This document shows, piece after piece, positions 1 to 64,000 of a DNA stretch of 64,000 nt. The stretch covers positions 62,001 to 126,000 of the forward strand of contig JAACZU010000010.1 in assembly GCA_009996615.1 (NCBI GenBank), read 5' to 3'. Below the pieces are notes generated by a model. That model was given only the letters and a program-made list of their open reading frames with translations. It had not been told where the DNA came from and ran no database searches. Within the stretch, counting starts at the first letter, position 1. Each line of letters begins with the position of its first letter. Origin of the DNA: Rhodanobacteraceae bacterium (lineage in GTDB: Bacteria; Pseudomonadota; Gammaproteobacteria; Xanthomonadales; Rhodanobacteraceae). The translations under genes were made by a program, and so were the position numbers.

Positions 1-1760
1 GCCGTGCGACGCTATCGCTGGACCTGTCCGGCACGCCGCTGCACCGGCGCGGCTGGCGGCAAGGGCAGGGCGAGGCGCCGCTGAAGGAGAACCTCGCCTG
101 CGCGATGTTGCTGCGCGCGGGCTGGCCGGCGATCCACGCGGCCGGCGGCGCGCTGGTCGATCCGATGTGCGGCGCCGGCACGCTGCTGATCGAAGGCGCG
201 CTGATGGCGGCCGACGTCGCGCCGGGCCTGAAGCGCGACTACTGGGGTTTCCTCGGCTGGCGCGGCCACGACGCGCCCGCGTGGGCCGCGCTGCTGGCCG
301 AGGCCGATGCGCGCGCGACCGCCGGCCTGCGTGCGCTGCAACCGCGGTTCTTCGGCTACGACCACGATCCGGCCGTGCTGAACGAGGCCAGGCGCAACGC
401 GCAGGCCGCCGGCGTGGCCGGCTTCGTGCAGCTCGCGCGGCAGTCGGCCGAACACCTGCACCGGCCGGCCGAGTGCGATGCGCCGGGCCTGGTGATCTGC
501 AATCCGCCGTATGGCGAGCGGCTCGGTGAGCGCGCCGCGCTGGCGACGCTGTACCGCGCGTTCGGCGCGCGCCTGCGCGCGGAGTTCACCGGCTGGCAGG
601 CGGCGGTCATCGTTTCCGACGACGACCTCGGCCATGCGCTCGGCCTGCGCGCGGACAAGCGCTACGTGCTCTTCAACGGCGCGCTCGAGTGCCGCCTGCT
701 GCTGTTCGACCTCGCCGCCGCGCCGGCCGCGGTGGAACGCGTTGCCAAGCCGTTGTCGGATGGCGCGCAGGCGGTCGCGAATCGCATCGGCAAGACGCGC
801 AAGCACCTGCGCAAGCGCCTCGAGCGCGAGGGCATCGGCTGCTACCGCATCTACGACGCCGACATTCCCGAATACGCCGCGGCGATCGACGTCTATACCG
901 TGGTCGGCCGCGACGATGGTTCGGCCGCCGGCGACGACTTCCCGCAGACCTGGCTGCACGTGCAAGAGTACGCGCCGCCGCGCGACGTGCCCGAGCAGGT
1001 CGCGCGCGATCGCCTGCGCGACCTGGTCCGTGCGGCCGGCGTCGCGCTCGAGGTGCCGCGCGAGCGCATCGCGGTGAAGACGCGCTATCGCGCCAAGGGT
1101 GGCTCGAAGTACGGCCGCTTCGACCAGCGCGGCGAGTTCCTCGTGGTGGAGGAGGGCGGCCTGCACCTGCGCGTGAACCTGTTCGACTACCTCGACACCG
1201 GTCTGTTCCTCGACCATCGCCCGGCGCGCCTGCGCATCCGCGAGCTCGCGCGCGGGCGGCGATTCCTTAACCTGTTCTGCTACACCGCGACCGCCAGCGT
1301 GCACGCCGCGGCCGGCGGCGCGCGCACGACCACCAGCGTCGACCTGTCGGCCACCTATCTCGAATGGGCCGCGCGCAACTTCATGCTGAACGACCTCGGC
1401 GGCGCGGCGCAGCAGCTCGTGCAGGCGGACGTCGTGGAGTGGCTGCGCCACGACCGCGGGCGCTACGACCTGATCTTCGTCGACCCGCCGACCTTTTCGA
1501 ACTCCAAGCGCGCGGAGGACTTCGACGTGCAGCGCGATCACGCCGAACTGCTCGCGCTGTGCGGCGAGCGGCTGGCGCCCGGCGGCCTGATCCTGTTCTC
1601 GAACAACTACCGGCGTTTCGTGCTCGATCCGGCGCTGCAGGAGCGGTTCGCCGTGTACGACATCACCCCGGCGACGATCCCGTTCGACTTCGCGCGCAAC
1701 CCGCGCATCCACCGCTGCTACGAGCTGCGGCATCGCGAGCGCGAGGCGGCGCGTTCGTAA
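1..1760 (+). CDS. rlmL: Bifunctional 23S rRNA methyltransferase RlmKL (5' end outside window)
   Basis: The frame is open from the first bases of the window, so the N-terminal part (THUMP domain and start of the first methyltransferase) is missing. About 585 residues are visible, against roughly 700 for E. coli RlmKL. The visible part starts in the LSLDLSG / APLKENLA region of the RlmL half, followed by the MCGAGTLLIEGA SAM-binding loop and the NPPYGERLG catalytic motif of N2-guanine methyltransferases. The second half has a LNLFCYTAT SAM loop and a DPPTFSNSKR motif, typical of the RlmK (m7G2069) module. By family knowledge the protein methylates G2445 (m2G) and G2069 (m7G) of 23S rRNA in the cytoplasm. 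The gene is monocistronic as far as can be seen; the next gene starts about 90 bp downstream. Confidence 0.95.
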   Translation, partial: RATLSLDLSGTPLHRRGWRQGQGEAPLKENLACAMLLRAGWPAIHAAGGALVDPMCGAGTLLIEGALMAADVAPGLKRDYWGFLGWRGHDAPAWAALLAEADARATAGLRALQPRFFGYDHDPAVLNEARRNAQAAGVAGFVQLARQSAEHLHRPAECDAPGLVICNPPYGERLGERAALATLYRAFGARLRAEFTGWQAAVIVSDDDLGHALGLRADKRYVLFNGALECRLLLFDLAAAPAAVERVAKPLSDGAQAVANRIGKTRKHLRKRLEREGIGCYRIYDADIPEYAAAIDVYTVVGRDDGSAAGDDFPQTWLHVQEYAPPRDVPEQVARDRLRDLVRAAGVALEVPRERIAVKTRYRAKGGSKYGRFDQRGEFLVVEEGGLHLRVNLFDYLDTGLFLDHRPARLRIRELARGRRFLNLFCYTATASVHAAAGGARTTTSVDLSATYLEWAARNFMLNDLGGAAQQLVQADVVEWLRHDRGRYDLIFVDPPTFSNSKRAEDFDVQRDHAELLALCGERLAPGGLILFSNNYRRFVLDPALQERFAVYDITPATIPFDFARNPRIHRCYELRHREREAARS

Positions 1761-1853
1761 CGACGTGGTCACGTTTTTGCGGGGCCGCATTTCAGTCCTG
1801 ATTCAGCCGTCCAGCCTCAGCATCGCCCTCACGGTTTCAGAGGGCGGAAGTCC

Positions 1854-2294
1854 ATGCGCAACACGTTTCGCTACATGGTGCTGGGATTGCTGATGGCGGC
1901 AGGCGTCGCGGCGGCGCCGGCGGCGTTCGCGCGCAGCCACTGGAACGTCGGCATCAACCTCGGCTTCCCGGGCGTCAGCATCGGCTACTCCGACTGCCGC
2001 CACTGCGGCTACGGCTGGGGCGGCAACTACGTCTACGGCAGCTACGCGTATGCGCCGGCGTACTACGCGCCGGCCCCGGCCTACTACTCGTACTCGCCGG
2101 CGTACTACGGTCCGAACTATTACAGCTATCCGTCCTACGGCACGGTCTACTACTCCGACCGCCCGGTTCGTCGCGTGTACCACTCCGAGCGTCGCTATGA
2201 CGACGTGGGGCGCTACCACGACCGCGGCGGCCACCGCGACGGCCGCGACTACGGCCATCGTGCCACTTACTACGATCGCGGCTACCGCCGCTGA
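1854..2294 (+). CDS. Small exported Tyr/Gly-rich protein of unknown function
   Basis: The product is 146 aa with a clear signal peptide (MRNTFRYMVLGLLMAAG..., cleavage near AFA-RS at residue 25). The mature protein starts with a hydrophobic NVGINLGFPGVSIGY segment that resembles a beta strand. It continues with a C-x-x-C pair (DCRHCGYG) and a long tract dense in Tyr, Pro and Ala-Tyr-Tyr, then ends in an Arg/His/Asp-rich tail. Composition and layout suggest a secreted or outer-membrane-associated structural protein, but no family with known function is recognised. A purine-rich stretch (agagggcgg) precedes the ATG, and a strong rho-independent terminator follows 55 bp after the stop, so the gene looks monocistronic. 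A second Tyr-rich protein of similar style lies at 33240-33557. Confidence 0.75.
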   Translation: MRNTFRYMVLGLLMAAGVAAAPAAFARSHWNVGINLGFPGVSIGYSDCRHCGYGWGGNYVYGSYAYAPAYYAPAPAYYSYSPAYYGPNYYSYPSYGTVYYSDRPVRRVYHSERRYDDVGRYHDRGGHRDGRDYGHRATYYDRGYRR

Positions 2295-2348
2295 TCACCC
2301 GTCAACGCTGGCAGCGCACCCCTCCCCCTTCCCGCTGCCAGTGTTCCG

Positions 2349-2392
2349 CCCCGCGACGATTTCCCCTGATCGTCGCGGGGTTTCTTTTTTTT
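2349..2392 (+). terminator. Rho-independent terminator
   Basis: A perfect 12-bp stem (ccccgcgacgat / atcgtcgcgggg) with an 8-nt loop is followed by TTTCTTTTTTTT. It sits 55 bp after the stop of the Tyr-rich protein gene and insulates it from the methyltransferase gene downstream. Confidence 0.93.
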
Positions 2393-2512
2393 GGTTCCCC
2401 GTATCCGCGCGGCCGGCTCCCTGCGAATGATCGCCGGTGCTGTCGCAGCCAGTGGATCAGACCATCGCTGCTCGGGTTATGATGGATTTGGACTGGGTTC
2501 CGAAGATCCTGC

Positions 2513-3169
2513 ATGAACGAGCACTACACGCGACGCGGTAGTCTGGCTTTCGGCGAAATGCCGGCGGCGTGGACATTCTTTCGGCAATGGCTCAAGAACC
2601 CGCGTGCGATGGCGTCGCTGTCGCCGTCCAGCCGGCATCTGGCGCGCGAGATGGTGGCGCAGCTGCCGCGTGATGCGCGGCGGGTGATCGAGCTTGGCGC
2701 CGGCACCGGCGTGTTCACGCGGGCCATGCTCGAGCGGGGCATTGCGCCGCAGGACCTGCTGCTCGTCGAGCTGAACCCCGAACTTTGCCAGTACCTGGGG
2801 CGCCACTTTCCCGGCTCCCACGTCGTGCATGGCGATGCGCGTGACCTTGCCGGCATCGTCGCGAACGCCGGTTTCGCCGACGCGAATGGCGTCGATGCGG
2901 TGGTCAGCGGCCTCGGCTTCCTGGCCATGCCGCGGGCGCTGCAGAAGTCGATCCTCGAGGCGGTGTTTTCGGTGCTTGGGCCGGATCGCCCGCTGATCCA
3001 GTTCACCTACGGTCCGGTCAGCCCGCTGCCTCGCACCCTGCTCGGCGAACTGGGACTCAAGGTGCGCCGCGCCGGCATCGCCTGGATCAACGTGCCGCCG
3101 GCCGCCGTCTACGTCTATACGCGCGCGCGCTCGACGCCGGTGCGCGCGGTGCGCGTCGACGCCGCCTGA
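2513..3169 (+). CDS. Class I SAM-dependent methyltransferase, phospholipid N-methyltransferase (PmtA)-like
   Basis: The product is 218 aa. The sequence after WTFFRQWLKNPRAMASLSPSS, leading into the SAM-binding motif ELGAGTGVFT (about residue 60) and then LLVELNPELCQYL, is the pattern of the Rhodobacter-type PmtA / rRNA-adenine-dimethylase-like family. Members methylate the amino head group of phosphatidylethanolamine or remain uncharacterised. The C-terminal part has the FTYGPVSP and R-x-A-W-x-N-x-PPA-x-V-Y features common in this family. There is no signal peptide, so the enzyme is cytoplasmic, possibly at the inner membrane face. It lies 74 bp upstream of phaE with no obvious terminator between, so co-transcription with the PHA synthase genes is possible. 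The substrate cannot be fixed from sequence. Confidence 0.8.
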   Translation: MNEHYTRRGSLAFGEMPAAWTFFRQWLKNPRAMASLSPSSRHLAREMVAQLPRDARRVIELGAGTGVFTRAMLERGIAPQDLLLVELNPELCQYLGRHFPGSHVVHGDARDLAGIVANAGFADANGVDAVVSGLGFLAMPRALQKSILEAVFSVLGPDRPLIQFTYGPVSPLPRTLLGELGLKVRRAGIAWINVPPAAVYVYTRARSTPVRAVRVDAA

Positions 3170-3243
3170 GCCTGCCGCCGCGCGACCGCGCGGCGATGCA
3201 ACCCCGTTATGATGGGCCGATACAACGCAGCCGAGGATGCACC

Positions 3244-4482
3244 GTGGGCGAATCGCCGAATCCCGATTGGATGAACCAGTGGCAGGCATGGTCGCGCCAG
3301 TACGCGCATGCCTGGCAGGACCTCGCGCGCAACGCGACGGCTGCACCGCAGCCGGCCGCGCCGGCGCCGTGGCCGCAGGCGTTCGAGCAGTGGGCCCGCG
3401 CGTTCGCGCCGTCCTCTGCCGGTCCGGGCGAAACGGTCGATCGCCTGATCGACAGCGCCCGGAGCTATGCCACGTTCATGCAGTCGATGCTGGCGGCCGC
3501 GGCGGATAACCCGCAGGCGGCGGCGACGCCGTGGAGCGAGGCGCTGCGGCAGGCCATCCCCGGCTTGGCAGGCGGCGTCTTCCAGCATCCCGCGGCGCAG
3601 GCCTGGCAGGGCATGCAGCAGCAGGGCAGTGCCGGGCTGGCGCAGTTGCTGGGCGCGTTCGGCGGGCTGCCGCCGGTACCGGCAATGCCGCCGGCGGACC
3701 TGGGCGAACTCAAGAGCTGGCTGCACTTGCCGTCCTTCGGCGTCATGCGCGAGCACCAGGAGCGCTACCAGAAGCTCGCGCTGGCCTGGGTCGAGTACCA
3801 GGAGCAGCTCGGTCGCTACAACCAGTTGATGCTCGCGGCGAGCCGCCGCGGCTTCGAGCTGTTCGAGGCCAAGCTCGCCGAGCACGAGCCGCCCGGCCTG
3901 CAGATCGACTCGCTGCGCGCGCTGTACGACCTGTGGGTCGACGCCGCCGAGGAGGGCTATGCCGAGGTCGCGTTGTCGCCGGCCTTCCGTGAAGCCTATG
4001 GCGCGCTGGTCAACGCGCAGATGCGCGTGCGCGCGCTGGTCCAGCAGGAGGCCGAACGCGTCTCGGGTGATCTCGGCATGCCCACGCGCAGCGAGCTGAA
4101 CAGCATCGGCGAGCGCCTGCAGGCGCTGCGGCGCGAGGTGCGCGCGCGCGGCGGTGCCGGCGCGGACGCCGGACTCGCCGACGAGGTTGCCGCGTTGCGC
4201 GCGGAGTTCGCCACGCTCAAGGCCAGCGTCAAGCATGCATCGCCAGGCGGGCCGGTCGACGACGGCGTGAAGCTGCGACGCGCGAGCGACGAGCCGGGTG
4301 CCGCCGCGCGACCACGCAAGAGCCCGCGCGGCAGCGGCGAGCGTGCGGCTGCGGCGACCGCCTCCGGCAATTTCGCCTCGCGCATCGAAGAGTTCGCCAG
4401 CGCCTCGCTCGGCGCACCGCGCAAGCGCGCGCCGCGCGCCACCGGCAAGCCGGCCGCCGGCTCCCGCAAGACCAAGCGCTAA
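3244..4482 (+). CDS. phaE: Class III poly(R)-hydroxyalkanoate synthase subunit PhaE
   Basis: The product is 412 aa. The GTG start is preferred because GAGG lies 7 nt upstream; an upstream in-frame ATG at 3196 has no such site. The protein opens with MNQWQAWSRQYAHAWQDLA and has a central W-x-x-x-PSFG-x-x-REHQERYQKLALAWVEYQEQL helix characteristic of PhaE. The C-terminal quarter is a low-complexity Ala/Arg/Lys/Ser tail, ending in TGKPAAGSRKTKR. PhaE lacks catalytic residues and forms a complex with PhaC on the PHA granule surface. phaC follows 15 bp downstream with its own GGAGG site, so the two form an operon. The basic C-terminal extension may bind DNA or granule phosphate, but this is speculation. 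Confidence 0.9.
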   Translation: MGESPNPDWMNQWQAWSRQYAHAWQDLARNATAAPQPAAPAPWPQAFEQWARAFAPSSAGPGETVDRLIDSARSYATFMQSMLAAAADNPQAAATPWSEALRQAIPGLAGGVFQHPAAQAWQGMQQQGSAGLAQLLGAFGGLPPVPAMPPADLGELKSWLHLPSFGVMREHQERYQKLALAWVEYQEQLGRYNQLMLAASRRGFELFEAKLAEHEPPGLQIDSLRALYDLWVDAAEEGYAEVALSPAFREAYGALVNAQMRVRALVQQEAERVSGDLGMPTRSELNSIGERLQALRREVRARGGAGADAGLADEVAALRAEFATLKASVKHASPGGPVDDGVKLRRASDEPGAAARPRKSPRGSGERAAAATASGNFASRIEEFASASLGAPRKRAPRATGKPAAGSRKTKR

Positions 4483-4497
4483 GCCTCGGAGGACGCC

Positions 4498-5565
4498 ATG
4501 GGACCCATCAGGATCGAGCCGGCCAAGCTGCTGGAAGAGGCGCTGGCCACGCAGCGCAAGCTCGGCGCCGCGCTGCAGACGCTGCGCGGGCTGGACGACG
4601 TCGACTTCGGCGTGACCGCCAAGGAAGCGATCTACCGCGAGGACAAGCTGGTCGTCTACCGCTTCAAGGGCGAGCGGCCGCCGACCGCGAAGGTGCCCAT
4701 CCTGATCGTCTACGCGCTGGTCAACCGGCCCTACATGGTCGACCTGCAGGACGACCGCTCGCTGGTCAAGAACCTGCTCGCGCGCGGCGAGGACGTGTAC
4801 CTGATCGACTGGGGCTACCCGGACGGCGCCGACCGCTGGCTCACGCTCGACGACTACATCAACGGCTACATCGACCGCTCGGTCGACGCGGTCGCGCGCC
4901 ACGCCGGCGTCAAGCGCATCAACCTGCTCGGCATCTGCCAGGGCGGCGCGTTCTCGCTGTGCTACGCGGCCACGCACGCGGAGAAGGTCCGCAACCTGAT
5001 CACGATGGTCACGCCGGTCGACTTCCACACGCCGGACAACATGCTGTCCAACTGGACGCGCGAGATGGACGTGGACCTGTTCGTCGACACGCTCGGCAAC
5101 GTGCCGGCGGACCTGATGAACCTGTGCTACCTGATGCTCAAGCCGGTGCGCCTGAACCAGCAGAAGTACATCGGCCTGGTCGACATCCTCGACAACAAGG
5201 CCGAGCTGGAAAACTTCCTGCGCATGGAGAAGTGGATCTTCGACTCGCCCGACCAGGCCGGCGAGGCGTTCCGCCAGTTCATCAAGGACTTCTACCAGGG
5301 CAACAAGCTGGTCAGGGGCGGCCTGAAGATCGGGCCGCACGAGGTGCACCTTGGCAACATCACGATGCCGGTGCTGAACATCTTTGCCGAGCAGGACCAT
5401 CTGGTGCCGCCGTCGGCCTCGCGCGTGCTCGGCGAGCACGTCGGCACCGACGACTACACGCAGGTCGCGTTCCGCGGCGGCCATATCGGCATCTACGTCT
5501 CCGGCCGCGCGCAGCGCGAGGTGCCCGGCACGATCCACGAGTGGCTGGCGGCGCGTTCGCGGTAG
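4498..5565 (+). CDS. phaC: Class III poly(R)-hydroxyalkanoate synthase catalytic subunit PhaC
   Basis: The product is 355 aa, the usual size for class III PhaC. It polymerises (R)-3-hydroxyacyl-CoA into polyhydroxyalkanoate together with PhaE. The lipase-like box GICQGG places the nucleophile at Cys147; Asp300 (AEQDH) and His329 (GGHIG) complete the triad, each two residues before the Allochromatium vinosum positions. The DLIDWGYPD-type motif (YLIDWGYPDGADRW) is also present. The ATG at 4498 has a GGAGG site 5 nt upstream. Just after the stop is a palindromic repeat doublet (5607-5700) rather than a poly-U terminator. No phasin or depolymerase gene is adjacent. Confidence 0.95.
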   Translation: MGPIRIEPAKLLEEALATQRKLGAALQTLRGLDDVDFGVTAKEAIYREDKLVVYRFKGERPPTAKVPILIVYALVNRPYMVDLQDDRSLVKNLLARGEDVYLIDWGYPDGADRWLTLDDYINGYIDRSVDAVARHAGVKRINLLGICQGGAFSLCYAATHAEKVRNLITMVTPVDFHTPDNMLSNWTREMDVDLFVDTLGNVPADLMNLCYLMLKPVRLNQQKYIGLVDILDNKAELENFLRMEKWIFDSPDQAGEAFRQFIKDFYQGNKLVRGGLKIGPHEVHLGNITMPVLNIFAEQDHLVPPSASRVLGEHVGTDDYTQVAFRGGHIGIYVSGRAQREVPGTIHEWLAARSR

Positions 5566-5606
5566 ACCGGATGCGCCGCGTTTTGCGGTAGCGACGAAAC
5601 CTCACC

Positions 5607-5700
5607 TCGTCGTCCCGGCGAAAGCCGGGACCCAGTGCCTTTGCAACCGGCCTTTGCAACCGATCGAAGACGCTGGGTTCCGGCTTTCGCCGGAACGACG
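5607..5700. repeat. REP-like doublet, family B (cgtcgtcccggcgaaagccggga)
   Basis: Two copies of a short palindrome lie head to head. One is tcgtcgtcccggcgaaagcc followed by gggacccag (5607-5635). The other is the inverted partner ctgggttccggctttcgcc followed by ggaacgacg (5673-5700). Each can form a hairpin on its own and the pair can form a larger cruciform. Related single copies occur at 9209-9241 and 63081-63110. The rest of the 303-bp gap (5566-5868) shows no gene. Confidence 0.8.
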
Positions 5701-5868
5701 CTATTTCGACCTGTCCGGATGTCCCGAAGTCGGGGTGAAACCACCTGTAGGTCGGGCGGGGTGGCCGTGGGAGGGATTTCAGTCCCGTTGCCTTGTGCGC
5801 CTTCCTGAAACCGCGCCGAAAGCCCGCTTCCCGCATGCTGCGGGCTTTCCGACGCCCGAAGCGCTCCC

Positions 5869-6198
5869 ATGAACGACGTCCTGTTTGTCCTGTACGGCCT
5901 CACGATCACGCCGTGGAAGCTGATCGGCCTGGTCGGTACCTGCCTGTTCACCGCGCGCTGGTTCGTGCAGCTGTATGCGACCAAGAAGCTCAAGCGCGTC
6001 GTGATGCCGATGTCGTTCTGGTACCTGTCGATCGTCGGCAGCGTGATGACGCTGGCGTATTTCATCTGGGGCAAGAACGACTCGGTCGGCATCATCCAGA
6101 ACGCGTTCCCGATGTTCGTGTCCGCCTACAACGTGTTCGTGCACCTGCGCCATCATCGGCCCGAGGTGGTCGCTCCGGGCGGGTCGGAGGAGAGCTAG
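5869..6198 (+). CDS. LAB_N (lipid A biosynthesis N-terminal) domain membrane protein
   Basis: The product is 109 aa with three predicted transmembrane stretches (residues about 9-26, 46-67 and 75-92). The pattern TPWKLIGLVGTCLFTARWFVQLYATKK and PMSFWYLSIVGSVMTLAYF is that of the LAB_N domain, found as stand-alone small proteins or at the N-terminus of some lipid A / dolichol-phosphate-related proteins. Its role is probably in envelope glycolipid metabolism, but no biochemical function can be assigned from the sequence. It stands alone between the phaEC operon and the convergent metH operon; its stop codon runs directly into the repeat block at 6197-6366. Confidence 0.85.
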   Translation: MNDVLFVLYGLTITPWKLIGLVGTCLFTARWFVQLYATKKLKRVVMPMSFWYLSIVGSVMTLAYFIWGKNDSVGIIQNAFPMFVSAYNVFVHLRHHRPEVVAPGGSEES

Positions 6199-6363
6199 AA
6201 ACGAGTTGAGAGGAGTGAGAAACGAGTGGAAGCGCGGCACTCGTTTCTCACTCCTCTGCACTCGTTTCCGGGCGGCTCTGAAGAAAGCTGGAAATGAGTG
6301 GAGATGAGTGGGGAACGAGTAGGAGCCTGAACTCGTTTCTCACTCCTCTTCACTCGTTCCTCG

Positions 6364-6366
<3 letters not shown>
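6197..6366. repeat. Inverted repeat cluster (actcgtttctcactcctct) between convergent genes
   Basis: This block of about 170 bp is built from repeated versions of gagtgagaaacgagtg and its complement cactcgtttctcactcctc. The first arm pair (about 6198-6228 against 6238-6269) and a second pair (about 6290-6322 against 6332-6362) can each fold into a long hairpin. The block is noticeably less GC-rich than its surroundings. It occupies the whole space between the LAB_N gene and the end of metH and overlaps both stop regions, so it may work as a bidirectional terminator or mRNA 3' stabiliser. Confidence 0.7.
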
Positions 6367-9186
<2,820 letters not shown>

Positions 9187-9208
9187 GTCGTGCGTACCTT
9201 CTTCTTGT

Positions 9209-9241
9209 CCGTCGTCCCGGCGTCCGCCGGGACCCAGCGCC
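9209..9241. repeat. REP-like palindrome, family B, single copy
   Basis: gtcgtcccggcgtccgccgg continuing gacccagcgcc matches the family seen at 5607-5700. It sits in the 97-bp gap between the two metH genes, where an mRNA hairpin could adjust the ratio of the two subunits. Confidence 0.7.
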
Positions 9242-9283
9242 TTTCGCGCGCCTGGCGTTCGCCGCGACGGCGCGCGTCTGCCG

Positions 9284-10333
9284 TCAGGCCGCGATTCCGA
9301 GCGCCCGCGGCAACGCGCGCGGCGCCACGCCCACGACCGCCTGCGCGATCGCCGCGATATGCGCCGGCGTCGTGCCGCAGCAGCCGCCGACGAGGTTGAC
9401 CAGGCCCGCGCGCGCGAACTCGCCGATCAGCGCGGCCATGTGCTCGGGCGTTTCGTCGTACTCGCCGAACGCGTTCGGCAGGCCCGCGTTCGGATGCGCG
9501 CTGACCGCGCAGTCGGCGACCTGCGCGAGCACGTCGACGTACTGGCGCAGCTCCTGCGCGCCGAGCGCGCAGTTGAGGCCGACCGCGAACGGGCGCGCAT
9601 GCGCGATCGAGGCATAGAACGCGTCCGCGGTCTGGCCCGACAGCGTACGGCCGGAGCGGTCGGTGATCGTGCCGGAGACCATCACCGGCAGGCGGCCGCC
9701 GCGCGCGTCGAATTCCTCCTCGATCGCGTACAGCGCGGCCTTCGCGTTGAGCGTGTCGAAGATCGTCTCGACCATCAGCACGTCGGCGCCACCGTCGATC
9801 AGGCCGGCGGCGGCCTCGCGGTAGGCGCGGCGCAGCTCCTCGAAGCTGGTGTTGCGGAAGCCGGGGTCGTTGACGTCCGGGCTGATCGAGGCGGTGCGGC
9901 TGGTCGGCCCTAGCACGCCGATCACGAAACGCGGGCGCTCTGGCGCCTGCGCCTCGGCTGCGTCGCAGCAGGCCCGCGCCAGGCGTGCGCCTTCGCGGTT
10001 CAGCTCGGTGACCAGGGCTTCGAGGTGGTAGTCGGCTTGGCTGATCGAGGTCGCGTTGAACGTATTGGTCTCGATCAGGTCCGCGCCAGCATCGAGGTAG
10101 GCGGTGTGGATCGCGCCGATCACGTCCGGTCGCGTCAGCGTCAGCAGATCGTTGTTGCCCTTGAGGTCGTGGCCATGGGCGGCGAAGCGCGTGCCGCGGT
10201 AGTCGGCCTCGCCGAGGCGATAGCCCTGGATCATCGTGCCCATGGCGCCGTCGATGACGAGGATGCGCCGCGCGAGCGCGTCCTGCAGCGCCTGCACGCG
10301 GGCCGGGTTGAGATACGGCAGCGGGTGGCTCAT
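9284..10333 (-). CDS. Homocysteine S-methyltransferase module of split methionine synthase
   Basis: The product is 349 aa and corresponds to the N-terminal homocysteine-binding barrel of MetH ([14 protein letters not shown] near residue 28). The zinc ligands are Cys255 (GLNCALG) and Cys318/Cys319 (GGCCGTT), each eight residues after the E. coli MetH positions 247, 310 and 311. It must work with the separate protein encoded by 6364-9186 to make methionine. The start ATG overlaps the TGA of the upstream ArsR-methyltransferase gene (ATGA at 10330-10333), indicating translational coupling. A longer in-frame extension upstream of 10333 would lie entirely inside the upstream gene and is not credible. 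Confidence 0.95.
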
Positions 10334-11256
10334 GGCTTCCTCGCGACCAGGCTGAGCACTTCGAAATGCGGTGGGCGGCGCTCGCGCGTCAGGCGCTCGC
10401 ACGAGATCACGTCCAGCCGCGCCGTGCGCGCGAATTCGCGCAGCTCGTCGGTGGTGAAACCGAGGTTGCGGTGCTCGAACGGCTCGACCACGGCGCGGTG
10501 CGCGTGCCGGCCGAGCGTCGCGGCGAGCAGGCGGCCGCCCGGACGCAGCACGCGCGCGGCCTCGTCGATGACGCTGCCCGGGCGGTCGCTGTAGGTCAGC
10601 GCGTGCATCAGCAGCACGAGGTCGAAGCATTCGGCCGGGAAGTCGAGCGCGTGCATGTCGCCGTGGCGCACCTCGACGTTGGCGAACGGCTTCAGGCGCT
10701 GGCGCGCCGCGTCGACGACGCGTTCGCTCGCATCGATGCAGACGATCGAATGCGCGCGCGGCGCCAGCAGTTCGGCCAGCACGCCGTCGCCGGACGCGAT
10801 GTCGAGCACGTCGCCGGTCTCGACCAGCTGCATCATGCCGCGCGCGAGCGTTTCCCAGGTGCGCCCCGGCGAATAGTGGCGCTCCATGTCGCCGGCGACC
10901 GTGTCGGCCCAGCCCTCGGCGCGCGCGCGCTTGGCCAGGATCGACGGCAGCCGGCGCGCGTCGTCGTCGAGCAGCGCGTCGTCGACGCTCTCCTCGAGCG
11001 CGCGCAGCAGAGCGCGTTCCTTCGGCTCGAGTTCGCCGTTGTAGCGGTAGTACGACGACACGCCGGCGCGGCGGTCGCGCACGAGGTCGGCTTCCTTCAG
11101 CTTGGCCAGGTGCGTCGACACGCGCGGCTGGGCCAGGCGCAGCACGGCGGACAGTTCGGCCACGGTCAGTTCCTCGCGCTCGAGCAGGGCAAGCAGGCGC
11201 ACGCGGGTGGGGTCCGACAACAGCCGCAGCAGCGCCGAGGTTTCAGCCAGGTCCAA
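10330..11256 (-). CDS. ArsR-family regulator fused to SAM-dependent methyltransferase domain (SahR-like)
   Basis: The product is 308 aa. Residues 1-95 are a winged-helix ArsR domain ([23 protein letters not shown], then the recognition helix [18 protein letters not shown]). Residues about 130-300 are a class I methyltransferase fold ([13 protein letters not shown] and [27 protein letters not shown]). The start is TTG with AAAGGA seven bases upstream. It is the first gene of an operon with both halves of methionine synthase. ArsR proteins of this architecture control SAM-cycle genes, and SahR is the known S-adenosylhomocysteine-responsive example in Proteobacteria. The most likely role is sensing SAH or SAM and autoregulating this operon. 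The ligand and whether the methyltransferase is catalytically active are inferences. Confidence 0.88.
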
Positions 11257-11264
11257 GATTTATC

Positions 11265-11283
11265 CTTTCATCTTGATTGAAAG
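11265..11283. promoter_or_regulatory. Candidate operator of the arsR-metH operon
   Basis: CTTTCA-TCTTGAT-TGAAAG is a perfect 6-bp inverted repeat with a 7-bp spacer. It lies 8 to 26 bp upstream of the TTG start in an AT-rich island, exactly where an autoregulatory ArsR-family protein would bind. No experimental motif comparison was possible. Confidence 0.5.
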
Positions 11284-11439
11284 ATGGATGCAGAGCGTAG
11301 CCGCGCGGCGTGATGGCGTCAATCGGCACGCGGGGCGGTGGCGCCTGGGCAGGAGCGCGCCCTGCGCGCGACCGGGCCCGCACGACTCCGCGGCGCCTCG
11401 TCGCGGGCATGGCCCGCTGCTGCGCGCTATTCTTTTTGG

Positions 11440-12213
11440 ATGCCTCGCCTTTTACTGCTGCTGATGACCCTTGCCTGCACCATGCCGCTGCGCGCGGCCG
11501 AGTTGCAGGACGCCGAGCTGGCCCGGTTCTGGACCCCCGACGCGCTGCACGTGCCGTATCGCGCGATCGAGACGCCGGGCCGACGTGATGGCGAGTTGCT
11601 GCCGCTGGTCATGTTCCTGCACGGTGACTGGCAGGACGGCACCGACAACGAATCGCAGCTGGCCGGGCGCGGCAACGGTTCGTACGAGCTGGTCGACGCG
11701 GCGCGCCGGGGCGGCATCCCGCTGGTCTACGTCGTGCCGCAGACGACCGGCGCGTACTGGCCGCCGGATCGCGTCCTCGCGGTCGTGCGCGACGCGCTGG
11801 CGCGCTGGCCGATCGATCCGCGCCGCATCTATCTGACCGGCATCTCCGACGGCGCCACCGGCGTGTGGGATGCGCTGAAGGCGTATCCGCGCTGCTTCGC
11901 CGCCGCCGTGCCGATGTCCGGCATGACCGAACTGGCCGGGCTGGGGCCGATCCGCGACGTGCCGCAGTGGGTCTTCCACGGCGACAAGGACGACGACACC
12001 GACGTCGAGACCGGCTACGGCGGCGCGATGGTCGGCTCGCGCGCGGTCGTGCGCGCGCTGCGCGCGATGGGCGGCACGCCGCTCTACACCGAGTACGCGA
12101 ACGAAAAGCACGTGATCTGGGCGCGCGCCTACGCCGAGCCCGCGCTGCTGCCGTGGTTGCTTGGCCAGCGCCTGCGCGGCGCGCCGTGCGATTTCGCGGG
12201 TCTCGCGCGCTAG
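11440..12213 (+). CDS. Exported alpha/beta-hydrolase (esterase / depolymerase-like)
   Basis: The product is 257 aa if started at the ATG that gives a signal peptide (MPRLLLLLMTLACTMPLRA). The frame runs further upstream, but that part overlaps a repeat fragment. An oxyanion-type motif is seen in LVMFLHGDWQDG, the nucleophile elbow is TGISDGATG with Ser136, and a late WVFHGDKDDD segment carries the likely Asp. His is expected in EKHVIW near residue 227. The pattern fits the carboxylesterase / PHB-depolymerase-like (Esterase_phd, LpqC) group of secreted hydrolases. The substrate is unknown. There is no operon partner; the acyl-CoA dehydrogenase gene begins 247 bp downstream after a repeat block. 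Confidence 0.75.
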   Translation: MPRLLLLLMTLACTMPLRAAELQDAELARFWTPDALHVPYRAIETPGRRDGELLPLVMFLHGDWQDGTDNESQLAGRGNGSYELVDAARRGGIPLVYVVPQTTGAYWPPDRVLAVVRDALARWPIDPRRIYLTGISDGATGVWDALKAYPRCFAAAVPMSGMTELAGLGPIRDVPQWVFHGDKDDDTDVETGYGGAMVGSRAVVRALRAMGGTPLYTEYANEKHVIWARAYAEPALLPWLLGQRLRGAPCDFAGLAR

Positions 12214-12256
12214 AATCGCGTTCCTTTTCATCCGGCGTCGACTTTCGATCGCTTGC

Positions 12257-12394
12257 CCTTCTCCCGCCGGGAGAAGGTGCCCCGAAGGCGGATGAGGGTA
12301 CGGGTGCAGGAACGCGGGCGTCGGAATCAGCGCCCATCCATGTGCTTCGACCGAACCCTCTCGCCAACCTCTCTCCCGACGGGAGAGGGGTTTC
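12257..12394. repeat. Family C palindromic repeat, intergenic copy
   Basis: The copy opens with cttctcccgccgggagaagg and closes about 110 bp later with cctctctcccgacgggagagggg. It is the same element as the one inside metH (6992-7126), here in its normal intergenic setting between the hydrolase and acyl-CoA dehydrogenase genes. Confidence 0.8.
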
Positions 12395-12460
12395 GTGGCG
12401 CTCGCGGGCGAAGTCCGTCGTTCCTCCCATCATCTTCCATTGCACCGCACAGGAGCACGT

Positions 12461-13621
<1,161 letters not shown>

Positions 13622-13831
13622 AGTCCCGGGGGCCGCGTGAGGCGGGCCGCCCTGCCGCGGCAGGGTATCGGCGAGAACAATCATTGGCGGGAGCGCGCTT
13701 TGCGTTCCCGTCCGGGCCAGGGCATCGCGGCTTCCGCCGCTCACCACGGAATGTGGCGCCGCGCGTGGGAGCGACGGCAGCCGCGATGCTCGTGTCCCGT
13801 ATCGTCGTGGCCCGCCGCCCGGCGCGGGCCA

Positions 13832-15541
13832 TCAGGCCGCCGTGCCGCGGACCTGGTTGCGGCCTGCGTGCTTGGCCGCGTAAAGCGCGCGGTCGGCCCG
13901 CTGCAGCAGCTCGGCGCAACTGGTGCCGTCCTGCGGGTAGGTCGCGATGCCGATCGAGACCGTGATGGGTCCCAGCGTCTGCCGCTTGTGCTGGACGGCC
14001 ATGCCGCGCACAGCGGCACCGATTTCCTCCGCACGCTGCGCCGCATCGGCGGCGCCGGTTTCATGCAGGATCACCGTGAACTCCTCGCCACCGTAGCGGC
14101 AGGCGATGTCTTCGGTGCGCAGCGTGCGCGTGAGCACCGCTCCGAACTGCGCCAGCAGCGCGTCGCCGGCATCGTGCCCGTGATTGTCGTTGAAGCGCTT
14201 GAAATGGTCGATGTCGAGCATCAGCACGCTGGTCGGCAATGAACGCCGCGCGGCGCGCAGCAACTCGCGCTCCAGCGAGGCCTCCAGGTAACGGCGGTTG
14301 AACAGGCCAGTCAGCGGGTCGCGCAGCGACTGCGTGCGCAGCGTGTCCTGCAGCTTCAGGCTCGCCAGCGCCAGCGAAATCTGCTCCGCGGCACTGACCG
14401 CGATGTCGTGGGTGGCGTCGGGAATCGCGCCTTCCGCCCACAGTGTCAGCGTGCCGAGCATCTCGCCCTGCGCCATCAACGGCACGCACAGGTGGTGGCC
14501 CTCCGCGCCGTGCAGGTGATTGCACTGGAACGCGGCCAACGCGCCCGCGAGCGGGTGCGGCTGGCCGCGTCGCAGCGCCCAGCAGTCGTCCGGGGCGAAC
14601 AGCGCCTCCCCGACCGGTGCCGGCGCGCCCCAGCAGGCGAACGATTCGACCAGCGTCTGCGAGGCGTTGATCAGGTTGATCGAGCCGGCGCAGTCCGGCA
14701 TCAGGCTGGCGAGTGCCAGACGGATGCCGGACACGGCCTCGTCCAGGCTGCGGCACCCCTGCAGCATCGCGCCGAGGTCCGAGAACTGGCGCAAGGTGTG
14801 CCCCAGGCGGCGCGACTCCTCCAGCGACTGCGCGAGCTCAATGATGGAAGTGCGCAAGCGCCTCTCGCTGACGAGGCGGCGCTTCTGCTCGCACAGCAGC
14901 AATACCAGTGCGAGCATGAGCACGAGCATGCCGAATCCAATCGTGGCGAGCGTCAGGGTGCGGGTCAGCGCGGCCGTATGGACGGTCTTCTGCTGGCGCT
15001 CGGCGAGCGCGGCGTCCTCGGCCGTGAGTATGCGCTGCGCGATCGCGTCGATGCGGCGATCCTCCTCGCGCGAAGCCGCGAACGCCGGATTGCCACGCAC
15101 CTTTTCCAGGCCGCCCTGGTGGAATGCGGCGAGGATCTGCGCCATCGTGCGCTGGCGCTGGTCGATCGCCTCGATCAGCTCGGCGGTGGCAGCGCGTTGG
15201 GCTGGATCGCCGGCGACCAGCGCGGCCAGTTGCTGGGTCTGCAACATCAGTTTCGGCAGGGCCGCCTGGTACTCCTCCAGGCGCTGCTGGTTGCCCGCGA
15301 TGACGTGCGCGCGCTGGTTCGCCTCGGCATCGCGCAGATGCGCGACGGCGGTCGCGATCGCCTGCTTGATCTCCAGCGTATGGATGACCCAGTGGTTCTC
15401 CTCGATGAAGGCATCCACCGCTCGGTTCACCTGCACGCCGATCAGCGTCAACGCGGCACCGAGGACCAGGAACAGCGCGACCATGCGGGCCCACAGGCGG
15501 CGGGGTTGGGCGATGGTGCCCGAGGCGGGGGACAGAGGCAT
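13832..15541 (-). CDS. Membrane CHASE3-GAF-GGDEF diguanylate cyclase
   Basis: The product is 569 aa. A transmembrane helix at about 18-38 is followed by a helical periplasmic CHASE3-like sensor (about 40-190) and a second helix (about 195-218). A cytoplasmic GAF-like domain (about 255-395) and a GGDEF domain follow. The active-site motif is GGEEF at 484-488, and an RxxD inhibitory site (RTED, 475-478) sits five residues before it. Together these predict an active c-di-GMP synthase with product inhibition. The output is likely motility/biofilm control in response to an envelope signal. The gene is monocistronic, with an AT-rich region (15570-15595) upstream as likely promoter. No phosphodiesterase is adjacent. 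Confidence 0.93.
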   Translation of the reverse strand: MPLSPASGTIAQPRRLWARMVALFLVLGAALTLIGVQVNRAVDAFIEENHWVIHTLEIKQAIATAVAHLRDAEANQRAHVIAGNQQRLEEYQAALPKLMLQTQQLAALVAGDPAQRAATAELIEAIDQRQRTMAQILAAFHQGGLEKVRGNPAFAASREEDRRIDAIAQRILTAEDAALAERQQKTVHTAALTRTLTLATIGFGMLVLMLALVLLLCEQKRRLVSERRLRTSIIELAQSLEESRRLGHTLRQFSDLGAMLQGCRSLDEAVSGIRLALASLMPDCAGSINLINASQTLVESFACWGAPAPVGEALFAPDDCWALRRGQPHPLAGALAAFQCNHLHGAEGHHLCVPLMAQGEMLGTLTLWAEGAIPDATHDIAVSAAEQISLALASLKLQDTLRTQSLRDPLTGLFNRRYLEASLERELLRAARRSLPTSVLMLDIDHFKRFNDNHGHDAGDALLAQFGAVLTRTLRTEDIACRYGGEEFTVILHETGAADAAQRAEEIGAAVRGMAVQHKRQTLGPITVSIGIATYPQDGTSCAELLQRADRALYAAKHAGRNQVRGTAA

Positions 15542-15721
15542 CGGTACTTCGGCTGGCTTGCGAATGGATGCATTAAAAGCAAAATGCGTGCCATCCTATT
15601 CGATCCTGGTGCCGCGACGGCGCCTGGATGGGGCAGGCGCGACGGGCAGCCGGTGTCGCAGGTCGCGGCACCGGCTGCGAAGGGCCACCGAAGGGCGGCC
15701 GTTTCCCGGACAGGTGTTGCG

Positions 15722-18700
15722 TCAGCGCTTGCGCGCGACCACCGGACGACCGGACCGGGCCGGCGCCTGGCCAGCCGCCGCCTGGCAGTCCAGCGTCATG
15801 TCGTCGATCATCGCCCCGCCGATCGCGCCGCCGGGAGCATCCGCGGTCCAGCTGAACGCGATCAGGTGCGGCTGGCCGTCGAGATACTTCGCCGGCATCT
15901 GGATGCCGGCCTGCGCCCAGTCCGAACCGCCGCTCTGCGGCGCGATCGTCGCCAACGGCGCGCCATCGATGCTGAGCTTGAGGAAGGCCGTGCCGTCGCC
16001 GCCGATCTGGTTGACCATCCAGTAGTTGAGCCAGCGCGGCTGCCCGGCTGGAATGACCACGGATTGGCTCAAAGTGGCGGTATTGGGCTGGTCCCAGCCG
16101 CCAAACCAGACGAACCATTGGCCGCTGCGTGCGACGAACTGGCCGCCGTCGTCGCAGGCTTCGTCGCAGAACGAGGTGCCGCCGAGGCTGTCGGTGCTGG
16201 CCCAGAACGGGTTGTCGTAGTCGACCGTCGCCTCGAAGCCCGGGTCCTGGAACAGCTGCAGCGGCGCGCAGGTCTGGCCGCCGCTCGTCTCGAAACCATC
16301 GGCGAAGATGCGGTCGGTGATGTCGTTCGTGCAGGTGACCGCGACGTTGGTGACGTTCGCGCCGGCGACCGTGCCGCTGCCGTTGGCGACCGTGCAGGTC
16401 TGCGCCGGATTCGCCGGCTGCGCGGTCACCGTGACCGCATAGGCCGCCCCACCAGGCAGGCCACCGGTGAACACGAACAGGCCGTTCGCGCTCATCGGCA
16501 GCGTCGCGCCGCCGTTGAGCTGCAGCACCAGGCCGCTGCCGGCCAGCCCGCTGACGCGACCGCCGACCGTGTAGGTCTGCGGCGGCAGGTCGGCGCAGGT
16601 CACGGTGACATTGGTGATGTTCGCGCTGCCGATCGTGCCGCCGCCGTTGGCGATGGTGCAGGCCTGGCCGGTCGGCTGCGCGCCGATGGTCACCGTGTAG
16701 GCGCTGCCGCTGGCCAGTCCGCCGGCGAACGTGAATGGGCCGTTCGCGTTCACCGCGAGGTCGTTGCCGCCGTTGAGCTTGAGCGTCAGGCCGCTGCCGC
16801 TGAGGCCGGCGACGGTGCCGCCGACGGTGTAGGTCGTGGCGGTCGTGCAGGTCACGGCGACGTTGTCCACGTTGGCCGTGCCGATCGTGCCGCTGCCGTT
16901 GGCGACCGTGCAGGTCTGGCCGGCGGGCTGCGTGCCGACGGTCACGGTGTACGGCGTTCCGCTGACCAGGCCGCCGGCGAACGTGAACGGGCCGTTCGTG
17001 CCGACCGTGAGGTCGCTGCCGCCGTTGAGACGGAGCACCAGGCCGCTGCCGGCGAGGCCGGCAACGGTGCCGCCGACGGTGTACAGCTCGCCCGCGGCCG
17101 CGATCGTGAAGTCGCCCGGCGAGACGTTGAAGAACACGTTGGTCGCGCAGCTCACGCTGACGCGCGCCTGGCTGGTCGTGATCGCCGGCACCGTGACGCT
17201 GGCGCTGCCACTGTTCGCCACGCCACTCGCGAGCGTGTGCGGGAAGGTCTGGCCGCCGTCGGCGGACAGCGTGATGTCGACCGCGCCACAGCTGACCGGC
17301 GCGACGTTCGTGTTGGCGACGTCCCAGGTGACGGTCTGCAGCGAGCCCTGGCCCCAGCTGGCCGCGCCGGCCGGCGCGGTCACCTTGAACGGGCCGGCGC
17401 TGTTGGCCACGCTCAGCGCGATGTCCGCGCTCTGGCTGGTGCCGGCGCCCGCGCGGTTGTCGCGCACGGTCAGGCGGAACTTCAGCGCGCGCGTGGTCGT
17501 CGGCAGCGTCTCGCCCTTGAGCGGCGCGCCGCCGAGCACGGTCGACAGCGCCGGGAACACGCGCGTGCCGGTCGGCACCGGCGCGAACGCGCGGAAGATC
17601 GGGCTGGAGCCGTTGTCGCCGGCGGTCAGCGGCGCCTGCGGGCCGAGGTCCCATTCCTCCCACGAGTAGCTGAGCACGTCGCCCGCATCGGCATCGCTCG
17701 CCGTTCCGCCGAGCACGAACGGCGTGCGTGCCGGGATCGTCAGGCCGGTCGGCAGGTTCGCGGTATCGATCACCGGCGCCTGGTTGTCGTTGGGCGTGCT
17801 GGCCGAGCAGTTGCCGCCGGCATTGGTGTAGTTGGTGATCTCCTGCAGGCTGATCGCGTGGAAGAACGGATCGGAATGCGCCTGCAGGTCGTCCGCGCCG
17901 CAGATGCCGGCGTAGCCCATGACGGTCGAGCCGCTGCCCGGCTCGTAGGCGGTCGAGCCGTTGCGATTGCCGCCCGAGCAGTTGCTAATCGAGCCGTTGA
18001 ACGGATGGTTGCCGCCGAACTGGTGGCCCATCTCGTGGGCGACGTAGTCGATGTAGAACGGCTCGCCGGTCGGGTTCGGCAGGCCGGTGGTGCCGCGCGC
18101 CTTGACCGAGCCGCAGACCACGCCGAGGCCGGCGACGCCGCCGCTGCCGGTCGTGAACACGTGGCCGATGTCGTAGTTGGCCGAGCCGATCGCGGCGTTG
18201 ATGACCGTCGTGCTGTTGTTGATCACGCCGGTGCCGTTGCCGGCGAACGGATCGCTGGCCGCATCCGGGTACATGATCAGGTCGTTGTTCGGCACCAGCG
18301 TCAGCTGGATCGCCATCTCCGATTCATACACCTGGGTCACGCGGTTGAGCGCGGCCACGGTCGCGGCCAGGCCGCCCGCCGCGGTGCCGCCGCCGACCGC
18401 CGCGATGTACTTGTTGTTCGCCGCCACCGCGGCGCGGTAGACGCGCTTCTTCACGCCGGTCTGCGTCATCGGCGCCGGCGGCACGAGCGCCAGGCCGGCC
18501 GCATCGATGTTGCTGCCATGCACCTCGCACTGCGGCGTGGCGCCGGGCACGGCCAGCTCCGCGCGCCGGAAGCTCAGGTAGCGGTCGCCTTGGCCGAGCA
18601 CCTCCGGGCGCACCAGCCACACGCCGGCCGGGTCGAACACCATCGCCTGGAAGCCGAGCGGCGACACGTCCAGGCGCAGCGCACGGCCGCGCGCGTCGCT

Positions 18701-19039
18701 GCCCTTGAGGCTGATGATGTCCGGATACTTGCGCTGCAGCTCGGGCGGCAGCGTGCCCGAGTCGGTCACGAGGAACTCGGCGAGGCCGCCCTCGGGCTGC
18801 GGCAGCGAGACGCTGGTGGCGATGCCGCGCGCGTGCGCGTTCCCGAGGTAGGCGGCCATCGCCGCGCCGTCCAGCGTCAGTGCGCGGTACGCGCCCGGTT
18901 GCGGCGCCGTGGCTGCCAGCGGACGTGCGGTCTCGTCGTGCCAGTACGCGTCGGTCGGCGCCGCCCATGCCGTCGCGGCGCCGGTCAGGCCCAGCAGCCA
19001 GGCGCCCTGCAGCAGCCTGCGGATCAATCGTTCGTTCAC
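15722..19039 (-). CDS. Secreted zinc metalloprotease (reprolysin-like) with tandem repeat domains
   Basis: The product is 1105 aa from a GTG with GGGGAG upstream. A signal peptide (ending TAWAA, about residue 27) and a prodomain precede a metzincin catalytic domain. Its zinc motif is HEMGHQFGGNH at 335-345 (ligands His335, His339, His345; Glu336 catalytic). A GSTVMGYAGIC segment provides the Met-turn. Residues about 653-905 hold three tandem repeats of 84-86 aa beginning YTVGGTVAGL. A DRIFADGFE motif at 909-917 follows, then a jelly-roll-like C-terminal domain (FQDPGFEATVDYDNPFW...). It probably acts outside the cell on proteins. Similar reprolysin-like enzymes are common in Lysobacterales. 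The start at 19039 is chosen over longer in-frame options because it gives the signal peptide. Confidence 0.9.
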   Translation of the reverse strand: MNERLIRRLLQGAWLLGLTGAATAWAAPTDAYWHDETARPLAATAPQPGAYRALTLDGAAMAAYLGNAHARGIATSVSLPQPEGGLAEFLVTDSGTLPPELQRKYPDIISLKGSDARGRALRLDVSPLGFQAMVFDPAGVWLVRPEVLGQGDRYLSFRRAELAVPGATPQCEVHGSNIDAAGLALVPPAPMTQTGVKKRVYRAAVAANNKYIAAVGGGTAAGGLAATVAALNRVTQVYESEMAIQLTLVPNNDLIMYPDAASDPFAGNGTGVINNSTTVINAAIGSANYDIGHVFTTGSGGVAGLGVVCGSVKARGTTGLPNPTGEPFYIDYVAHEMGHQFGGNHPFNGSISNCSGGNRNGSTAYEPGSGSTVMGYAGICGADDLQAHSDPFFHAISLQEITNYTNAGGNCSASTPNDNQAPVIDTANLPTGLTIPARTPFVLGGTASDADAGDVLSYSWEEWDLGPQAPLTAGDNGSSPIFRAFAPVPTGTRVFPALSTVLGGAPLKGETLPTTTRALKFRLTVRDNRAGAGTSQSADIALSVANSAGPFKVTAPAGAASWGQGSLQTVTWDVANTNVAPVSCGAVDITLSADGGQTFPHTLASGVANSGSASVTVPAITTSQARVSVSCATNVFFNVSPGDFTIAAAGELYTVGGTVAGLAGSGLVLRLNGGSDLTVGTNGPFTFAGGLVSGTPYTVTVGTQPAGQTCTVANGSGTIGTANVDNVAVTCTTATTYTVGGTVAGLSGSGLTLKLNGGNDLAVNANGPFTFAGGLASGSAYTVTIGAQPTGQACTIANGGGTIGSANITNVTVTCADLPPQTYTVGGRVSGLAGSGLVLQLNGGATLPMSANGLFVFTGGLPGGAAYAVTVTAQPANPAQTCTVANGSGTVAGANVTNVAVTCTNDITDRIFADGFETSGGQTCAPLQLFQDPGFEATVDYDNPFWASTDSLGGTSFCDEACDDGGQFVARSGQWFVWFGGWDQPNTATLSQSVVIPAGQPRWLNYWMVNQIGGDGTAFLKLSIDGAPLATIAPQSGGSDWAQAGIQMPAKYLDGQPHLIAFSWTADAPGGAIGGAMIDDMTLDCQAAAGQAPARSGRPVVARKR
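16331..17083 (-). repeat. Three tandem ~255-bp coding repeats in the metalloprotease gene
   Basis: Units start at 17083, 16831 and 16573 (84, 86 and about 82 codons). Each encodes YTVGG-V-GL-GSGL-L-LNGG ... CT-ANG-GT...NV-VTC. Units 1 and 2 are closest. The fold is probably an Ig-like or carboxypeptidase-regulatory-like beta sandwich. The conserved Cys pair near each unit's end could form a disulphide outside the cell. Confidence 0.85.
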
Positions 19040-19237
19040 GTCAGCTCCCCATGCAATGGCGGGAGCCGGCAGTGACGCCGTTTGCATGGCACCGTGCTGC
19101 ACATCCCCCGCGTGTCGGAAACCCGATGACGCGCCTGTCCCCAGGGCGGCCACGTCAACCGGTCCGCCGGACTGTACACAACGTGGACACGCGCCGCCTG
19201 CGTCTGCCGGCGGAGGCCGCGATCCTTTACGCCCGGA

Positions 19238-20026
19238 CTACTGCGCCGCCTGCAGCCGCAGCGGACGCGGTGGCTCGCCCAGCGCGGCGCGGTAGCGCGC
19301 GTACAGCGCCTGCACCTTGGCCACGTACTGCTGCGTCTCGGCATACGGCGGCACGCCGCCGTACTGCGCGACCGCGCCGGTGCCGGCGTTGTAGGCCGCG
19401 GCCACCAGCGCCAGGTCGCCGTCGTAGTACGCCAGCAGCGCCTTCAGGTGGCGCGCGCCGGCCAGGATCGACTCGCGCGGCGAGAACGGATCGGCGACGC
19501 CGTAGTCGCCGCTGACCTGCGGCATCAGCTGCATCACGCCCTGCGCGCCCTTCGGCGACACCGCGCCGGCGTCGTAGGCGCTCTCGGCATGCGCGATCGC
19601 GCGCAGCCAGGCTTCGTCGACGCCGGTGGCGCGCGCCGCATCGCGGAACTGGCGCGGGAATGCATCCAGCCGCGGACGGCCGATGTGGCCGAGGCCGACG
19701 TGCGCGGGCGAGGCCTCCGGCGTGCGGACCGCGAACGCGAACAAGGGCGTCGAGCCGGGCAGGTTGCGTGTGCCGTAGACGGTGCGGCCGTCCTGCTCGC
19801 GCCGGTACAACGTGCCGTGAACCTGGCCCAGCGCGCCCCACAGGTTCGGCAGGATCGGCGAGTCGTCGTCGAGCTCGTGCGCGACGCAGCGCGAGCCGGG
19901 TTCCGGCGCCGTCGCGAGGCTGACCGTGCCGTCGCGGACGCAGCGGTAGACCGTGCGCGCGCCCGCCACGCTCGGCAGCGAGCACGCCATGACGGCCACT
20001 AGCGGAACGAGCAAGCGGAATGCCAT
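19238..20026 (-). CDS. Lytic transglycosylase (SLT domain) with N-terminal DUF4124-like segment
   Basis: The product is 262 aa with a signal peptide (MAFRLLVPLVAVMACSLPSVAGA). It begins with RTVYRCVRDGTVSLATAPEPGSRC, which resembles DUF4124. The C-terminal half is a goose-lysozyme-like SLT domain. The catalytic Glu148 lies in AHAESAYDAGAVSPKGAQGVMQLMP, and the AAYNAGTGAV and TQQYVAKV motifs follow. It cleaves peptidoglycan in the periplasm to 1,6-anhydro products for wall remodelling or insertion of envelope machines. It is monocistronic, 198 bp from the protease gene start on the same strand; an intergenic repeat region follows at 20100-20333. Confidence 0.9.
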   Translation of the reverse strand: MAFRLLVPLVAVMACSLPSVAGARTVYRCVRDGTVSLATAPEPGSRCVAHELDDDSPILPNLWGALGQVHGTLYRREQDGRTVYGTRNLPGSTPLFAFAVRTPEASPAHVGLGHIGRPRLDAFPRQFRDAARATGVDEAWLRAIAHAESAYDAGAVSPKGAQGVMQLMPQVSGDYGVADPFSPRESILAGARHLKALLAYYDGDLALVAAAYNAGTGAVAQYGGVPPYAETQQYVAKVQALYARYRAALGEPPRPLRLQAAQ

Positions 20027-20099
20027 CCGCGCGATTGTAGGCGGGCTCGCTGAACGGTGGTTTGAGCGCTTGCGCGGCGTCGGTTACGTGCAATTCGGC

Positions 20100-20333
20100 G
20101 TAGGGTGGGGGACGCAGCGCCGAAGGCGCGAGTGCTATCGAGCATCCGTCCATGGAGCGGTATTCCGGTCGGCATCCATGCCTCCCCCTCAACGGTCGGA
20201 GGGTCGCTTCGACCGCTGCGCGGCTGCGTCCCACCCTACGATGAGGGTGTGGGGCGCTTGCGCGCGTAGGGTGGGACATAGCCGTGCGACACGCGAGCGG
20301 TTGGAATGCAAGCCCGCCACGGCGAGTCCCACC
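20100..20333. repeat. Family A repeats (gtagggtgggacgcag ... gagtcccacc)
   Basis: The 334-bp gap 20027-20360 has no gene and is largely made of this element. Copies of gtagggtggg(g)gacgcagc at 20100 and gtagggtgggacatagcc at 20266 flank an inverted ctgcgtcccaccctac at 20224-20239. The block ends in gagtcccacc. Related copies occur at 31065-31201 and 52757-52869, with fragments at 46590-46615 and 39655-39734. Confidence 0.75.
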
Positions 20334-20360
20334 GGGCACGCACGTGCCGCACCCGTCCCT

Positions 20361-21368
20361 TCAGAGCACGAGGCTGAGGAAGAACGTCACATCCTGCGCA
20401 TGCCGCGGAATCGCGTCCTCGACCAGGCCGGCGCGCAGCGTCCAGCCCTGGCGTGCGTGCCAGGCCGAGGACAGGCTCAGCGTGGCGGCCGATTGCAGGA
20501 GCGGGATGTCGCTGGCGTACAGCGCGCCGTGCCATTGCAGTTGCGCGGCGACGTCCCAGCGCGGGTGCGGGCGCCAGCCGAGCACGGCGTCGGCGAACGG
20601 CACGCGCTCATGCGCGCGCTGCGGCAGCAGGCGCGTGTTGCCACGTTGCATGAGGCCGACGCGCGCGCCCCACGGCCAGCGCGTGGTTTCATCGGTCGAT
20701 TGCGCGGCGAACCACAGGCTGAGGTCGGTGGCGCGGTCGTCGACGAGCGGGCTCGCGTGCGAGGTCGGCAGTTTCAGCGTGGCGCCGTACATCCATTCGT
20801 GGCCGCCGGCCGGCGTGTGCGCGGCGAGGTCGAGCAGCAGCGGCGTGGCCGCGCGCAGCGGACGGTCGAGCAGGACGCGGTCGCCGTGGCCGTCGTCGTA
20901 GGCGATCGTGTGGCCGTTGCCGCCGAGGTGGCCGCGGTCGCCGTTGTCGAAGCCGAACGCGCGGTGGAAGTCCTCGATGAAACCGTCGAGGAAGCCGCGG
21001 CCGAAGCGTGCGCCGCCGAGCGTCGCGCGCGCGAGCCAGCGTTCGCCGAACGCGCGCGTGAGCGCGAGGCGCGCCTCGTGGATCTCGCCGTCGTAGCGCA
21101 GGTGCTCGCGGCCGCGGTCGAAGGCCAGCTCGGTATTGCTGGCGGCGAGCACGAGGTCGACGCGCCAGCGCTCGGGCGCGGCCGATGGCGGCGCGAACGG
21201 CAGGCCGCTGGCGGCGACGAATGGATTGGCGTCGCGATACAGCAGCCACGGTGCGCCGCCGTCGTCCGCGGCGGCGCTGCCGGCGAGTACGGCGAGCAGG
21301 CCGAATGCGAAGCGCCCGGCACGGGCCGGGCGCTTCGACGGGGTGGTGCGCCGTGACGCGACGGCCAT
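20361..21368 (-). CDS. DUF3187 family exported protein, probable outer-membrane beta-barrel
   Basis: The product is 335 aa, with a signal peptide after a basic start (ending GSAAA-DDG). The early NPFVAASGLPFAPPSA segment, a series of alternating strands (LRYDGEIHEARLALTRAFGERW), the conserved GFIEDFHRAFGFDN motif and the final FFLSLVL are typical of the DUF3187 family of predicted outer-membrane proteins. It begins only 4 bp after the RND transporter stop and is therefore the third gene of that operon. It occupies the place where an outer-membrane factor would be expected, but it does not look like a TolC-type protein. Its function is unknown. Confidence 0.82.
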   Translation of the reverse strand: MAVASRRTTPSKRPARAGRFAFGLLAVLAGSAAADDGGAPWLLYRDANPFVAASGLPFAPPSAAPERWRVDLVLAASNTELAFDRGREHLRYDGEIHEARLALTRAFGERWLARATLGGARFGRGFLDGFIEDFHRAFGFDNGDRGHLGGNGHTIAYDDGHGDRVLLDRPLRAATPLLLDLAAHTPAGGHEWMYGATLKLPTSHASPLVDDRATDLSLWFAAQSTDETTRWPWGARVGLMQRGNTRLLPQRAHERVPFADAVLGWRPHPRWDVAAQLQWHGALYASDIPLLQSAATLSLSSAWHARQGWTLRAGLVEDAIPRHAQDVTFFLSLVL

Positions 21369-21372
21369 CGCG

Positions 21373-24300
21373 TCAGGGCTGTTGCGGCAGGGCGTTCGCC
21401 GGTGCCGTCGCCGGCGCCGCGTGATCGAGTTTGTCGCCGAGCAGGCGGCGCACGATCACGTAGAACACCGGGATCATCAGCAGGCCGAGGAACGTCGCGA
21501 ACAGCATGCCGCCGATCACGCCGGTGCCGATCGCATGGCGCGAGTTGGCGCCGGCGCCGCTCGACACGGCCAGCGGGAACACGCCCATGATGAACGCGAA
21601 CGAGGTCATCAGGATCGGGCGCAGGCGCAGGCGGGCGGCGTCGACGACCGCCTCGCGCAGGCTGCGGCCGGCCTTCTGCTCGGCCACCGCGAACTCGACG
21701 ATCAGGATCGCGTTCTTGGCCGCCAGGCCAATGATCGTGATCAGGCCGATCTTGAAGAAGATGTCGTTCGGCAGGCCGCGCACGGTCGCCGCGACGATCG
21801 CGCCGAGCACGCCCAGCGGCACCACCAGCAGCACCGCCACCGGGATCGACCAGCTCTCGTACAGCGCGGCCAGGCACAGGAACACGACCACGATCGACAG
21901 CACCAGCAGCAGCGTGGCGGCGTTGCCGGACAGGATTTCCTGGTAGGACTGGCCGGTCCAGTCGTAGCCGAAACCGGGCGGCAGGTCGTCGGTGACGATC
22001 TTCTCCATCGACGCCATCGCCTCGCCGGAGCTGTGGCCCGGCGCCTGCGAGCCGACGATCTCGACCGCCGAATAGCCGTTGTAGCGCGTCAGCGACGGCG
22101 AGGCGGTGAACCAGCTGGCCCTGACCACGTTCGACAGCGGGATCATCGCCGGCGTGCCGTCGGCGTTGGTGGCCAGGCTGGACGGCGTGAAGAAGTGCTT
22201 GAGCGCGTCGGTGCCCATGCGGAACTGCGCATCGGCCTGCATCGTCACGCGCTTGACGCGGCCCTGGTAGAAGAAGTCGTTGACGTAGACCGGCGCGAAC
22301 ATCAGCTGGATCGCGCTGTAGATGTCGCTGACCGACAGGCCCATCGACTGCGCCTGCACGCGGTCGACGTCGAGCTTGAGCTGCGGCGCGTCCTCGAGCG
22401 TGTTCGGCCGTACCGCGGTCAGCGCCGGGTCTTTCGACGCCGCGCCGAGCAGGGCGTTGCGCGCCTGCGTCAGCGCGTCGCGGCCGGCGCCGGCGCGATC
22501 CTGCAGGTACATGTCGAAGCCGCCGAACTGGCTCAGGCCTGCCACGGTCGGCAGGTTGACCACGAAGATCTGCGCATCGCGCAGGCCATACAGCGCGCGA
22601 TTGGCGCGCTGGATGAACTCGAACGCGGTGGCCTTGCGCTGGTCCCACGGCTTGAGGCGGACGAACGCCATGCCGACGTTCTCGCCCTGGCCGATGAAGC
22701 TGAAGCCGGCCACGCCCATCATGCCGTCGAACGCATCGTCCTTCTGCAGCGTCGCGCGGACGTCCTCCATGACCGCCTGCGTGCGCTGCAGCGTCGCGCC
22801 GGACGGCAGCTGCACGATCGCCAGCGCGTAGCCTTGGTCCTCCTCGGGCAGGAAGCTGCCGGGCAGGCGCGTGAACAGGAAGCCGGCCAGCGCGACGATC
22901 GCGACGAACAGGATCATCCAGCGCGGCGCATGCCGCACCGCGCTGCCGATGTGGCCGACGTAGGTCTTGCTGACGCGGTCGAAGGCGCGGTTGAACCAGC
23001 GGAAGATGAAATTGCGGCTCTCGTGGTGGTCGCTCGGCTTGAGCATCGTGGCGCACAGCGCCGGCGTGAAGCCGAGCGCGAGGAACGCGGAGAAGGCCAT
23101 CGCCATCGCGATGGTCAGCGCGAACTGCTTGTAGATCGCGCCGGCGGTGCCGCCCTGCAACGCGCTGGGGACGAACACCGCGGCGAGCACGACCGTGATC
23201 GCGACGACCGCGCCGGTGATCTGGCCCATCGCCTTGCGCGTGGCCTCCTTCGGCGACAGTCCCTCCTCGGTCATGATGCGCTCGACGTTCTCGATCACGA
23301 CGATCGCGTCGTCGACCACGATGCCGATCGCCAGCACCATGCCGAACAGCGTCAGCTGGTTGATCGTGAAGCCGATCACTTCCATGCCGAGGAACGTTCC
23401 CAGCAGTGCGACCGGGATCACCAGGGTCGGGATGATCGTGGCGCGGAAGTTCTGCAGGAAGATCAGCATGACCAGGAACACGAGCACGACCGCCTCGGCC
23501 AGCGTCTTGACGACCTCCTTGATCGAGATCTTGACGAAGGTGGTGGAGTCGTAGGGCGAGAACCACGACACGCCCTCGGGGAAGCTCGGCGCGAGCTCCT
23601 CCATCTTCGCGCGTACCAGGCCGGCGACGTTGAGCGCGTTGGCGCCCGGCAGCAGCTGGATCGCGAACGCGCCGGTCGGCTTGCCGTTCCACTGCGTGTC
23701 GAAGCCGAAGATCAGCGCGCCGAGGCCGACGCGTGCGACGTCCTTCAGGCGCACGGTGGTGCCGTCCGCGTTCGCGCGCAGGATGATGTTCTCGAACTGC
23801 TCGGGCGTGCTGAAGCGGCTCTCGGCCGAGACGGTCGCGGTGAAGCCCTGCGCCAGCGGCGACGGCTGGCCGCCGATCGTGCCGGCGGCGAACTGCACGT
23901 TCTGCGCGCGCACCGCGGCCAGCACCTGGCTGGCCGACAGGTTGTAGCCGTGCAGCTTGTCCGGATCCAGCCACACGTTCATCGCGTACTCGGAGCCGAA
24001 CTGCTGCGTCGAGCCGACGCCGGGGATGCGCGAGATCTGGTCGAGCACGCGCGAGCCGACGATGTCGTTGAGCGCGTTGCGGTCGATCGCCGGGTTCTCC
24101 GAACGCAGCGCGACGACCATCAGGAAGCCGGCGTTCGCCTTGGCGACGACGACGCCCTGCTGGATCACCTCGCTCGGCAGGCGCGGCGTCGCCAGCGCGA
24201 CCTTGTTCTGCACCTGCACCTGCGCGATGTCCGGGTTGGTGCCGGTCTCGAAGGTCAGCGTGATCGAGGCGCGGCCGCTCGAGCTGGAGCTGGAGCTGAA

Positions 24301-24531
24301 GTAGAGCAGGTGGTCGATGCCGGTCAGCTGCTGCTCGATGACCTGCGTGACGGTCTTTTCGGTCGTGTCCGCGCTCGCGCCGGGGTAGCTCGCGTTGATC
24401 GTGATCTGCGGGGGCACGACGTTCGGGTACGACTCGACGCCGAGGTTGAAGATCGAGATGACGCCGGCCAGCGTGATCAGGATCGCGATCACCCAGGCGA
24501 AGATCGGGTGATCGATGAAGAATTTAGCCAT
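21373..24531 (-). CDS. RND multidrug efflux permease (HAE1/AcrB family)
   Basis: The product is 1052 aa, full length for AcrB-type transporters. It starts MAKFFIDHPIFAWVIAILITLAGVISIFNL and carries two large periplasmic loops and 12 transmembrane segments. The proton-relay aspartates in GIVVDDAIVVIENVER and the family motif GITLVLAAVFVPSALQGG-like stretch (TVVLAAVFVPSALQGGTAGAIYKQFALTI) are present. It would pump hydrophobic or amphiphilic compounds from the periplasm using the proton gradient. The adaptor gene ends 9 bp before the start, so the two are coupled. There is no TolC-like gene here, so an outer-membrane channel must come from elsewhere, possibly the one at 44938-46401. No local repressor gene is seen. 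Confidence 0.95.
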   Translation of the reverse strand: MAKFFIDHPIFAWVIAILITLAGVISIFNLGVESYPNVVPPQITINASYPGASADTTEKTVTQVIEQQLTGIDHLLYFSSSSSSSGRASITLTFETGTNPDIAQVQVQNKVALATPRLPSEVIQQGVVVAKANAGFLMVVALRSENPAIDRNALNDIVGSRVLDQISRIPGVGSTQQFGSEYAMNVWLDPDKLHGYNLSASQVLAAVRAQNVQFAAGTIGGQPSPLAQGFTATVSAESRFSTPEQFENIILRANADGTTVRLKDVARVGLGALIFGFDTQWNGKPTGAFAIQLLPGANALNVAGLVRAKMEELAPSFPEGVSWFSPYDSTTFVKISIKEVVKTLAEAVVLVFLVMLIFLQNFRATIIPTLVIPVALLGTFLGMEVIGFTINQLTLFGMVLAIGIVVDDAIVVIENVERIMTEEGLSPKEATRKAMGQITGAVVAITVVLAAVFVPSALQGGTAGAIYKQFALTIAMAMAFSAFLALGFTPALCATMLKPSDHHESRNFIFRWFNRAFDRVSKTYVGHIGSAVRHAPRWMILFVAIVALAGFLFTRLPGSFLPEEDQGYALAIVQLPSGATLQRTQAVMEDVRATLQKDDAFDGMMGVAGFSFIGQGENVGMAFVRLKPWDQRKATAFEFIQRANRALYGLRDAQIFVVNLPTVAGLSQFGGFDMYLQDRAGAGRDALTQARNALLGAASKDPALTAVRPNTLEDAPQLKLDVDRVQAQSMGLSVSDIYSAIQLMFAPVYVNDFFYQGRVKRVTMQADAQFRMGTDALKHFFTPSSLATNADGTPAMIPLSNVVRASWFTASPSLTRYNGYSAVEIVGSQAPGHSSGEAMASMEKIVTDDLPPGFGYDWTGQSYQEILSGNAATLLLVLSIVVVFLCLAALYESWSIPVAVLLVVPLGVLGAIVAATVRGLPNDIFFKIGLITIIGLAAKNAILIVEFAVAEQKAGRSLREAVVDAARLRLRPILMTSFAFIMGVFPLAVSSGAGANSRHAIGTGVIGGMLFATFLGLLMIPVFYVIVRRLLGDKLDHAAPATAPANALPQQP

Positions 24532-24540
24532 GCTTGCCTC

Positions 24541-25716
24541 CTACTGCTTGCCGGCGGCGGCTGCGCCGGCCGGCGCGGTGGCCGGCTGCCACGGCGTGGC
24601 CTTGGCCGGCTGGCCGGGCTTGGCACGCTGCAGGCCGGAGACGACGACCTGGTCGCCGTTCGCGAGGCCTCCGGTGACGATCCAGTCGCCGCCCTGCGTG
24701 CCGTCGGTGGTCACGTCCTTGCGCACGACCTTGCCGTCGGCATCGACGACGAGCAGGTAGGCGCCGTTGGCGTCGCGCTGCAGCGCGGCCTGCGGCACGC
24801 TGAAGACGTCATGGCGCTGGCCGAGCAGCGCGTTCAATGACACGAACATGCCCGGCAGCAGCGCGTGCTCGGGGTTGGGCACCTTCGCGCGCAGCGTGAT
24901 CGCGCCTGTGGCCGGATCGACCGAGGTATCGGAGAAATCGACCGTGCCGGCGTGCGCGTAGGTGCTGCCGTCCGGCAGCATCAGGCGGACTTCGGCCTCG
25001 TTCGCCGCGGCCAGCGTGGCCTGGCCAGCGGCCTTGGCCTTGCGCATGCTTTCCATGTCGGTGACGCTCATCGTGAAATTCACGTACAGCGGATCGATCT
25101 GCTCGATCGTGGTCAGCAGGGTCGCCTGGCCCTGGCCGACCAGTGCGCCTTCGGTGACCTGCTGCTTGCCGGCGCGGCCGGCGATCGGCGCGCGCACGGT
25201 GGCGTAACCGAGGTTGATCCGCGCGGAATCGACGTTGGCCTTGGCCTGCTTGACCGCGGCAGCGGCGGTGCGCTCGGCCGCCAGCGCGTTGTCGACGTCG
25301 GACTTGGAGATATAGCCCTTCGGGCCGAGCTCGCGCGCCCGCTCCGCGGCGACGTGGTTGTTCGTGTAGGTTGCCTCGGCCTGCGCCAGTGTCGCCTGCG
25401 CGGCGTTAAGCACGGCGCGCAGCTGGTCCGGATCGATCTGGAACAGCACCTGGTCCTGCTCGACGTTGGAACCCTCCTCGTAGACGCGCTTCTGCAGCAC
25501 GCCCGGCACGCGCGCGCGCACGTCGGCGGAGCGGTACGCGGACAGGCGCCCGACCAGCGAGCGCTCCAGCGGCGCGCTGTGCGGCTGCACCGTGACCACG
25601 CCGACTTCCGGTGGCGGCATCTGTTGCTGCTGTTGCGATTGTGGCTTTCCGCAGCCGGCGGCGATCGCGGCGAGGGCGGCGACGCCGACGCGGGTGAAGG
25701 CGCTGTGCAGCTTCAT
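24541..25716 (-). CDS. RND efflux periplasmic adaptor lipoprotein (AcrA family)
   Basis: The product is 391 aa. The ATG at 25716 gives a lipoprotein signal (VGVAALAAIAAGC, lipobox Cys near residue 22); the upstream open frame has no export signal and is rejected. After a Gln-rich linker come the barrel-sandwich start (RARVPGVLQKRVYEEGSNVEQDQVLFQIDP), an alpha-hairpin (about 90-160), the second lipoyl half (YATVRAPIAGRAGKQQVTEGALVGQ) and membrane-proximal domains. This protein bridges the RND permease and an outer-membrane channel. It is the first gene of a three-gene operon with the permease and the DUF3187 protein. Confidence 0.94.
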   Translation of the reverse strand: MKLHSAFTRVGVAALAAIAAGCGKPQSQQQQQMPPPEVGVVTVQPHSAPLERSLVGRLSAYRSADVRARVPGVLQKRVYEEGSNVEQDQVLFQIDPDQLRAVLNAAQATLAQAEATYTNNHVAAERARELGPKGYISKSDVDNALAAERTAAAAVKQAKANVDSARINLGYATVRAPIAGRAGKQQVTEGALVGQGQATLLTTIEQIDPLYVNFTMSVTDMESMRKAKAAGQATLAAANEAEVRLMLPDGSTYAHAGTVDFSDTSVDPATGAITLRAKVPNPEHALLPGMFVSLNALLGQRHDVFSVPQAALQRDANGAYLLVVDADGKVVRKDVTTDGTQGGDWIVTGGLANGDQVVVSGLQRAKPGQPAKATPWQPATAPAGAAAAGKQ

Positions 25717-26077
25717 CGGGGCTTCTTCCTGTTGGTTTTCTTGAAACGATGACCCGGCGGATCGTGGGGCGCACGCAATACCGCTCGCGCGCGGGCAAGG
25801 CGCGTTGGCGCACACTCCGGGCTCCGCCTCGGCTCGAGGGCGTGCGGCAAATCGTCCGGGGCGCCGAAGCGCGAAACTATACCGATGGGTACATGAAATG
25901 TCACCGCTTGCGGATTCTCGCAGAAGCGTGGCAACCCGTCGCCACCGGCCGTCCCGTCGCGGGCCCGCCTCGGCGCGCGCGCGGCGCCTGCGCGCGGCGT
26001 GCGTATATGGATTACTCAGGTAGCCCGGCGTATCCTTCGCGGCCCGCAATTTTCCCCATCCTGGACCCTCGATCATC
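25717..26077. other. Divergent intergenic region between efflux operon and gdh (361 bp)
   Basis: No gene is supported here. The stretch around 25865-25925 is lower in GC (gaaactataccgatgggtacatg) and is the best place for the divergent promoters of the adaptor gene and gdh. I could not identify a clear operator palindrome, terminator or repeat. Confidence 0.4.
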
Positions 26078-29000
26078 ATGACCCCACATGGCGCCGTGTC
26101 CGGCACGCACGTCGATCCGATCCTCGCGCAGCAATCCTCCAGCGAAGCGCAGGCCTTCACCGGCGAATTCCTGCGCCGGGTCGCGCCCGAGGAGTTCGCG
26201 GCGCGTCCGGCGGGCGAGTGGGCGGCGTTGTGCGAGGGCGTGCTCGGGTTCGTGCGCGAGCGCCAGGGCGCCAAGGTGCGCGTGTTCAATCCGGTCGCCG
26301 CGGAACACGGCTACGAGGCCGCGCGCACGATCGTCGAGGTCGTCACCGACGACATGCCGTTCCTGGTCGACTCGGTCAGCATGGCCGTCGCGAACGCAGG
26401 GCTGGCGATCCACCTGATCATCCATCCGGTCCTGCGCGTCGAGCGCGACGCCGGCGGCGGCCTGCGCGCGTTCACCGCACTCGAGGACGGTGCCGCCACG
26501 CCGGAGTCGATCATGCACTTCGAGCTGGATCGCGTCGCCGATGCGGCCGGGCTGGAGAAGCTGCGCGAGGCGGTGCTCGCGGCGCTCGACGACGTGCGCG
26601 CGAGCGTGGGCGACTGGCAGCCGATGCGTGAGCGCATGTTGGCGCTGGCCGACGAGCTCGCCACGCGGCAGATGCCGGTCGACGCCGGCGGCGTGGCCGA
26701 GGCACAGGCGTTCCTGCGCTGGGCCACCGACGACAACTTCACGTTCCTCGGCTATCGCGAGTACGCCGTCGTCACGGCCGGCGCCGACCAGGTGCTGCAG
26801 GCGGTCGAGGGCTCGGGCCTGGGCATCCTGCGCGGCTCGGAGCGCTCGCTCGCGCCGCGCTCGCTGAAGACGCTGGTCGCGACGAGCCTGCCGCAGTCCG
26901 GCTCGATGGACGCGATCATTCTGACCAAGACCAATGCACGCGCGTCCGTGCACCGCCCCGGCTACATGGACTACATCGGCGTGCTGCGCTTCGACGCGGC
27001 CGGCGTGCCGGTGGCCGAGCAGCGCTTCCTCGGCCTGTTCACGACCAACGCCTACATGGCGCGCCCGCAGGACGTGCCGCTGGTGCGGCGCAAGGTCGAG
27101 GCGGTCATGCAGCGCTCCGGCCTGCGCCGCGACTCGCACTCGGGCAAGGCGCTGCGCCACGTGCTGGAACTGCTGCCGCGCGACGAGCTGCTGCAGGGCA
27201 GCGAGGACGAGCTGTTCGACATCGCGACCGGCATCCTCGCGCTGCGCGAGCGTCCGCGCACGCGCCTGTTCGTGCGCCGCGACAAGTACGGCCGCTTCTA
27301 TTCGTGCCTGGTCTACCTGCCACGCGAGCGCTTCAGCACCGACGTGCGCGAGCGCATCGAGGCGACGCTGAAGGCCGCGTTCCACGGCGAGCGCATCGAC
27401 TCGTCGATCCAGTTCGGCGAGTCGCCGGTGGCGAGCCTGCACCTGGTCGTGCGGCCCAAGCCCGGCGACGCGGCCGACTACGACGTCGCCGCACTCGAGC
27501 AGCAGGTCGGCCGCATCGTGCGCAACTGGCACGACGAGTTGCGCGAGGTGCTGGTGCAGCGCCACGGCGAGGAGCAGGGCCTGCAACTCGCATCGCGCTA
27601 TGGCCGCGCGCTGCCGGTCGGCTACATCGAGGAGGTCACGCCGCAGGTGGCCGCCTCCGACGTCGCGGTCGCCGCCAGCCTGCAGGACGGCGACGACATG
27701 CGCCTGAGCTTCTACCGCTCGCAGCGCAAGCCTGACACGCTGCATTTCAAGGTGTTCCGCCGCAGCGGCGACATCGCGCTGTCGGAGGTCATCCCGCTGC
27801 TCGAGAACATGGGCCTGAAGGTCCTCACCGAGCAGCTCTACACGATGAACCTGGCCGACGGCCGCATCTTCATCCAGGACATCCGCGTGCAGCCGGCGGC
27901 GCGCAGCGCGTTTGCGATCGACGAGATCGGCGACGCGTTCCGTGACGCGTTCGCGCGGATCTGGGCGGGCGATGCCGAGAACGACGGCTTCAACAAGCTG
28001 ATCCTCGGCGCGCGCCTGGACTGGCGCCAGGTCAGCATGCTGCGCGGCTACTGCAAATACCTGCTGCAGACTGGCGTACCGTTCTCGCAGAGCTACATGG
28101 AAGAGACGCTCAACCGCTATCCGGCGCTGGCCGGCCTGCTGGTCGAGCTGTTCGAGGCTGCCTTCGATCCGCAGCGCGAGAACGCCGATGCGGTGACGCT
28201 GGGGGCCGCGCGCCAGCGCCTGGCCGGCGAGCTGGAGGCGCTCGTCGCCGAGGATGTGCGCAAGGCGCATCCGCGCCTGGTCGACGACCTCGTCGCCGTG
28301 CGCAGCGAGCCGCGCGCGGCGCAGGTCGCCGCGGTCTTCACCGCGATCAAGATCCTGCTCGAGCACGTCGCCAGCCTCGACGAGGACCGCATCCTGCGCG
28401 CCTACCTCGGCGTGATCGGCGCAACGTTGCGCACCAACTACTTCCAGCGCAAGGGCGGGCAGCCGGCGCACTACATCAGCTTCAAGTTCGATTCGGGCAA
28501 GGTGCCGGACCTGCCCAAGCCCAAGCCGTACCGCGAGATCTTCGTGGTCGGCCCGCGCGTCGAAGGCGTGCATCTGCGCTTCGGCCCGGTCGCGCGCGGC
28601 GGCCTGCGCTGGTCGGACCGCCGCGAGGACTTCCGGACCGAGGTGCTCGGCCTGGTCAAGGCGCAGATGGTCAAGAACACCGTCATCGTGCCGGTCGGCT
28701 CGAAGGGCGGCTTCATCGTGAAGCAGCCGCCGACCGGCGGCGACCGCGATGCCGTGTTCGCCGAGGGCGTGGCCTGCTACAAGATGTTCATCAACGGCCT
28801 GCTCGACATCACCGACAACCTCGTCGACGGCGCGGTCGTGCCGCCGCGCGACGTCGTGCGCCACGATGGCGACGATCCGTACCTGGTCGTCGCGGCCGAC
28901 AAGGGCACCGCGACGTTCTCCGACACCGCCAACGCGATCAGCGCCGAGCACGGCTTCTGGCTCGGCGACGCGTTCGCGTCCGGCGGCTCGGTCGGCTACG

Positions 29001-31000
29001 ACCACAAGAAGATGGGCATCACCGCGCGCGGCGGCTGGGAGTCGGTCAAGCGCCACTTCCGCGCGCTCGGCCATGACTGCCAGAGCCAGGACTTCACCTG
29101 CGTCGGCATCGGCGACATGTCCGGCGACGTGTTCGGCAACGGCATGCTGCTGTCGAAGCACATCCGCCTGGTCGCCGCGTTCGACCACCGCCACATCTTC
29201 ATCGACCCGAACCCGGACGCGGCGCGCTCGTACGTCGAGCGCGAGCGCCTGTTCAAGGTGCCGCGCTCGTCGTGGGCCGACTACGACGCCTCGCTGATCT
29301 CCGCCGGCGGCGGCGTGTACCCGCGCAGCGCGAAGACGATCACGCTGTCGCCGGAAGCCTGCCGCGCGATCGGCCTGGACGAGGACTGCGGGCCGATGAC
29401 GCCGACCGCGCTGATGAGCGCGATCCTGAAGGCGCCGGTCGACCTGCTGTGGAACGGCGGCATCGGCACCTACGTCAAGGGCGAGAGTGAGACCAACGCC
29501 GACGTCGGCGACCGCGCCAACAACGCGCTGCGCGTCAACGGCAAGGACCTGCGCTGCAAGATCGTCGGCGAGGGCGGCAACCTCGGCTTCACGCAGAAGG
29601 GTCGCATCGAGGCCGCCCAGCGCGGCGTGCTGCTGAACACCGACTTCATCGACAACTCGGCCGGCGTGGACACCTCCGACCACGAGGTCAACATCAAGAT
29701 CCTGCTCAACGACGCGGTACTGCGCGGCGAGCTGACGCTCGAGCAGCGCAACGCGCTGCTGGCCGCGATGACTGACGAAGTCGCGCGCCTGGTGCTGAAC
29801 GACAACTACCGCCAGAACCAGGCGATCAGCGTCATGGAGCACATGTCGGCGCAGCGCATCGGCTCGAACGCGCACTTCATCCGCACGCTCGAGGGCGAAG
29901 GCCTGCTCGACCGCCAGATCGAGTTCCTGCCGTCCGACGCCGAGCTGGCCGAGCGCAAGGCGCGCCACCAGGGCCTGACGCGGCCGGAGCTGGCGGTGCT
30001 GCTGTCGTACTCCAAGCTCAAGCTGTTCGAGCAGTTGCTGAACTCCGACGTGCCGGAAGACCCGTTCCTGTCGAAGGAGCTGGTGCGCTACTTCCCCGAG
30101 CCGCTGCGCGTGCCGTACGCCGAGAACATGCAGCGCCATCGCCTCAAGCGCGAGATCATCGCCACCGCGGTGACCAACTCGATGGTCAACCGCATGGACG
30201 CGACGTTCGTGCTGCGCATGCAGGAGGACACCGGCCAGCCGCCGGCGGCGATCGCCAAGGCGTACACGGCGGTGCGCGAGATCGTCGATGCGCGCAGCCT
30301 GTGGGCCGGCATCGAGGCACTCGACGGCAAGGTCGCCGAGGCGGTGCAGATCGAGGCGCTGCTGAAGATCTGGGAACTGCAGCGCAGCCTCACGCGCTGG
30401 CTGCTCAACCACCGCGGCGGCACGCTCGACATCGCCGGCGTGGTCGAGCGCTACGCGCCGGGCGTGGTGGAGCTGCGCGATGCGATGCCGCGCGTGCTGA
30501 CCGTGGCCGGCAAGGAGGCCTGGCAGGCCGAGGCGGCGAGGTGGCAGGACATCGGCTTCGAGCCGGCGCTGGCGCAACGCCTCGCCACGGTGCCGGTGCT
30601 CATGGCCGCGCTCGACATCGTCGACGTCGCGCGCGAGAGCGCGCAGCCGGTCGCGCGCGTCGCCTCGGTGTTCTTCGAGCTCGGCCAGGCCCTCGACATC
30701 GACGGCCTGCGCCAGCAGATCGAAGGCCTGCCGGTCGAGAGCCGCTGGCACGCGCAGGCACGCGGCTCGCTGCGCGACGAACTGTCCGCGCAGCAGCGCG
30801 CGCTGGCGACGCAGATCCTCGCCGCCGCCCCCGGCGTCGAGCATCCGGTCGCGCGCTGGCTCGAGCGCGACGATCCGGCGCTGAAGTTCACGCTCGGCAT
30901 GCTCGAGGAAATCCGCACCCAGACGGTCGACTATCCGATCGCTTCGGTCGCGCTGCGCCGCTTCGCGCAGCTCGTGCAGGCCGCCGCGAAGGCGGCCTGA
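26078..31000 (+). CDS. gdhB: Large NAD-dependent glutamate dehydrogenase (GDH-180 class)
   Basis: The product is 1640 aa, the size of the GDH-180 family (about 1600 aa). The catalytic core lies in the second half (residues about 800-1330), with RGGLRWSDRREDFRTEVLGLVKAQMVKN, the active-site lysine segment VPVGSKGGFIVK, and the NAD-binding region around GIGDMSGDVFGNGMLLS. Long N- and C-terminal regions (ACT-like and helical) are regulatory. The enzyme deaminates glutamate to 2-oxoglutarate with NAD and is usually allosterically controlled; it mainly serves amino-acid catabolism. The ATG has only a weak ribosome site. It is monocistronic, followed by a tandem family A repeat instead of a terminator. 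The gene symbol is by analogy with Pseudomonas. Confidence 0.93.
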   Translation: MTPHGAVSGTHVDPILAQQSSSEAQAFTGEFLRRVAPEEFAARPAGEWAALCEGVLGFVRERQGAKVRVFNPVAAEHGYEAARTIVEVVTDDMPFLVDSVSMAVANAGLAIHLIIHPVLRVERDAGGGLRAFTALEDGAATPESIMHFELDRVADAAGLEKLREAVLAALDDVRASVGDWQPMRERMLALADELATRQMPVDAGGVAEAQAFLRWATDDNFTFLGYREYAVVTAGADQVLQAVEGSGLGILRGSERSLAPRSLKTLVATSLPQSGSMDAIILTKTNARASVHRPGYMDYIGVLRFDAAGVPVAEQRFLGLFTTNAYMARPQDVPLVRRKVEAVMQRSGLRRDSHSGKALRHVLELLPRDELLQGSEDELFDIATGILALRERPRTRLFVRRDKYGRFYSCLVYLPRERFSTDVRERIEATLKAAFHGERIDSSIQFGESPVASLHLVVRPKPGDAADYDVAALEQQVGRIVRNWHDELREVLVQRHGEEQGLQLASRYGRALPVGYIEEVTPQVAASDVAVAASLQDGDDMRLSFYRSQRKPDTLHFKVFRRSGDIALSEVIPLLENMGLKVLTEQLYTMNLADGRIFIQDIRVQPAARSAFAIDEIGDAFRDAFARIWAGDAENDGFNKLILGARLDWRQVSMLRGYCKYLLQTGVPFSQSYMEETLNRYPALAGLLVELFEAAFDPQRENADAVTLGAARQRLAGELEALVAEDVRKAHPRLVDDLVAVRSEPRAAQVAAVFTAIKILLEHVASLDEDRILRAYLGVIGATLRTNYFQRKGGQPAHYISFKFDSGKVPDLPKPKPYREIFVVGPRVEGVHLRFGPVARGGLRWSDRREDFRTEVLGLVKAQMVKNTVIVPVGSKGGFIVKQPPTGGDRDAVFAEGVACYKMFINGLLDITDNLVDGAVVPPRDVVRHDGDDPYLVVAADKGTATFSDTANAISAEHGFWLGDAFASGGSVGYDHKKMGITARGGWESVKRHFRALGHDCQSQDFTCVGIGDMSGDVFGNGMLLSKHIRLVAAFDHRHIFIDPNPDAARSYVERERLFKVPRSSWADYDASLISAGGGVYPRSAKTITLSPEACRAIGLDEDCGPMTPTALMSAILKAPVDLLWNGGIGTYVKGESETNADVGDRANNALRVNGKDLRCKIVGEGGNLGFTQKGRIEAAQRGVLLNTDFIDNSAGVDTSDHEVNIKILLNDAVLRGELTLEQRNALLAAMTDEVARLVLNDNYRQNQAISVMEHMSAQRIGSNAHFIRTLEGEGLLDRQIEFLPSDAELAERKARHQGLTRPELAVLLSYSKLKLFEQLLNSDVPEDPFLSKELVRYFPEPLRVPYAENMQRHRLKREIIATAVTNSMVNRMDATFVLRMQEDTGQPPAAIAKAYTAVREIVDARSLWAGIEALDGKVAEAVQIEALLKIWELQRSLTRWLLNHRGGTLDIAGVVERYAPGVVELRDAMPRVLTVAGKEAWQAEAARWQDIGFEPALAQRLATVPVLMAALDIVDVARESAQPVARVASVFFELGQALDIDGLRQQIEGLPVESRWHAQARGSLRDELSAQQRALATQILAAAPGVEHPVARWLERDDPALKFTLGMLEEIRTQTVDYPIASVALRRFAQLVQAAAKAA

Positions 31001-31064
31001 CGGGGACACCCCAGTCCGCGCCTGCGGCGCTCCATGCAGGAGCGCCGCAGCGCTGCCCGGTCAC

Positions 31065-31201
31065 GTAGGGTGGGACGCAGCCGCGTGGCGCGTCGGGGCG
31101 GAGCGCACCCTTCGACGGCGAGTCCCACCGAGACGCTTAGGGTGGGACGCAGCCGCTCGGCGCGCCGGCGCGGAGCGCACCCTACGACGGCGAGTCCCAC
31201 C
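31065..31201. repeat. Family A repeat, tandem pair
   Basis: Two direct copies with about 74-bp period (31065-31129 and 31138-31201) each run from a gtagggtgggacgcagccg-like start (the second copy opens agggtgggacgcagccg), through ggcg-rich sequence, to acggcgagtcccacc. Upstream, at 31021-31053, a small palindrome (cctgcggcgctcc / ggagcgccgcag) resembles family D. The whole gap between gdh and nadK is repeat sequence. Confidence 0.8.
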
Positions 31202-31269
31202 GCAGGCGCACAAGTGTGACTCGTGCCTTGGTAAGCTCAGGCCTCGTGTCCCAGCCCTCGGTCCCCTGC

Positions 31270-32034
31270 ATGCCCCAGCGCATCGCGTTCGTCGCCAGTC
31301 CGACCGAAGACGCCCAGGCCGCGCGCGTGGCGCTCGTCGCGCGCCACGGCGACACCCCGGTTGAGGCTGCCGAGGTCATCGTCGCGCTCGGCGGCGACGG
31401 CTTCATGCTGCGCACGTTGCACCGGCACATGGCGCGTGCGTTGCCGGTCTACGGCATGAAGCTCGGCACGGTCGGCTTCCTGATGAACCAGTATCACCTG
31501 GTCGACCTGCCCGAACGCATCGCGCGCGCGCAGCCGACCGTGTTGCGGCCGCTGCTGATGGAGGCCGTGACCGAAGCCGGCGGCAGCACGACCGCGCTCG
31601 CGTTCAACGAAGTCTCGCTGCTGCGCCAGACCAAGCAGGCCGCGCACGTGCGCGTATCGCTGAATGGCGTCGTCAAGCTCGAGGAACTGATCTGCGACGG
31701 CATCCTGGTGTCGACGCCGGCCGGCTCGACCGCCTACAACCTGTCTGCGCACGGCCCGATCCTGCCGCTGGGCTCGCAACTGCTGGCGCTGACGCCGATC
31801 AGTCCGTTCCGCCCGCGCCGTTGGCGCGGCGCGATCCTGCCGGCGGTCACGGCGGTCAAGTTCGAGATCCTCGATCCGTACAAGCGCCCGGTCAGTGCGA
31901 CGGCCGACTCGTACGAGGTGCGCGACGTGGTCGAGGTGCACATCCGTGAGTCGCGTGAGCAGACCATGACGCTGCTGTTCGACCCGGAGCACAATCTCGA
32001 GGAGCGCATCCTCAACGAGCAGTTCGAGCTGTAG
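31270..32034 (+). CDS. nadK: NAD kinase
   Basis: The product is 254 aa from the ATG that gives [16 protein letters not shown], in line with short Lysobacterales NAD kinases; an in-frame upstream extension (from 31216) has no ribosome site. It phosphorylates NAD to NADP. The ATP/NAD motif [14 protein letters not shown] is at about residue 40, and the second motif [20 protein letters not shown] at about 155-174. The C-terminal beta domain is complete ([14 protein letters not shown]). It is followed 29 bp later by a lipoprotein peptidase gene in the same direction. Confidence 0.95.
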
Positions 32035-32063
32035 AACGTCGACGAGGGTTGCCGGGCCAGTCC

Positions 32064-33146
32064 ATGCAACGGCACCTGCCAGCGGGACAGGCGCGGCGCC
32101 GGCTGTACGCCGGCCTCGTCGCGGGCCTCGCGCTGCTCGCGAGCGGCTGCGCCTCGCTGCGCTACTACGCGCACGTCACGCACGGCGAGGTCGCGCTGCT
32201 GGCCGCACGACGGCCGATCGCCGCGGTAGTCGCCGACCCGCATACGAGTGTCGACCTGCGCGAACGCCTGCGCCGGGCGCAGGCCGCGCGCGCGTTCGCT
32301 TCCGCCCAACTGGCCCTGCCGCACAACCGGAGTTACACCAGCTACGTGCAGCTCGACCGCCCGTACGTGGTCTGGAACGTGTTCGCCACGCCGGAGTTCT
32401 CGGTCGATCCGCTCACGCACTGTTTCCCGTTCGCCGGCTGCGTCGCCTATCGCGGCTACTTCGACGAGGCCGGCGCGCGGGGCGAAGCGGCGCGCCTTGC
32501 CGCACGCGGCGACGACACCGCGGTGCTCGGCGTGGTGGCCTACTCGACGCTCGGCTGGTTCGCCGATCCGGTGCTGTCGAGCATGCTGCGCTGGGGCGAC
32601 GACGAGCTCGACGGCGTGATCTTCCACGAGCTCGCGCACCAGCTGCTCTACGTCAGGGACGACACCGCGTTCAACGAATCGTATGCGACGTTCGTGCAGG
32701 ACGAGGGCCTGCGCGAGTGGCGCGCCGCGCACGGCCTGCCGGCGCGTGATGATGCGGCACGCGCGCACGACACGGCGTTCACGCGCCTCGTACTCGACCT
32801 GCGCGAGCGCCTGCGCCGCGTCTATGCGAGCGGGCTCGATGCGACGGCGATGCGTGCGGCCAAGCAGCGTGAGTTCAAAGCGTTCCGCACGCGCTACGCC
32901 GCGCTGCGTGACGGTGCGTGGCCGGACGACCACCGCCATGACCGCCGGGTCGCGGGACCATTGAACAACGCGGACCTCGTGCCGTTCGGCCTGTACGACC
33001 GCTGGGTGCCGGCATTCGCGCGGCTGTTCAGCGACGCCGGACGCAACTGGCCCGCGTTCCATGCCCGCGTCAAGGCACTGGCGCGCCTGCCGCGGGCCGA
33101 GCGTGACCAGGCCCTGGCCCGGCTCGCGCCGGACGCTGCGGGCTGA
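32064..33146 (+). CDS. Predicted lipoprotein aminopeptidase (COG4324-type zinc peptidase)
   Basis: The product is 360 aa using the ATG at 32064; a TTG at 32049 is possible but has no proper ribosome site. The signal ends in a lipobox (LALLASGCASL). The body matches the COG4324 / PF10023 'predicted aminopeptidase' family: Y-V-x-W-N-V-F-A-x-P-E-F-S and CFPFAGCVAYRGYF. The zinc motif is HELAH at 188-192 with a downstream glutamate in FNESYATFVQ. It is likely an outer- or inner-membrane-anchored periplasmic peptidase. The substrate is unknown; it may be co-transcribed with nadK. Confidence 0.82.
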   Translation: MQRHLPAGQARRRLYAGLVAGLALLASGCASLRYYAHVTHGEVALLAARRPIAAVVADPHTSVDLRERLRRAQAARAFASAQLALPHNRSYTSYVQLDRPYVVWNVFATPEFSVDPLTHCFPFAGCVAYRGYFDEAGARGEAARLAARGDDTAVLGVVAYSTLGWFADPVLSSMLRWGDDELDGVIFHELAHQLLYVRDDTAFNESYATFVQDEGLREWRAAHGLPARDDAARAHDTAFTRLVLDLRERLRRVYASGLDATAMRAAKQREFKAFRTRYAALRDGAWPDDHRHDRRVAGPLNNADLVPFGLYDRWVPAFARLFSDAGRNWPAFHARVKALARLPRAERDQALARLAPDAAG

Positions 33147-33239
33147 CATTGCGTCGCAGGTGCGTGCGGCGACGCTCAGCACGCATTTACGGCCATCGGC
33201 GTAGCGTGAAGCACGATGAAAAGACAGGAGGACCGCGCC

Positions 33240-33557
33240 ATGAAAGCGGGACTTGCAACCATCTTGCTGCTCGCCGTGCTGATGCTGGGCGGCTGCGTGT
33301 ACGGCCCCTACGGTTACGTGCGCGGCGACGGCTACTACGGCGATGCGTTCTACGGCTACGGCTCGAGCTATCCGTACTATGGCTATTACGACTACTACGG
33401 CTATTACCCGTACTACGGCCATCCGTCGATCGGCCTCGGCTTCTACTACGGCGACCGTTTCCACGGTCACCGCGGTGGTCGTGGCTACGAGGGGCGCGGT
33501 GGCGGCCACTGGAGCCATGGTGGCGACGCGCGCGGTTCGCGCGGCTCGCATCGTTGA
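33240..33557 (+). CDS. Small Tyr/Gly-rich lipoprotein
   Basis: The product is 105 aa from the ATG that follows AGGAGG by about 7 bases (an upstream ATG at 33216 is less well placed). The signal MKAGLATILLLAVLMLGGC gives a lipobox Cys near residue 19. The mature part is nearly half Tyr and Gly (GYYDYYGYYPYYGHP), then SIGLGFYYGDRFHGHRGG and a Gly/His/Arg tail. It shares the style, but not a clear alignment, of the exported protein at 1854-2294, including an IGLGF / INLGF strand. No function is known; low complexity makes homology weak evidence. Confidence 0.75.
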   Translation: MKAGLATILLLAVLMLGGCVYGPYGYVRGDGYYGDAFYGYGSSYPYYGYYDYYGYYPYYGHPSIGLGFYYGDRFHGHRGGRGYEGRGGGHWSHGGDARGSRGSHR

Positions 33558-33596
33558 ACGCGCGGCGTCAGCCGCTACTGCGCCAGGGTGAACGTT

Positions 33597-33620
33597 GAAG
33601 GGCCCGCATCCGGGCCCTTC
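33597..33620. terminator. Bidirectional hairpin between convergent genes
   Basis: GAAGGGCCCG and CGGGCCCTTC form a perfect 10-bp stem with a 4-nt loop, centred between the convergent Tyr-rich lipoprotein and EF-hand genes. It has no long T run on either side, so it may be a weak terminator or an mRNA end stabiliser. Confidence 0.65.
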
Positions 33621-33629
33621 CGCCTTCGC

Positions 33630-33956
33630 TCAATGCTGCCGCACCCACCAGTCGTACTCGTGTTTCGAGATACGGCCGTCGTGGTTGAGGTCGGCGTAGT
33701 TGAAGTCGTTCGCCAACGGCGGATAGGCATCGGCCTCGTCGCTGCCGATGTAGCCGGCACCCTTGCGGTCGAGCTGCGCGAACGGCGGTGGCGGGCCGAA
33801 GTCGCGCGCCGGCGGCTGGCCCCAGTTCACGATCAGCTCGCCTTGCGGGGTCTGGTAGGTGGTGGTGTGCGTATCCGCCGCGGGCGGCGTCTGCGCGGCG
33901 GCCGCGCTGGCGAGGCAGAGGGCGAGGGCGGACAGCGTGAATGCGTGAGCTTTCAT
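33630..33956 (-). CDS. Exported EF-hand protein
   Basis: The product is 108 aa with a signal peptide (MKAHAFTLSALALCLASAAAAQ). The C-terminal half has one canonical EF-hand loop, DLNHDGRISKHEY (D-x-N-x-D-x-x-I-x-x-x-E), and a preceding degenerate one around LDRKGAGYIGSDEADAY. It probably binds calcium in the periplasm or outside the cell. The ligand-free function is unknown. It is monocistronic and convergent with the Tyr-rich lipoprotein gene. Confidence 0.8.
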   Translation of the reverse strand: MKAHAFTLSALALCLASAAAAQTPPAADTHTTTYQTPQGELIVNWGQPPARDFGPPPPFAQLDRKGAGYIGSDEADAYPPLANDFNYADLNHDGRISKHEYDWWVRQH

Positions 33957-34141
33957 GGCGAACCTCCGATGGGTATGAGAGGGCGGCTGAACCCGTCGAC
34001 GGGCAGGTGGAATGTGGGAAGCGGGGGAATCTTCGACCGCGCCATCTTAACGATGCCGAACCGCGGGAAATCGCATGGCCGAAGGCTACGCGGCGAACCC
34101 GCCGCTGTTATGGTGCCCATCCCCGCCGTCGCGAGACGTCC

Positions 34142-34663
34142 ATGCCCGCCAGCCGACCCGAATCCCGCATGCTGCGCGCCGGCGCGAACGGGCCGCCGCG
34201 CACGCTGGTGCTGATCGCGCTGTACAAGCTGTTCAAGGCAGCAGCCTGCCTCGTGCTGGCGGCGGTCGCGTTCCACCTGCTGCAGCCGGCGCCGGCGGCG
34301 CGCTTCGACCACTGGCTCGCCTCGCTGAGCTGGGTCTCGCACCACCACCTGCTCGTACGCGCGATCGCCTGGCTGCTCGGCCTCGGCCCGCACGCGTTCC
34401 GCCTGTTCGGACTCGTCGCGCTCGGTTACGCCGCGCTGTACGCGGTGCAGGGCATCGGCCTGTGGTTCGGCCGGCGCTGGGCCGCGTACCTCGTGGTGGT
34501 CGAAACCGGCCTGCTGTTGCCGCTGGAGGCGTGGGAGCTGGCGCACCGCTTGACGCCGCTCAAGCTCGCCGTGCTGGCCGTCAACCTGGCGATCGTGGCC
34601 TACCTGGTCCGCATGCTGTGCGGCTCCGACCGGACTCCCTCCTTGCCGGAGGCGATGCCATGA
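34142..34663 (+). CDS. DUF2127 family membrane protein
   Basis: The product is 173 aa. Four hydrophobic segments (about 22-42, 72-84, 93-113 and 141-160) and the pattern TLVLIALYKLFKAAACLVLAA, GYAALYAVQGIGLWFGRRWAAYLVVVETGLLLPLE match DUF2127. The function is unknown. The stop overlaps the start of the next gene (ATGA at 34660-34663), so the two proteins are translationally coupled. The longer open frame upstream of 34142 has no ribosome site. Confidence 0.82.
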   Translation: MPASRPESRMLRAGANGPPRTLVLIALYKLFKAAACLVLAAVAFHLLQPAPAARFDHWLASLSWVSHHHLLVRAIAWLLGLGPHAFRLFGLVALGYAALYAVQGIGLWFGRRWAAYLVVVETGLLLPLEAWELAHRLTPLKLAVLAVNLAIVAYLVRMLCGSDRTPSLPEAMP

Positions 34664-35823
34664 GCGCGTGGCGCGATGCGCCCAGCCGCGCGGCGTTGGC
34701 AGTGTTCGTGCTCGCCGTCGCCGCCTGCGGGCGCGAGGCGCCTCCGGCCGCACCGGCGCCGGCGCCGCGCATCGCATCGGCGCCTGCGCCGAGTGCGGCA
34801 CCGGTGGCCGACACGACGGCGGTCGCGGCGCCGGCGGAGAAGCCGGCACCCGACGCGGCGCCGACCGACCCCGCCACCACGGCGCCGCCACACGGCGCCG
34901 TGGCGCCGGCCAGCAGCGCCGCGTGCCTGGCACGCACGGCGTCGTCGGCACCGCGCTCGGTCACCGTGCATCGCTGGGTCGACGCGGCCGGCATCACGCA
35001 CTATTCCGACCAGCCGCCGGCGGCGACGGTGGCGGGCCATCGCACGATCGAAGTCGGCGGCCTGCCGGCGATCGCGGTCGAGGCGACCGGCTACGACGTG
35101 AACCTGCCCGACCAGTTGCAGCAGCGCGCGGTGACCGACGCGCTCGGCGTGCAACGCGTGCTGCGCGATGCGCTCGGCGTCGGCGCACCGGCCGGGCTGA
35201 CGCTGAAGATCGTGTTCGTGCGCACCGCCGAAACCTATGCCGGGCTGATCGGCGACCCGCTGATGGCCGGCTCGGTCGGCGCCTACTCGAGCGCGAAGCG
35301 CACCATCTACGTGCGCATGCAGCCGCACGACGAGGCGAGCTTCGCGGTGCTGCGCCACGAGATCACGCATGCGCTCGTGCACGAGTCGATCGGCAACCTG
35401 CCGACCTCGCTGAACGAGGGGCTGGCCGAGTATTTCGGTCGCTACCAGGTCGGCGGCCTGGGCGGTCAGGTCGACCTTGGCGCCGACCGTGATGCGCTGC
35501 AGCGTGCGGCGCCGAGTGGCGATGGCAGCGAGGCACTGGTCGAGCTGCTGGCGCGCGACGGCGCCGATTTCTACGCCGGCGCCAGCGACGCCGCGCGCGA
35601 ACAGCGCTACGTGCGCGCCTATGCGCTGGTCGCGCTGCTGATGCGTGACGCGCCGGGACGGGCGGCGCTGGCCGCGGTCCTTGCCGCCCAGCAGGCCGAT
35701 CCGTGCCGGCCGGTCGCGGTCGAAAGCGTGCTCGAGGCGCGCCATGCCGGCGGCCTGCGCGCGCTGGCCGGCGCCTGGGCGGGCTTCATGCGCGACCTGC
35801 CGCAAGGCATCCAGGCCTACTGA
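34660..35823 (+). CDS. Peptidase MA-like lipoprotein with DUF4124 domain
   Basis: The product is 387 aa. The lipoprotein signal ends VLAVAAC near residue 23. An Ala/Pro-rich linker (about 25-95) leads to a DUF4124 unit (VHRWVDAAGITHYSDQPP). A gluzincin-like catalytic region follows, with HEITH at 233-237 and a downstream SLNEGLAEYFGRYQ segment offering the third zinc ligand. This layout matches peptidase-MA family proteins, presumably anchored in the envelope. The gene is coupled to the DUF2127 membrane protein gene by a 4-bp overlap. The substrate is unknown. Confidence 0.8.
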   Translation: MSAWRDAPSRAALAVFVLAVAACGREAPPAAPAPAPRIASAPAPSAAPVADTTAVAAPAEKPAPDAAPTDPATTAPPHGAVAPASSAACLARTASSAPRSVTVHRWVDAAGITHYSDQPPAATVAGHRTIEVGGLPAIAVEATGYDVNLPDQLQQRAVTDALGVQRVLRDALGVGAPAGLTLKIVFVRTAETYAGLIGDPLMAGSVGAYSSAKRTIYVRMQPHDEASFAVLRHEITHALVHESIGNLPTSLNEGLAEYFGRYQVGGLGGQVDLGADRDALQRAAPSGDGSEALVELLARDGADFYAGASDAAREQRYVRAYALVALLMRDAPGRAALAAVLAAQQADPCRPVAVESVLEARHAGGLRALAGAWAGFMRDLPQGIQAY

Positions 35824-35886
35824 AGCGCGGACCGCAGGGCCGTTTTCCGACCGCCGCCGGATTTCCTCGCCGGCAAAAAACTCGGG

Positions 35887-36048
35887 TAGACTGAACGCGC
35901 TGTGTCTGCATGCCAGCGTTTTGTGTCCCGATGCTGCGTCGATCGACGATCCGCTCCATCGCTTCACCTGTGTGCCTGCATACACAGTGTTCGGCCCCGC
36001 GGGGGGTGAATCTGTCAACTAGTCACATTGTGGAGAAGGGAGAGTTTC
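35887..36048 (+). promoter_or_regulatory. Probable promoter and structured 5' leader of the cold-shock gene
   Basis: A -10-like TAGACT is at 35887-35892, after an A-rich tract (gcaaaaaactcggg). It leaves an untranslated leader of about 150 nt that includes a CTGTGT...ACACAG stem (35968-35987) and a G/C-rich stem just before the ribosome site (aagggagag). Long structured leaders are typical of cspA-type genes, where they act as RNA thermometers. Confidence 0.45.
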
Positions 36049-36258
36049 ATGTCGGATCGTCAGACGGGCACCGTGAAGTGGTTCAACGAGGCCAAGGGTT
36101 TCGGCTTCATCAGCCGTGAAAACGGACCGGACGTGTTCGTGCATTTCCGTGCGATCAACGGCACCGGCTTCAAGACGTTGCAGGAAGGCCAGAAAGTCTC
36201 GTTCCGCGTCGTGCAGGGCCAGAAGGGCCTGCAGGCCGAGGACGTGACGCCGGCCTGA
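36049..36258 (+). CDS. Cold-shock protein (CspA family)
   Basis: The product is 69 aa, a single cold-shock domain. RNP1 (KGFGFIS) and RNP2 (DVFVHF) are intact, with the family start [12 protein letters not shown]. It binds single-stranded RNA/DNA and melts mRNA structure, often at low temperature or in stationary phase. The ATG at 36049 follows the AAGGGAGAG site; the frame extends upstream but the protein begins here by homology. A strong terminator lies 26 bp after the stop. Confidence 0.95.
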
Positions 36259-36283
36259 GCGGGCGACGCACTGAAACAACGAG

Positions 36284-36312
36284 GCCGCGGTGTTCGCACC
36301 GCGGCTTTTTTT
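36284..36312 (+). terminator. Rho-independent terminator of the cold-shock gene
   Basis: gccgcggtg and caccgcggc form a perfect 9-bp stem with a 4-nt loop, followed by seven T residues. Confidence 0.93.
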
Positions 36313-36437
36313 GTGAATGCCTTCGTCGAAAACGCGCAATTTTCGCGCGAGTTGAAAAATAAGGGTCAGGTCCCGATATCAGCGCATCGACCCACCGCTG
36401 CCGGTCGCAAGCCGGTGGCGACCAACGAGGAGATGAA

Positions 36438-36698
36438 ATGCTGACCCTGAATGTACGTGGCCTGTCGCGTGAAGCAACCGAACAATCGGTCACCGAATTG
36501 TTCGGCAAATTCGGCCGCGTGCACAAGCTGAAGCTCGCCACCGACCCGTTCAAGAACGAATGCCGTGGCTTTGCCGAACTCGCCATGGAAGGACACGAGG
36601 CGCGCGCGGCGATTGCCGGCCTCGATGGCTCGACCCAGGGCGGCGCGACCCTGCGCGTCGGCCTTGCCAGCGACCGCCCGCACCGCGGCCGGCGCTGA
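36438..36698 (+). CDS. Small RRM-type RNA-binding protein
   Basis: The product is 86 aa, a single RRM. RNP2 is LTLNVRGL at the N-terminus and RNP1 is ECRGFAEL (residues about 41-48), with short basic residues at the end. The family occurs in cyanobacteria and proteobacteria and binds RNA, often during cold or stress. GAGGAG is 4-10 bp upstream of the ATG. It has its own transcription unit after the cold-shock terminator, so the pair of RNA-binding genes are neighbours but not clearly one operon. Confidence 0.88.
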   Translation: MLTLNVRGLSREATEQSVTELFGKFGRVHKLKLATDPFKNECRGFAELAMEGHEARAAIAGLDGSTQGGATLRVGLASDRPHRGRR

Positions 36699-36788
36699 GC
36701 ACGGCGCCGGCGTCAATGCACGCTGGCACGAGTCAAGCAGCAACGAGAGGGCTGGCGTGACGCCGGTCCTCTCCGGCCACACCACCGG

Positions 36789-37367
36789 TCATGCGAACGG
36801 ATTCACGCCGATCCAGCGCGCGTGCAGCCAGAATGCGAACAGCGCCCACGCCGCCACGCCGCTGACCAAGACCATGATGTCACCGGTGAAGGTCCCGGCC
36901 GCCCAAGTCGTCCCCGCGCGCCGGTCGCGCCGACGCGAGCCGATGAAATCGGCGATCGCCCACAGCAGGAACGCGCCGAACAGCACCACGTCGTGCAGCA
37001 TGCCGGTGGCGAGCAGATGGCCGAACGCCCAGGTCTTCACGCCCGCCAGCATCGGATGGCCGATGCGCGCCTTCAGGTGGTTGCGCGGCACATAGGCGGC
37101 GGCGACCAGCACGAACGCGAGCAGCGTGAGCAGCGCGTTGAGATGCTTGAGCCAGAGCGGTGGCGCATACAGCGGCAGCGGCTGCTGGCGCGCGAGGCCG
37201 AAGCCGGCCACGACCAGCACGAAGCCGGCGAGCGAAGCCAGCGCGTACAGCCCTTTCCAGCCGTTCGCGCCGAGCCGCGCGAGCATGCGCGTGCGCCAGC
37301 CATCGGCGACGAGGCGCACCGAGTGGGTGCCGAGGAAAATCAGCAGACCAAGAACCAGCCACGCCAT
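36789..37367 (-). CDS. NnrU family membrane protein
   Basis: The product is 192 aa from the ATG with GGAG upstream. It has five or six hydrophobic helices and the family features LGTHSVRLVADGWR, PRNHLKARIGHPMLAGVKTWAFGHLLATGMLHDVVLFGAFLLWAIADF. NnrU proteins are linked to nitric-oxide/denitrification gene sets in some organisms, and the domain is related to the MAPEG/NnrU membrane fold. No denitrification genes are present here, so its role is open. It is convergent with the RRM gene. Confidence 0.85.
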   Translation of the reverse strand: MAWLVLGLLIFLGTHSVRLVADGWRTRMLARLGANGWKGLYALASLAGFVLVVAGFGLARQQPLPLYAPPLWLKHLNALLTLLAFVLVAAAYVPRNHLKARIGHPMLAGVKTWAFGHLLATGMLHDVVLFGAFLLWAIADFIGSRRRDRRAGTTWAAGTFTGDIMVLVSGVAAWALFAFWLHARWIGVNPFA

Positions 37368-37496
37368 GAGGAGCCCCTCCGCCAGAGTGACGTCAGCGTA
37401 GCGGCGCGGGTCGGTCCTGGCCACCACCCATGAGGCCTGGGGACGCCTTCGACGTCATGCCCGTGAACGCGGGCATCCATCGCAGCAGCCCGACGC

Positions 37497-37538
37497 TTGC
37501 CAGGGCCGCGTCCTTCACATCGAACGCGGCCCTGGCAA
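37497..37538 (-). terminator. Long perfect hairpin after the LVIVD gene
   Basis: ttgccagggccgcgt and acgcggccctggcaa form a perfect 15-bp stem with a 12-nt loop, 5 bp beyond the stop of the LVIVD gene. There is no T run, so it may be a terminator assisted by Rho or a 3' stabilising structure. Confidence 0.6.
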
Positions 37539-37542
37539 TTCC

Positions 37543-39489
37543 TCAGTCGAAGCCGTTCGCGAACAGGCGGTCGTCGATGCGGAACACCTGGATGCCGCCT
37601 TCGACCGAGAACGCGAACAGGCGCCCGTCGCCGCTCACGCGCAGGCGGTCGGGCGGCATCGGCAGGGCGTGCTCGGCGACCAGGGTCGGGTGCGCCGGAT
37701 CGGCGATGTCGAGCTCGGCGATGCCCCAGCCGCCGCCGAAGTACACGCGCGTGCCATCGAGCGCGACCGTCGTGGGCACGTAGGCGGCGCGCTCGAACAC
37801 GCCGAGCGCGACCGGGTTGGCCGGATTGCGGATGTCGACGACGTGCATGCCGTCGTTGCAGCCGAGCACCGCCAGCGTCCCCTGCGGATTCAGCGCGAGG
37901 TCGTCGGCGCTGCCACAGGCGTTGTAGAAGCCGACCTGCACCGGCAGCTCCGGCTGGCTGACGTCGGCGATGCGCAGGCCGCCGCCGCGGTCGCCGGCGA
38001 ACTCCTGGTCGGCGATGAACACGTGCTGGCCGCGCACGTCCAGGCGCATCACGCGGCTGGTGAACAGGACGCCGAGCGGAACCGGCTTGGACGGGTCGGA
38101 CACGTCGAGCGTGACCATCTCGCCGCCATTGGTCGCGCGGCCGATGTAGGCGTAGTTGCCGTTCGCCGCGACCGCGCCGGCGTAGTCGTACTCGAAACGG
38201 CCCAGCTCGTGCGCGTTCAGCGGATCGGTGATGTCGACGATCATCAGGCCCATGCCCCACGCCGCGAGGTAGGCGCGGTTGCCGTCGACCGCCATCTGCT
38301 CGAAGTCGCGCTGCTGCAGCATCAGCGGCAGGTTCGCGTCGAAGCGGCCGATCGGCTCGAGGCTGGCCGGATTGGCGACGTTCAGGCCGTAGACCTCCTC
38401 GAGGAACAGCGCCTTGTCGCCGCGCATCAGCACGTCGCGCGGCGACAGGCCGCCGCGCAGCGTCGTGTCGCTGCGCAACAGCGGCTGTGCCGGCGTGCCG
38501 ACGTCGACGTGCAGCAGGCGGTCGGCGCGGCTGAAGGCGAGGAGGCCGGCGTTGCCGAACGGCACCGCCTCGTCGGTCGCGAACGCATCGATGGTCGAGT
38601 GCGCGACGAACGCCGGTGCATCCGGGTTCGCCAGCGTCCACACGTCGATGCCGTCCATGCCCAGGCCATAGGCATGCGTGCCGACCACGGCGCCGTTCAG
38701 CGCGACCGGGCTCTCGACCATGCCGCGATCGACCGGCTGCCACGGGTCGCTGACGTCGTGCACGTCGATCGCGAGTCCGAAACCGACCGCCAGCGGCGGC
38801 GCGAGCTTCAGGCGGAAATCGTTGAAACCGTCGTAGCCGCCCAGGCCGGCCGCGAGCGGCAGGTCCGGCTGGGTGATGTCGTAGACCTGCAGCATCGTGC
38901 CGCCGAGCCAGTTGCGGCCGATCGCGTACAGGTGGTTGCCGTGTGCGTAGGCGTAGCTGAACCCGGTGCCGGTCGGCAGCGTGCGCGTGAACGTCGGGCG
39001 GGCCGGATCGCTCAGGTTGCCGACGAACAGGCCGTTTTCCTGGTCGAACAGGTACAGGCGGTCGCCGGTGGCGACGATCGTCGTGACGTAGCGGTAGTCC
39101 TCGTCGGTGTAGTCGTTGACCTCGCGCACCAGTTGCGGATGCGCCGGGTCGGCCAGCGAGTAGACCGCGACGCCGGCATCGGTGCCGTCGTAGCGCGTCC
39201 AGCTCGCATAGAGCCAGGCGCCGCGCCGGGTCAGCGCGGTGATCTTGCCGGTGGTCGGCTGCGCGCCGGTGTCGCCGAGGCGGACCGGGGTGCCTGGCTG
39301 GCGCAGGTCCCACGCGGTGACGACGGCACCGGTCGGCACGTAGACGAAGCCGGACGCGTCGACGACCGGCTCGCGCACGCTGCCGCCGAGCGCGGTCAGG
39401 AAGGACAGGGACGGCCGCGCGGTGTCGGCATGGGCAAACGGAGCGGCAACGGCGAAGGCAAGCGCCATCGCCAGGCTTGAACGAAACAT
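37543..39489 (-). CDS. Exported LVIVD-repeat beta-propeller protein with C-terminal DRLFANGFD tag
   Basis: The product is 648 aa. Of two adjacent ATGs, the second (39489) has the better 6-bp spacing from AGGAG. A signal peptide (ending PFAHA) leads to a body of repeats of about 45-50 aa with the LVIVD pattern, for example NRAYLAAWGMGLMIVDITDPLNAHELGRF and GNYAYIGRATNGGEMVTLDVSDPSKPVPLG. This pattern is known as the LVIVD repeat and is expected to form a secreted beta-propeller. The last nine residues (640-648) are DRLFANGFD, a motif shared with two other exported proteins in this window. The partner or ligand is unknown. It is monocistronic. Confidence 0.85.
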   Translation of the reverse strand: MFRSSLAMALAFAVAAPFAHADTARPSLSFLTALGGSVREPVVDASGFVYVPTGAVVTAWDLRQPGTPVRLGDTGAQPTTGKITALTRRGAWLYASWTRYDGTDAGVAVYSLADPAHPQLVREVNDYTDEDYRYVTTIVATGDRLYLFDQENGLFVGNLSDPARPTFTRTLPTGTGFSYAYAHGNHLYAIGRNWLGGTMLQVYDITQPDLPLAAGLGGYDGFNDFRLKLAPPLAVGFGLAIDVHDVSDPWQPVDRGMVESPVALNGAVVGTHAYGLGMDGIDVWTLANPDAPAFVAHSTIDAFATDEAVPFGNAGLLAFSRADRLLHVDVGTPAQPLLRSDTTLRGGLSPRDVLMRGDKALFLEEVYGLNVANPASLEPIGRFDANLPLMLQQRDFEQMAVDGNRAYLAAWGMGLMIVDITDPLNAHELGRFEYDYAGAVAANGNYAYIGRATNGGEMVTLDVSDPSKPVPLGVLFTSRVMRLDVRGQHVFIADQEFAGDRGGGLRIADVSQPELPVQVGFYNACGSADDLALNPQGTLAVLGCNDGMHVVDIRNPANPVALGVFERAAYVPTTVALDGTRVYFGGGWGIAELDIADPAHPTLVAEHALPMPPDRLRVSGDGRLFAFSVEGGIQVFRIDDRLFANGFD

Positions 39490-39654
39490 CATGTTCTCCT
39501 GCACGTGGAACGGGGTGCTGCGAGCCCTTGCGGGCCGGGGGAGTATTCACGTTGGCGCCGGCGCGCGCGGTCGCCGCGTGCTCGCCGGATGCTCGCTGCG
39601 TGCTCGCGGCGGGCGATGGGAGTGCTTGCGCGGCCGGAAACAGCCGGGCAGGGC

Positions 39655-39734
39655 GGTTCAAGGCCGCAGGCCGGAACCGCCGGGTGCTCGTCACACGGTT
39701 GGCGGCTCCGGCGCTGCGCGCCTTGAGCCGCCCT
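39655..39734. repeat. Two related hairpins, family A variant
   Basis: ggcggttc...ggaaccgcc (39655-39683) and ggcggctcc...gagccgcc (39702-39732) flank inner palindromes (aaggccgcaggcc; ggcgctgcgcgcc). The second, read on the minus strand, is gtagggcggctcaaggcgcg, close to the family A start. They lie in the 262-bp gap before the LVIVD gene, which otherwise has no gene. Confidence 0.55.
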
Positions 39735-39751
39735 ACACTTGATCCGCCCCC

Positions 39752-42121
39752 TCAGAGATCGATCGGCACGCGCCGCTCGCCGGCCAGCGCGCGCGCCTGC
39801 TCGAGCGCGGCCTGCCAGGCGGTGGTCTGCTGCAGCGCGTGGAACAGGCGTGCCTGCAGGATCGCCGCGCGCAGGTCGCGGTCGGCCCAGCCGGCGACGC
39901 GGCCGGCCACCGCGCGGGCGGTTTCGAGGTCGCCGGTTTCGAGCAGTGCCGGCAGCCAGGTTTCGGCGACCGCGACGCGTTCCTCGGGGATGTTCACCGC
40001 GTCGGCCTGCGCCATCGCGCGCGCGAACTGCGCCAGGGCCGCGTCGCGGCGGTCCTCGCTCCAGGCCTGCTCGGCTTCGGCGAGCAGCGCGTGGATCTGC
40101 CGCCACGGATCAGGTTCGGCCTCGACCCAGCGGCGCAGCTCGCGCGTCGCGTCCGCGGCGGCGGCGCGCTCGCCGAGCTCGCGCAGCGCGCGCGCGTGCA
40201 GCAGCGAGGTCTGCGTGTACAGGCGCACGTTCGCCGTGCGCAGCGCCGGCGTCAGCGCGGTCGCGGCCAGGCGCTGCGCCTCGGCCGCATCGCCGCGCGC
40301 CCACGCCAGCCGTGCGGCGACCGCTTCGGCCTGGACGCGCACCGGCGCATCCTGCTGCGGGTCGGCGCCGGCGCGCAGCTGCTCGATCTGCGCCTGCGCC
40401 TCGGTCAGGCGGCCGTTCCAGCCGAGCACGTCGGCGCGGATCAGCACCAGCAGCCAGCGCAGCCGTTCGTTGCCGCTGAACGTGTCGGGCGGCCAGAAGC
40501 GCTCGGTCGTGGCGAGCGTCTGCGCGTGTTCGAGCAGGTCGCCCTGTACGCCGGCCAGCGACGCCAGCGCGTAGACGCGTTCCTCGCGCGCGGCCAGGCG
40601 CTCGAAGCGCTCCTCGGCGCCCTGCAGCATCGGCAGCGCGGCGGCCGGGTGGTAGCGGGCGACCTCGAGCAGGCCGAGGTTGAGGTCGACCTGCGCCACG
40701 CCGAGCGCGTCGCCGGCCGCCTGCATCTCGACACGGGCGCGGCCGAGGTCGACGGCGGCCGCCTCGTACTGCGTGCGCACCAGCGCGACGAGGCCGCGGC
40801 CGAGGTAAGCCAGGCCGAGCGGGCTGCGTTCGGTGCTGCCCTCGAGCAGCGCGATCGCCTCGGCATAGGCCGTCGCGGCGGCGTCGGCGCGGCCGGTGCG
40901 GATGTTGACCGCCGCGAACGTGTTCAGCGCGCGCGCGCGCAGCACCGGCTCGGCGCGGTCGTCGAGTCCCGCGAGCAGGCGCTGCAGGCGTTGTTCGGCG
41001 GCGTCGTAGCGGCCGGCGCGCAGGTCGATCTGCGCCAGCCGCTGCTCCAGCTCGGGGCGCTCGCGCAGGGCCGGATCGGCCTGTTCGATCAGCGTGCGCG
41101 CCAGCGGCAACTGGTCTGCCAGCATCGCCGCCTGCGTGCGCTGCAGCAGCTCGTCGAGCGCCAGCGAGCGGTCGCCGCCGGCCGGTGGAGGCGCGTGGCC
41201 GAGCTTGAGCAGCAGCACGTCGGCGGCCGTGCGCGCGGCCACCAGCACGTCCGCCGCGCGTGCGTCGGCACTGAGCGGGCCGCGCGCGGAGGCGACCTCG
41301 AGCCGTACCTGCCAGGCCCCGTCGACGAGCCGCACCTGCGGCTGCACGCGCAGGTGCGCGCTGGCGGCCAACGCCGGATCGTCCGGCGCCGGCATCTCGT
41401 CGGGCGCCCGTTGCCGGAGCAGTCCGACCACGCTCTCGCTGGCGATGGTGGACAGGCCGCCCTGGCGCAGGCGGTTGCCGACCAGGTCCATCAGGCCCAG
41501 GCGCAGCCAGGCCCAGTCGGACGACGCCTCGACGCGCGCCGGCAGCACCAGCGCCTCGGCGATCGTTTCGGGCACGGTGGCCGTCGCGCTCGGCATCGGC
41601 GCGGGCGACGGCCGCAGTTGCAGCATCGCCAGGGCCGCCACGGCGATGACGGCGAGCGCAGCGGCGAGGCCCCAGCCCGGCAAGCGTCGCCGCCCGCGCG
41701 GTTGCGGAACGGCAGCCTGCACTTCGGGGGCTCGCGGTGCGTGGGTATCGGCGGGCGCTACAGGCGGCGTTTCGGCCGCCGGCGCGCTCGCCGGTGCCGG
41801 TTCCTCCAGCGCCGTTTCGGCGACCCAGCGATAGCCGAAGCGCGGCACCGTGCGGATCGCATGCTGCTCGTCGCCGGTGTCGCCGAGCGTGCGGCGCAGG
41901 CGCACGATGGTCTGGCCGAGCAGCTTGTCGGTCACGTCGGCGCGGCCCCACACCGCCGCGATCAGCTCCTCGCGGCCGACCGCGCGGTCGCGGTGCTCGA
42001 CCAGGTAGGCGAGGCAGTCGATCGCGCTGGTCGGCAGCGTCAGCAGCTCGCCGTCGAGGTGCAGTTCGCGGGCGGCGGGATCGAGGCGGAAGGAACGGAA
42101 GCGATAGACCCGGTGACTCAT
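39752..42121 (-). CDS. CadC-like transmembrane transcriptional regulator with TPR-like sensor
   Basis: The product is 789 aa. Residues 1-100 are an OmpR/PhoB-type winged helix (LTLPTSAIDCLAYLVEHRDRAVGREELIAAVWGRADVTDKLLGQTIVRLRRTLGD and FGYRWVAE). An Ala/Pro linker is followed by one transmembrane helix (about 150-172, WGLAAALAVIAVAALAMLQL). The remaining 600 residues are Ala/Leu/Arg-rich helical repeats (TPR-like). By family logic it binds DNA in the cytoplasm and senses in the periplasm, like CadC/ToxR. Its target is unknown; the EmrAB-type pump genes end 76 bp upstream on the same strand. Confidence 0.85.
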   Translation of the reverse strand: MSHRVYRFRSFRLDPAARELHLDGELLTLPTSAIDCLAYLVEHRDRAVGREELIAAVWGRADVTDKLLGQTIVRLRRTLGDTGDEQHAIRTVPRFGYRWVAETALEEPAPASAPAAETPPVAPADTHAPRAPEVQAAVPQPRGRRRLPGWGLAAALAVIAVAALAMLQLRPSPAPMPSATATVPETIAEALVLPARVEASSDWAWLRLGLMDLVGNRLRQGGLSTIASESVVGLLRQRAPDEMPAPDDPALAASAHLRVQPQVRLVDGAWQVRLEVASARGPLSADARAADVLVAARTAADVLLLKLGHAPPPAGGDRSLALDELLQRTQAAMLADQLPLARTLIEQADPALRERPELEQRLAQIDLRAGRYDAAEQRLQRLLAGLDDRAEPVLRARALNTFAAVNIRTGRADAAATAYAEAIALLEGSTERSPLGLAYLGRGLVALVRTQYEAAAVDLGRARVEMQAAGDALGVAQVDLNLGLLEVARYHPAAALPMLQGAEERFERLAAREERVYALASLAGVQGDLLEHAQTLATTERFWPPDTFSGNERLRWLLVLIRADVLGWNGRLTEAQAQIEQLRAGADPQQDAPVRVQAEAVAARLAWARGDAAEAQRLAATALTPALRTANVRLYTQTSLLHARALRELGERAAAADATRELRRWVEAEPDPWRQIHALLAEAEQAWSEDRRDAALAQFARAMAQADAVNIPEERVAVAETWLPALLETGDLETARAVAGRVAGWADRDLRAAILQARLFHALQQTTAWQAALEQARALAGERRVPIDL

Positions 42122-42197
42122 TCAGGACGTGCGAACGGCGATTCGAACGCGAAGTATGCCCGGGTGCGCCGCCGCGTTGGGGCGGCGCAACGGTGGG

Positions 42198-43751
42198 TCA
42201 GTGCCCCGGCCCCGCGGCGACGTTGCCGAACGGCGGCTTGGCCAGCCAGACCACCGGGATCATGACCAGGAAGATCGCCGTGCACAGCAGGAACACGTCG
42301 TTGACCGCGAGGGTCAGCGCCTGCCGCGTGACCAGTGCCTCGACGATGCTCCAGGCGCGCGTGGCCGGGCCGCCGAGCGCGCCCAGGCCGTCGAGATAGC
42401 CCATCGCGGCCGGGCTGGCGCTGTTGAGGTGCTCGGCCAACACCGCGTGGTGGTAGTCGCCACGGTGCTGCCACAAGGTCACCGTGACCGCGGTCGAGAT
42501 GCTCGCCGCGATCGTGCGGCAGAAGTTCGCCAGGCCCGAGGCCGAGGCGATCTCGTGCGGCTTCAGGCCGGACAGGAACACCTGGTTCAGCGGGATGAAG
42601 AAGCACGGGATGCCGATGCCCATGATGAAGCGTGGCCACAGCAGCTGCTCGAACGAGGCGTTGTCGGGGAAGCTGGCGAACCAGTACGAGGTGACCGCGA
42701 ACACGATGAACGCGAACGTGACCACCGAGCGCAGCTCCAGGCGCTGGATGTTGCGGCCGATCACCGGCGACAGCACGAACGCGAGGATGCCGACCGGCGC
42801 GGTCGCCAGGCCTGCCCACGAGGCGGTGTAGCCGAGCACGGTCTGCAGCCACAGCGGGTAGACCACGTTGATGCCGAAGAAGCCGAACATGCCGAACGAC
42901 ATCGCCGCCACGCCGACCAGGAAGTTGCGCTTGCCGAACAGGTGCAGCTCGACCACCGGATGGCGCTCGGTCAGCTCCCATGCGATGAAGAACGTCAGGC
43001 ACACCAGCGCGGTGATGCCGAGCGTCGTGATCAGCGGCGAGGCGAACCAGTCCTTGTCGTTGCCGTTGTCGAGCATGAACTGCAGGCAGCCGACGCCGAC
43101 CACGAGCAGGACCAGGCCGACCACGTCGATCGGCATCTTGACGATCTTCGTCTCGCGCTGGCGCAGCAGACCCCAGGTCACGATCGCGGCGAGCACGCCG
43201 ACCGGCACGTTGATGTAGAAGATCCACGGCCAGGAGTAGTTGTCGGTCAGGTAGCCGCCGAGGATCGGGCCGAAGATCGGCGCGATCACGACCGTCATCG
43301 CCCACAGCGCGAGCGCCAGGCCCTTCTTCTCGTTCGGGTAGTTGTTCAGCAGCAGGCTCAGGCTCAGCGCGACCATCGGGCCGGAGCCGGCGCCCTGCAG
43401 CAGGCGGCCGACCACCAGCATCGGCATGCTGGTGGCGAGGCCGCACAGGATCGACATCGCCACGAACAGCAGCACCGAGACACAGAACGCGCGCACCTCG
43501 CCGAACTGGCGGCCGATCCAGCCCGACAGCGGCTGCATGATCGCGCTGGCGAGCGAGTACGAGCTGATCGCCCAGGTGCCTTCCTGCGGGCTGACGCCGA
43601 GGCTGCCGGCGATGTGCGGCACCGACACGTTGACGATCGTGATGTCGAGCACTTCCATGAACGTCGCGAACGCGATCGCGACGGTCAGCAGCGCGAGCGG
43701 CGTGCCGTGCAGTGGCGGCAGGGGCGGGCGTTCGCCGGGCACGGCAGCCAT
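42198..43751 (-). CDS. emrB: EmrB/QacA-type MFS drug efflux transporter (DHA2, 14 TM)
   Basis: The product is 517 aa with 14 predicted transmembrane helices. The signature motifs LDITIVNVSVPHIAGSL (motif D1), GRLLQGAGSGPMVALSLSLLLNNYPNEKKGLALALWAMTVVIAPIFGPILGGYLTD (motifs B and C) and WRWIFYINVP-like SWPWIFYINVPVG are present. It is a proton-driven exporter of hydrophobic compounds that joins EmrA and an outer-membrane channel. The start at 43751 is set by homology, only 11 bp after the end of emrA; longer frames upstream are shadows of emrA. It is the last gene of the operon. Confidence 0.93.
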   Translation of the reverse strand: MAAVPGERPPLPPLHGTPLALLTVAIAFATFMEVLDITIVNVSVPHIAGSLGVSPQEGTWAISSYSLASAIMQPLSGWIGRQFGEVRAFCVSVLLFVAMSILCGLATSMPMLVVGRLLQGAGSGPMVALSLSLLLNNYPNEKKGLALALWAMTVVIAPIFGPILGGYLTDNYSWPWIFYINVPVGVLAAIVTWGLLRQRETKIVKMPIDVVGLVLLVVGVGCLQFMLDNGNDKDWFASPLITTLGITALVCLTFFIAWELTERHPVVELHLFGKRNFLVGVAAMSFGMFGFFGINVVYPLWLQTVLGYTASWAGLATAPVGILAFVLSPVIGRNIQRLELRSVVTFAFIVFAVTSYWFASFPDNASFEQLLWPRFIMGIGIPCFFIPLNQVFLSGLKPHEIASASGLANFCRTIAASISTAVTVTLWQHRGDYHHAVLAEHLNSASPAAMGYLDGLGALGGPATRAWSIVEALVTRQALTLAVNDVFLLCTAIFLVMIPVVWLAKPPFGNVAAGPGH

Positions 43752-43762
43752 CGGGCGGTTCC

Positions 43763-44941
43763 TCAGCGCGCGGCCGGCAGGTTCGCGGCGATGATCGCGT
43801 CCGCCTCGGCCTCGGCCTTGGCGAGGTCGCGTGCGTACACGTCGGTCTGCGCGACCGGAGCATTCACCGGCGCGGCGGCGAGCATCGCGCCGGCGCGGTC
43901 GTGCGTGTCGACCTTCACCGCGGTCGAGAGGCCCACGCGCAGCGGATGCTTGTCGAGCGCGGCCGGATCGAGCGCGATGCGCACCGGCACGCGCTGCACG
44001 ACCTTGATCCAGTTGCCCGACGCGTTCTGCGGCGGCAGCAGCGCGAACGCCGAGCCGGTGCCGGCGCCGAGGCCGACCACGCGGCCCTTGAATTCGACGT
44101 GGCCGCCGTACAGGTCGCTCTCGACCGTTGCTGGCTGGCCGATGCGGATGTGCGCGAGCTGGCTTTCCTTGAAGTTCGCATCGACCCACAGGTCGTGCAG
44201 CGGGATCACCGTCATCAGCGGCTGGCCCGGCTGCACGCGGCTGCCGACCTGCACGCTGCGCTGCGCGACGTAGCCGCCGACTGGAGCGACGATCGCGTTG
44301 CGCTCGGCGTTGATCCATGCCTCGCGGAATGCCGCCTTGGCCTGCAGCACCGCGGCGTTGCCGGCGATGTCGGTGCCGTCGACCAGCGCGTGCGCGGCCG
44401 CAGCCTGGCGCGTGGCGAGCTCGAGCGCGGCCTTGGCGGTGGCGACCGCCTCGCGCGCATGCGCCACTTCCTCCGGCGAGATCGCCTTGTCGGCCAGCAG
44501 CGGCTGGCGCCGCGCGAGGTCGGCTTCGGCGCGGCCGAGGTCGAGCCGGCGCGCGGCGATGCCGGCGTCCGCCTGCGCGGCCACCTCGGTCTGCTGGCGC
44601 ACCTGGCGCACGGTGTTGGCCAGCGCGCTGCGCGCCTTGGCGAGGTTCACCTCGGCGTCGGTCGGGTCGAGCCTGACCAGTACCTGGCCGGCGTCGACGC
44701 GCTGCGTGTCGTCGGCCAGCACCGCGACCACGGTGCCGGGCACCTGCGCCGACACCGCGACCTGGTTGCCGCCGACGTAGGCGTCGTCGGTGATTTCGCG
44801 CAGCGAGAACACGAACAGCCACAGCAGGTACCAGCCGAGGCCGGCCAGTACGAACACGGCGGCGATGACGAGCAGGATCGCGCGGCGCTTGCCGCTGCCG
44901 GTCGCGGTGTCGGTCGAGGCGGGGGCGGAAGAGTCGCTCAT
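43763..44941 (-). CDS. emrA: EmrA/HlyD-type membrane-fusion protein
   Basis: The product is 392 aa. One N-terminal transmembrane helix (about 21-44) is followed by ITDDAYVGGNQVAVSAQVPGTVVAVLADDTQRVDAGQVLVRLDPTDAEV (first lipoyl half), a long coiled-coil hairpin (about 90-190), and IVAPVGGYVAQRSVQVGSRVQPGQPLMTVIPL (second half). The beta-barrel part has WVDANFKESQLAHIRIGQPA. This is the EmrA arrangement. It links the MFS pump to an outer-membrane channel. Its ATG overlaps the stop of the outer-membrane factor gene (ATGA, 44938-44941). Confidence 0.94.
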   Translation of the reverse strand: MSDSSAPASTDTATGSGKRRAILLVIAAVFVLAGLGWYLLWLFVFSLREITDDAYVGGNQVAVSAQVPGTVVAVLADDTQRVDAGQVLVRLDPTDAEVNLAKARSALANTVRQVRQQTEVAAQADAGIAARRLDLGRAEADLARRQPLLADKAISPEEVAHAREAVATAKAALELATRQAAAAHALVDGTDIAGNAAVLQAKAAFREAWINAERNAIVAPVGGYVAQRSVQVGSRVQPGQPLMTVIPLHDLWVDANFKESQLAHIRIGQPATVESDLYGGHVEFKGRVVGLGAGTGSAFALLPPQNASGNWIKVVQRVPVRIALDPAALDKHPLRVGLSTAVKVDTHDRAGAMLAAAPVNAPVAQTDVYARDLAKAEAEADAIIAANLPAAR

Positions 44942-46401
44942 CGGGGTTCGGGATTGGCGGAAAGGGAAGGGACGGTCGCGCCGGCGGCGACCGGGGTCAT
45001 GCGATAGCCGCCGCCGAGCGCCTTGGTCAGCGCGACCTGCGCCGACAACGCCTGCGCGGCGAGCGTGACGGCGGCGTCGCGCTGCTGCAGCGCGTCCACC
45101 GTGGCGGCGAGCCGGCTGCGGTCGTCGGAAAGGCCGCGCTCGACGCGCGCGGCCGTCGTGCGCACGAGCCGTTCGGCCGCGGCGACCTGCTGCGCACGCT
45201 CCTGCGCGCGCGCATCGAGCTGCTGCAGCGTCAACGCCTGCGTGGCGACGTCGCGCGCAGCCTCCACCACGGTCGCGTCGTATTGCGCCGCGGCGGCCTC
45301 GAGTTCGGCCTGCGAGATGCCGTAGGCCGCGCGCAGGCGGCCGTGCGAGAACACCGGCAGGTGCAGTGCCGGGCCGAATCCGGCGACGCGGCTGCCGGTG
45401 GTCAGCAACTTGCCGAGGTCGATCGACGACAGGCCGACCATCGCGCCGAGGCTGATGTCCGGATAGAACGCAGCGCGCGCCTGCTCGACCCCGGCCAGCG
45501 CGGCCTCGACGCGCCAGCGGCTGGCGGCGATGTCCGGCCGGCGCGCAAGCAGATCGAGGCCGGCATCGGCCGGCAGCGCCGCGTCGACCGCCGGCAGCGG
45601 GCGGGCGGCCAGCGTCGGCAGCTCGGCCGGCGCGACGCCGAGCAGCGCGGCGAGCGCGGCGAGGCGGATCGGCGCGGAGCCGGCGTAGGCGGCCGCCAGC
45701 TCGCGCGCGGCGGCGACCTGCGCATCGGCCTGGTGCAGGCTGTCGGGCAGCTCGATGCCGCGCGCGACGCGCTGGGCGGTCAGCGCGCGCACGCGCTGCA
45801 GCGCGGCGACCGTGTCGTTGGCGAGCGCGAGGCGTGCCTGGTCGGCCTGCCAGCCGAAATAGGTGTCTGCGACCGCGCTGGTCAGCAGCAGCGCCGCGCT
45901 GCTGCGCTCGGCCGCGGCGGCGTGCGCTTCGTCGACCGCGGCGGCGACCGCGGCGCGGTTCTTGCCCCAGAAGTCGAAGTCGTACTGGAACGCGAGGCCG
46001 AGGTCGCCCTGGTTGTACCAGGTGAAGCCGAGGAACTGCGGCGGGATCAGGCCGTGTTCGCTCAGGCGCTGGCGCTGCACCTGCGCGCTGGCCTGCGCCG
46101 ACAGGCCGCCGGCCGCGCGCGCGAGTTCGATCGCGCGCAGCGCCGCGCCGAAGCGCGTGCGCGCCTCGGCCAGCACCGGCGCGCCGGCCAGCGCCTGGCG
46201 CTCGAGGGCGTCGAGCTGGTCGTCGCCGTAGCGCGTCCACCACTCGGCCTCCGGCCAGCGCCCGTCCGGCTGCGCCGCGACGCCGGCCAGCGGCGCCGCG
46301 GCGCGCAGCGGCGGCCGCTCGGGCTTGGGCGGGATCGCGCAGGCGGCCAGCGCCAGCGTCACGGCGGCGGCAAGCAGCGGTCGAACGATGGATGCGGTCA
46401 T
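44938..46401 (-). CDS. Outer-membrane efflux lipoprotein (NodT/OprM family)
   Basis: The product is 487 aa. The lipoprotein signal (LLAAAVTLALAAC, Cys near residue 21) and the family features WWTRYGDDQLDALERQALAGAP, FDFWGKNRAAV, two long helical hairpins and GVAPAELPTL are those of NodT-type TolC-like channels. It is the first gene of the outer membrane factor-emrA-emrB operon and provides the exit duct. It could also serve the RND pump at 21373-25716, which lacks its own. The start is the ATG at 46401; a candidate promoter lies about 95 bp upstream. No MarR/TetR repressor gene is adjacent. Confidence 0.93.
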   Translation of the reverse strand: MTASIVRPLLAAAVTLALAACAIPPKPERPPLRAAAPLAGVAAQPDGRWPEAEWWTRYGDDQLDALERQALAGAPVLAEARTRFGAALRAIELARAAGGLSAQASAQVQRQRLSEHGLIPPQFLGFTWYNQGDLGLAFQYDFDFWGKNRAAVAAAVDEAHAAAAERSSAALLLTSAVADTYFGWQADQARLALANDTVAALQRVRALTAQRVARGIELPDSLHQADAQVAAARELAAAYAGSAPIRLAALAALLGVAPAELPTLAARPLPAVDAALPADAGLDLLARRPDIAASRWRVEAALAGVEQARAAFYPDISLGAMVGLSSIDLGKLLTTGSRVAGFGPALHLPVFSHGRLRAAYGISQAELEAAAAQYDATVVEAARDVATQALTLQQLDARAQERAQQVAAAERLVRTTAARVERGLSDDRSRLAATVDALQQRDAAVTLAAQALSAQVALTKALGGGYRMTPVAAGATVPSLSANPEPR

Positions 46402-46493
46402 CGGATCAACGTCGGAGGAGCCATGGGGGAGCGCGTCATCGGCGCGCGGGCCGCGTGCGCGCCAGAAGCAGGCGCGGACGAGCCGAAATAACG

Positions 46494-46522
46494 ATACTAA
46501 TGAGTTTTATATTTGCGCACAA
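46494..46522 (-). promoter_or_regulatory. Candidate sigma-70 promoter of the emr operon
   Basis: Reading the minus strand, TTGTGC and TAGTAT are separated by 17 bp within a strikingly AT-rich island (46486-46514) in otherwise GC-rich DNA. An imperfect palindrome, ACTCATTAGT, overlaps the -10 and could be an operator. Confidence 0.45.
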
Positions 46523-46677
46523 CGGGACGGGAGAGGTCAGACGGGACAGGTGCGCAGTCAGCTATACGGACGGCGCTGACGTTTGGACTCGCGCCTTCGG
46601 CGCTGCGTCCCACCCATGCGTCATGCCACACACGCAGGCTGGACGCGCGCAGCGCGGCCGGCGTCTCCCGTCTTCCG

Positions 46678-47070
46678 TCACCGATAGTCCCGATGGCAGG
46701 CATCGCAGGCGTTCGCGACCGCGGTCAGCGCCTCGGTCTGGCGCGCGCAGTCGGCGCCGGTGTCCCACTTTGCGAGCGTGGCGCGCATGTCGCCGGCGTA
46801 CTGGCTCAGCACGCGGTCCTTCGTGCCGGCCGGGAGCAGGGCGCGCTCGAGGTCGCCGGCCAGCAGGCGCAGCCGCGCGGCCGCGTCGGCGTTCGCCGGT
46901 TCCTTGCACTGGCCGCTTCGCGCTGCCGCGCGCGCGTCGACGAGGTCGTGCTGCATGACGGTCATGAGGCTGCGTGGCCACGCATGGCGGCGCGCCATTG
47001 CGCTGCTGGCGATGCTGGCGAGCAACGCGCCGGCGATCAGGCCGACGAACAGGCAGACGAGGTAGCGCAT
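46678..47070 (-). CDS. Membrane-anchored class II c-type cytochrome (cytochrome c'/c556-like)
   Basis: The product is 130 aa. An N-terminal hydrophobic segment (MRYLVCLFVGLIAGALLASIASS) anchors or exports the protein. The single haem motif CDACH is at residues 122-126, near the C-terminus as in class II cytochromes c. Between them are helices typical of a four-helix bundle (DAAARLRLLAGDLERALL). A covalent haem and a role in periplasmic electron transfer are expected. A Met axial ligand may be in the early helix, for example MTVMQHDLV. It is divergent from tcdA, with 103 bp between. Confidence 0.75.
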   Translation of the reverse strand: MRYLVCLFVGLIAGALLASIASSAMARRHAWPRSLMTVMQHDLVDARAAARSGQCKEPANADAAARLRLLAGDLERALLPAGTKDRVLSQYAGDMRATLAKWDTGADCARQTEALTAVANACDACHRDYR

Positions 47071-47173
47071 GGTGGGGAATGCGGGAAAAAGCGTGATGGT
47101 ACTGCGCATACGCGCCGTCCGGCGCGGACGCGGCGCGGAACTCGCGCGGCGGTGATGGTACCCTGCGCGCCCC

Positions 47174-47953
47174 ATGGACCAGCCCGTCATCACCGAACGC
47201 TTCCGCGGCATCGACCGCCTGTACGGCGCCGGCAGCGTCGCGCGCCTCGCGCAAGCCCACGTCTGCGTCGTCGGCATCGGCGGTGTCGGTTCGTGGGTGG
47301 TCGAGGCGCTCGCGCGCAGCGGCGTCGGCCGGCTGACCCTGATCGACGCCGACGAGGTCTGCGTCAGCAACACGAATCGCCAGCTGCATGCGCTCGACGG
47401 CGAGTTCGGCCGCGCCAAGGTCGCGGTGATGGCCGAACGCGCACGCCGCATCCATCCGGGCATCGCGATCGACGCGATCGAGGAGTTCCTGACCCCGTCG
47501 AACCTCGAGCGCCTGCTCGACCGCGGCTACGACCTCGTCATCGACGCCTGCGATGCGTTCCGCGTCAAGGTCGAGACGATCGCCTGGTGCCGCCGCCGCA
47601 AGCTGCCGTTGATCACCTGCGGCTCGGCCGGCGGCCGCACCGACCCGACCCGGGTCACCGTGCGCGACCTGTCGAAGACCGAACACGACGCGATGCTCGC
47701 GCTGGTGCGCAAGAAGCTGCGCGAGGAGTTCCACTTCCCGCGCGGACCGAAGCGCTACTTCGGCGTGCAGGCGATCTATTCGCTCGAGAACGTGCGCTAT
47801 CCGCAGGCCGACGGCAGCGTCTGCGGCACGCGCCCCGGCGCCGGCGATTCGCTCAAGCTCGACTGCGGCGGCGGCCTCGGCGCCGCCACCCACGTGACCG
47901 CGACGTTCGCGTTCGCGGCGGTTTCGCGCGCGCTGGCCAAGCTGCTCGCATAG
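47174..47953 (+). CDS. tcdA: tRNA threonylcarbamoyladenosine dehydratase
   Basis: The product is 259 aa, the standard length. It is an E1/ThiF-fold enzyme that cyclises t6A37 in tRNA to ct6A with ATP. The nucleotide loop VVGIGGVGSWVVEALARSGVG is at about 32-52, followed by LIDADEVCVSNTNRQ (the ATP/Mg site) and VIDACDAFRVKVE. The C-terminal membrane-associated tail is present (TFAFAAVSRALAKLLA). The ATG lies 103 bp from the divergent cytochrome gene. A palindromic repeat follows the stop (47985). Confidence 0.95.
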   Translation: MDQPVITERFRGIDRLYGAGSVARLAQAHVCVVGIGGVGSWVVEALARSGVGRLTLIDADEVCVSNTNRQLHALDGEFGRAKVAVMAERARRIHPGIAIDAIEEFLTPSNLERLLDRGYDLVIDACDAFRVKVETIAWCRRRKLPLITCGSAGGRTDPTRVTVRDLSKTEHDAMLALVRKKLREEFHFPRGPKRYFGVQAIYSLENVRYPQADGSVCGTRPGAGDSLKLDCGGGLGAATHVTATFAFAAVSRALAKLLA

Positions 47954-47984
47954 AGCACGTGCGTCACGTGTTGCCGCTTTTGAG

Positions 47985-48020
47985 CCCTCCCCTTCAAGGG
48001 GAGGGTTGGGTGGGGATGGT
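47985..48020. repeat. Family C palindrome, short copy
   Basis: ccctccccttcaaggggagg followed by gttgggtggggatgg is a perfect hairpin plus the ttggg-type tail seen in the longer family C copies. The rest of 47954-48179 contains a family D-like fragment (caggagcgacagccgcgagg, about 48149-48168) and no gene. Confidence 0.7.
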
Positions 48021-48179
48021 GTTGCTGGTCACGTCACCGTCTCCGCGAAAACCTACCCGCGTCCGTGCGTTTTCCACTCGCATCCGTGCGAGCGGGTCAC
48101 CGCCGCTGACGGGGGGCCAGGTAAAGCAGCGCGCTCCTGCGCGCAGAAGCAGGAGCGACAGCCGCGAGGTAAATCCCTC

Positions 48180-49595
48180 TCACGCGCCGTCGAAGCCGTT
48201 CCCGAAGATCCGGTCGAAGTTCGACGGCGGCAGGTCCGTCCCCTGGAAGATGCCGAGCGGCGTGTAGCCCGCGTAGCCGGGGAACACGTGGTAGATGTTC
48301 GGGTTGCCCATGCGCCGGATCAGCGCCTCGGACACGACCTGGCGGTAGTCGGTGGTGACCGCGACGTCGGTGCCCTGGTAGAGCTGGTCGCTGCGCAGGC
48401 CGGGGAAGTTGCCGTAGACGACGCCGCCGTTGACCGCGCCGCCGAGCGCGAGCATCACGTTGCCGTAGCCGTGGTCGGTGCCGCCGTCGGCGTTTTCCTG
48501 CACGCGGCGACCGAACTCGCTGACCACGAGCACGTTGACGTTGCGCATGTAGTTGCCAGCCGCGTCGCTGGCGAGGTCGGTGTAGAACGCGGCCAGGCCG
48601 GCGGACAGGCTCTCGACCTGGTTGCCGAACCAGTCGTAGCTCTGGCTCGGGTTACCCTGGCCGACGTGTGTGTCCCAGTTGCCGAGGTCGATCGTGACCG
48701 CGCGCAGGCCGAGGCCGAGCTTGATCAGCTGCGCGACGTTGCGCAGCTGGTTGCCGAAGCCGGCGTTGTAGTTGAGCGCGTAGTTCGCGCCGCCGGACGG
48801 CCGGTAGCCGCCCGGGTTGCTGGTCGCGTTGTACAGGCCGAAGTTGATCGGCCGCAGCAGCGCGAGCGAGCCGAGCGTGTCGGCGCCGGCGCGCTCGAGC
48901 AGCGTGCTGCCGTTCCACAACCCGTTCAGGCGCGACACCGCGCCGACCAGACCATGCGCCGGGTCGTCGTCCTGCCACGACCAGTGGAACGTGTCGAGGC
49001 GGAAGTCCGAGGCGCTGTCCATCGTGATCGCGTCGGTGCTGCCAAGCAGGCTCGAGGCGGTGAGGCTGCCCATTGACGCGGCCGGCAGCGGCACCGTCGC
49101 CGGCAGGCCGCCGCTGGCGAGGTGGCGCGTCATCCAGCCGATGTTCGTGCCGGTGCCGCCGCCGAAGCCGAACTCGAGGTTCGCCTGCGCCTCGAAGTGG
49201 CTGCGCACGACCGGCACCGGCTGCTTCTGGCCCGCGGCGACGACGAACGCGAGATGCTGCGACTGGAACAGGTCGCGCAGCCCGCTCGCGCGCGGATGCA
49301 GCGCCCACTGCGTGCCGTTCAGCGCGAGCGCGGCGCCGGTGCCCGAGGTCGGGACGCGCGTGCCGCTGCGCGCGACCTCGTAGTCGGCGCGGAACGGGCT
49401 GTTCGCGCCGGGCGGCAACAGGCTGAGGCCATCCATCGCGCCGCGCAGGAAGATCACGACCAGCGTGTCGGCGGTCGCCGCGGCCGGCTGCAGGTCGGGC
49501 GGCGCGAACCAGGCCAGCGCGCGCTCGCTGGTGCCGGCGGCGAGGCCGGCGGCGCAGCAGCCCTTGAGGAAATCGCGGCGGTTCAGAGAGGTCAT
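48180..49595 (-). CDS. Tat-exported DUF1501 protein ending in DRIFGNGFD
   Basis: The product is 471 aa from the ATG with AGGAG nine bases upstream. It begins with a twin-arginine signal (SLNRRDFLKGCC). The body is the alkaline-phosphatase-like DUF1501 fold, with LVVIFLRGAMDGLSLLPP, DLGNWDTHVGQG, VLVVSEFGRRVQENADGGTDHGYGNVMLALGG and a metal-type Asp/His set. DUF1501 proteins usually occur next to DUF1800, as here, and their biochemical role is unknown. Residues 461-469 (DRIFGNGFD), near the C-terminus, match the end of the LVIVD protein at 37543. It is translated 11 bp after the DUF1800 stop, so the two form an operon and probably one complex. Confidence 0.9.
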   Translation of the reverse strand: MTSLNRRDFLKGCCAAGLAAGTSERALAWFAPPDLQPAAATADTLVVIFLRGAMDGLSLLPPGANSPFRADYEVARSGTRVPTSGTGAALALNGTQWALHPRASGLRDLFQSQHLAFVVAAGQKQPVPVVRSHFEAQANLEFGFGGGTGTNIGWMTRHLASGGLPATVPLPAASMGSLTASSLLGSTDAITMDSASDFRLDTFHWSWQDDDPAHGLVGAVSRLNGLWNGSTLLERAGADTLGSLALLRPINFGLYNATSNPGGYRPSGGANYALNYNAGFGNQLRNVAQLIKLGLGLRAVTIDLGNWDTHVGQGNPSQSYDWFGNQVESLSAGLAAFYTDLASDAAGNYMRNVNVLVVSEFGRRVQENADGGTDHGYGNVMLALGGAVNGGVVYGNFPGLRSDQLYQGTDVAVTTDYRQVVSEALIRRMGNPNIYHVFPGYAGYTPLGIFQGTDLPPSNFDRIFGNGFDGA

Positions 49596-49606
49596 CGCGC
49601 GGGCTC

Positions 49607-51457
49607 CTAGCGACGCAGGAATTCGGGGCTGCACAGGATCAGCGCGACCGCGGTGCGCAGGCGCGCGATCGTGTAGTGCTGCGACAGGTTGTTGAGGTTC
49701 CACTTGCCGGTGCGCGCCGGCTGGCCGTTCGGGCTGTCGTCGCTGACGAGGTCGAGCGGCGCGCTCGCGGCGGCGTTCTGGCGCAGCAGGTCGATCGCGG
49801 CCGTGTGCAGCGGCTCGGGCCGGTAGCCGAGGATGCGGTCGCACCAGTAGCCGATGATCGCCGCGGCGCTGCGGCCGGCCGGGTCCGGGAACGCGGCCAG
49901 CGTCTGCGCCTGGATGTCGGTCAGGAACGGATTGGCGTTGTTGTAGCTCTCGACCTGGTGCATCTCGAGCAGGCGCGGCAGCAGCTTCAGCGTCATGCCG
50001 AGCGTGCCGGTGCTCGACCAGGCGACCTGGTCGTCCGGATAGCCGTTCGGCGCCGGCCAGTAGAACAGGCGATGGCCGGCCGCCTGCAGGCGGCCGACGA
50101 ATTCCTTGGTCGGCGTGTAGGTCGAGGTGTTGTCCGGCACCGGCGTGAAGTCGGCGCCGGTCGCGCGCAGCGCGCTGACCGCGGCCAGCGCCGGGCGCTT
50201 CATCTTGGTGCCCCAGTTCGTCTTGAACGCGTCCGACTGCAGGATCAGGCGCAGCACCTGTGCGATCTGGTCCGGCGCCTGCCACTGCTGCTGGAACAGC
50301 TCGGCCGCGTCCTGCACCAGCGCGGCGGGCGCGTTGTCACCGACGAAGCGCCGGCACAGCTTGCCGGCGACGAAACGCGCGGTGCCCGGATGCTGCGCCA
50401 GCATGTCGAACAGCAGCAGGCCGTCGGCCTGGCGCTGGTAGGCGGCGAAGTAGCGCGCCAGCACGTGCTTGGTCAGCTGGTCATGGCGCGTGTCGTCGTA
50501 GGCGAAGTCGCCGAGCGGTGCGCCGTTGACCGGCGTGTACGGCCAGTTCGCGCCGGACACGGTCCAGCCGGTCAGCGCGCGTGCGGCCTCGTAGACGTCG
50601 TCGTCGACGTAGCGCAGGCGCTGCTCCTCGCCGTCCCAGGCGGTGAAGTGGCCGAGCGCCTGCATGTTGGCCCAGCTGTCCGGATTCGGCACGATGCCGG
50701 CGTAGTTCTCGGCGCCGAGCGTGTGCAGCTCCAGCAGCTCGCGCGCGTAGTTCTCGTTCGGATGGCCGGCCTCGTTCGCGTACAGGTCCAGCATGTACAT
50801 CATCGAGGCGGACTTGCCGACCGCCTCGAGCATCGCGCGGAAGTTGCCGAGCGCATGACCGTACGGGCGGATCGCGTCGCGGTCGAAGGCCGGAAACATC
50901 GGGCCGCCGTCGTAGTCCCAGCCGAACACGCTGAAGTGGTCGTGCCAGAAGTCGACCATCACCTCGTACAGCTGCCGCTGGCTGTAGGTCTGGCGGATCA
51001 GCGTCGCGCACTCGCTTTCCGACACCGGCAGCATGCGCGTGTAGTAGTTCGAGCTTGCGTGGTGGTCGGTCCAGAGCTGGTTCGCGCTCTTGCCGAGCGT
51101 GGTGAAGCCGGCGCCGGCCAGGCGCGCGTCGCAGGCGGTGTCGGCGATCGCGGCGGGATCGAGCTGGCGCGTCAGCCACGCCAGCCAGCGCGCATCGTCG
51201 TTCGCGCCGAGCGCGAGGAAGGCGGCGTGCTCGGCGGTCGAGAAACCGAACGTCGTGCGCGTCAGCCAGCGCACCGCCGAGGGCGGAAACGTCAGTGCCT
51301 GCGGGCTGGTCGGCAGCTCGGCCTCGCGCATGCCGTCGCGGCCCGGCCGGCGCATCGCCAGCGCCGGATCGGTCAGCGGCGCGCCGGTGCTGGCGGCGAG
51401 GGCGGTGAACAGGCGTCGGCGCGAGGCGACGAAGGCGGCATTCGCGGGGGCGGCCAT
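49607..51457 (-). CDS. DUF1800 family exported protein
   Basis: The product is 616 aa from the ATG with GGAG six bases upstream. The N-terminus has a possible twin-arginine-like stretch (SRRRLFTALAAS). The family motifs are clear: WLTRTTFGFSTAEHAAF, SECATLIRQTYSQRQLYEVMVDFWHDHFSVFG, ENYARELLELHTLGAENY, and CRRFVGDNAP. The C-terminal half contains WPAPNGYPDD and RLRTAVALILCSPEFL, conserved ends of DUF1800. The protein is expected to act in the periplasm or at the surface with the DUF1501 partner. No enzymatic function is established. This is the first gene of the pair. Confidence 0.9.
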   Translation of the reverse strand: MAAPANAAFVASRRRLFTALAASTGAPLTDPALAMRRPGRDGMREAELPTSPQALTFPPSAVRWLTRTTFGFSTAEHAAFLALGANDDARWLAWLTRQLDPAAIADTACDARLAGAGFTTLGKSANQLWTDHHASSNYYTRMLPVSESECATLIRQTYSQRQLYEVMVDFWHDHFSVFGWDYDGGPMFPAFDRDAIRPYGHALGNFRAMLEAVGKSASMMYMLDLYANEAGHPNENYARELLELHTLGAENYAGIVPNPDSWANMQALGHFTAWDGEEQRLRYVDDDVYEAARALTGWTVSGANWPYTPVNGAPLGDFAYDDTRHDQLTKHVLARYFAAYQRQADGLLLFDMLAQHPGTARFVAGKLCRRFVGDNAPAALVQDAAELFQQQWQAPDQIAQVLRLILQSDAFKTNWGTKMKRPALAAVSALRATGADFTPVPDNTSTYTPTKEFVGRLQAAGHRLFYWPAPNGYPDDQVAWSSTGTLGMTLKLLPRLLEMHQVESYNNANPFLTDIQAQTLAAFPDPAGRSAAAIIGYWCDRILGYRPEPLHTAAIDLLRQNAAASAPLDLVSDDSPNGQPARTGKWNLNNLSQHYTIARLRTAVALILCSPEFLRR

Positions 51458-51588
51458 GGAGCACTCCGTGGGCGGGCGCGATCGTGGCCGTCGGCGGATG
51501 CCGGCGAACACGAACCGCAGGGCGTTCCGATCATACGAAAGGCCCCCGGACGTGCTGTGACTGCGCGCGCGAAACTGGCGGACTTCCT

Positions 51589-51660
51589 GTAGGAGCGCCG
51601 CAGGCGCGACAAGCCTGACACACCGCTGCGACGCCTCGTCGCGGCTGCGCCGCTCCTACA
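51589..51660. repeat. Family D palindrome (tgtaggagcgccgcaggcgcga)
   Basis: tgtaggagcgccgcaggcgc at one end is mirrored by gcggctgcgccgctcctaca at the other, 72 bp in all. It fills most of the gap between murB and the DUF1800 gene. A larger, composite copy is at 57611-57762. Confidence 0.8.
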
Positions 51661-51670
51661 CGGAAGCGCG

Positions 51671-52711
51671 TCACACCACGCGCGGTTCGGGCTCGATCTC
51701 GACGCCGAAGCGCGCGCGCACGCCGGCGCGGATGCGCTCGGCCAGTGCCCACAGCTGCGCGCCGGTTGCGTGGCCGTGGTTGACGAGCACCAGCGCGTGG
51801 CGCTCCGACACCGCCGCGTCGCCTTCGCGCAGGCCCTTGAAACCGCAGGCCTCGATCAGCCAGGCGGCCGACAGCTTGGTTTGCGCCGCGCCGGCCGGCC
51901 AGGCGGGCAGGGCCGGATGCTCGGCGCGCAGGCGCTCGGCGACGGTGCGCTCGACGAGCGGATTCTTGAAGAAGCTGCCGGCGTTGCCGATCAGCGCCGG
52001 GTCCGGCAGCTTGCGCGTGCGCAGGCGCGCGATCGCCTCGGCGACGGCGGCCGGGGTCGGCGTAGTAATGCCGAGCGCGGCGAGTTCGTCGCCGACGCCG
52101 GCGTAGTCGGTGCGCAGTTCGCGCCTGCGCGGCAGGTCGAACTCGACCGCGGTCACGACGTAGCGCTCGCGCTGCTGTTTGAACACCGAATCGCGGTAGG
52201 CGAACGCGCACTCGGCGTTGGCGAGGCGCACGAGGGCGCCGGCCTCGCGGTCCCACGCCTCGACCGCGGCGATGAACTCGCGCACCTCGACGCCGTAGGC
52301 GCCGATGTTCTGGATCGGCGCGGCGCCGACCGTGCCCGGGATCAGCACGAGGTTCTCGAGCCCGGCGTAGCCGTGGCCGACCGCCCAGTGCACGAAGTCG
52401 TTCCAGTTCTCGCCGGCCTCGACGCGCACGCGCGCATGCTCGCCGTCGTCATCGACGACCTGGATGCCGCGCGTGGCCATCGACAGCACGACGCCGGGCC
52501 AGTCGCGCGTGAACAGGATGTTGCTGCCCTCGCCGAGCACGAGGACGGGTTGGGTCTTCAGCGCGGCATAGCCGAACAACTCCGCGAGCGCGGCCGGATT
52601 GCGCACGTCGAGCAGCAGCGCCGCACGCGCCGGCACGCGGAACGTGTTGCGGCCGGTAAGCGAAGCGCTCTCGACGATCGTGTAGCCGGCGGCGTGGGCG
52701 ATCGCGGTCAT
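51671..52711 (-). CDS. murB: UDP-N-acetylenolpyruvoylglucosamine reductase (type I MurB)
   Basis: The product is 346 aa, the usual type I length. FAD-dependent reduction of UDP-GlcNAc-enolpyruvate to UDP-MurNAc, a cytoplasmic step of peptidoglycan precursor synthesis. The FAD motif LVLGEGSNILFT, the IPGTVGAAPIQNIGAYG loop, YRDSVFK (catalytic Arg), GNAGSFFKNP (proton donor Ser246) and a late Glu (EIEPEPR) are all present. The type I loop (AYGVEV...REF) identifies the enzyme class. The start at 52711 is set by alignment. It is monocistronic, with a family A repeat upstream. Confidence 0.95.
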   Translation of the reverse strand: MTAIAHAAGYTIVESASLTGRNTFRVPARAALLLDVRNPAALAELFGYAALKTQPVLVLGEGSNILFTRDWPGVVLSMATRGIQVVDDDGEHARVRVEAGENWNDFVHWAVGHGYAGLENLVLIPGTVGAAPIQNIGAYGVEVREFIAAVEAWDREAGALVRLANAECAFAYRDSVFKQQRERYVVTAVEFDLPRRRELRTDYAGVGDELAALGITTPTPAAVAEAIARLRTRKLPDPALIGNAGSFFKNPLVERTVAERLRAEHPALPAWPAGAAQTKLSAAWLIEACGFKGLREGDAAVSERHALVLVNHGHATGAQLWALAERIRAGVRARFGVEIEPEPRVV

Positions 52712-52756
52712 GCCGACGTTCCCGTGGGTGCGGCTTCAGCCACGAGGCTTTGGGCC

Positions 52757-52869
52757 GTAGGGTGGGACGCAGCGCCGAAGGCGCGGGTCCCACCGCAGCG
52801 CTCGGTGGGACTCGCCGGTGGGCCGTTGCGCCACATCGTCGCCTCCCACGCGGCTGCGTCCCCCCCTAC
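52757..52869. repeat. Family A repeats, inverted pair
   Basis: gtagggtgggacgcagcgcc at 52757 faces ctgcgtccccccctac at 52854-52869. Inside is a further gtcccacc / ggtggga inverted pair. The element fills most of the 187-bp gap between murB and pyrD. Confidence 0.75.
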
Positions 52870-52898
52870 GCGGCTGCGGTGCCGGATGTCGACCGGCA

Positions 52899-53921
52899 TC
52901 ACGGCCGCCGCCCGCGAATCGCCTCGACGCACTCGCCGATCAGCGCCGGGCCGCGGTAGACCATGCCGCTGTAGAACTGCACCAGCGCCGCGCCTGCGTC
53001 GAGCTTGGCCGCGGCGTCGCTGCCGCGCAGGATGCCGCCGACGCCGATCAACGGAATCGTGGGCCCCAGGCGCTGCGCCATGCCGCGCAGCACCGCGGTC
53101 GACTTGGCGAACAGCGGCTTGCCGGACAGCCCGCCGGCTTCGTTGGCGTAGCGGTGGCCGGCGACCGCGCCGCGGTCGATCGTCGTGTTGGTGCAGATCA
53201 CGCCGTCGATGCCGCTCGCGCGCAGCACCTCGGCGATGCCGTCGAGCTCGCTCTCGGACAGGTCCGGCGCGATCTTCAGCAGCATCGGCTTGCGCGCACC
53301 GTGGCGCGCGCCGAGCTTTTCCTGCGCCTCGCGCAGCGTGCCGATGAAGCGCTTGAGCGTGTCCTCTTCCTGCAGGTCGCGCAGACCTTGCGTGTTCGGC
53401 GAGGAGATATTGACGGTTACGTAGCTCGCGCGCGCGTAGACGCGCTCGAGGCAGTAGAGGTAATCGTCGGTCGCGCGCTCGTTCGGCGTGTCCTTGTTCT
53501 TGCCGATGTTGATGCCGAGCACGCCGTTGAAGCGCGCGCGCTCGACGTTGCGCACCAGTGCCTCGACGCCGCCGTTGTTGAAGCCGAGCCGGTTGATGAC
53601 CGCCTCGTGCTCGGGCAGGCGGAACATGCGCGGCTTCGGATTGCCGGCCTGCGGCCGCGGCGTGGTCGTGCCGACTTCGATGAAGCCGAAGCCGAGCGCG
53701 GCCAGCGCGTCGACGTAGGCGCCGTTCTTGTCGAGGCCGGCGGCGAGGCCGACCGGGTTGGCGAAGCGCAGGCCGAACACCTCGACCGGCAGCTGTGCCG
53801 GTGGTGTGGCCAGCAGCGCATGCGCGCCGGTGCGGTACGCGGTTTCGATCGCGGCCAGCGCGAGGTCGTGCGCGCGCTCGGCGTCGAGGCAGAACAGGAA
53901 CGGGCGGGCGAGGGCGTACAT
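52899..53921 (-). CDS. pyrD: Dihydroorotate dehydrogenase (quinone, class 2)
   Basis: The product is 340 aa, typical for class 2. It oxidises dihydroorotate to orotate in pyrimidine synthesis and passes electrons to quinone at the inner membrane. The N-terminal helix ([22 protein letters not shown]) is the quinone-side membrane anchor. FMN-site motifs [28 protein letters not shown] and NRLGFNN, the catalytic Ser in [11 protein letters not shown], and the phosphate loop LIGVGGI are present. It is monocistronic. Confidence 0.96.
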
Positions 53922-54060
53922 CGGCTCAGTTCACCCGGCCGGCGTGGTGTGTGGCGTGGGGCATGACAGGCAATCCTTGGATGGCAGGGGCGTCGTCGCG
54001 CGGCGCGGACGCCGCCGCGCCCGCGTTCGGGCGTGGCCCGGGGGACGGCGGTGCGGTGGC

Positions 54061-54348
54061 TCAGTGTGCCAGATGCGCGAAGAACGCGAGGCCGCCGAGG
54101 AACGTGAACAGCACGAACACGCACAGGAAGACCAGGAGCAGGTGGACCCAGCCCAGGATCAGCCCGGCCAGCGCCATGCCGTCGCCCTCGATCATGCCGG
54201 CCGGTGCGCGCCGGATCTCGCCGCGCGCGGCGTGGCCGCAGACGACGGCGACGATCGCGCCGATGAGCGGCAGGCCGGCCCAGCACAGGATGCCGAAAAT
54301 CAGGCTGATGACGGCCAGCGGGCTGGTGCGGGCGGGTTGGGCGTTCAT
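54061..54348 (-). CDS. Small DUF4190 domain membrane protein
   Basis: The product is 95 aa from the ATG at 54348. The pattern TSPLAVISLIFGILCWAGLPLIGAIVAVVCGHAARGEIRRAP and GDGMALAGLILGW is the DUF4190 domain, with two or three membrane helices. The function is unknown; such proteins are common as small inner-membrane proteins. A longer reading frame upstream adds no conserved sequence. It is monocistronic. Confidence 0.8.
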   Translation of the reverse strand: MNAQPARTSPLAVISLIFGILCWAGLPLIGAIVAVVCGHAARGEIRRAPAGMIEGDGMALAGLILGWVHLLLVFLCVFVLFTFLGGLAFFAHLAH

Positions 54349-54517
54349 GCGCTGCGAGCGTCCGGCGGCGCAGGTGCCGCGCAGTGGCGCAAGCGTAGTC
54401 AGATGGGCGCGGCGGATCAACGCCCGGCCGCGTGCCGCGCGAGGTGCCGCCCGGCGCGGTGGTGCAGGGAACGGAGCCGCGATGCCCGCACGCCCGGGGC
54501 ACGCGGCTCCTGGTGCG

Positions 54518-55021
54518 TCAGCGCTGCGCGGTCGCTGCCGCCGGCGGCGGACCCGGGAACGTCACGACCGGACCTTTGGGCTGCACGCCTGGCGGCAGCG
54601 CGGCCGGCGCGGCGTCGCCGGCGGTGCCGAGCGATTTCACGAACGCGTACAGCGCCTCCAGGTCGTGGTCGGACATCGTGTTGAGCGCCCAGTACGGCAT
54701 CGGCGGGCGCGTGGTCAGCGCGCGCGCGTAGGTCTTGAAGGCGGCCAGGTCCATCGTGGCCAGGCGCAGGCGCACGTTGGCCGGATAGGTCGTGCCCCAC
54801 GGCCCGCTGAAACCGAGTTTGTCGCCGAGCAGCCACTGCGCTTCCGGCACCTTGCCGCCGGTCAGTCCGAAGCCGGGCGTATGGCAGTCGTTGCAGCCGC
54901 CGATGACGGACAGGTAGCGGCCTTGCTGGATCAGCGCCGCATCGGCGGCCGGCGGCGCACCGGCGGCACCGGCGCAGGAAGCGGCGAGCAGCAGCGCCGC
55001 GCCGAGGAGGGACTTGGACAT
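54518..55021 (-). CDS. Exported monohaem c-type cytochrome
   Basis: The product is 167 aa with a signal peptide (MSKSLLGAALLLAASCAGAAGA). The haem motif CNDCH is at residues 43-47, and a likely axial Met is in the TRPPMPYWALNTM stretch. A Pro-rich tail (about 135-167) may be a flexible linker. The sequence around the haem (GRYLSVIGGCNDCHTPGF) resembles one domain of multi-haem dehydrogenase cytochrome subunits (alcohol/gluconate type), but no dehydrogenase is adjacent. It acts in the periplasm; its electron partner is unknown. Confidence 0.85.
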   Translation of the reverse strand: MSKSLLGAALLLAASCAGAAGAPPAADAALIQQGRYLSVIGGCNDCHTPGFGLTGGKVPEAQWLLGDKLGFSGPWGTTYPANVRLRLATMDLAAFKTYARALTTRPPMPYWALNTMSDHDLEALYAFVKSLGTAGDAAPAALPPGVQPKGPVVTFPGPPPAAATAQR

Positions 55022-55124
55022 GGAAACGCACCGAACGATTGACCCGACACTGGCGGGCCTTCAGTACGCAATAACGGCAAAGCGCGCCCGAAACCCTCAT
55101 CGAGGCGGGCCGCAGGTCGCTTCG

Positions 55125-55886
55125 TCAGCCCATCAGCCCCTGGCCACCGTCGACGCACAGCGTTTGCCCGGTGATCCAGCCGGCATACGGCGAGGCGAGG
55201 AACAGCGCCGCGTGCGCGATCTCCTCCGGTCGGCCGAAGCGGCCGAACGGGATCTTCGCCAGCGTCGCGCGCCACACGTCCGGCTCCTCGCGCCGGCGCC
55301 GGTCCCACAGGCCGTCGGGAAACTCGATCGAGCCGGGCGCGATCGCGTTGACGCGGATGCGCGATTCGGCCAGAGCGAGCGCCTGCGAGGTCGTGTAGTG
55401 GCTCAGTGCCGCCTTGACTGCCGCATACGGCGCGCCGTTGCGGCGCGGATGGAATGCGGCGATCGAGCTGGTGTGCAAGATGCTCGCGTGCGGCGACGCC
55501 TTCAGGTACGGCAGCGCGAAGCGTGAGGCGCGCACGGCCGCCATCAGGTCGACCTGGAAGCCGGCGTTCCAGCCGTCATCATCGTCGTGGAAGCCGTAGC
55601 CGGTCGCGTTGTTGACCAGCACGTCGATGCCGCCGAGCGCCGCCGCGGCGTCGTGCACATAGCCTTCGATCGCCCGCACATCGGCGAGATCGCAGCTCTG
55701 CGTATGCGCGGTGCCGCCGTGCGCGGCGATCGCGTCGCGTGCATCCACCAGCGCCGCTGCGCCGCGCGCGCAGACCGACACCGCCGCGCCGGCCTCGGCG
55801 AACGCCAGCGCGATGCTGCGGCCGATGCCGCGGCTGCCGCCGGCGACGACGACGCGGTAGCCGTGAAAATCGAAGGTCGTGTGCAT
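55125..55886 (-). CDS. SDR family oxidoreductase
   Basis: The product is 253 aa, a classical short-chain dehydrogenase/reductase. The NAD(P) loop AGGSRGIG is at about 14-21, the structural motif NNATGYG at about 90, a Ser in the ILHTSSIAAFHP stretch, and YAAVK the catalytic Tyr/Lys. The C-terminus (ITGQTLCVDGGQGLMG) is the usual one. Arg in VCARG after beta-2 hints at NADP preference. The substrate is unknown. The start at 55886 is by homology. It follows the ALDH7 gene on the same strand after 97 bp, so common regulation is possible. Confidence 0.88.
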   Translation of the reverse strand: MHTTFDFHGYRVVVAGGSRGIGRSIALAFAEAGAAVSVCARGAAALVDARDAIAAHGGTAHTQSCDLADVRAIEGYVHDAAAALGGIDVLVNNATGYGFHDDDDGWNAGFQVDLMAAVRASRFALPYLKASPHASILHTSSIAAFHPRRNGAPYAAVKAALSHYTTSQALALAESRIRVNAIAPGSIEFPDGLWDRRRREEPDVWRATLAKIPFGRFGRPEEIAHAALFLASPYAGWITGQTLCVDGGQGLMG

Positions 55887-55983
55887 GGGGTCCGGGCGTA
55901 GGCTGGACGACCGCAGGTCGGCCGGCGCTCTGCATGTTCGAGCCGGTCGCGCTGCGCGCGCCCAGCCTACGCGACTTTCAGCC

Positions 55984-57516
55984 TCAGAACTCGAACTTGA
56001 TGCCCTGCGCCAGCGGCAGCGCGTCCGAGTAGTTGATCGTGTTGGTCTGGCGGCGCATGTAGGCCTTCCACGCATCCGAACCGGACTCGCGGCCGCCGCC
56101 GGTTTCCTTCTCGCCGCCGAACGCGCCGCCGATCTCGGCGCCGGAGGTGCCGATGTTGACGTTGGCGATGCCGCAGTCCGAACCGGCCGCCGACAGGAAC
56201 TGCTCGGCCGTCTTCAGGTTCTGCGTGAAGATCGACGAAGACAGACCCTGCGGCACGCCGTTCTGCATCTCGATCGCCTCGTCAAGCGTCTTGTACTTCA
56301 TCACATACAGGATCGGCGCGAAGGTCTCGTGCTGGACCACTTCGTCGTCGTTCTTCAGGCCGGTCACGATCGCCGGCAGCACGAAGTTGCCCGGGCGGTC
56401 GATCGCGGTGCCGCCGGTCTCGACGGTGCCGCCGCTGGCCTTGGCCTTCTCGATCGAGGCGAGGAACTGCTGCACCGCGCCGCGGCTGTTCAGCGGGCCC
56501 ATCAGGTTGGCCGGGTCGGTCGGATCGCCGATCTTGCCCTCGACCTGCTTGTACGCCTTGACCAGCGTGGCCAGCACGGTGTCGTAGATCGACTCGTGCA
56601 CGATCAGGCGGCGCGTGGTCGTGCAGCGCTGGCCGGCGGTGCCGACCGCGCCGAACACGATGCCCGGGATCGCCAGCTTCAGGTCGGCGGTTTCGTCGAG
56701 GATGATCGCGTTGTTGCCGCCGAGCTCAAGCAGCGAACGGCCCATGCGGCGCGCGACGCGCTCGCCGACCGTGCGGCCAACCTGGGTCGAGCCGGTGAAG
56801 CTGATCAGCGGGATGCGCTTGTCGTCGACGAACTGCTGCGCCAGCTCGATGCCGGCGTCGTTGATCAGGAAGAAGATGTCCGGGAAACCACCGGCCTTGA
56901 GCGCTTCGTTGCAGATCTTCATCGACGCGATCGCGGTCAGCGGCGTCTTGTTGGACGGCTTCCAGATGCAGATGTCGCCGCAGATCGCGGCGAGGAACGA
57001 ATTCCACGCCCACACCGCGACCGGGAAGTTGAACGCGCTGATGATGCCGACCAGGCCGATCGGGTGCCACTGCTCGTACATGCGGTGGCCCGGGCGCTCG
57101 GAGTGCATCGTGTAGCCGTACAGCATGCGCGACTGGCCGACCGCGAAGTCGGCGATGTCGATCATCTCCTGCACCTCGCCGTCGCCCTCGGGCTTGCTCT
57201 TGCCCATCTCGAGCGCGACCAGCGAGCCGAGCGCGTCCTTGTGCTTGCGCAGCGCCTCGCCGCACAGGCGGATCGCCTCGCCGCGGCGCGGCGCCGGCGT
57301 GGTGCGCCAGACCTTGAACGCGGCCTGCGCACGCGCGATCACCGTCTCGTAGTCCGCCGCGCTCGAGGCGTGCACCTCGGCGATCACTTCGTTGGTGGTC
57401 GGGTTGATCGACTGCAGCAGGCCGGCGTCGGTGGTCTTGGACCACTCGCCGTGGCCGAGGTAGGTGCCGGAATTGATGTCGGCAAGGCCGAGCGCCTTGA
57501 GGATCTGGGCGGACAT
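55984..57516 (-). CDS. amaB: L-aminoadipate-semialdehyde dehydrogenase (ALDH7 family)
   Basis: The product is 510 aa. It oxidises alpha-aminoadipic semialdehyde (in equilibrium with piperideine-6-carboxylate) to aminoadipate in lysine/pipecolate degradation. The ALDH7 hallmark N-terminus ([17 protein letters not shown]), [20 protein letters not shown] (catalytic Glu), [12 protein letters not shown] with Cys298, and [34 protein letters not shown] are present. The ATG has GGAG five bases upstream. No lysine aminotransferase or pipecolate oxidase is next to it. Confidence 0.93.
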
Positions 57517-57610
57517 GGAGACTCCAGGGTACGGGAAGAAGCGGCGCCGGACGGCGCAGAATGCGCAATTGTAGCAGGGCGACCACGCGGGTCGTGCCAA
57601 CGCGGAGACA

Positions 57611-57762
57611 CTGTAGTAGCGGCGCAGCCGCGACGAGGCGTTGCGACGCCTTGTCGCGCCAGCAGCGCTCCCGCATGGGTAACGGTTGCAGGAGCGGGCC
57701 ATGCCCGCGACGAGGCGTTGCGATGCCGTGCCAGCCTTGTCGCGCCTGCGGCGCTCCTACAT
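57611..57762. repeat. Family D repeat, composite copy
   Basis: ctgtagtagcggcgcagccg then cgacgaggcgttgcgacgcc opens the block, and cgcctgcggcgctcctaca closes it. Between them is a second unit (ggttgcaggagcgggccatg, then cccgcgacgaggcg). It fills most of the space between amaB and the tRNA region. Confidence 0.8.
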
Positions 57763-57798
57763 TTGTGGCCATAGCGGCTAGAATGCTCGGCCTCTGCA

Positions 57799-57862
57799 GG
57801 ACCGCCGCGCCACGGACGGTTCCATGCGAGACTTTCCACGATTGGCCCCGTAGCTCAGCTGG
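57799..57862 (+). pseudogene. Decayed partial copy of tRNA-Arg with its upstream region
   Basis: This 64-bp stretch is a close match to 57937-57999, which holds the upstream region and the first 19 bases of the functional tRNA-Arg gene. The tRNA part of the copy (57844-57862, ggccccgtagctcagctgg) then breaks off into unrelated sequence with a strong hairpin (gcgcgatgcc / ggcatcgcgc, 57880-57903). It lacks the anticodon arm, T arm and CCA, so it cannot make a tRNA. Confidence 0.8.
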
Positions 57863-57980
57863 TGGCGTGGCGAGCGCTGGCGCGATGCCGTCGGGCATCG
57901 CGCGCGAGCCGCGCCGGTGAGGCAGGGATGCCGATCGGACCGCCCCACCAAGGACGGTTCTGTGCAAGACTTTTCTGACT

Positions 57981-58057
57981 GGCCCCGTAGCTCAGCTGGA
58001 TAGAGCGCGCCCCTCCTAAGGGCGAGGTCACAGGTTCGAATCCTGTCGGGGTCGCCA
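57981..58057 (+). tRNA. tRNA-Arg (anticodon CCT)
   Basis: This 77-nt gene has a full cloverleaf: acceptor ggccccg/cggggtc with one G-U pair, D stem gctc/gagc, anticodon stem cgccc/gggcg with loop ctcctaa (anticodon CCT at 58015-58017), and T arm acagg-ttcgaat-cctgt. The CCA is encoded. It decodes AGG, a rare codon in a genome of this GC content. Confidence 0.95.
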
Positions 58058-58096
58058 TTCCCGCCGCTGGCCCGCCGGCCTTCGGGGCGCCAGTGC

Positions 58097-58825
58097 TCAG
58101 ATCGTCATGTTCGCGCCGCCCGGCGGCTCCGCCTCGTCGGCCAGCCGGTAGCCGACGCCGATCTCGGTCAGCAGCAGGTGCGGGCGTGCCGGGTCGGCTT
58201 CGATCTTGCGGCGCAGCGCGCGCATGTAGATGCGCAGGTACTGCGGCGATTCGACGTGCGCGGCGCCCCACACCTCGCGCAGCAGCTGCTGGTGCGTGAC
58301 GACCTTGCCGCGGTGGCGCGCGAGCGTGGCCAGCAGCTGGTATTCGATCGGCGTCAGGTGCAGGTCGCGGCCGCCGCGCTGCACGCGGCGCGCGGCGAGG
58401 TCGATGACGACGTCGCCGACCTCGATGCGCGCCTCCTCCTGGCCGCCGGCGAGGCGCGCGAGATGGCGCTCGGCCACGCGCAGGCGCGCGAGCAGCTCGC
58501 CGATGCCGAACGGCTTGCACAGGTAGTCGTCGGCGCCGAGGTCGAGCGCGGTGACCTTGTCCGTTTCGCGCACGCGCGCCGACAGCACCAGCAGCGGCCG
58601 CGAGAACCATTCGCGCACGCGCCGGATCACGTCGAAGCCGGACATGCCGGGCAGGCCGAGGTCGACGATCAGGATGTCCGGCTGGCGCAGCGCCGCCTGC
58701 TGCACGCCGTCCTCGCCGGTGCTGGCGGTCAGCAGTGCGTAGCCGTGCGCCTCCAGCGCGGTGGCGAGGAAGCGCTGGATCTGCGGATCGTCCTCGATCA
58801 GCAGCAAGGTCGCGCGCGGCCTCAC
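58097..58825 (-). CDS. kdpE: KdpE response regulator
   Basis: The product is 242 aa with a GTG start. The receiver domain (1-115) has the acidic pair near IEDDP, the phosphoacceptor Asp55 (LIVDLGLPG) and the KPFG lysine. The C-terminal winged helix (about 130-230) has LTPIEYQLLATLARHRGKVVTHQQLLREVWG and YLRIYMRALRRKIE. It activates the kdp operon when KdpD signals low K+. Its GTG overlaps the stop of kdpD (GTGA, 58822-58825), and it is the last gene of the operon. Confidence 0.95.
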   Translation of the reverse strand: MRPRATLLLIEDDPQIQRFLATALEAHGYALLTASTGEDGVQQAALRQPDILIVDLGLPGMSGFDVIRRVREWFSRPLLVLSARVRETDKVTALDLGADDYLCKPFGIGELLARLRVAERHLARLAGGQEEARIEVGDVVIDLAARRVQRGGRDLHLTPIEYQLLATLARHRGKVVTHQQLLREVWGAAHVESPQYLRIYMRALRRKIEADPARPHLLLTEIGVGYRLADEAEPPGGANMTI

Positions 58826-61542
58826 GCCGCCGCCTCCGCCACCGCCAACGGCAGGCGCACGCGGAACTCGGCGCCGCCGCCGGGCGCGCTGGCGGCGGCG
58901 ATGCTGCCGCCGTGCGCCTCGACGATCGCCTTGCAGATCGCCAGGCCCAGGCCGAAGCCGCTCTGCGCCGCCTCGCGCCGGCCCTGGTGGAATTTCTCGA
59001 ACACGCGCTCCTCGTCGCCCGGCGGCAGGCCCGGGCCGTGGTCGCGCACGATGACCTCCAGCGTGTCGTCGGCGACGCGGGCCGACAGCTCCACGGCGGT
59101 GCCCGCGGGCGTGTGCCGCGCGACGTTCTCGAGCAGGTTCGACAGCACCTGCTCGATCATCACCTCGTCGCACGGCACCAGCGGCAGTTCGTCGGCCAGG
59201 TGCAGCGTGACCGGGTGCGCCGCGAGCGGCTCGCGCAGGCGCGCCAGCACCGCGCCGATCAGCTCGTCGAGCGCGATCCAGTCGCGCTTGAGCTCGATGC
59301 GGCCCTCGCTCAGGCGGGTCAGGTCGAGCAGATCGCCGATCAGGCGGTTCATGCGCGCCGCCTCGTGCAGCAGCGTGTCGAGCAGTTCGTGGCGCTGGCG
59401 CTCGTCGAGCAGCGCCGGCGCGCTGTCGCGCAGCGTCGAGGCGGCGCCGATGATCGTCGCCAGCGGCGTGCGGAAGTCGTGCGAGATCGCGCTGAGCAGC
59501 ACGTTGCGCACGCGCTCGGACTCGACGCGCACGCGCGCCTCCTGCGCGGCGGCGGCGAGCTGCACGCGCTCCATCGCGACCGCGGCCTGGTTGACCAGTG
59601 CCTCGACCAGGTGCATCTGCTCGGGCACCTGCAACTGGCGCGGGTCGCTCGGGCGCAGGCCGAGCACGCCGATGCAGCGCTCGAGCGCGTTCAGCGGCAG
59701 GTAGATCGCGCTGGCGCTGGCCAGCGTGTCGGTCTCCAGGCCCGCCTTGCGCCGGTGGTCGTAGGCCCACTGCGCGATGCCAAGGTCGTTGCCGGGCACC
59801 GGATAGCGCACCGCGCTCGCCGCGGCCGCTTCCGCGCCGCGGTGGCAGAAGTGGACTGGGTCCTGGATCCGGCCCTCGGCGTCGGGCAGCAGCACGGCGG
59901 CCTCGCCGTCGACGCTGGCCAGTACGTGGCGGCACAGGAAGCGCGCCAGCTCATCGAGGCTGCGCCGCCGCGCCAGCTCGCGGCTGAGCGCATACAGCTC
60001 GGCCGCGCGCCGCTCACGCTGGCGCGCGACCGAGGCCTGGCGCTTGCCGCGCGCGGCCAGGTTGCTGATCAGCAGCGCGGTCGTCAGCATCACGCCGAAC
60101 GTGATCAGGAACTCCGTGTCGGACACCGCGAACGAGAACTCCGGCGGCACGAACAGGAAGTCGAACGTCGCCACGCTGAGCACCGCCGCCAGCGTGGACG
60201 GGCCGCGGCCGAAGCGGGCGGCGACGAACACGGTGCCGAGCAGGTAGATCATCACGACATTCGTGCGCGCGAAATAGCCGGTCATCGCCATGCCGATCGC
60301 GGTAGCCAGCAGCGTGACCGCGAGCGCGGCGAAGTAGGCCGGCCAGCCGTTGCTGCGGCGTGGGCGCGGCGCGACCGGGCTTTCCTCGCCAGGCTCGGCG
60401 GTTATGACGTAGACGTCGATCGCGCCGCTGTGGCGGATCAGCTCGTCGACCAGCGAGCGGCGGAAGCGGTCGCGCCAGCGGCCACGCACCGGCTTGCCGA
60501 CGATGATGCGGCTGACGTTGTGTACACGCGCGAATTCCAGCAGCGTTGCGGCGACGTCCTCGCCGCTGAGGTTGGCGGTCTCGGCGCCGAGCTGCTCGGC
60601 CAGCTTCAGCGTCTGCAGGATGCGGTCGCGCGCGGCCTGCGGCAGGCGCACCAGCCGCGGCGTCTCGACGTAGGCCGCCAGCCATTGCGAGTGCGAAGCC
60701 GCCGCCATGCGGCTGGCCGAGCGCACCAGGCGCGGCGACAGCAGGTCGGGGCCGACGCAGACCAGCACGCGGTCGCTCGCCGCCCAGGTCTCGGAGATCG
60801 CGTGGCGCTCGCGGTATTCGCGCATCGCCGCGTCGACGCGATCCGCGGTCGCGCGCAGCGCGAGCTGGCGCAGCGCGATCAGGTTGCCCTTGCGGAAGAA
60901 GCGCTCGGCCGCGAGGCGCGCCTGCTCGGGCACGTACACCTTGCCGTCGGCGAGGCGTTCGAGCAGGTCGTCCGGCGGCAGGTCGACCAGCTCGACCTCG
61001 TCGGCGCCGGCGAACACGCGGTCCGGCAGCGTCTCGCGCACGTCGACGCCGGTGATCTGCGCGACGATGTCGTGCAGGCTTTCCAGGTGCTGCACGTTCA
61101 GCGTCGTATAGACGTCGATGCCGGCGTCGAGCAGCTCGTCGACGTCCTGCCAGCGCTTGGGATGGCGCGCGCCGGGATGGTTGCTGTGCGCAAGCTCGTC
61201 GACCAGCGCCAATTGCGGCCGGCGCGCCAGCGTGGCGTCGAGGTCGAATTCGGCCAGCGTGACGCCGCGGTGCTCCAGTTGCATCGGCGCCAGCGTCGGC
61301 AGGCCGAGCAGCAGCGCCTCGGTCTCCGGGCGGCCGTGCGGCTCGACGTAGCCGACCACCACGTCGATGCCGTCCGCGCGCTGGCGGCGCGCATCCTCGA
61401 GCATCGCGTAGGTCTTGCCGACCCCGGCGGTCGCGCCGAAGAAGATCTTCAGGCGGCCACGATGGGCGCGCGACTCGTCGCGCTGCACGCGGGCGAGCAG
61501 GGCGTCCGGATCGGGGCGGCGTTCGGGAGGGAGAGAGGACAT
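58822..61542 (-). CDS. kdpD: KdpD sensor histidine kinase
   Basis: The product is 906 aa, the normal length. The KdpD domain (1-210) has Walker A GATAGVGKT and LVDELAHSN; a universal-stress-like domain follows (about 250-370). Four transmembrane helices are at about 395-495. A GAF domain is then followed by a HisKA domain with His688 (SAISHDFRTPL) and an ATPase domain with N/G boxes (LSNLLENVARH, DHGPGLPP, GFGLGLAICK). It senses K+ limitation and phosphorylates KdpE. It starts 49 bp after kdpC. Confidence 0.96.
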   Translation of the reverse strand: MSSLPPERRPDPDALLARVQRDESRAHRGRLKIFFGATAGVGKTYAMLEDARRQRADGIDVVVGYVEPHGRPETEALLLGLPTLAPMQLEHRGVTLAEFDLDATLARRPQLALVDELAHSNHPGARHPKRWQDVDELLDAGIDVYTTLNVQHLESLHDIVAQITGVDVRETLPDRVFAGADEVELVDLPPDDLLERLADGKVYVPEQARLAAERFFRKGNLIALRQLALRATADRVDAAMREYRERHAISETWAASDRVLVCVGPDLLSPRLVRSASRMAAASHSQWLAAYVETPRLVRLPQAARDRILQTLKLAEQLGAETANLSGEDVAATLLEFARVHNVSRIIVGKPVRGRWRDRFRRSLVDELIRHSGAIDVYVITAEPGEESPVAPRPRRSNGWPAYFAALAVTLLATAIGMAMTGYFARTNVVMIYLLGTVFVAARFGRGPSTLAAVLSVATFDFLFVPPEFSFAVSDTEFLITFGVMLTTALLISNLAARGKRQASVARQRERRAAELYALSRELARRRSLDELARFLCRHVLASVDGEAAVLLPDAEGRIQDPVHFCHRGAEAAAASAVRYPVPGNDLGIAQWAYDHRRKAGLETDTLASASAIYLPLNALERCIGVLGLRPSDPRQLQVPEQMHLVEALVNQAAVAMERVQLAAAAQEARVRVESERVRNVLLSAISHDFRTPLATIIGAASTLRDSAPALLDERQRHELLDTLLHEAARMNRLIGDLLDLTRLSEGRIELKRDWIALDELIGAVLARLREPLAAHPVTLHLADELPLVPCDEVMIEQVLSNLLENVARHTPAGTAVELSARVADDTLEVIVRDHGPGLPPGDEERVFEKFHQGRREAAQSGFGLGLAICKAIVEAHGGSIAAASAPGGGAEFRVRLPLAVAEAAA

Positions 61543-61591
61543 GCGAGCCGCTCGTTGCCGCGCGCATCATGCGGCCGCGCGGCGCTCCGGG

Positions 61592-62209
61592 CTATGGGAA
61601 TTGTGGCACATGCGCCACGGCGCGGGCCGGTTCGGCCGCGCCGGCCGCGTCCAGCAGCAGGTTCAGTCGCAGCACGTTCACGCGCGGTTCGCCGAGCAGG
61701 CCGAACCGGCGCGGCTCGGTCGCCTGCGCGACCAGCGCGGCGACCTGCGCCGGCGCGAGGCTGCGCACGCGCGCGACGCGTGGCACCTGCCAGGCTGCGG
61801 CGGCCGGCGAGATGTGCGGGTCGAGGCCGCTCGCCGAGGCGGTGACGAGATCGACGGGAATCGGCGCGGCGTTGCCCGGATCGGCCGCGCGCAGCGCGGC
61901 GACGCGCTGCCGGACCGCGTCGGCCAGCGCCGGGTTGGCCGGGCCGAGATTGGAGCCGCCGGACGCGGCCGAGTTGTCAGGGAATGGCGTCGTCGCCGAG
62001 GGCCGGCTCCAGAAGTACTTCGGGTCCGAGAACGGCTGGCCGATCAGCGCCGAACCCAGCACGCGGCCATCGCGCACGATCAGGCTGCCGTTGGCCGCCT
62101 GCGGGAACAGCCACTGCGCAAGGCCGGTCACGGCCAGCGGATAGAGCAGGCCGGTCAGCACGGTCAGCACGGCCAGCAGGCGCAACGATTGACGAATCAG
62201 CGTGGCCAT
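61592..62209 (-). CDS. kdpC: Potassium-transporting ATPase subunit KdpC
   Basis: The product is 205 aa. It has one N-terminal membrane helix ([28 protein letters not shown]) and the conserved [44 protein letters not shown] region, then [17 protein letters not shown]. It stabilises the KdpFABC complex in the inner membrane. The start is 14 bp after the stop of the TorF porin gene that separates it from kdpB. Confidence 0.95.
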
Positions 62210-62223
62210 CGGAAGGGTCCTGG

Positions 62224-63042
62224 TCAGAGCGTGCCCTGTACCTGCACGAATGCGCGCGTGCCGCCGACGTCGCGCGTGTCGGCGGGATCGAGGAAGCTCG
62301 CGGTGTGCGCGTAGAACATCGCGTTGGTGGCGTGGCCGAGTCCGAGGCTGGCCGACCAGTGCGGCGCGAGCTGGCAGCGCAGCGTGGCGCCGAAGTCGCT
62401 GTAGTCCGGATTCGTTGCGCCGCCTGGCAGCGGCGTGGCCAGACGCGTGGCGACGTGGGTATGGCCGGCGTGCAGGGCGAGGCTCCAGCGCGCGTCGATC
62501 GGCATGGCCGCGTCGAGCTGCAGGTAGCGGCTGCCTTTGAAATCGCCGCGATAGCCCTGTTCGGTGTCGATGCCGAAGTAGTCGGTCAGCGCCTGCGAAT
62601 ACTTCAGCGTCAGCCACTTCCAGGTCAGCGCCGCGTTCGCTTCGACCGTGTTGAACGACCGCGCAGGCAGTCCGGCCTCGTCCAGGTTGCCGTTCGGATA
62701 CAGATATCCGTACAGGCCGACACGCCATGACCCGTCATCGCCGATCGCGCGACCGTAGTTCGCGTAGAGATCGAGTTCGAGTGATGCGCCGGGATAGCTC
62801 TTGTCGCTGATGCTGGATGCCCACGCGCCGGCTGCGAAGCCGTTCGCCAGCGTGAGGTCGGCGCCGCCCTGGACGGCGGGGCCGCCCCAAGTCTGGGTCA
62901 GGCCGCGGAACAGGTAGTCGGAAACGATGGCGACATTGCCGCTGACGGCGTAGGGCGGCGCGTCGGCGGCTTGCGCGCGCGCCGCGGCGGTCGCGCCGAT
63001 CGCGGCAAGACCCAGTGTGGCAACGGTGTGGATCCTGTTCAT
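62224..63042 (-). CDS. TorF family putative outer-membrane porin within the kdp operon
   Basis: The product is 272 aa with a signal peptide ([25 protein letters not shown]). The body is an outer-membrane beta-barrel of the TorF group: [50 protein letters not shown], and a C-terminal strand [13 protein letters not shown]. It is placed between kdpB (73 bp upstream, a family B repeat in the gap) and kdpC (14 bp downstream), on the same strand. It is therefore expected to be made with the K+ pump and may help K+ cross the outer membrane. This role is inferred from context only. Confidence 0.88.
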
Positions 63043-63080
63043 CGCAAGGGAGTCCCGTGATCGTTCCGCAGCTCGCGAGC

Positions 63081-63110
63081 TCGTCGTTCCGGCGCACGCC
63101 GGAACCCGGA
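63081..63110. repeat. REP-like palindrome, family B
   Basis: tcgtcgttccggcgcacgcc then ggaacccgga matches the 5607-5700 family. It sits in the kdpB-TorF gap and may form an mRNA hairpin separating their expression levels. Confidence 0.7.
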
Positions 63111-63115
63111 TGCCC

Positions 63116-64000
63116 TCACGCCAGCCCGCACAGCACCAGCAGCCAGTCGATCAGCTTGATCCCGACGAACGGCACCGCCAGCCCGGTCGCCCCGTACAGC
63201 AGCAGGTTGCGCCGCAGCAGCACGGCGGCGCCGAGCGCGCGGTAGCGCACGCCTTTCAGCGCGAGCGGGATCAGGCACACGATGATCAGCGCGTTGAAGA
63301 TCACCGCGGCCAGGATCGCGCTGCGCGGCGTGGCCAGGCGCATCACGTTCAGCGCGTCCAGCGCCGGATAGGTGCCCGCGAACGCGGCCGGGATGATCGC
63401 GAAGTACTTGGCGACGTCGTTGGCGATCGAGAACGTGGTCAGCGCGCCGCGCGTGATCAGCATCTGCTTGCCGATCTCGACCACCTCGATCAGCTTGGTC
63501 GGGTTCGAGTCGAGGTCGACCATGTTGCCGGCCTCCTTGGCCGCCTGCGTGCCGCTGTTCATCGCGACCGCGACGTCGGCCTGCGCCAGCGCCGGCGCGT
63601 CGTTGGTGCCGTCGCCGCACATCGCGACCAGCCGCCCTTCGGCCTGGATGTCGCGGATCAGCTTGAGCTTCGCCTCCGGCGTCGCCTCGGCGAGATAGTC
63701 GTCGACGCCGGCCTCGGCCGCGATCGAGGCGGCGGTCAGCGGGTTGTCGCCGGTGATCATGATCGTGCGGATGCCCATCCGGCGCAGCTCGGCGAAGCGC
63801 TCGTGGATGCCGCCCTTGACGATGTCCTTCAGCTCGATCACGCCGAGCGCGTGCAGGCCCTCGGCCACGACCAGCGGCGTGCCGCCCTTGCGGCCGATGT
63901 CGTCGGCGGCGTGCGCGACCGCCGCCGGCAGCGGCGCATCGAGTGCGGCGAGGTGGCGGCGCATCGCATCGAGCGCGCCCTTGCGGATCACGCGCCCGCC
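63116..64000 (-). CDS. kdpB: Potassium-transporting ATPase subunit KdpB (N-terminal part outside window)
   Basis: The reading frame continues through the window end, so only the C-terminal 294 residues are seen. These cover the end of the N/P domain ([21 protein letters not shown], then [44 protein letters not shown]) and the last membrane helices ([49 protein letters not shown]). The GTG at 63991 is not the real start. It is the ATP-hydrolysing subunit of the Kdp pump; kdpA should lie upstream. Confidence 0.96.

Follow-up and report, generated by a model that had tools for sequence, protein, structure and literature searches.

A short C-terminal motif on exported proteins in the order Xanthomonadales/Lysobacterales, and a second type II secretion system that tends to co-occur with it

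The question raised by this locus is why three otherwise unrelated proteins, encoded within one stretch of 64,000 nucleotides of a Rhodanobacteraceae genome (the whole stretch analysed, hereafter the window), should share a nonapeptide built around the core [ILV]-F-x-[ND]-G-F-[DE]. A preliminary description read it as a short sorting, processing or surface-attachment tag, an interpretation that is supported here, although the function itself is still inferred. The tag has a preferred position, is linked to export signals, is restricted to one order and co-occurs with a second type II secretion system (T2SS), here designated T2SS-A.

The tag in the window and in its source genome

The three nonapeptides of the preliminary description are present in the window (Table 1), all on the minus strand; plus-strand reading of 16289-16315 gives unrelated residues, and no further copy was found in any of the six frames of the window. 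The three carriers (M12B reprolysin-like, LVIVD repeat, DUF1501) belong to unrelated families. Export signals, which it ascribes to all three, can be read as follows: a signal-peptide-like start in the metalloprotease, a signal peptide in the LVIVD protein, and in the DUF1501 protein an N-terminus, MTSLNRRDFLKG, that by reading appears to be a twin-arginine signal. Numbering of the first copy as residues 909-917 of the metalloprotease holds provided that translation starts at GTG 19039, a start inferred from its signal-peptide-like character; this copy seems, judging from sequence alone, to separate a set of tandem repeats from a beta-sandwich-like region at the C-terminal end. Upstream of the tagged DUF1501 gene, a frame read as DUF1800-like (about 49600-51550, minus strand) is without the tag.

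Table 1. Copies of the tag in the window and the genes that carry them
Feature	Position	Strand	Remarks
Tag copy DRIFADGFE	16289..16315	(-)	internal, 188 residues ahead of stop
M12B reprolysin-like metalloprotease	15722..19039	(-)	Pfam PF13574/PF13583; carrier of internal tag
Tag copy DRLFANGFD	37546..37572	(-)	extreme C-terminus, stop directly after
LVIVD-repeat protein, signal peptide, tag at end	37543..39492	(-)	PF08309
Tag copy DRIFGNGFD, then GA, then stop	48189..48215	(-)	
DUF1501 protein, tag at end	48180..49595	(-)	PF07394

The source assembly comprises 3,910,402 bases (3.91 Mb) in 40 contigs. The pattern IFx[ND]GF[DE] matched it 36 times and the reversed pattern not once; a wider pattern gave 69 matches and its reverse gave one. 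Translation of the stretches fetched round the matches (603 kb, window included) likewise yielded 69. Distance to the stop was at most 10 residues for 51 of the 69 matches and at most 3 for 43. Random positions would have refuted the preliminary description, and that refutation failed. The other 18 matches comprise one that is clearly chance (L083, in a membrane protein TerC-like by reading, without a family scan), two copies directly after a signal peptide (L067, L092) and 15 internal copies, 30-739 residues ahead of the stop, several of which are inferred to precede a beta-sandwich region. The preliminary description is amended in that copies also lie between domains and right behind signal peptides. 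L092 is, by reading, another DUF1800-like protein.

The consensus approximates D-x-[ILV]-F-x-[ND]-G-F-[DE]-(0-4)-stop. Core residues F, G and F were demanded by the search and are hence invariant; D at -2 was not demanded, and is present in 45 of the 51 C-terminal source-genome copies and in 23 of 55 copies from other families. R at motif position 2, part of the motif as first written, is not conserved (17 of 51 C-terminal copies). The 20 residues before C-terminal copies contain on average 2.8 D/E and 1.3 K/R. Looser forms found in DUF1501 relatives (IFKSGFE, IFAASFD, IYKGGFE, IFKAGFD) escape the search, so that all tag counts are lower bounds. Among the 51 C-terminal copies are 46 distinct DNA 21-mers, from which we conclude that the peptide is conserved, not the DNA; a DNA-level repeat or insertion element was rejected on these grounds, together with the AT-rich codons used in family f9.

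Carrier proteins and taxonomic range

Signal-peptide-like starts were scored for 65 of the 69 matches, several of them at implausible internal codons. By a separate gene call, bearing on the claim that carriers are exported, 38 of 40 C-terminally tagged genes had such a start, vs 122 of 348 others; the scorer is crude and permissive, and no fewer than 11 of the 51 genes with a C-terminal tag escaped the gene call. Both Sec- and Tat-type proteins bear the tag. Aligned, the 51 C-terminally tagged proteins show 8% mean column identity, with only F, G and F of the tag invariant. Pfam families among them are DUF5122 propellers (5), Big_13, Rax2 and WD40 (3 each), DUF11, S8 peptidase, FG-GAP and others (2 each), and M14 peptidase, endonuclease I, GH44 and GSDH (1 each); NCBIfam adds choice_anch_Q (9), delta-60 repeat (5), choice_anch_J (2) and NxxGxxAF (1), and three proteins match MXAN MYXO-CTERM-anchored families. 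The scan used E 0.001, not all matches being over curated cut-offs, and covered the top 25 of 68 Pfam and top 25 of 41 NCBIfam families, ranked by members. None of these top families models the tag region. Any model describing the common tag should head the ranking, whose largest entries are choice_anch_Q (9) and DUF5122 (5); among these top families, then, no named sorting domain accounts for the tag, and the preliminary description likewise knew of none. We found no earlier description in the literature searched, which was limited to open-licence PMC papers.

By reading, L077, L090, L093, L094 and L103, and also L169, L172 and L173, represent a family of small exported proteins, with several copies per genome, that contain repeats of the G-G-F-W kind and end in the tag; in the source genome they are about 90-120 residues long.

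The DUF1501 family shows the tag to be separable from the domain it follows. A search of 38 genomes gave 26 homologues, distributed over 15 of them. Of the 23 from tag-bearing genomes, 12 have the tag or a variant at the end (G000, G110 twice, G150, G012, G031 twice, G002 twice, G036 twice, G008); the 11 others lack it (G163, G091 twice, G003, G036, G008 twice, G012, G016 three times), as do all three in tag-free genomes (G032, 51% identity; G126, 48%; G080, 37%). Homologues at 49% identity in G163 and G091, both tag-bearing, are also untagged, so the family demonstrates separability and not a loss tied to T2SS-A; the idea that DUF1501 would prove the tag to disappear after T2SS-A was not borne out. 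Two relatives have a linker 8 residues shorter and the tag still terminal. The DUF1501 protein of the window shares 74% identity with a protein encoded on L216, a Dokdonella MAG contig, from which a source in or close to Dokdonella is inferred. AlphaFold prediction for the DUF1501 protein from 4 sequences gave a mean pLDDT of 36.7 and was discarded as unusable.

Across the order Xanthomonadales/Lysobacterales, strict matches occur in 103 of 200 genomes and in 11 of 12 sampled families, reaching 80 per genome in family f9, whose codons are AT-rich, vs 0-2 per genome for reversed controls; over the order as a whole the tag is coded by AT-rich as well as GC-rich codons. In the rest of the class, 49 of 271 genomes have a match, with a maximum of 3 each, and the reversed control matches some too. 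We take the tag to be at background outside the order within the class, which supports the suggestion that it is group-specific. For ten other genomes of the order, sampled as 40 stretches picked round listed matches in families f4, f6, f9, f10 and f11, 55 of 63 matches lie at the C-terminus, and in 50 of these only 0-2 residues remain before the stop.

A GC-rich form of the pattern followed by a stop retrieved at least 116 stretches from a public genome collection, 107 of them with a tagged frame. Titles of the latter name Dokdonella, Tahibacter, Marinicella, Pseudofulvimonas, Pseudolysobacter, Lysobacterales/Xanthomonadales, Rhodanobacteraceae, unspecified proteobacterial MAGs and one Accumulibacter MAG. 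The matches outside the order (Zooshikella, Spirochaetales, two Eubacterium, Thermoplasmata) are likely due to chance, because they are part of a group of 9 stretches, out of 116, in which no open frame of at least 80 residues ends in the tag; the remaining 4 of these 9 are Lysobacterales-type or Proteobacteria contigs. The tagged frame on L238, a contig titled Candidatus Accumulibacter UBA704, probably reflects a misbinned Xanthomonadales contig.

Tandem tags are also seen, e.g. IFSNGFESDVIFKDGFE-stop. Such pairs, 30-39 bases apart, either end the protein or follow its signal peptide in L138, L141, L158 and L160 (f9) and L156 (f11).

These results bear on one alternative, that the motif is chance or a functionless relic of a repeated domain. 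One match in 69, L083, speaks for it. Against it stand the controls (0-1 vs 36-69 matches), the shortened linker in two DUF1501 relatives with the tag still terminal, and the spread over 11 of 12 families in AT- and GC-rich codons both. Pure chance is refuted by position and distribution, and we regard this alternative as very unlikely. It is very likely that the tag is real, belongs to exported proteins of one order and is undescribed so far as our searches reach.

Co-occurrence with a second type II secretion system

The T2SS was chosen as first partner candidate on the ground that its cargo is already folded and structurally diverse; it is known to take both Sec- and Tat-exported proteins from the periplasm (PMC12369372), and the twin-arginine signal on a tagged protein was noticed only after that choice. 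Only three partner families were tested, and no genome-wide profiling lies behind the choice of T2SS-A. The preliminary description had proposed looking for a co-occurring protease or sortase-like gene; that proposal is amended, the best tracker among the three families being the second T2SS.

In a panel of 48 genomes, two GspD secretins score over the family cut-off in 23 of 23 tag-rich genomes and in 4 of 25 tag-free ones (G061, G074, G044, G064). Two properties expected of T2SS substrates are present: a T2SS is encoded in the genome, and the carriers have Sec or Tat signals (the 38 of 40 signal-peptide-like starts, by the crude scorer, and a twin-arginine start by reading). Trees of GspD and of GspE each resolve two fully supported clades, A and an Xps-like B. 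Clade B draws on tagged and untagged genomes alike; clade A contains the tag-rich genomes plus G044 and G064, which belong to genera with few tags. None of five sampled tag-free genomes falls in clade A, a count to be read with the presence there of G044 and G064, which have 0 strict matches each.

The term T2SS-A refers to gspC-gspD-gspE, with gspF and ftsEX adjoining in about half of the fetched loci. Automatic gene calls over 13 such loci found gspC in 11, gspE in 12, and gspF, ftsX and rhlB in 7 each. The order in L306 is rho, rhlB, gspC, gspD, gspE, gspF, ftsE, ftsX, its GspC scoring 93.7 bits against a cut-off of 101.6; GspC of L304 has T2SSC and PDZ domains. The gspCDEF genes adjoin ftsE-ftsX in L306, L305, L297 and L294, and rhlB lies upstream in L305, L306 and L297; no gspG-N genes belonging to this system were located. 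A tagged gene is close to the T2SS in 1 of 20 loci (L304), a hint at most.

A profile built from 10 GspC-A proteins was run over the 200 genomes of the order, and its results are bimodal: 101 genomes score at E <=1e-34, the others having nothing, PDZ-only matches or a distant GspC (E 1e-26 to 1e-18 in G061, G175 and G155). GspC-A is present in 74 and absent from 9 of the 83 genomes with at least three tag matches; for the 117 with fewer, it is present in 27 and absent from 90 (Fisher p 1e-21, shared descent ignored). Within family f1, 5 of 5 genomes with GspC-A are tagged vs 0 of 29 without; in f2 the figures are 1 of 1 and 0 of 34, and the match inspected there, in G106, is not C-terminal. 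G019, of family f9, has neither a secretin nor a tag match.

The association has exceptions in both directions. Seven of the nine genomes with at least three matches and no GspC-A are 77-94% complete (G048, G059, G118, G122, G171, G178, G182); the other two, G063 and G097, both of family f8, are 97-98% complete. G118 (94% complete, 41 matches) has no secretin over cut-off and G182 (81%, 33 matches) no secretin; both lie outside the 48-genome panel. In f8, C-terminal tags end long frames in G042, G056, G107, G097 and G132 and a short frame in G122; these six genomes have no GspC-A, and their sole full GspD over cut-off is Xps-like. G063 and G171 have 6 and 4 matches (uninspected) and likewise no GspC-A. 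The association is weak within f8. Conversely, the 27 genomes with GspC-A and 0-2 matches include both f7 genomes and 19 of the 21 in genus g24 of f10, and G156 and G176 have deep-branching A-type GspD with no tag match. T2SS-A is thus neither strictly required for a few tags nor enough for many, and the association depends on few independent losses (f1, f2 and one f9 genome). An extended motif, FxDGFExGD, was considered as an alternative tag that would explain the few f10 tags and rejected as too rare, occurring in 9 of 70 genomes with an in-frame stop in 2 of 10 matches. In G042 (contig C13, L108/L130), a genome without GspC-A, two convergent genes, both tag-ended, lie about 50 bases apart.

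A second alternative is that tag and T2SS-A are both ancestral traits of a lifestyle with many large exoproteins and have been lost together with these, the tag serving another partner or T2SS-B. In its favour, f8 genomes in which Xps-like GspD alone was found still have C-terminal tags, T2SS-A is kept with few tags in f7 and f10 g24, and independent losses are few. Against it, no genome at least 95% complete and without GspC-A exceeds 6 strict matches (G118, at 94%, has 41), and untagged DUF1501 persists in tag-free G032, G126 and G080, so that cargo was not simply lost, an argument tempered by the 11 of 23 homologues also untagged in tag-bearing genomes. We consider joint loss unlikely.

Proposed mechanism and remaining alternatives

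The best-supported mechanism is that the tag is a linear sorting or secretion signal read by the GspC-containing T2SS-A, a reading to which we assign a probability of roughly 0.46 in the absence of binding, secretion or processing data; an unknown processing enzyme ranks next. The tag would mark exported proteins for passage across the outer membrane, possibly with surface retention, through T2SS-A. Proteins would leave the cytoplasm by Sec or Tat through N-terminal signals, which are visible in the sequences; they would fold in the periplasm with the tag exposed as tail or linker; the [ILV]-F-x-[ND]-G-F-[DE] core would dock on a T2SS-A component facing the periplasm, for which the N-domains of GspD or the PDZ-bearing GspC are the most plausible candidates; and exit would be via GspD-A, all steps after the first being inferred. 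Because copies can be internal, in tandem or followed by 0-10 residues, a free C-terminal carboxylate is apparently unneeded, and it is unlikely to be the feature recognised.

T2SS substrate choice is an open question; composite structural signals have been described, and no linear universal one is known (PMC7949064, PMC12369372). A bolder reading, that a position-tolerant seven-residue linear signal recruits dozens of unrelated folded Sec/Tat proteins to a dedicated GspC-containing T2SS, is put forward tentatively, the odds being against it. If true, T2SS substrate choice would become testable by simple reporter fusions, and annotators could list part of the order's exoproteome from the C-terminal tag.

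Among described T2SS determinants the nearest parallel is PelI, in which an exposed 9-residue loop with a needed Asp serves as secretion signal and contacts GspC and GspD (PMC7949064). Unlike the PelI/Pel3 loops, the VesB Ig fold and the GspC PDZ determinants, which are protein-specific composite signals, the tag is one linear motif on unrelated proteins. Type IX (Por) C-terminal domains resemble it as C-terminal sorting signals without a tripartite design (PMC3237569). Those domains belong to Bacteroidota and run to roughly 70-100 residues, whereas the tag has only 7-9.

The GlyGly-CTERM/rhombosortase system likewise places a short C-terminal region on otherwise unrelated exported proteins, with several targets per genome and a T2SS implicated (PMC3237569, PMC11980579). 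The tag differs in lacking a transmembrane helix and basic tail, as the preliminary description had noted with respect to PEP-CTERM and GlyGly-CTERM: it does not follow the helix-plus-basic-cluster design, 51 of 69 matches leaving 0-10 residues behind the motif, too few for a helix as judged by length without a helix predictor. It differs also in that rhombosortase scores over cut-off in 0 of 23 tag-rich genomes, and in that the tag tracks a T2SS subclass whereas rhombosortase was reported to mark none (PMC3237569). With MYXO-CTERM/myxosortase it shares dozens of tagged proteins per genome (surface proteins there), T2SS transport (only proposed for the present tag) and internal placement, of a single copy there and maybe a fusion (PMC11980579); it has no invariant Cys, helix or Arg-rich end. 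The tag would widen C-terminal sorting tags past the helix-plus-basic-tail design.

The principal rival is that the tag is the substrate of an enzyme not yet recognised, be it sortase-like, legumain/GPI-transamidase-like or a transferase of lipids or sugars, which acts at [ND]-G-F and fixes proteins to the surface, T2SS-A being a mere carrier as the T2SS is for GlyGly-CTERM and MYXO-CTERM proteins. In its favour are that use of the T2SS by both of those groups (PMC11980579) and the choice-of-anchor matches at E <=0.001 (choice_anch_Q in 9 of 51 tagged proteins, choice_anch_J in 2, NxxGxxAF in 1), choice-of-anchor domains bearing varied anchors elsewhere, judging from the name. The LVIVD protein of the window also matches choice-of-anchor B (TIGR04312) weakly, below cut-off (E 2.5e-9, 36.9 bits, cut-off 100). 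In addition, [ND]-G-hydrophobic resembles the ligase sites of asparaginyl endopeptidases. Against it, the 0-10 residues behind C-terminal copies are too short for a helix and basic tail, and cleavage at internal and N-terminal copies would split proteins. Exosortase (PF09721) is found in 13 of 23 tag-rich and 4 of 25 tag-free genomes, and none was found in G110 despite its 64 matches; only 2 of the 48 panel genomes, each of them tag-free, have a rhombosortase over cut-off, and weaker rhomboid matches occur in 48 of 48. Exosortase and rhombosortase were accordingly rejected as obligatory partners on their distribution over the 48-genome panel. An enzyme of another kind remains possible.

In the source genome, a short exosortase-like frame (G000:C4:269564-270007, in an open frame of 201 residues) lies about 2 kb from tag L084 (C4:271949); we take it to be perhaps part of an XrtH/IPTL-CTERM system.

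A last alternative is that the tag serves, without covalent attachment, for retention or assembly at the outer surface, export being by any route: it would be a beta-strand that completes a jelly-roll receptor lacking one strand, or a segment that associates with itself. By reading, the motif does resemble the strand that opens the beta-sandwich-like regions behind internal copies (e.g. LFQDPGFEATVDYDNPFW, TLVEGFDDIATLAGAGW); an extended form occurs at a C-terminus (FTDGFESGDTSAWTTTVP) or opening a domain (L156); and tandem copies would suit multivalent binding. The extended form is rare, however, as given above, and surface retention alone leaves the T2SS-A association unexplained, with no receptor behind it. 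We judge it unlikely, and reading by T2SS-A remains the preferred account.

The extended form DGFESGDTSAWTTTVP lies at the C-terminus in L127 (G104), and a similar sequence follows a tandem tag near the protein start in L156 (G010), from which it appears that the tag may derive from the first strand of a domain.
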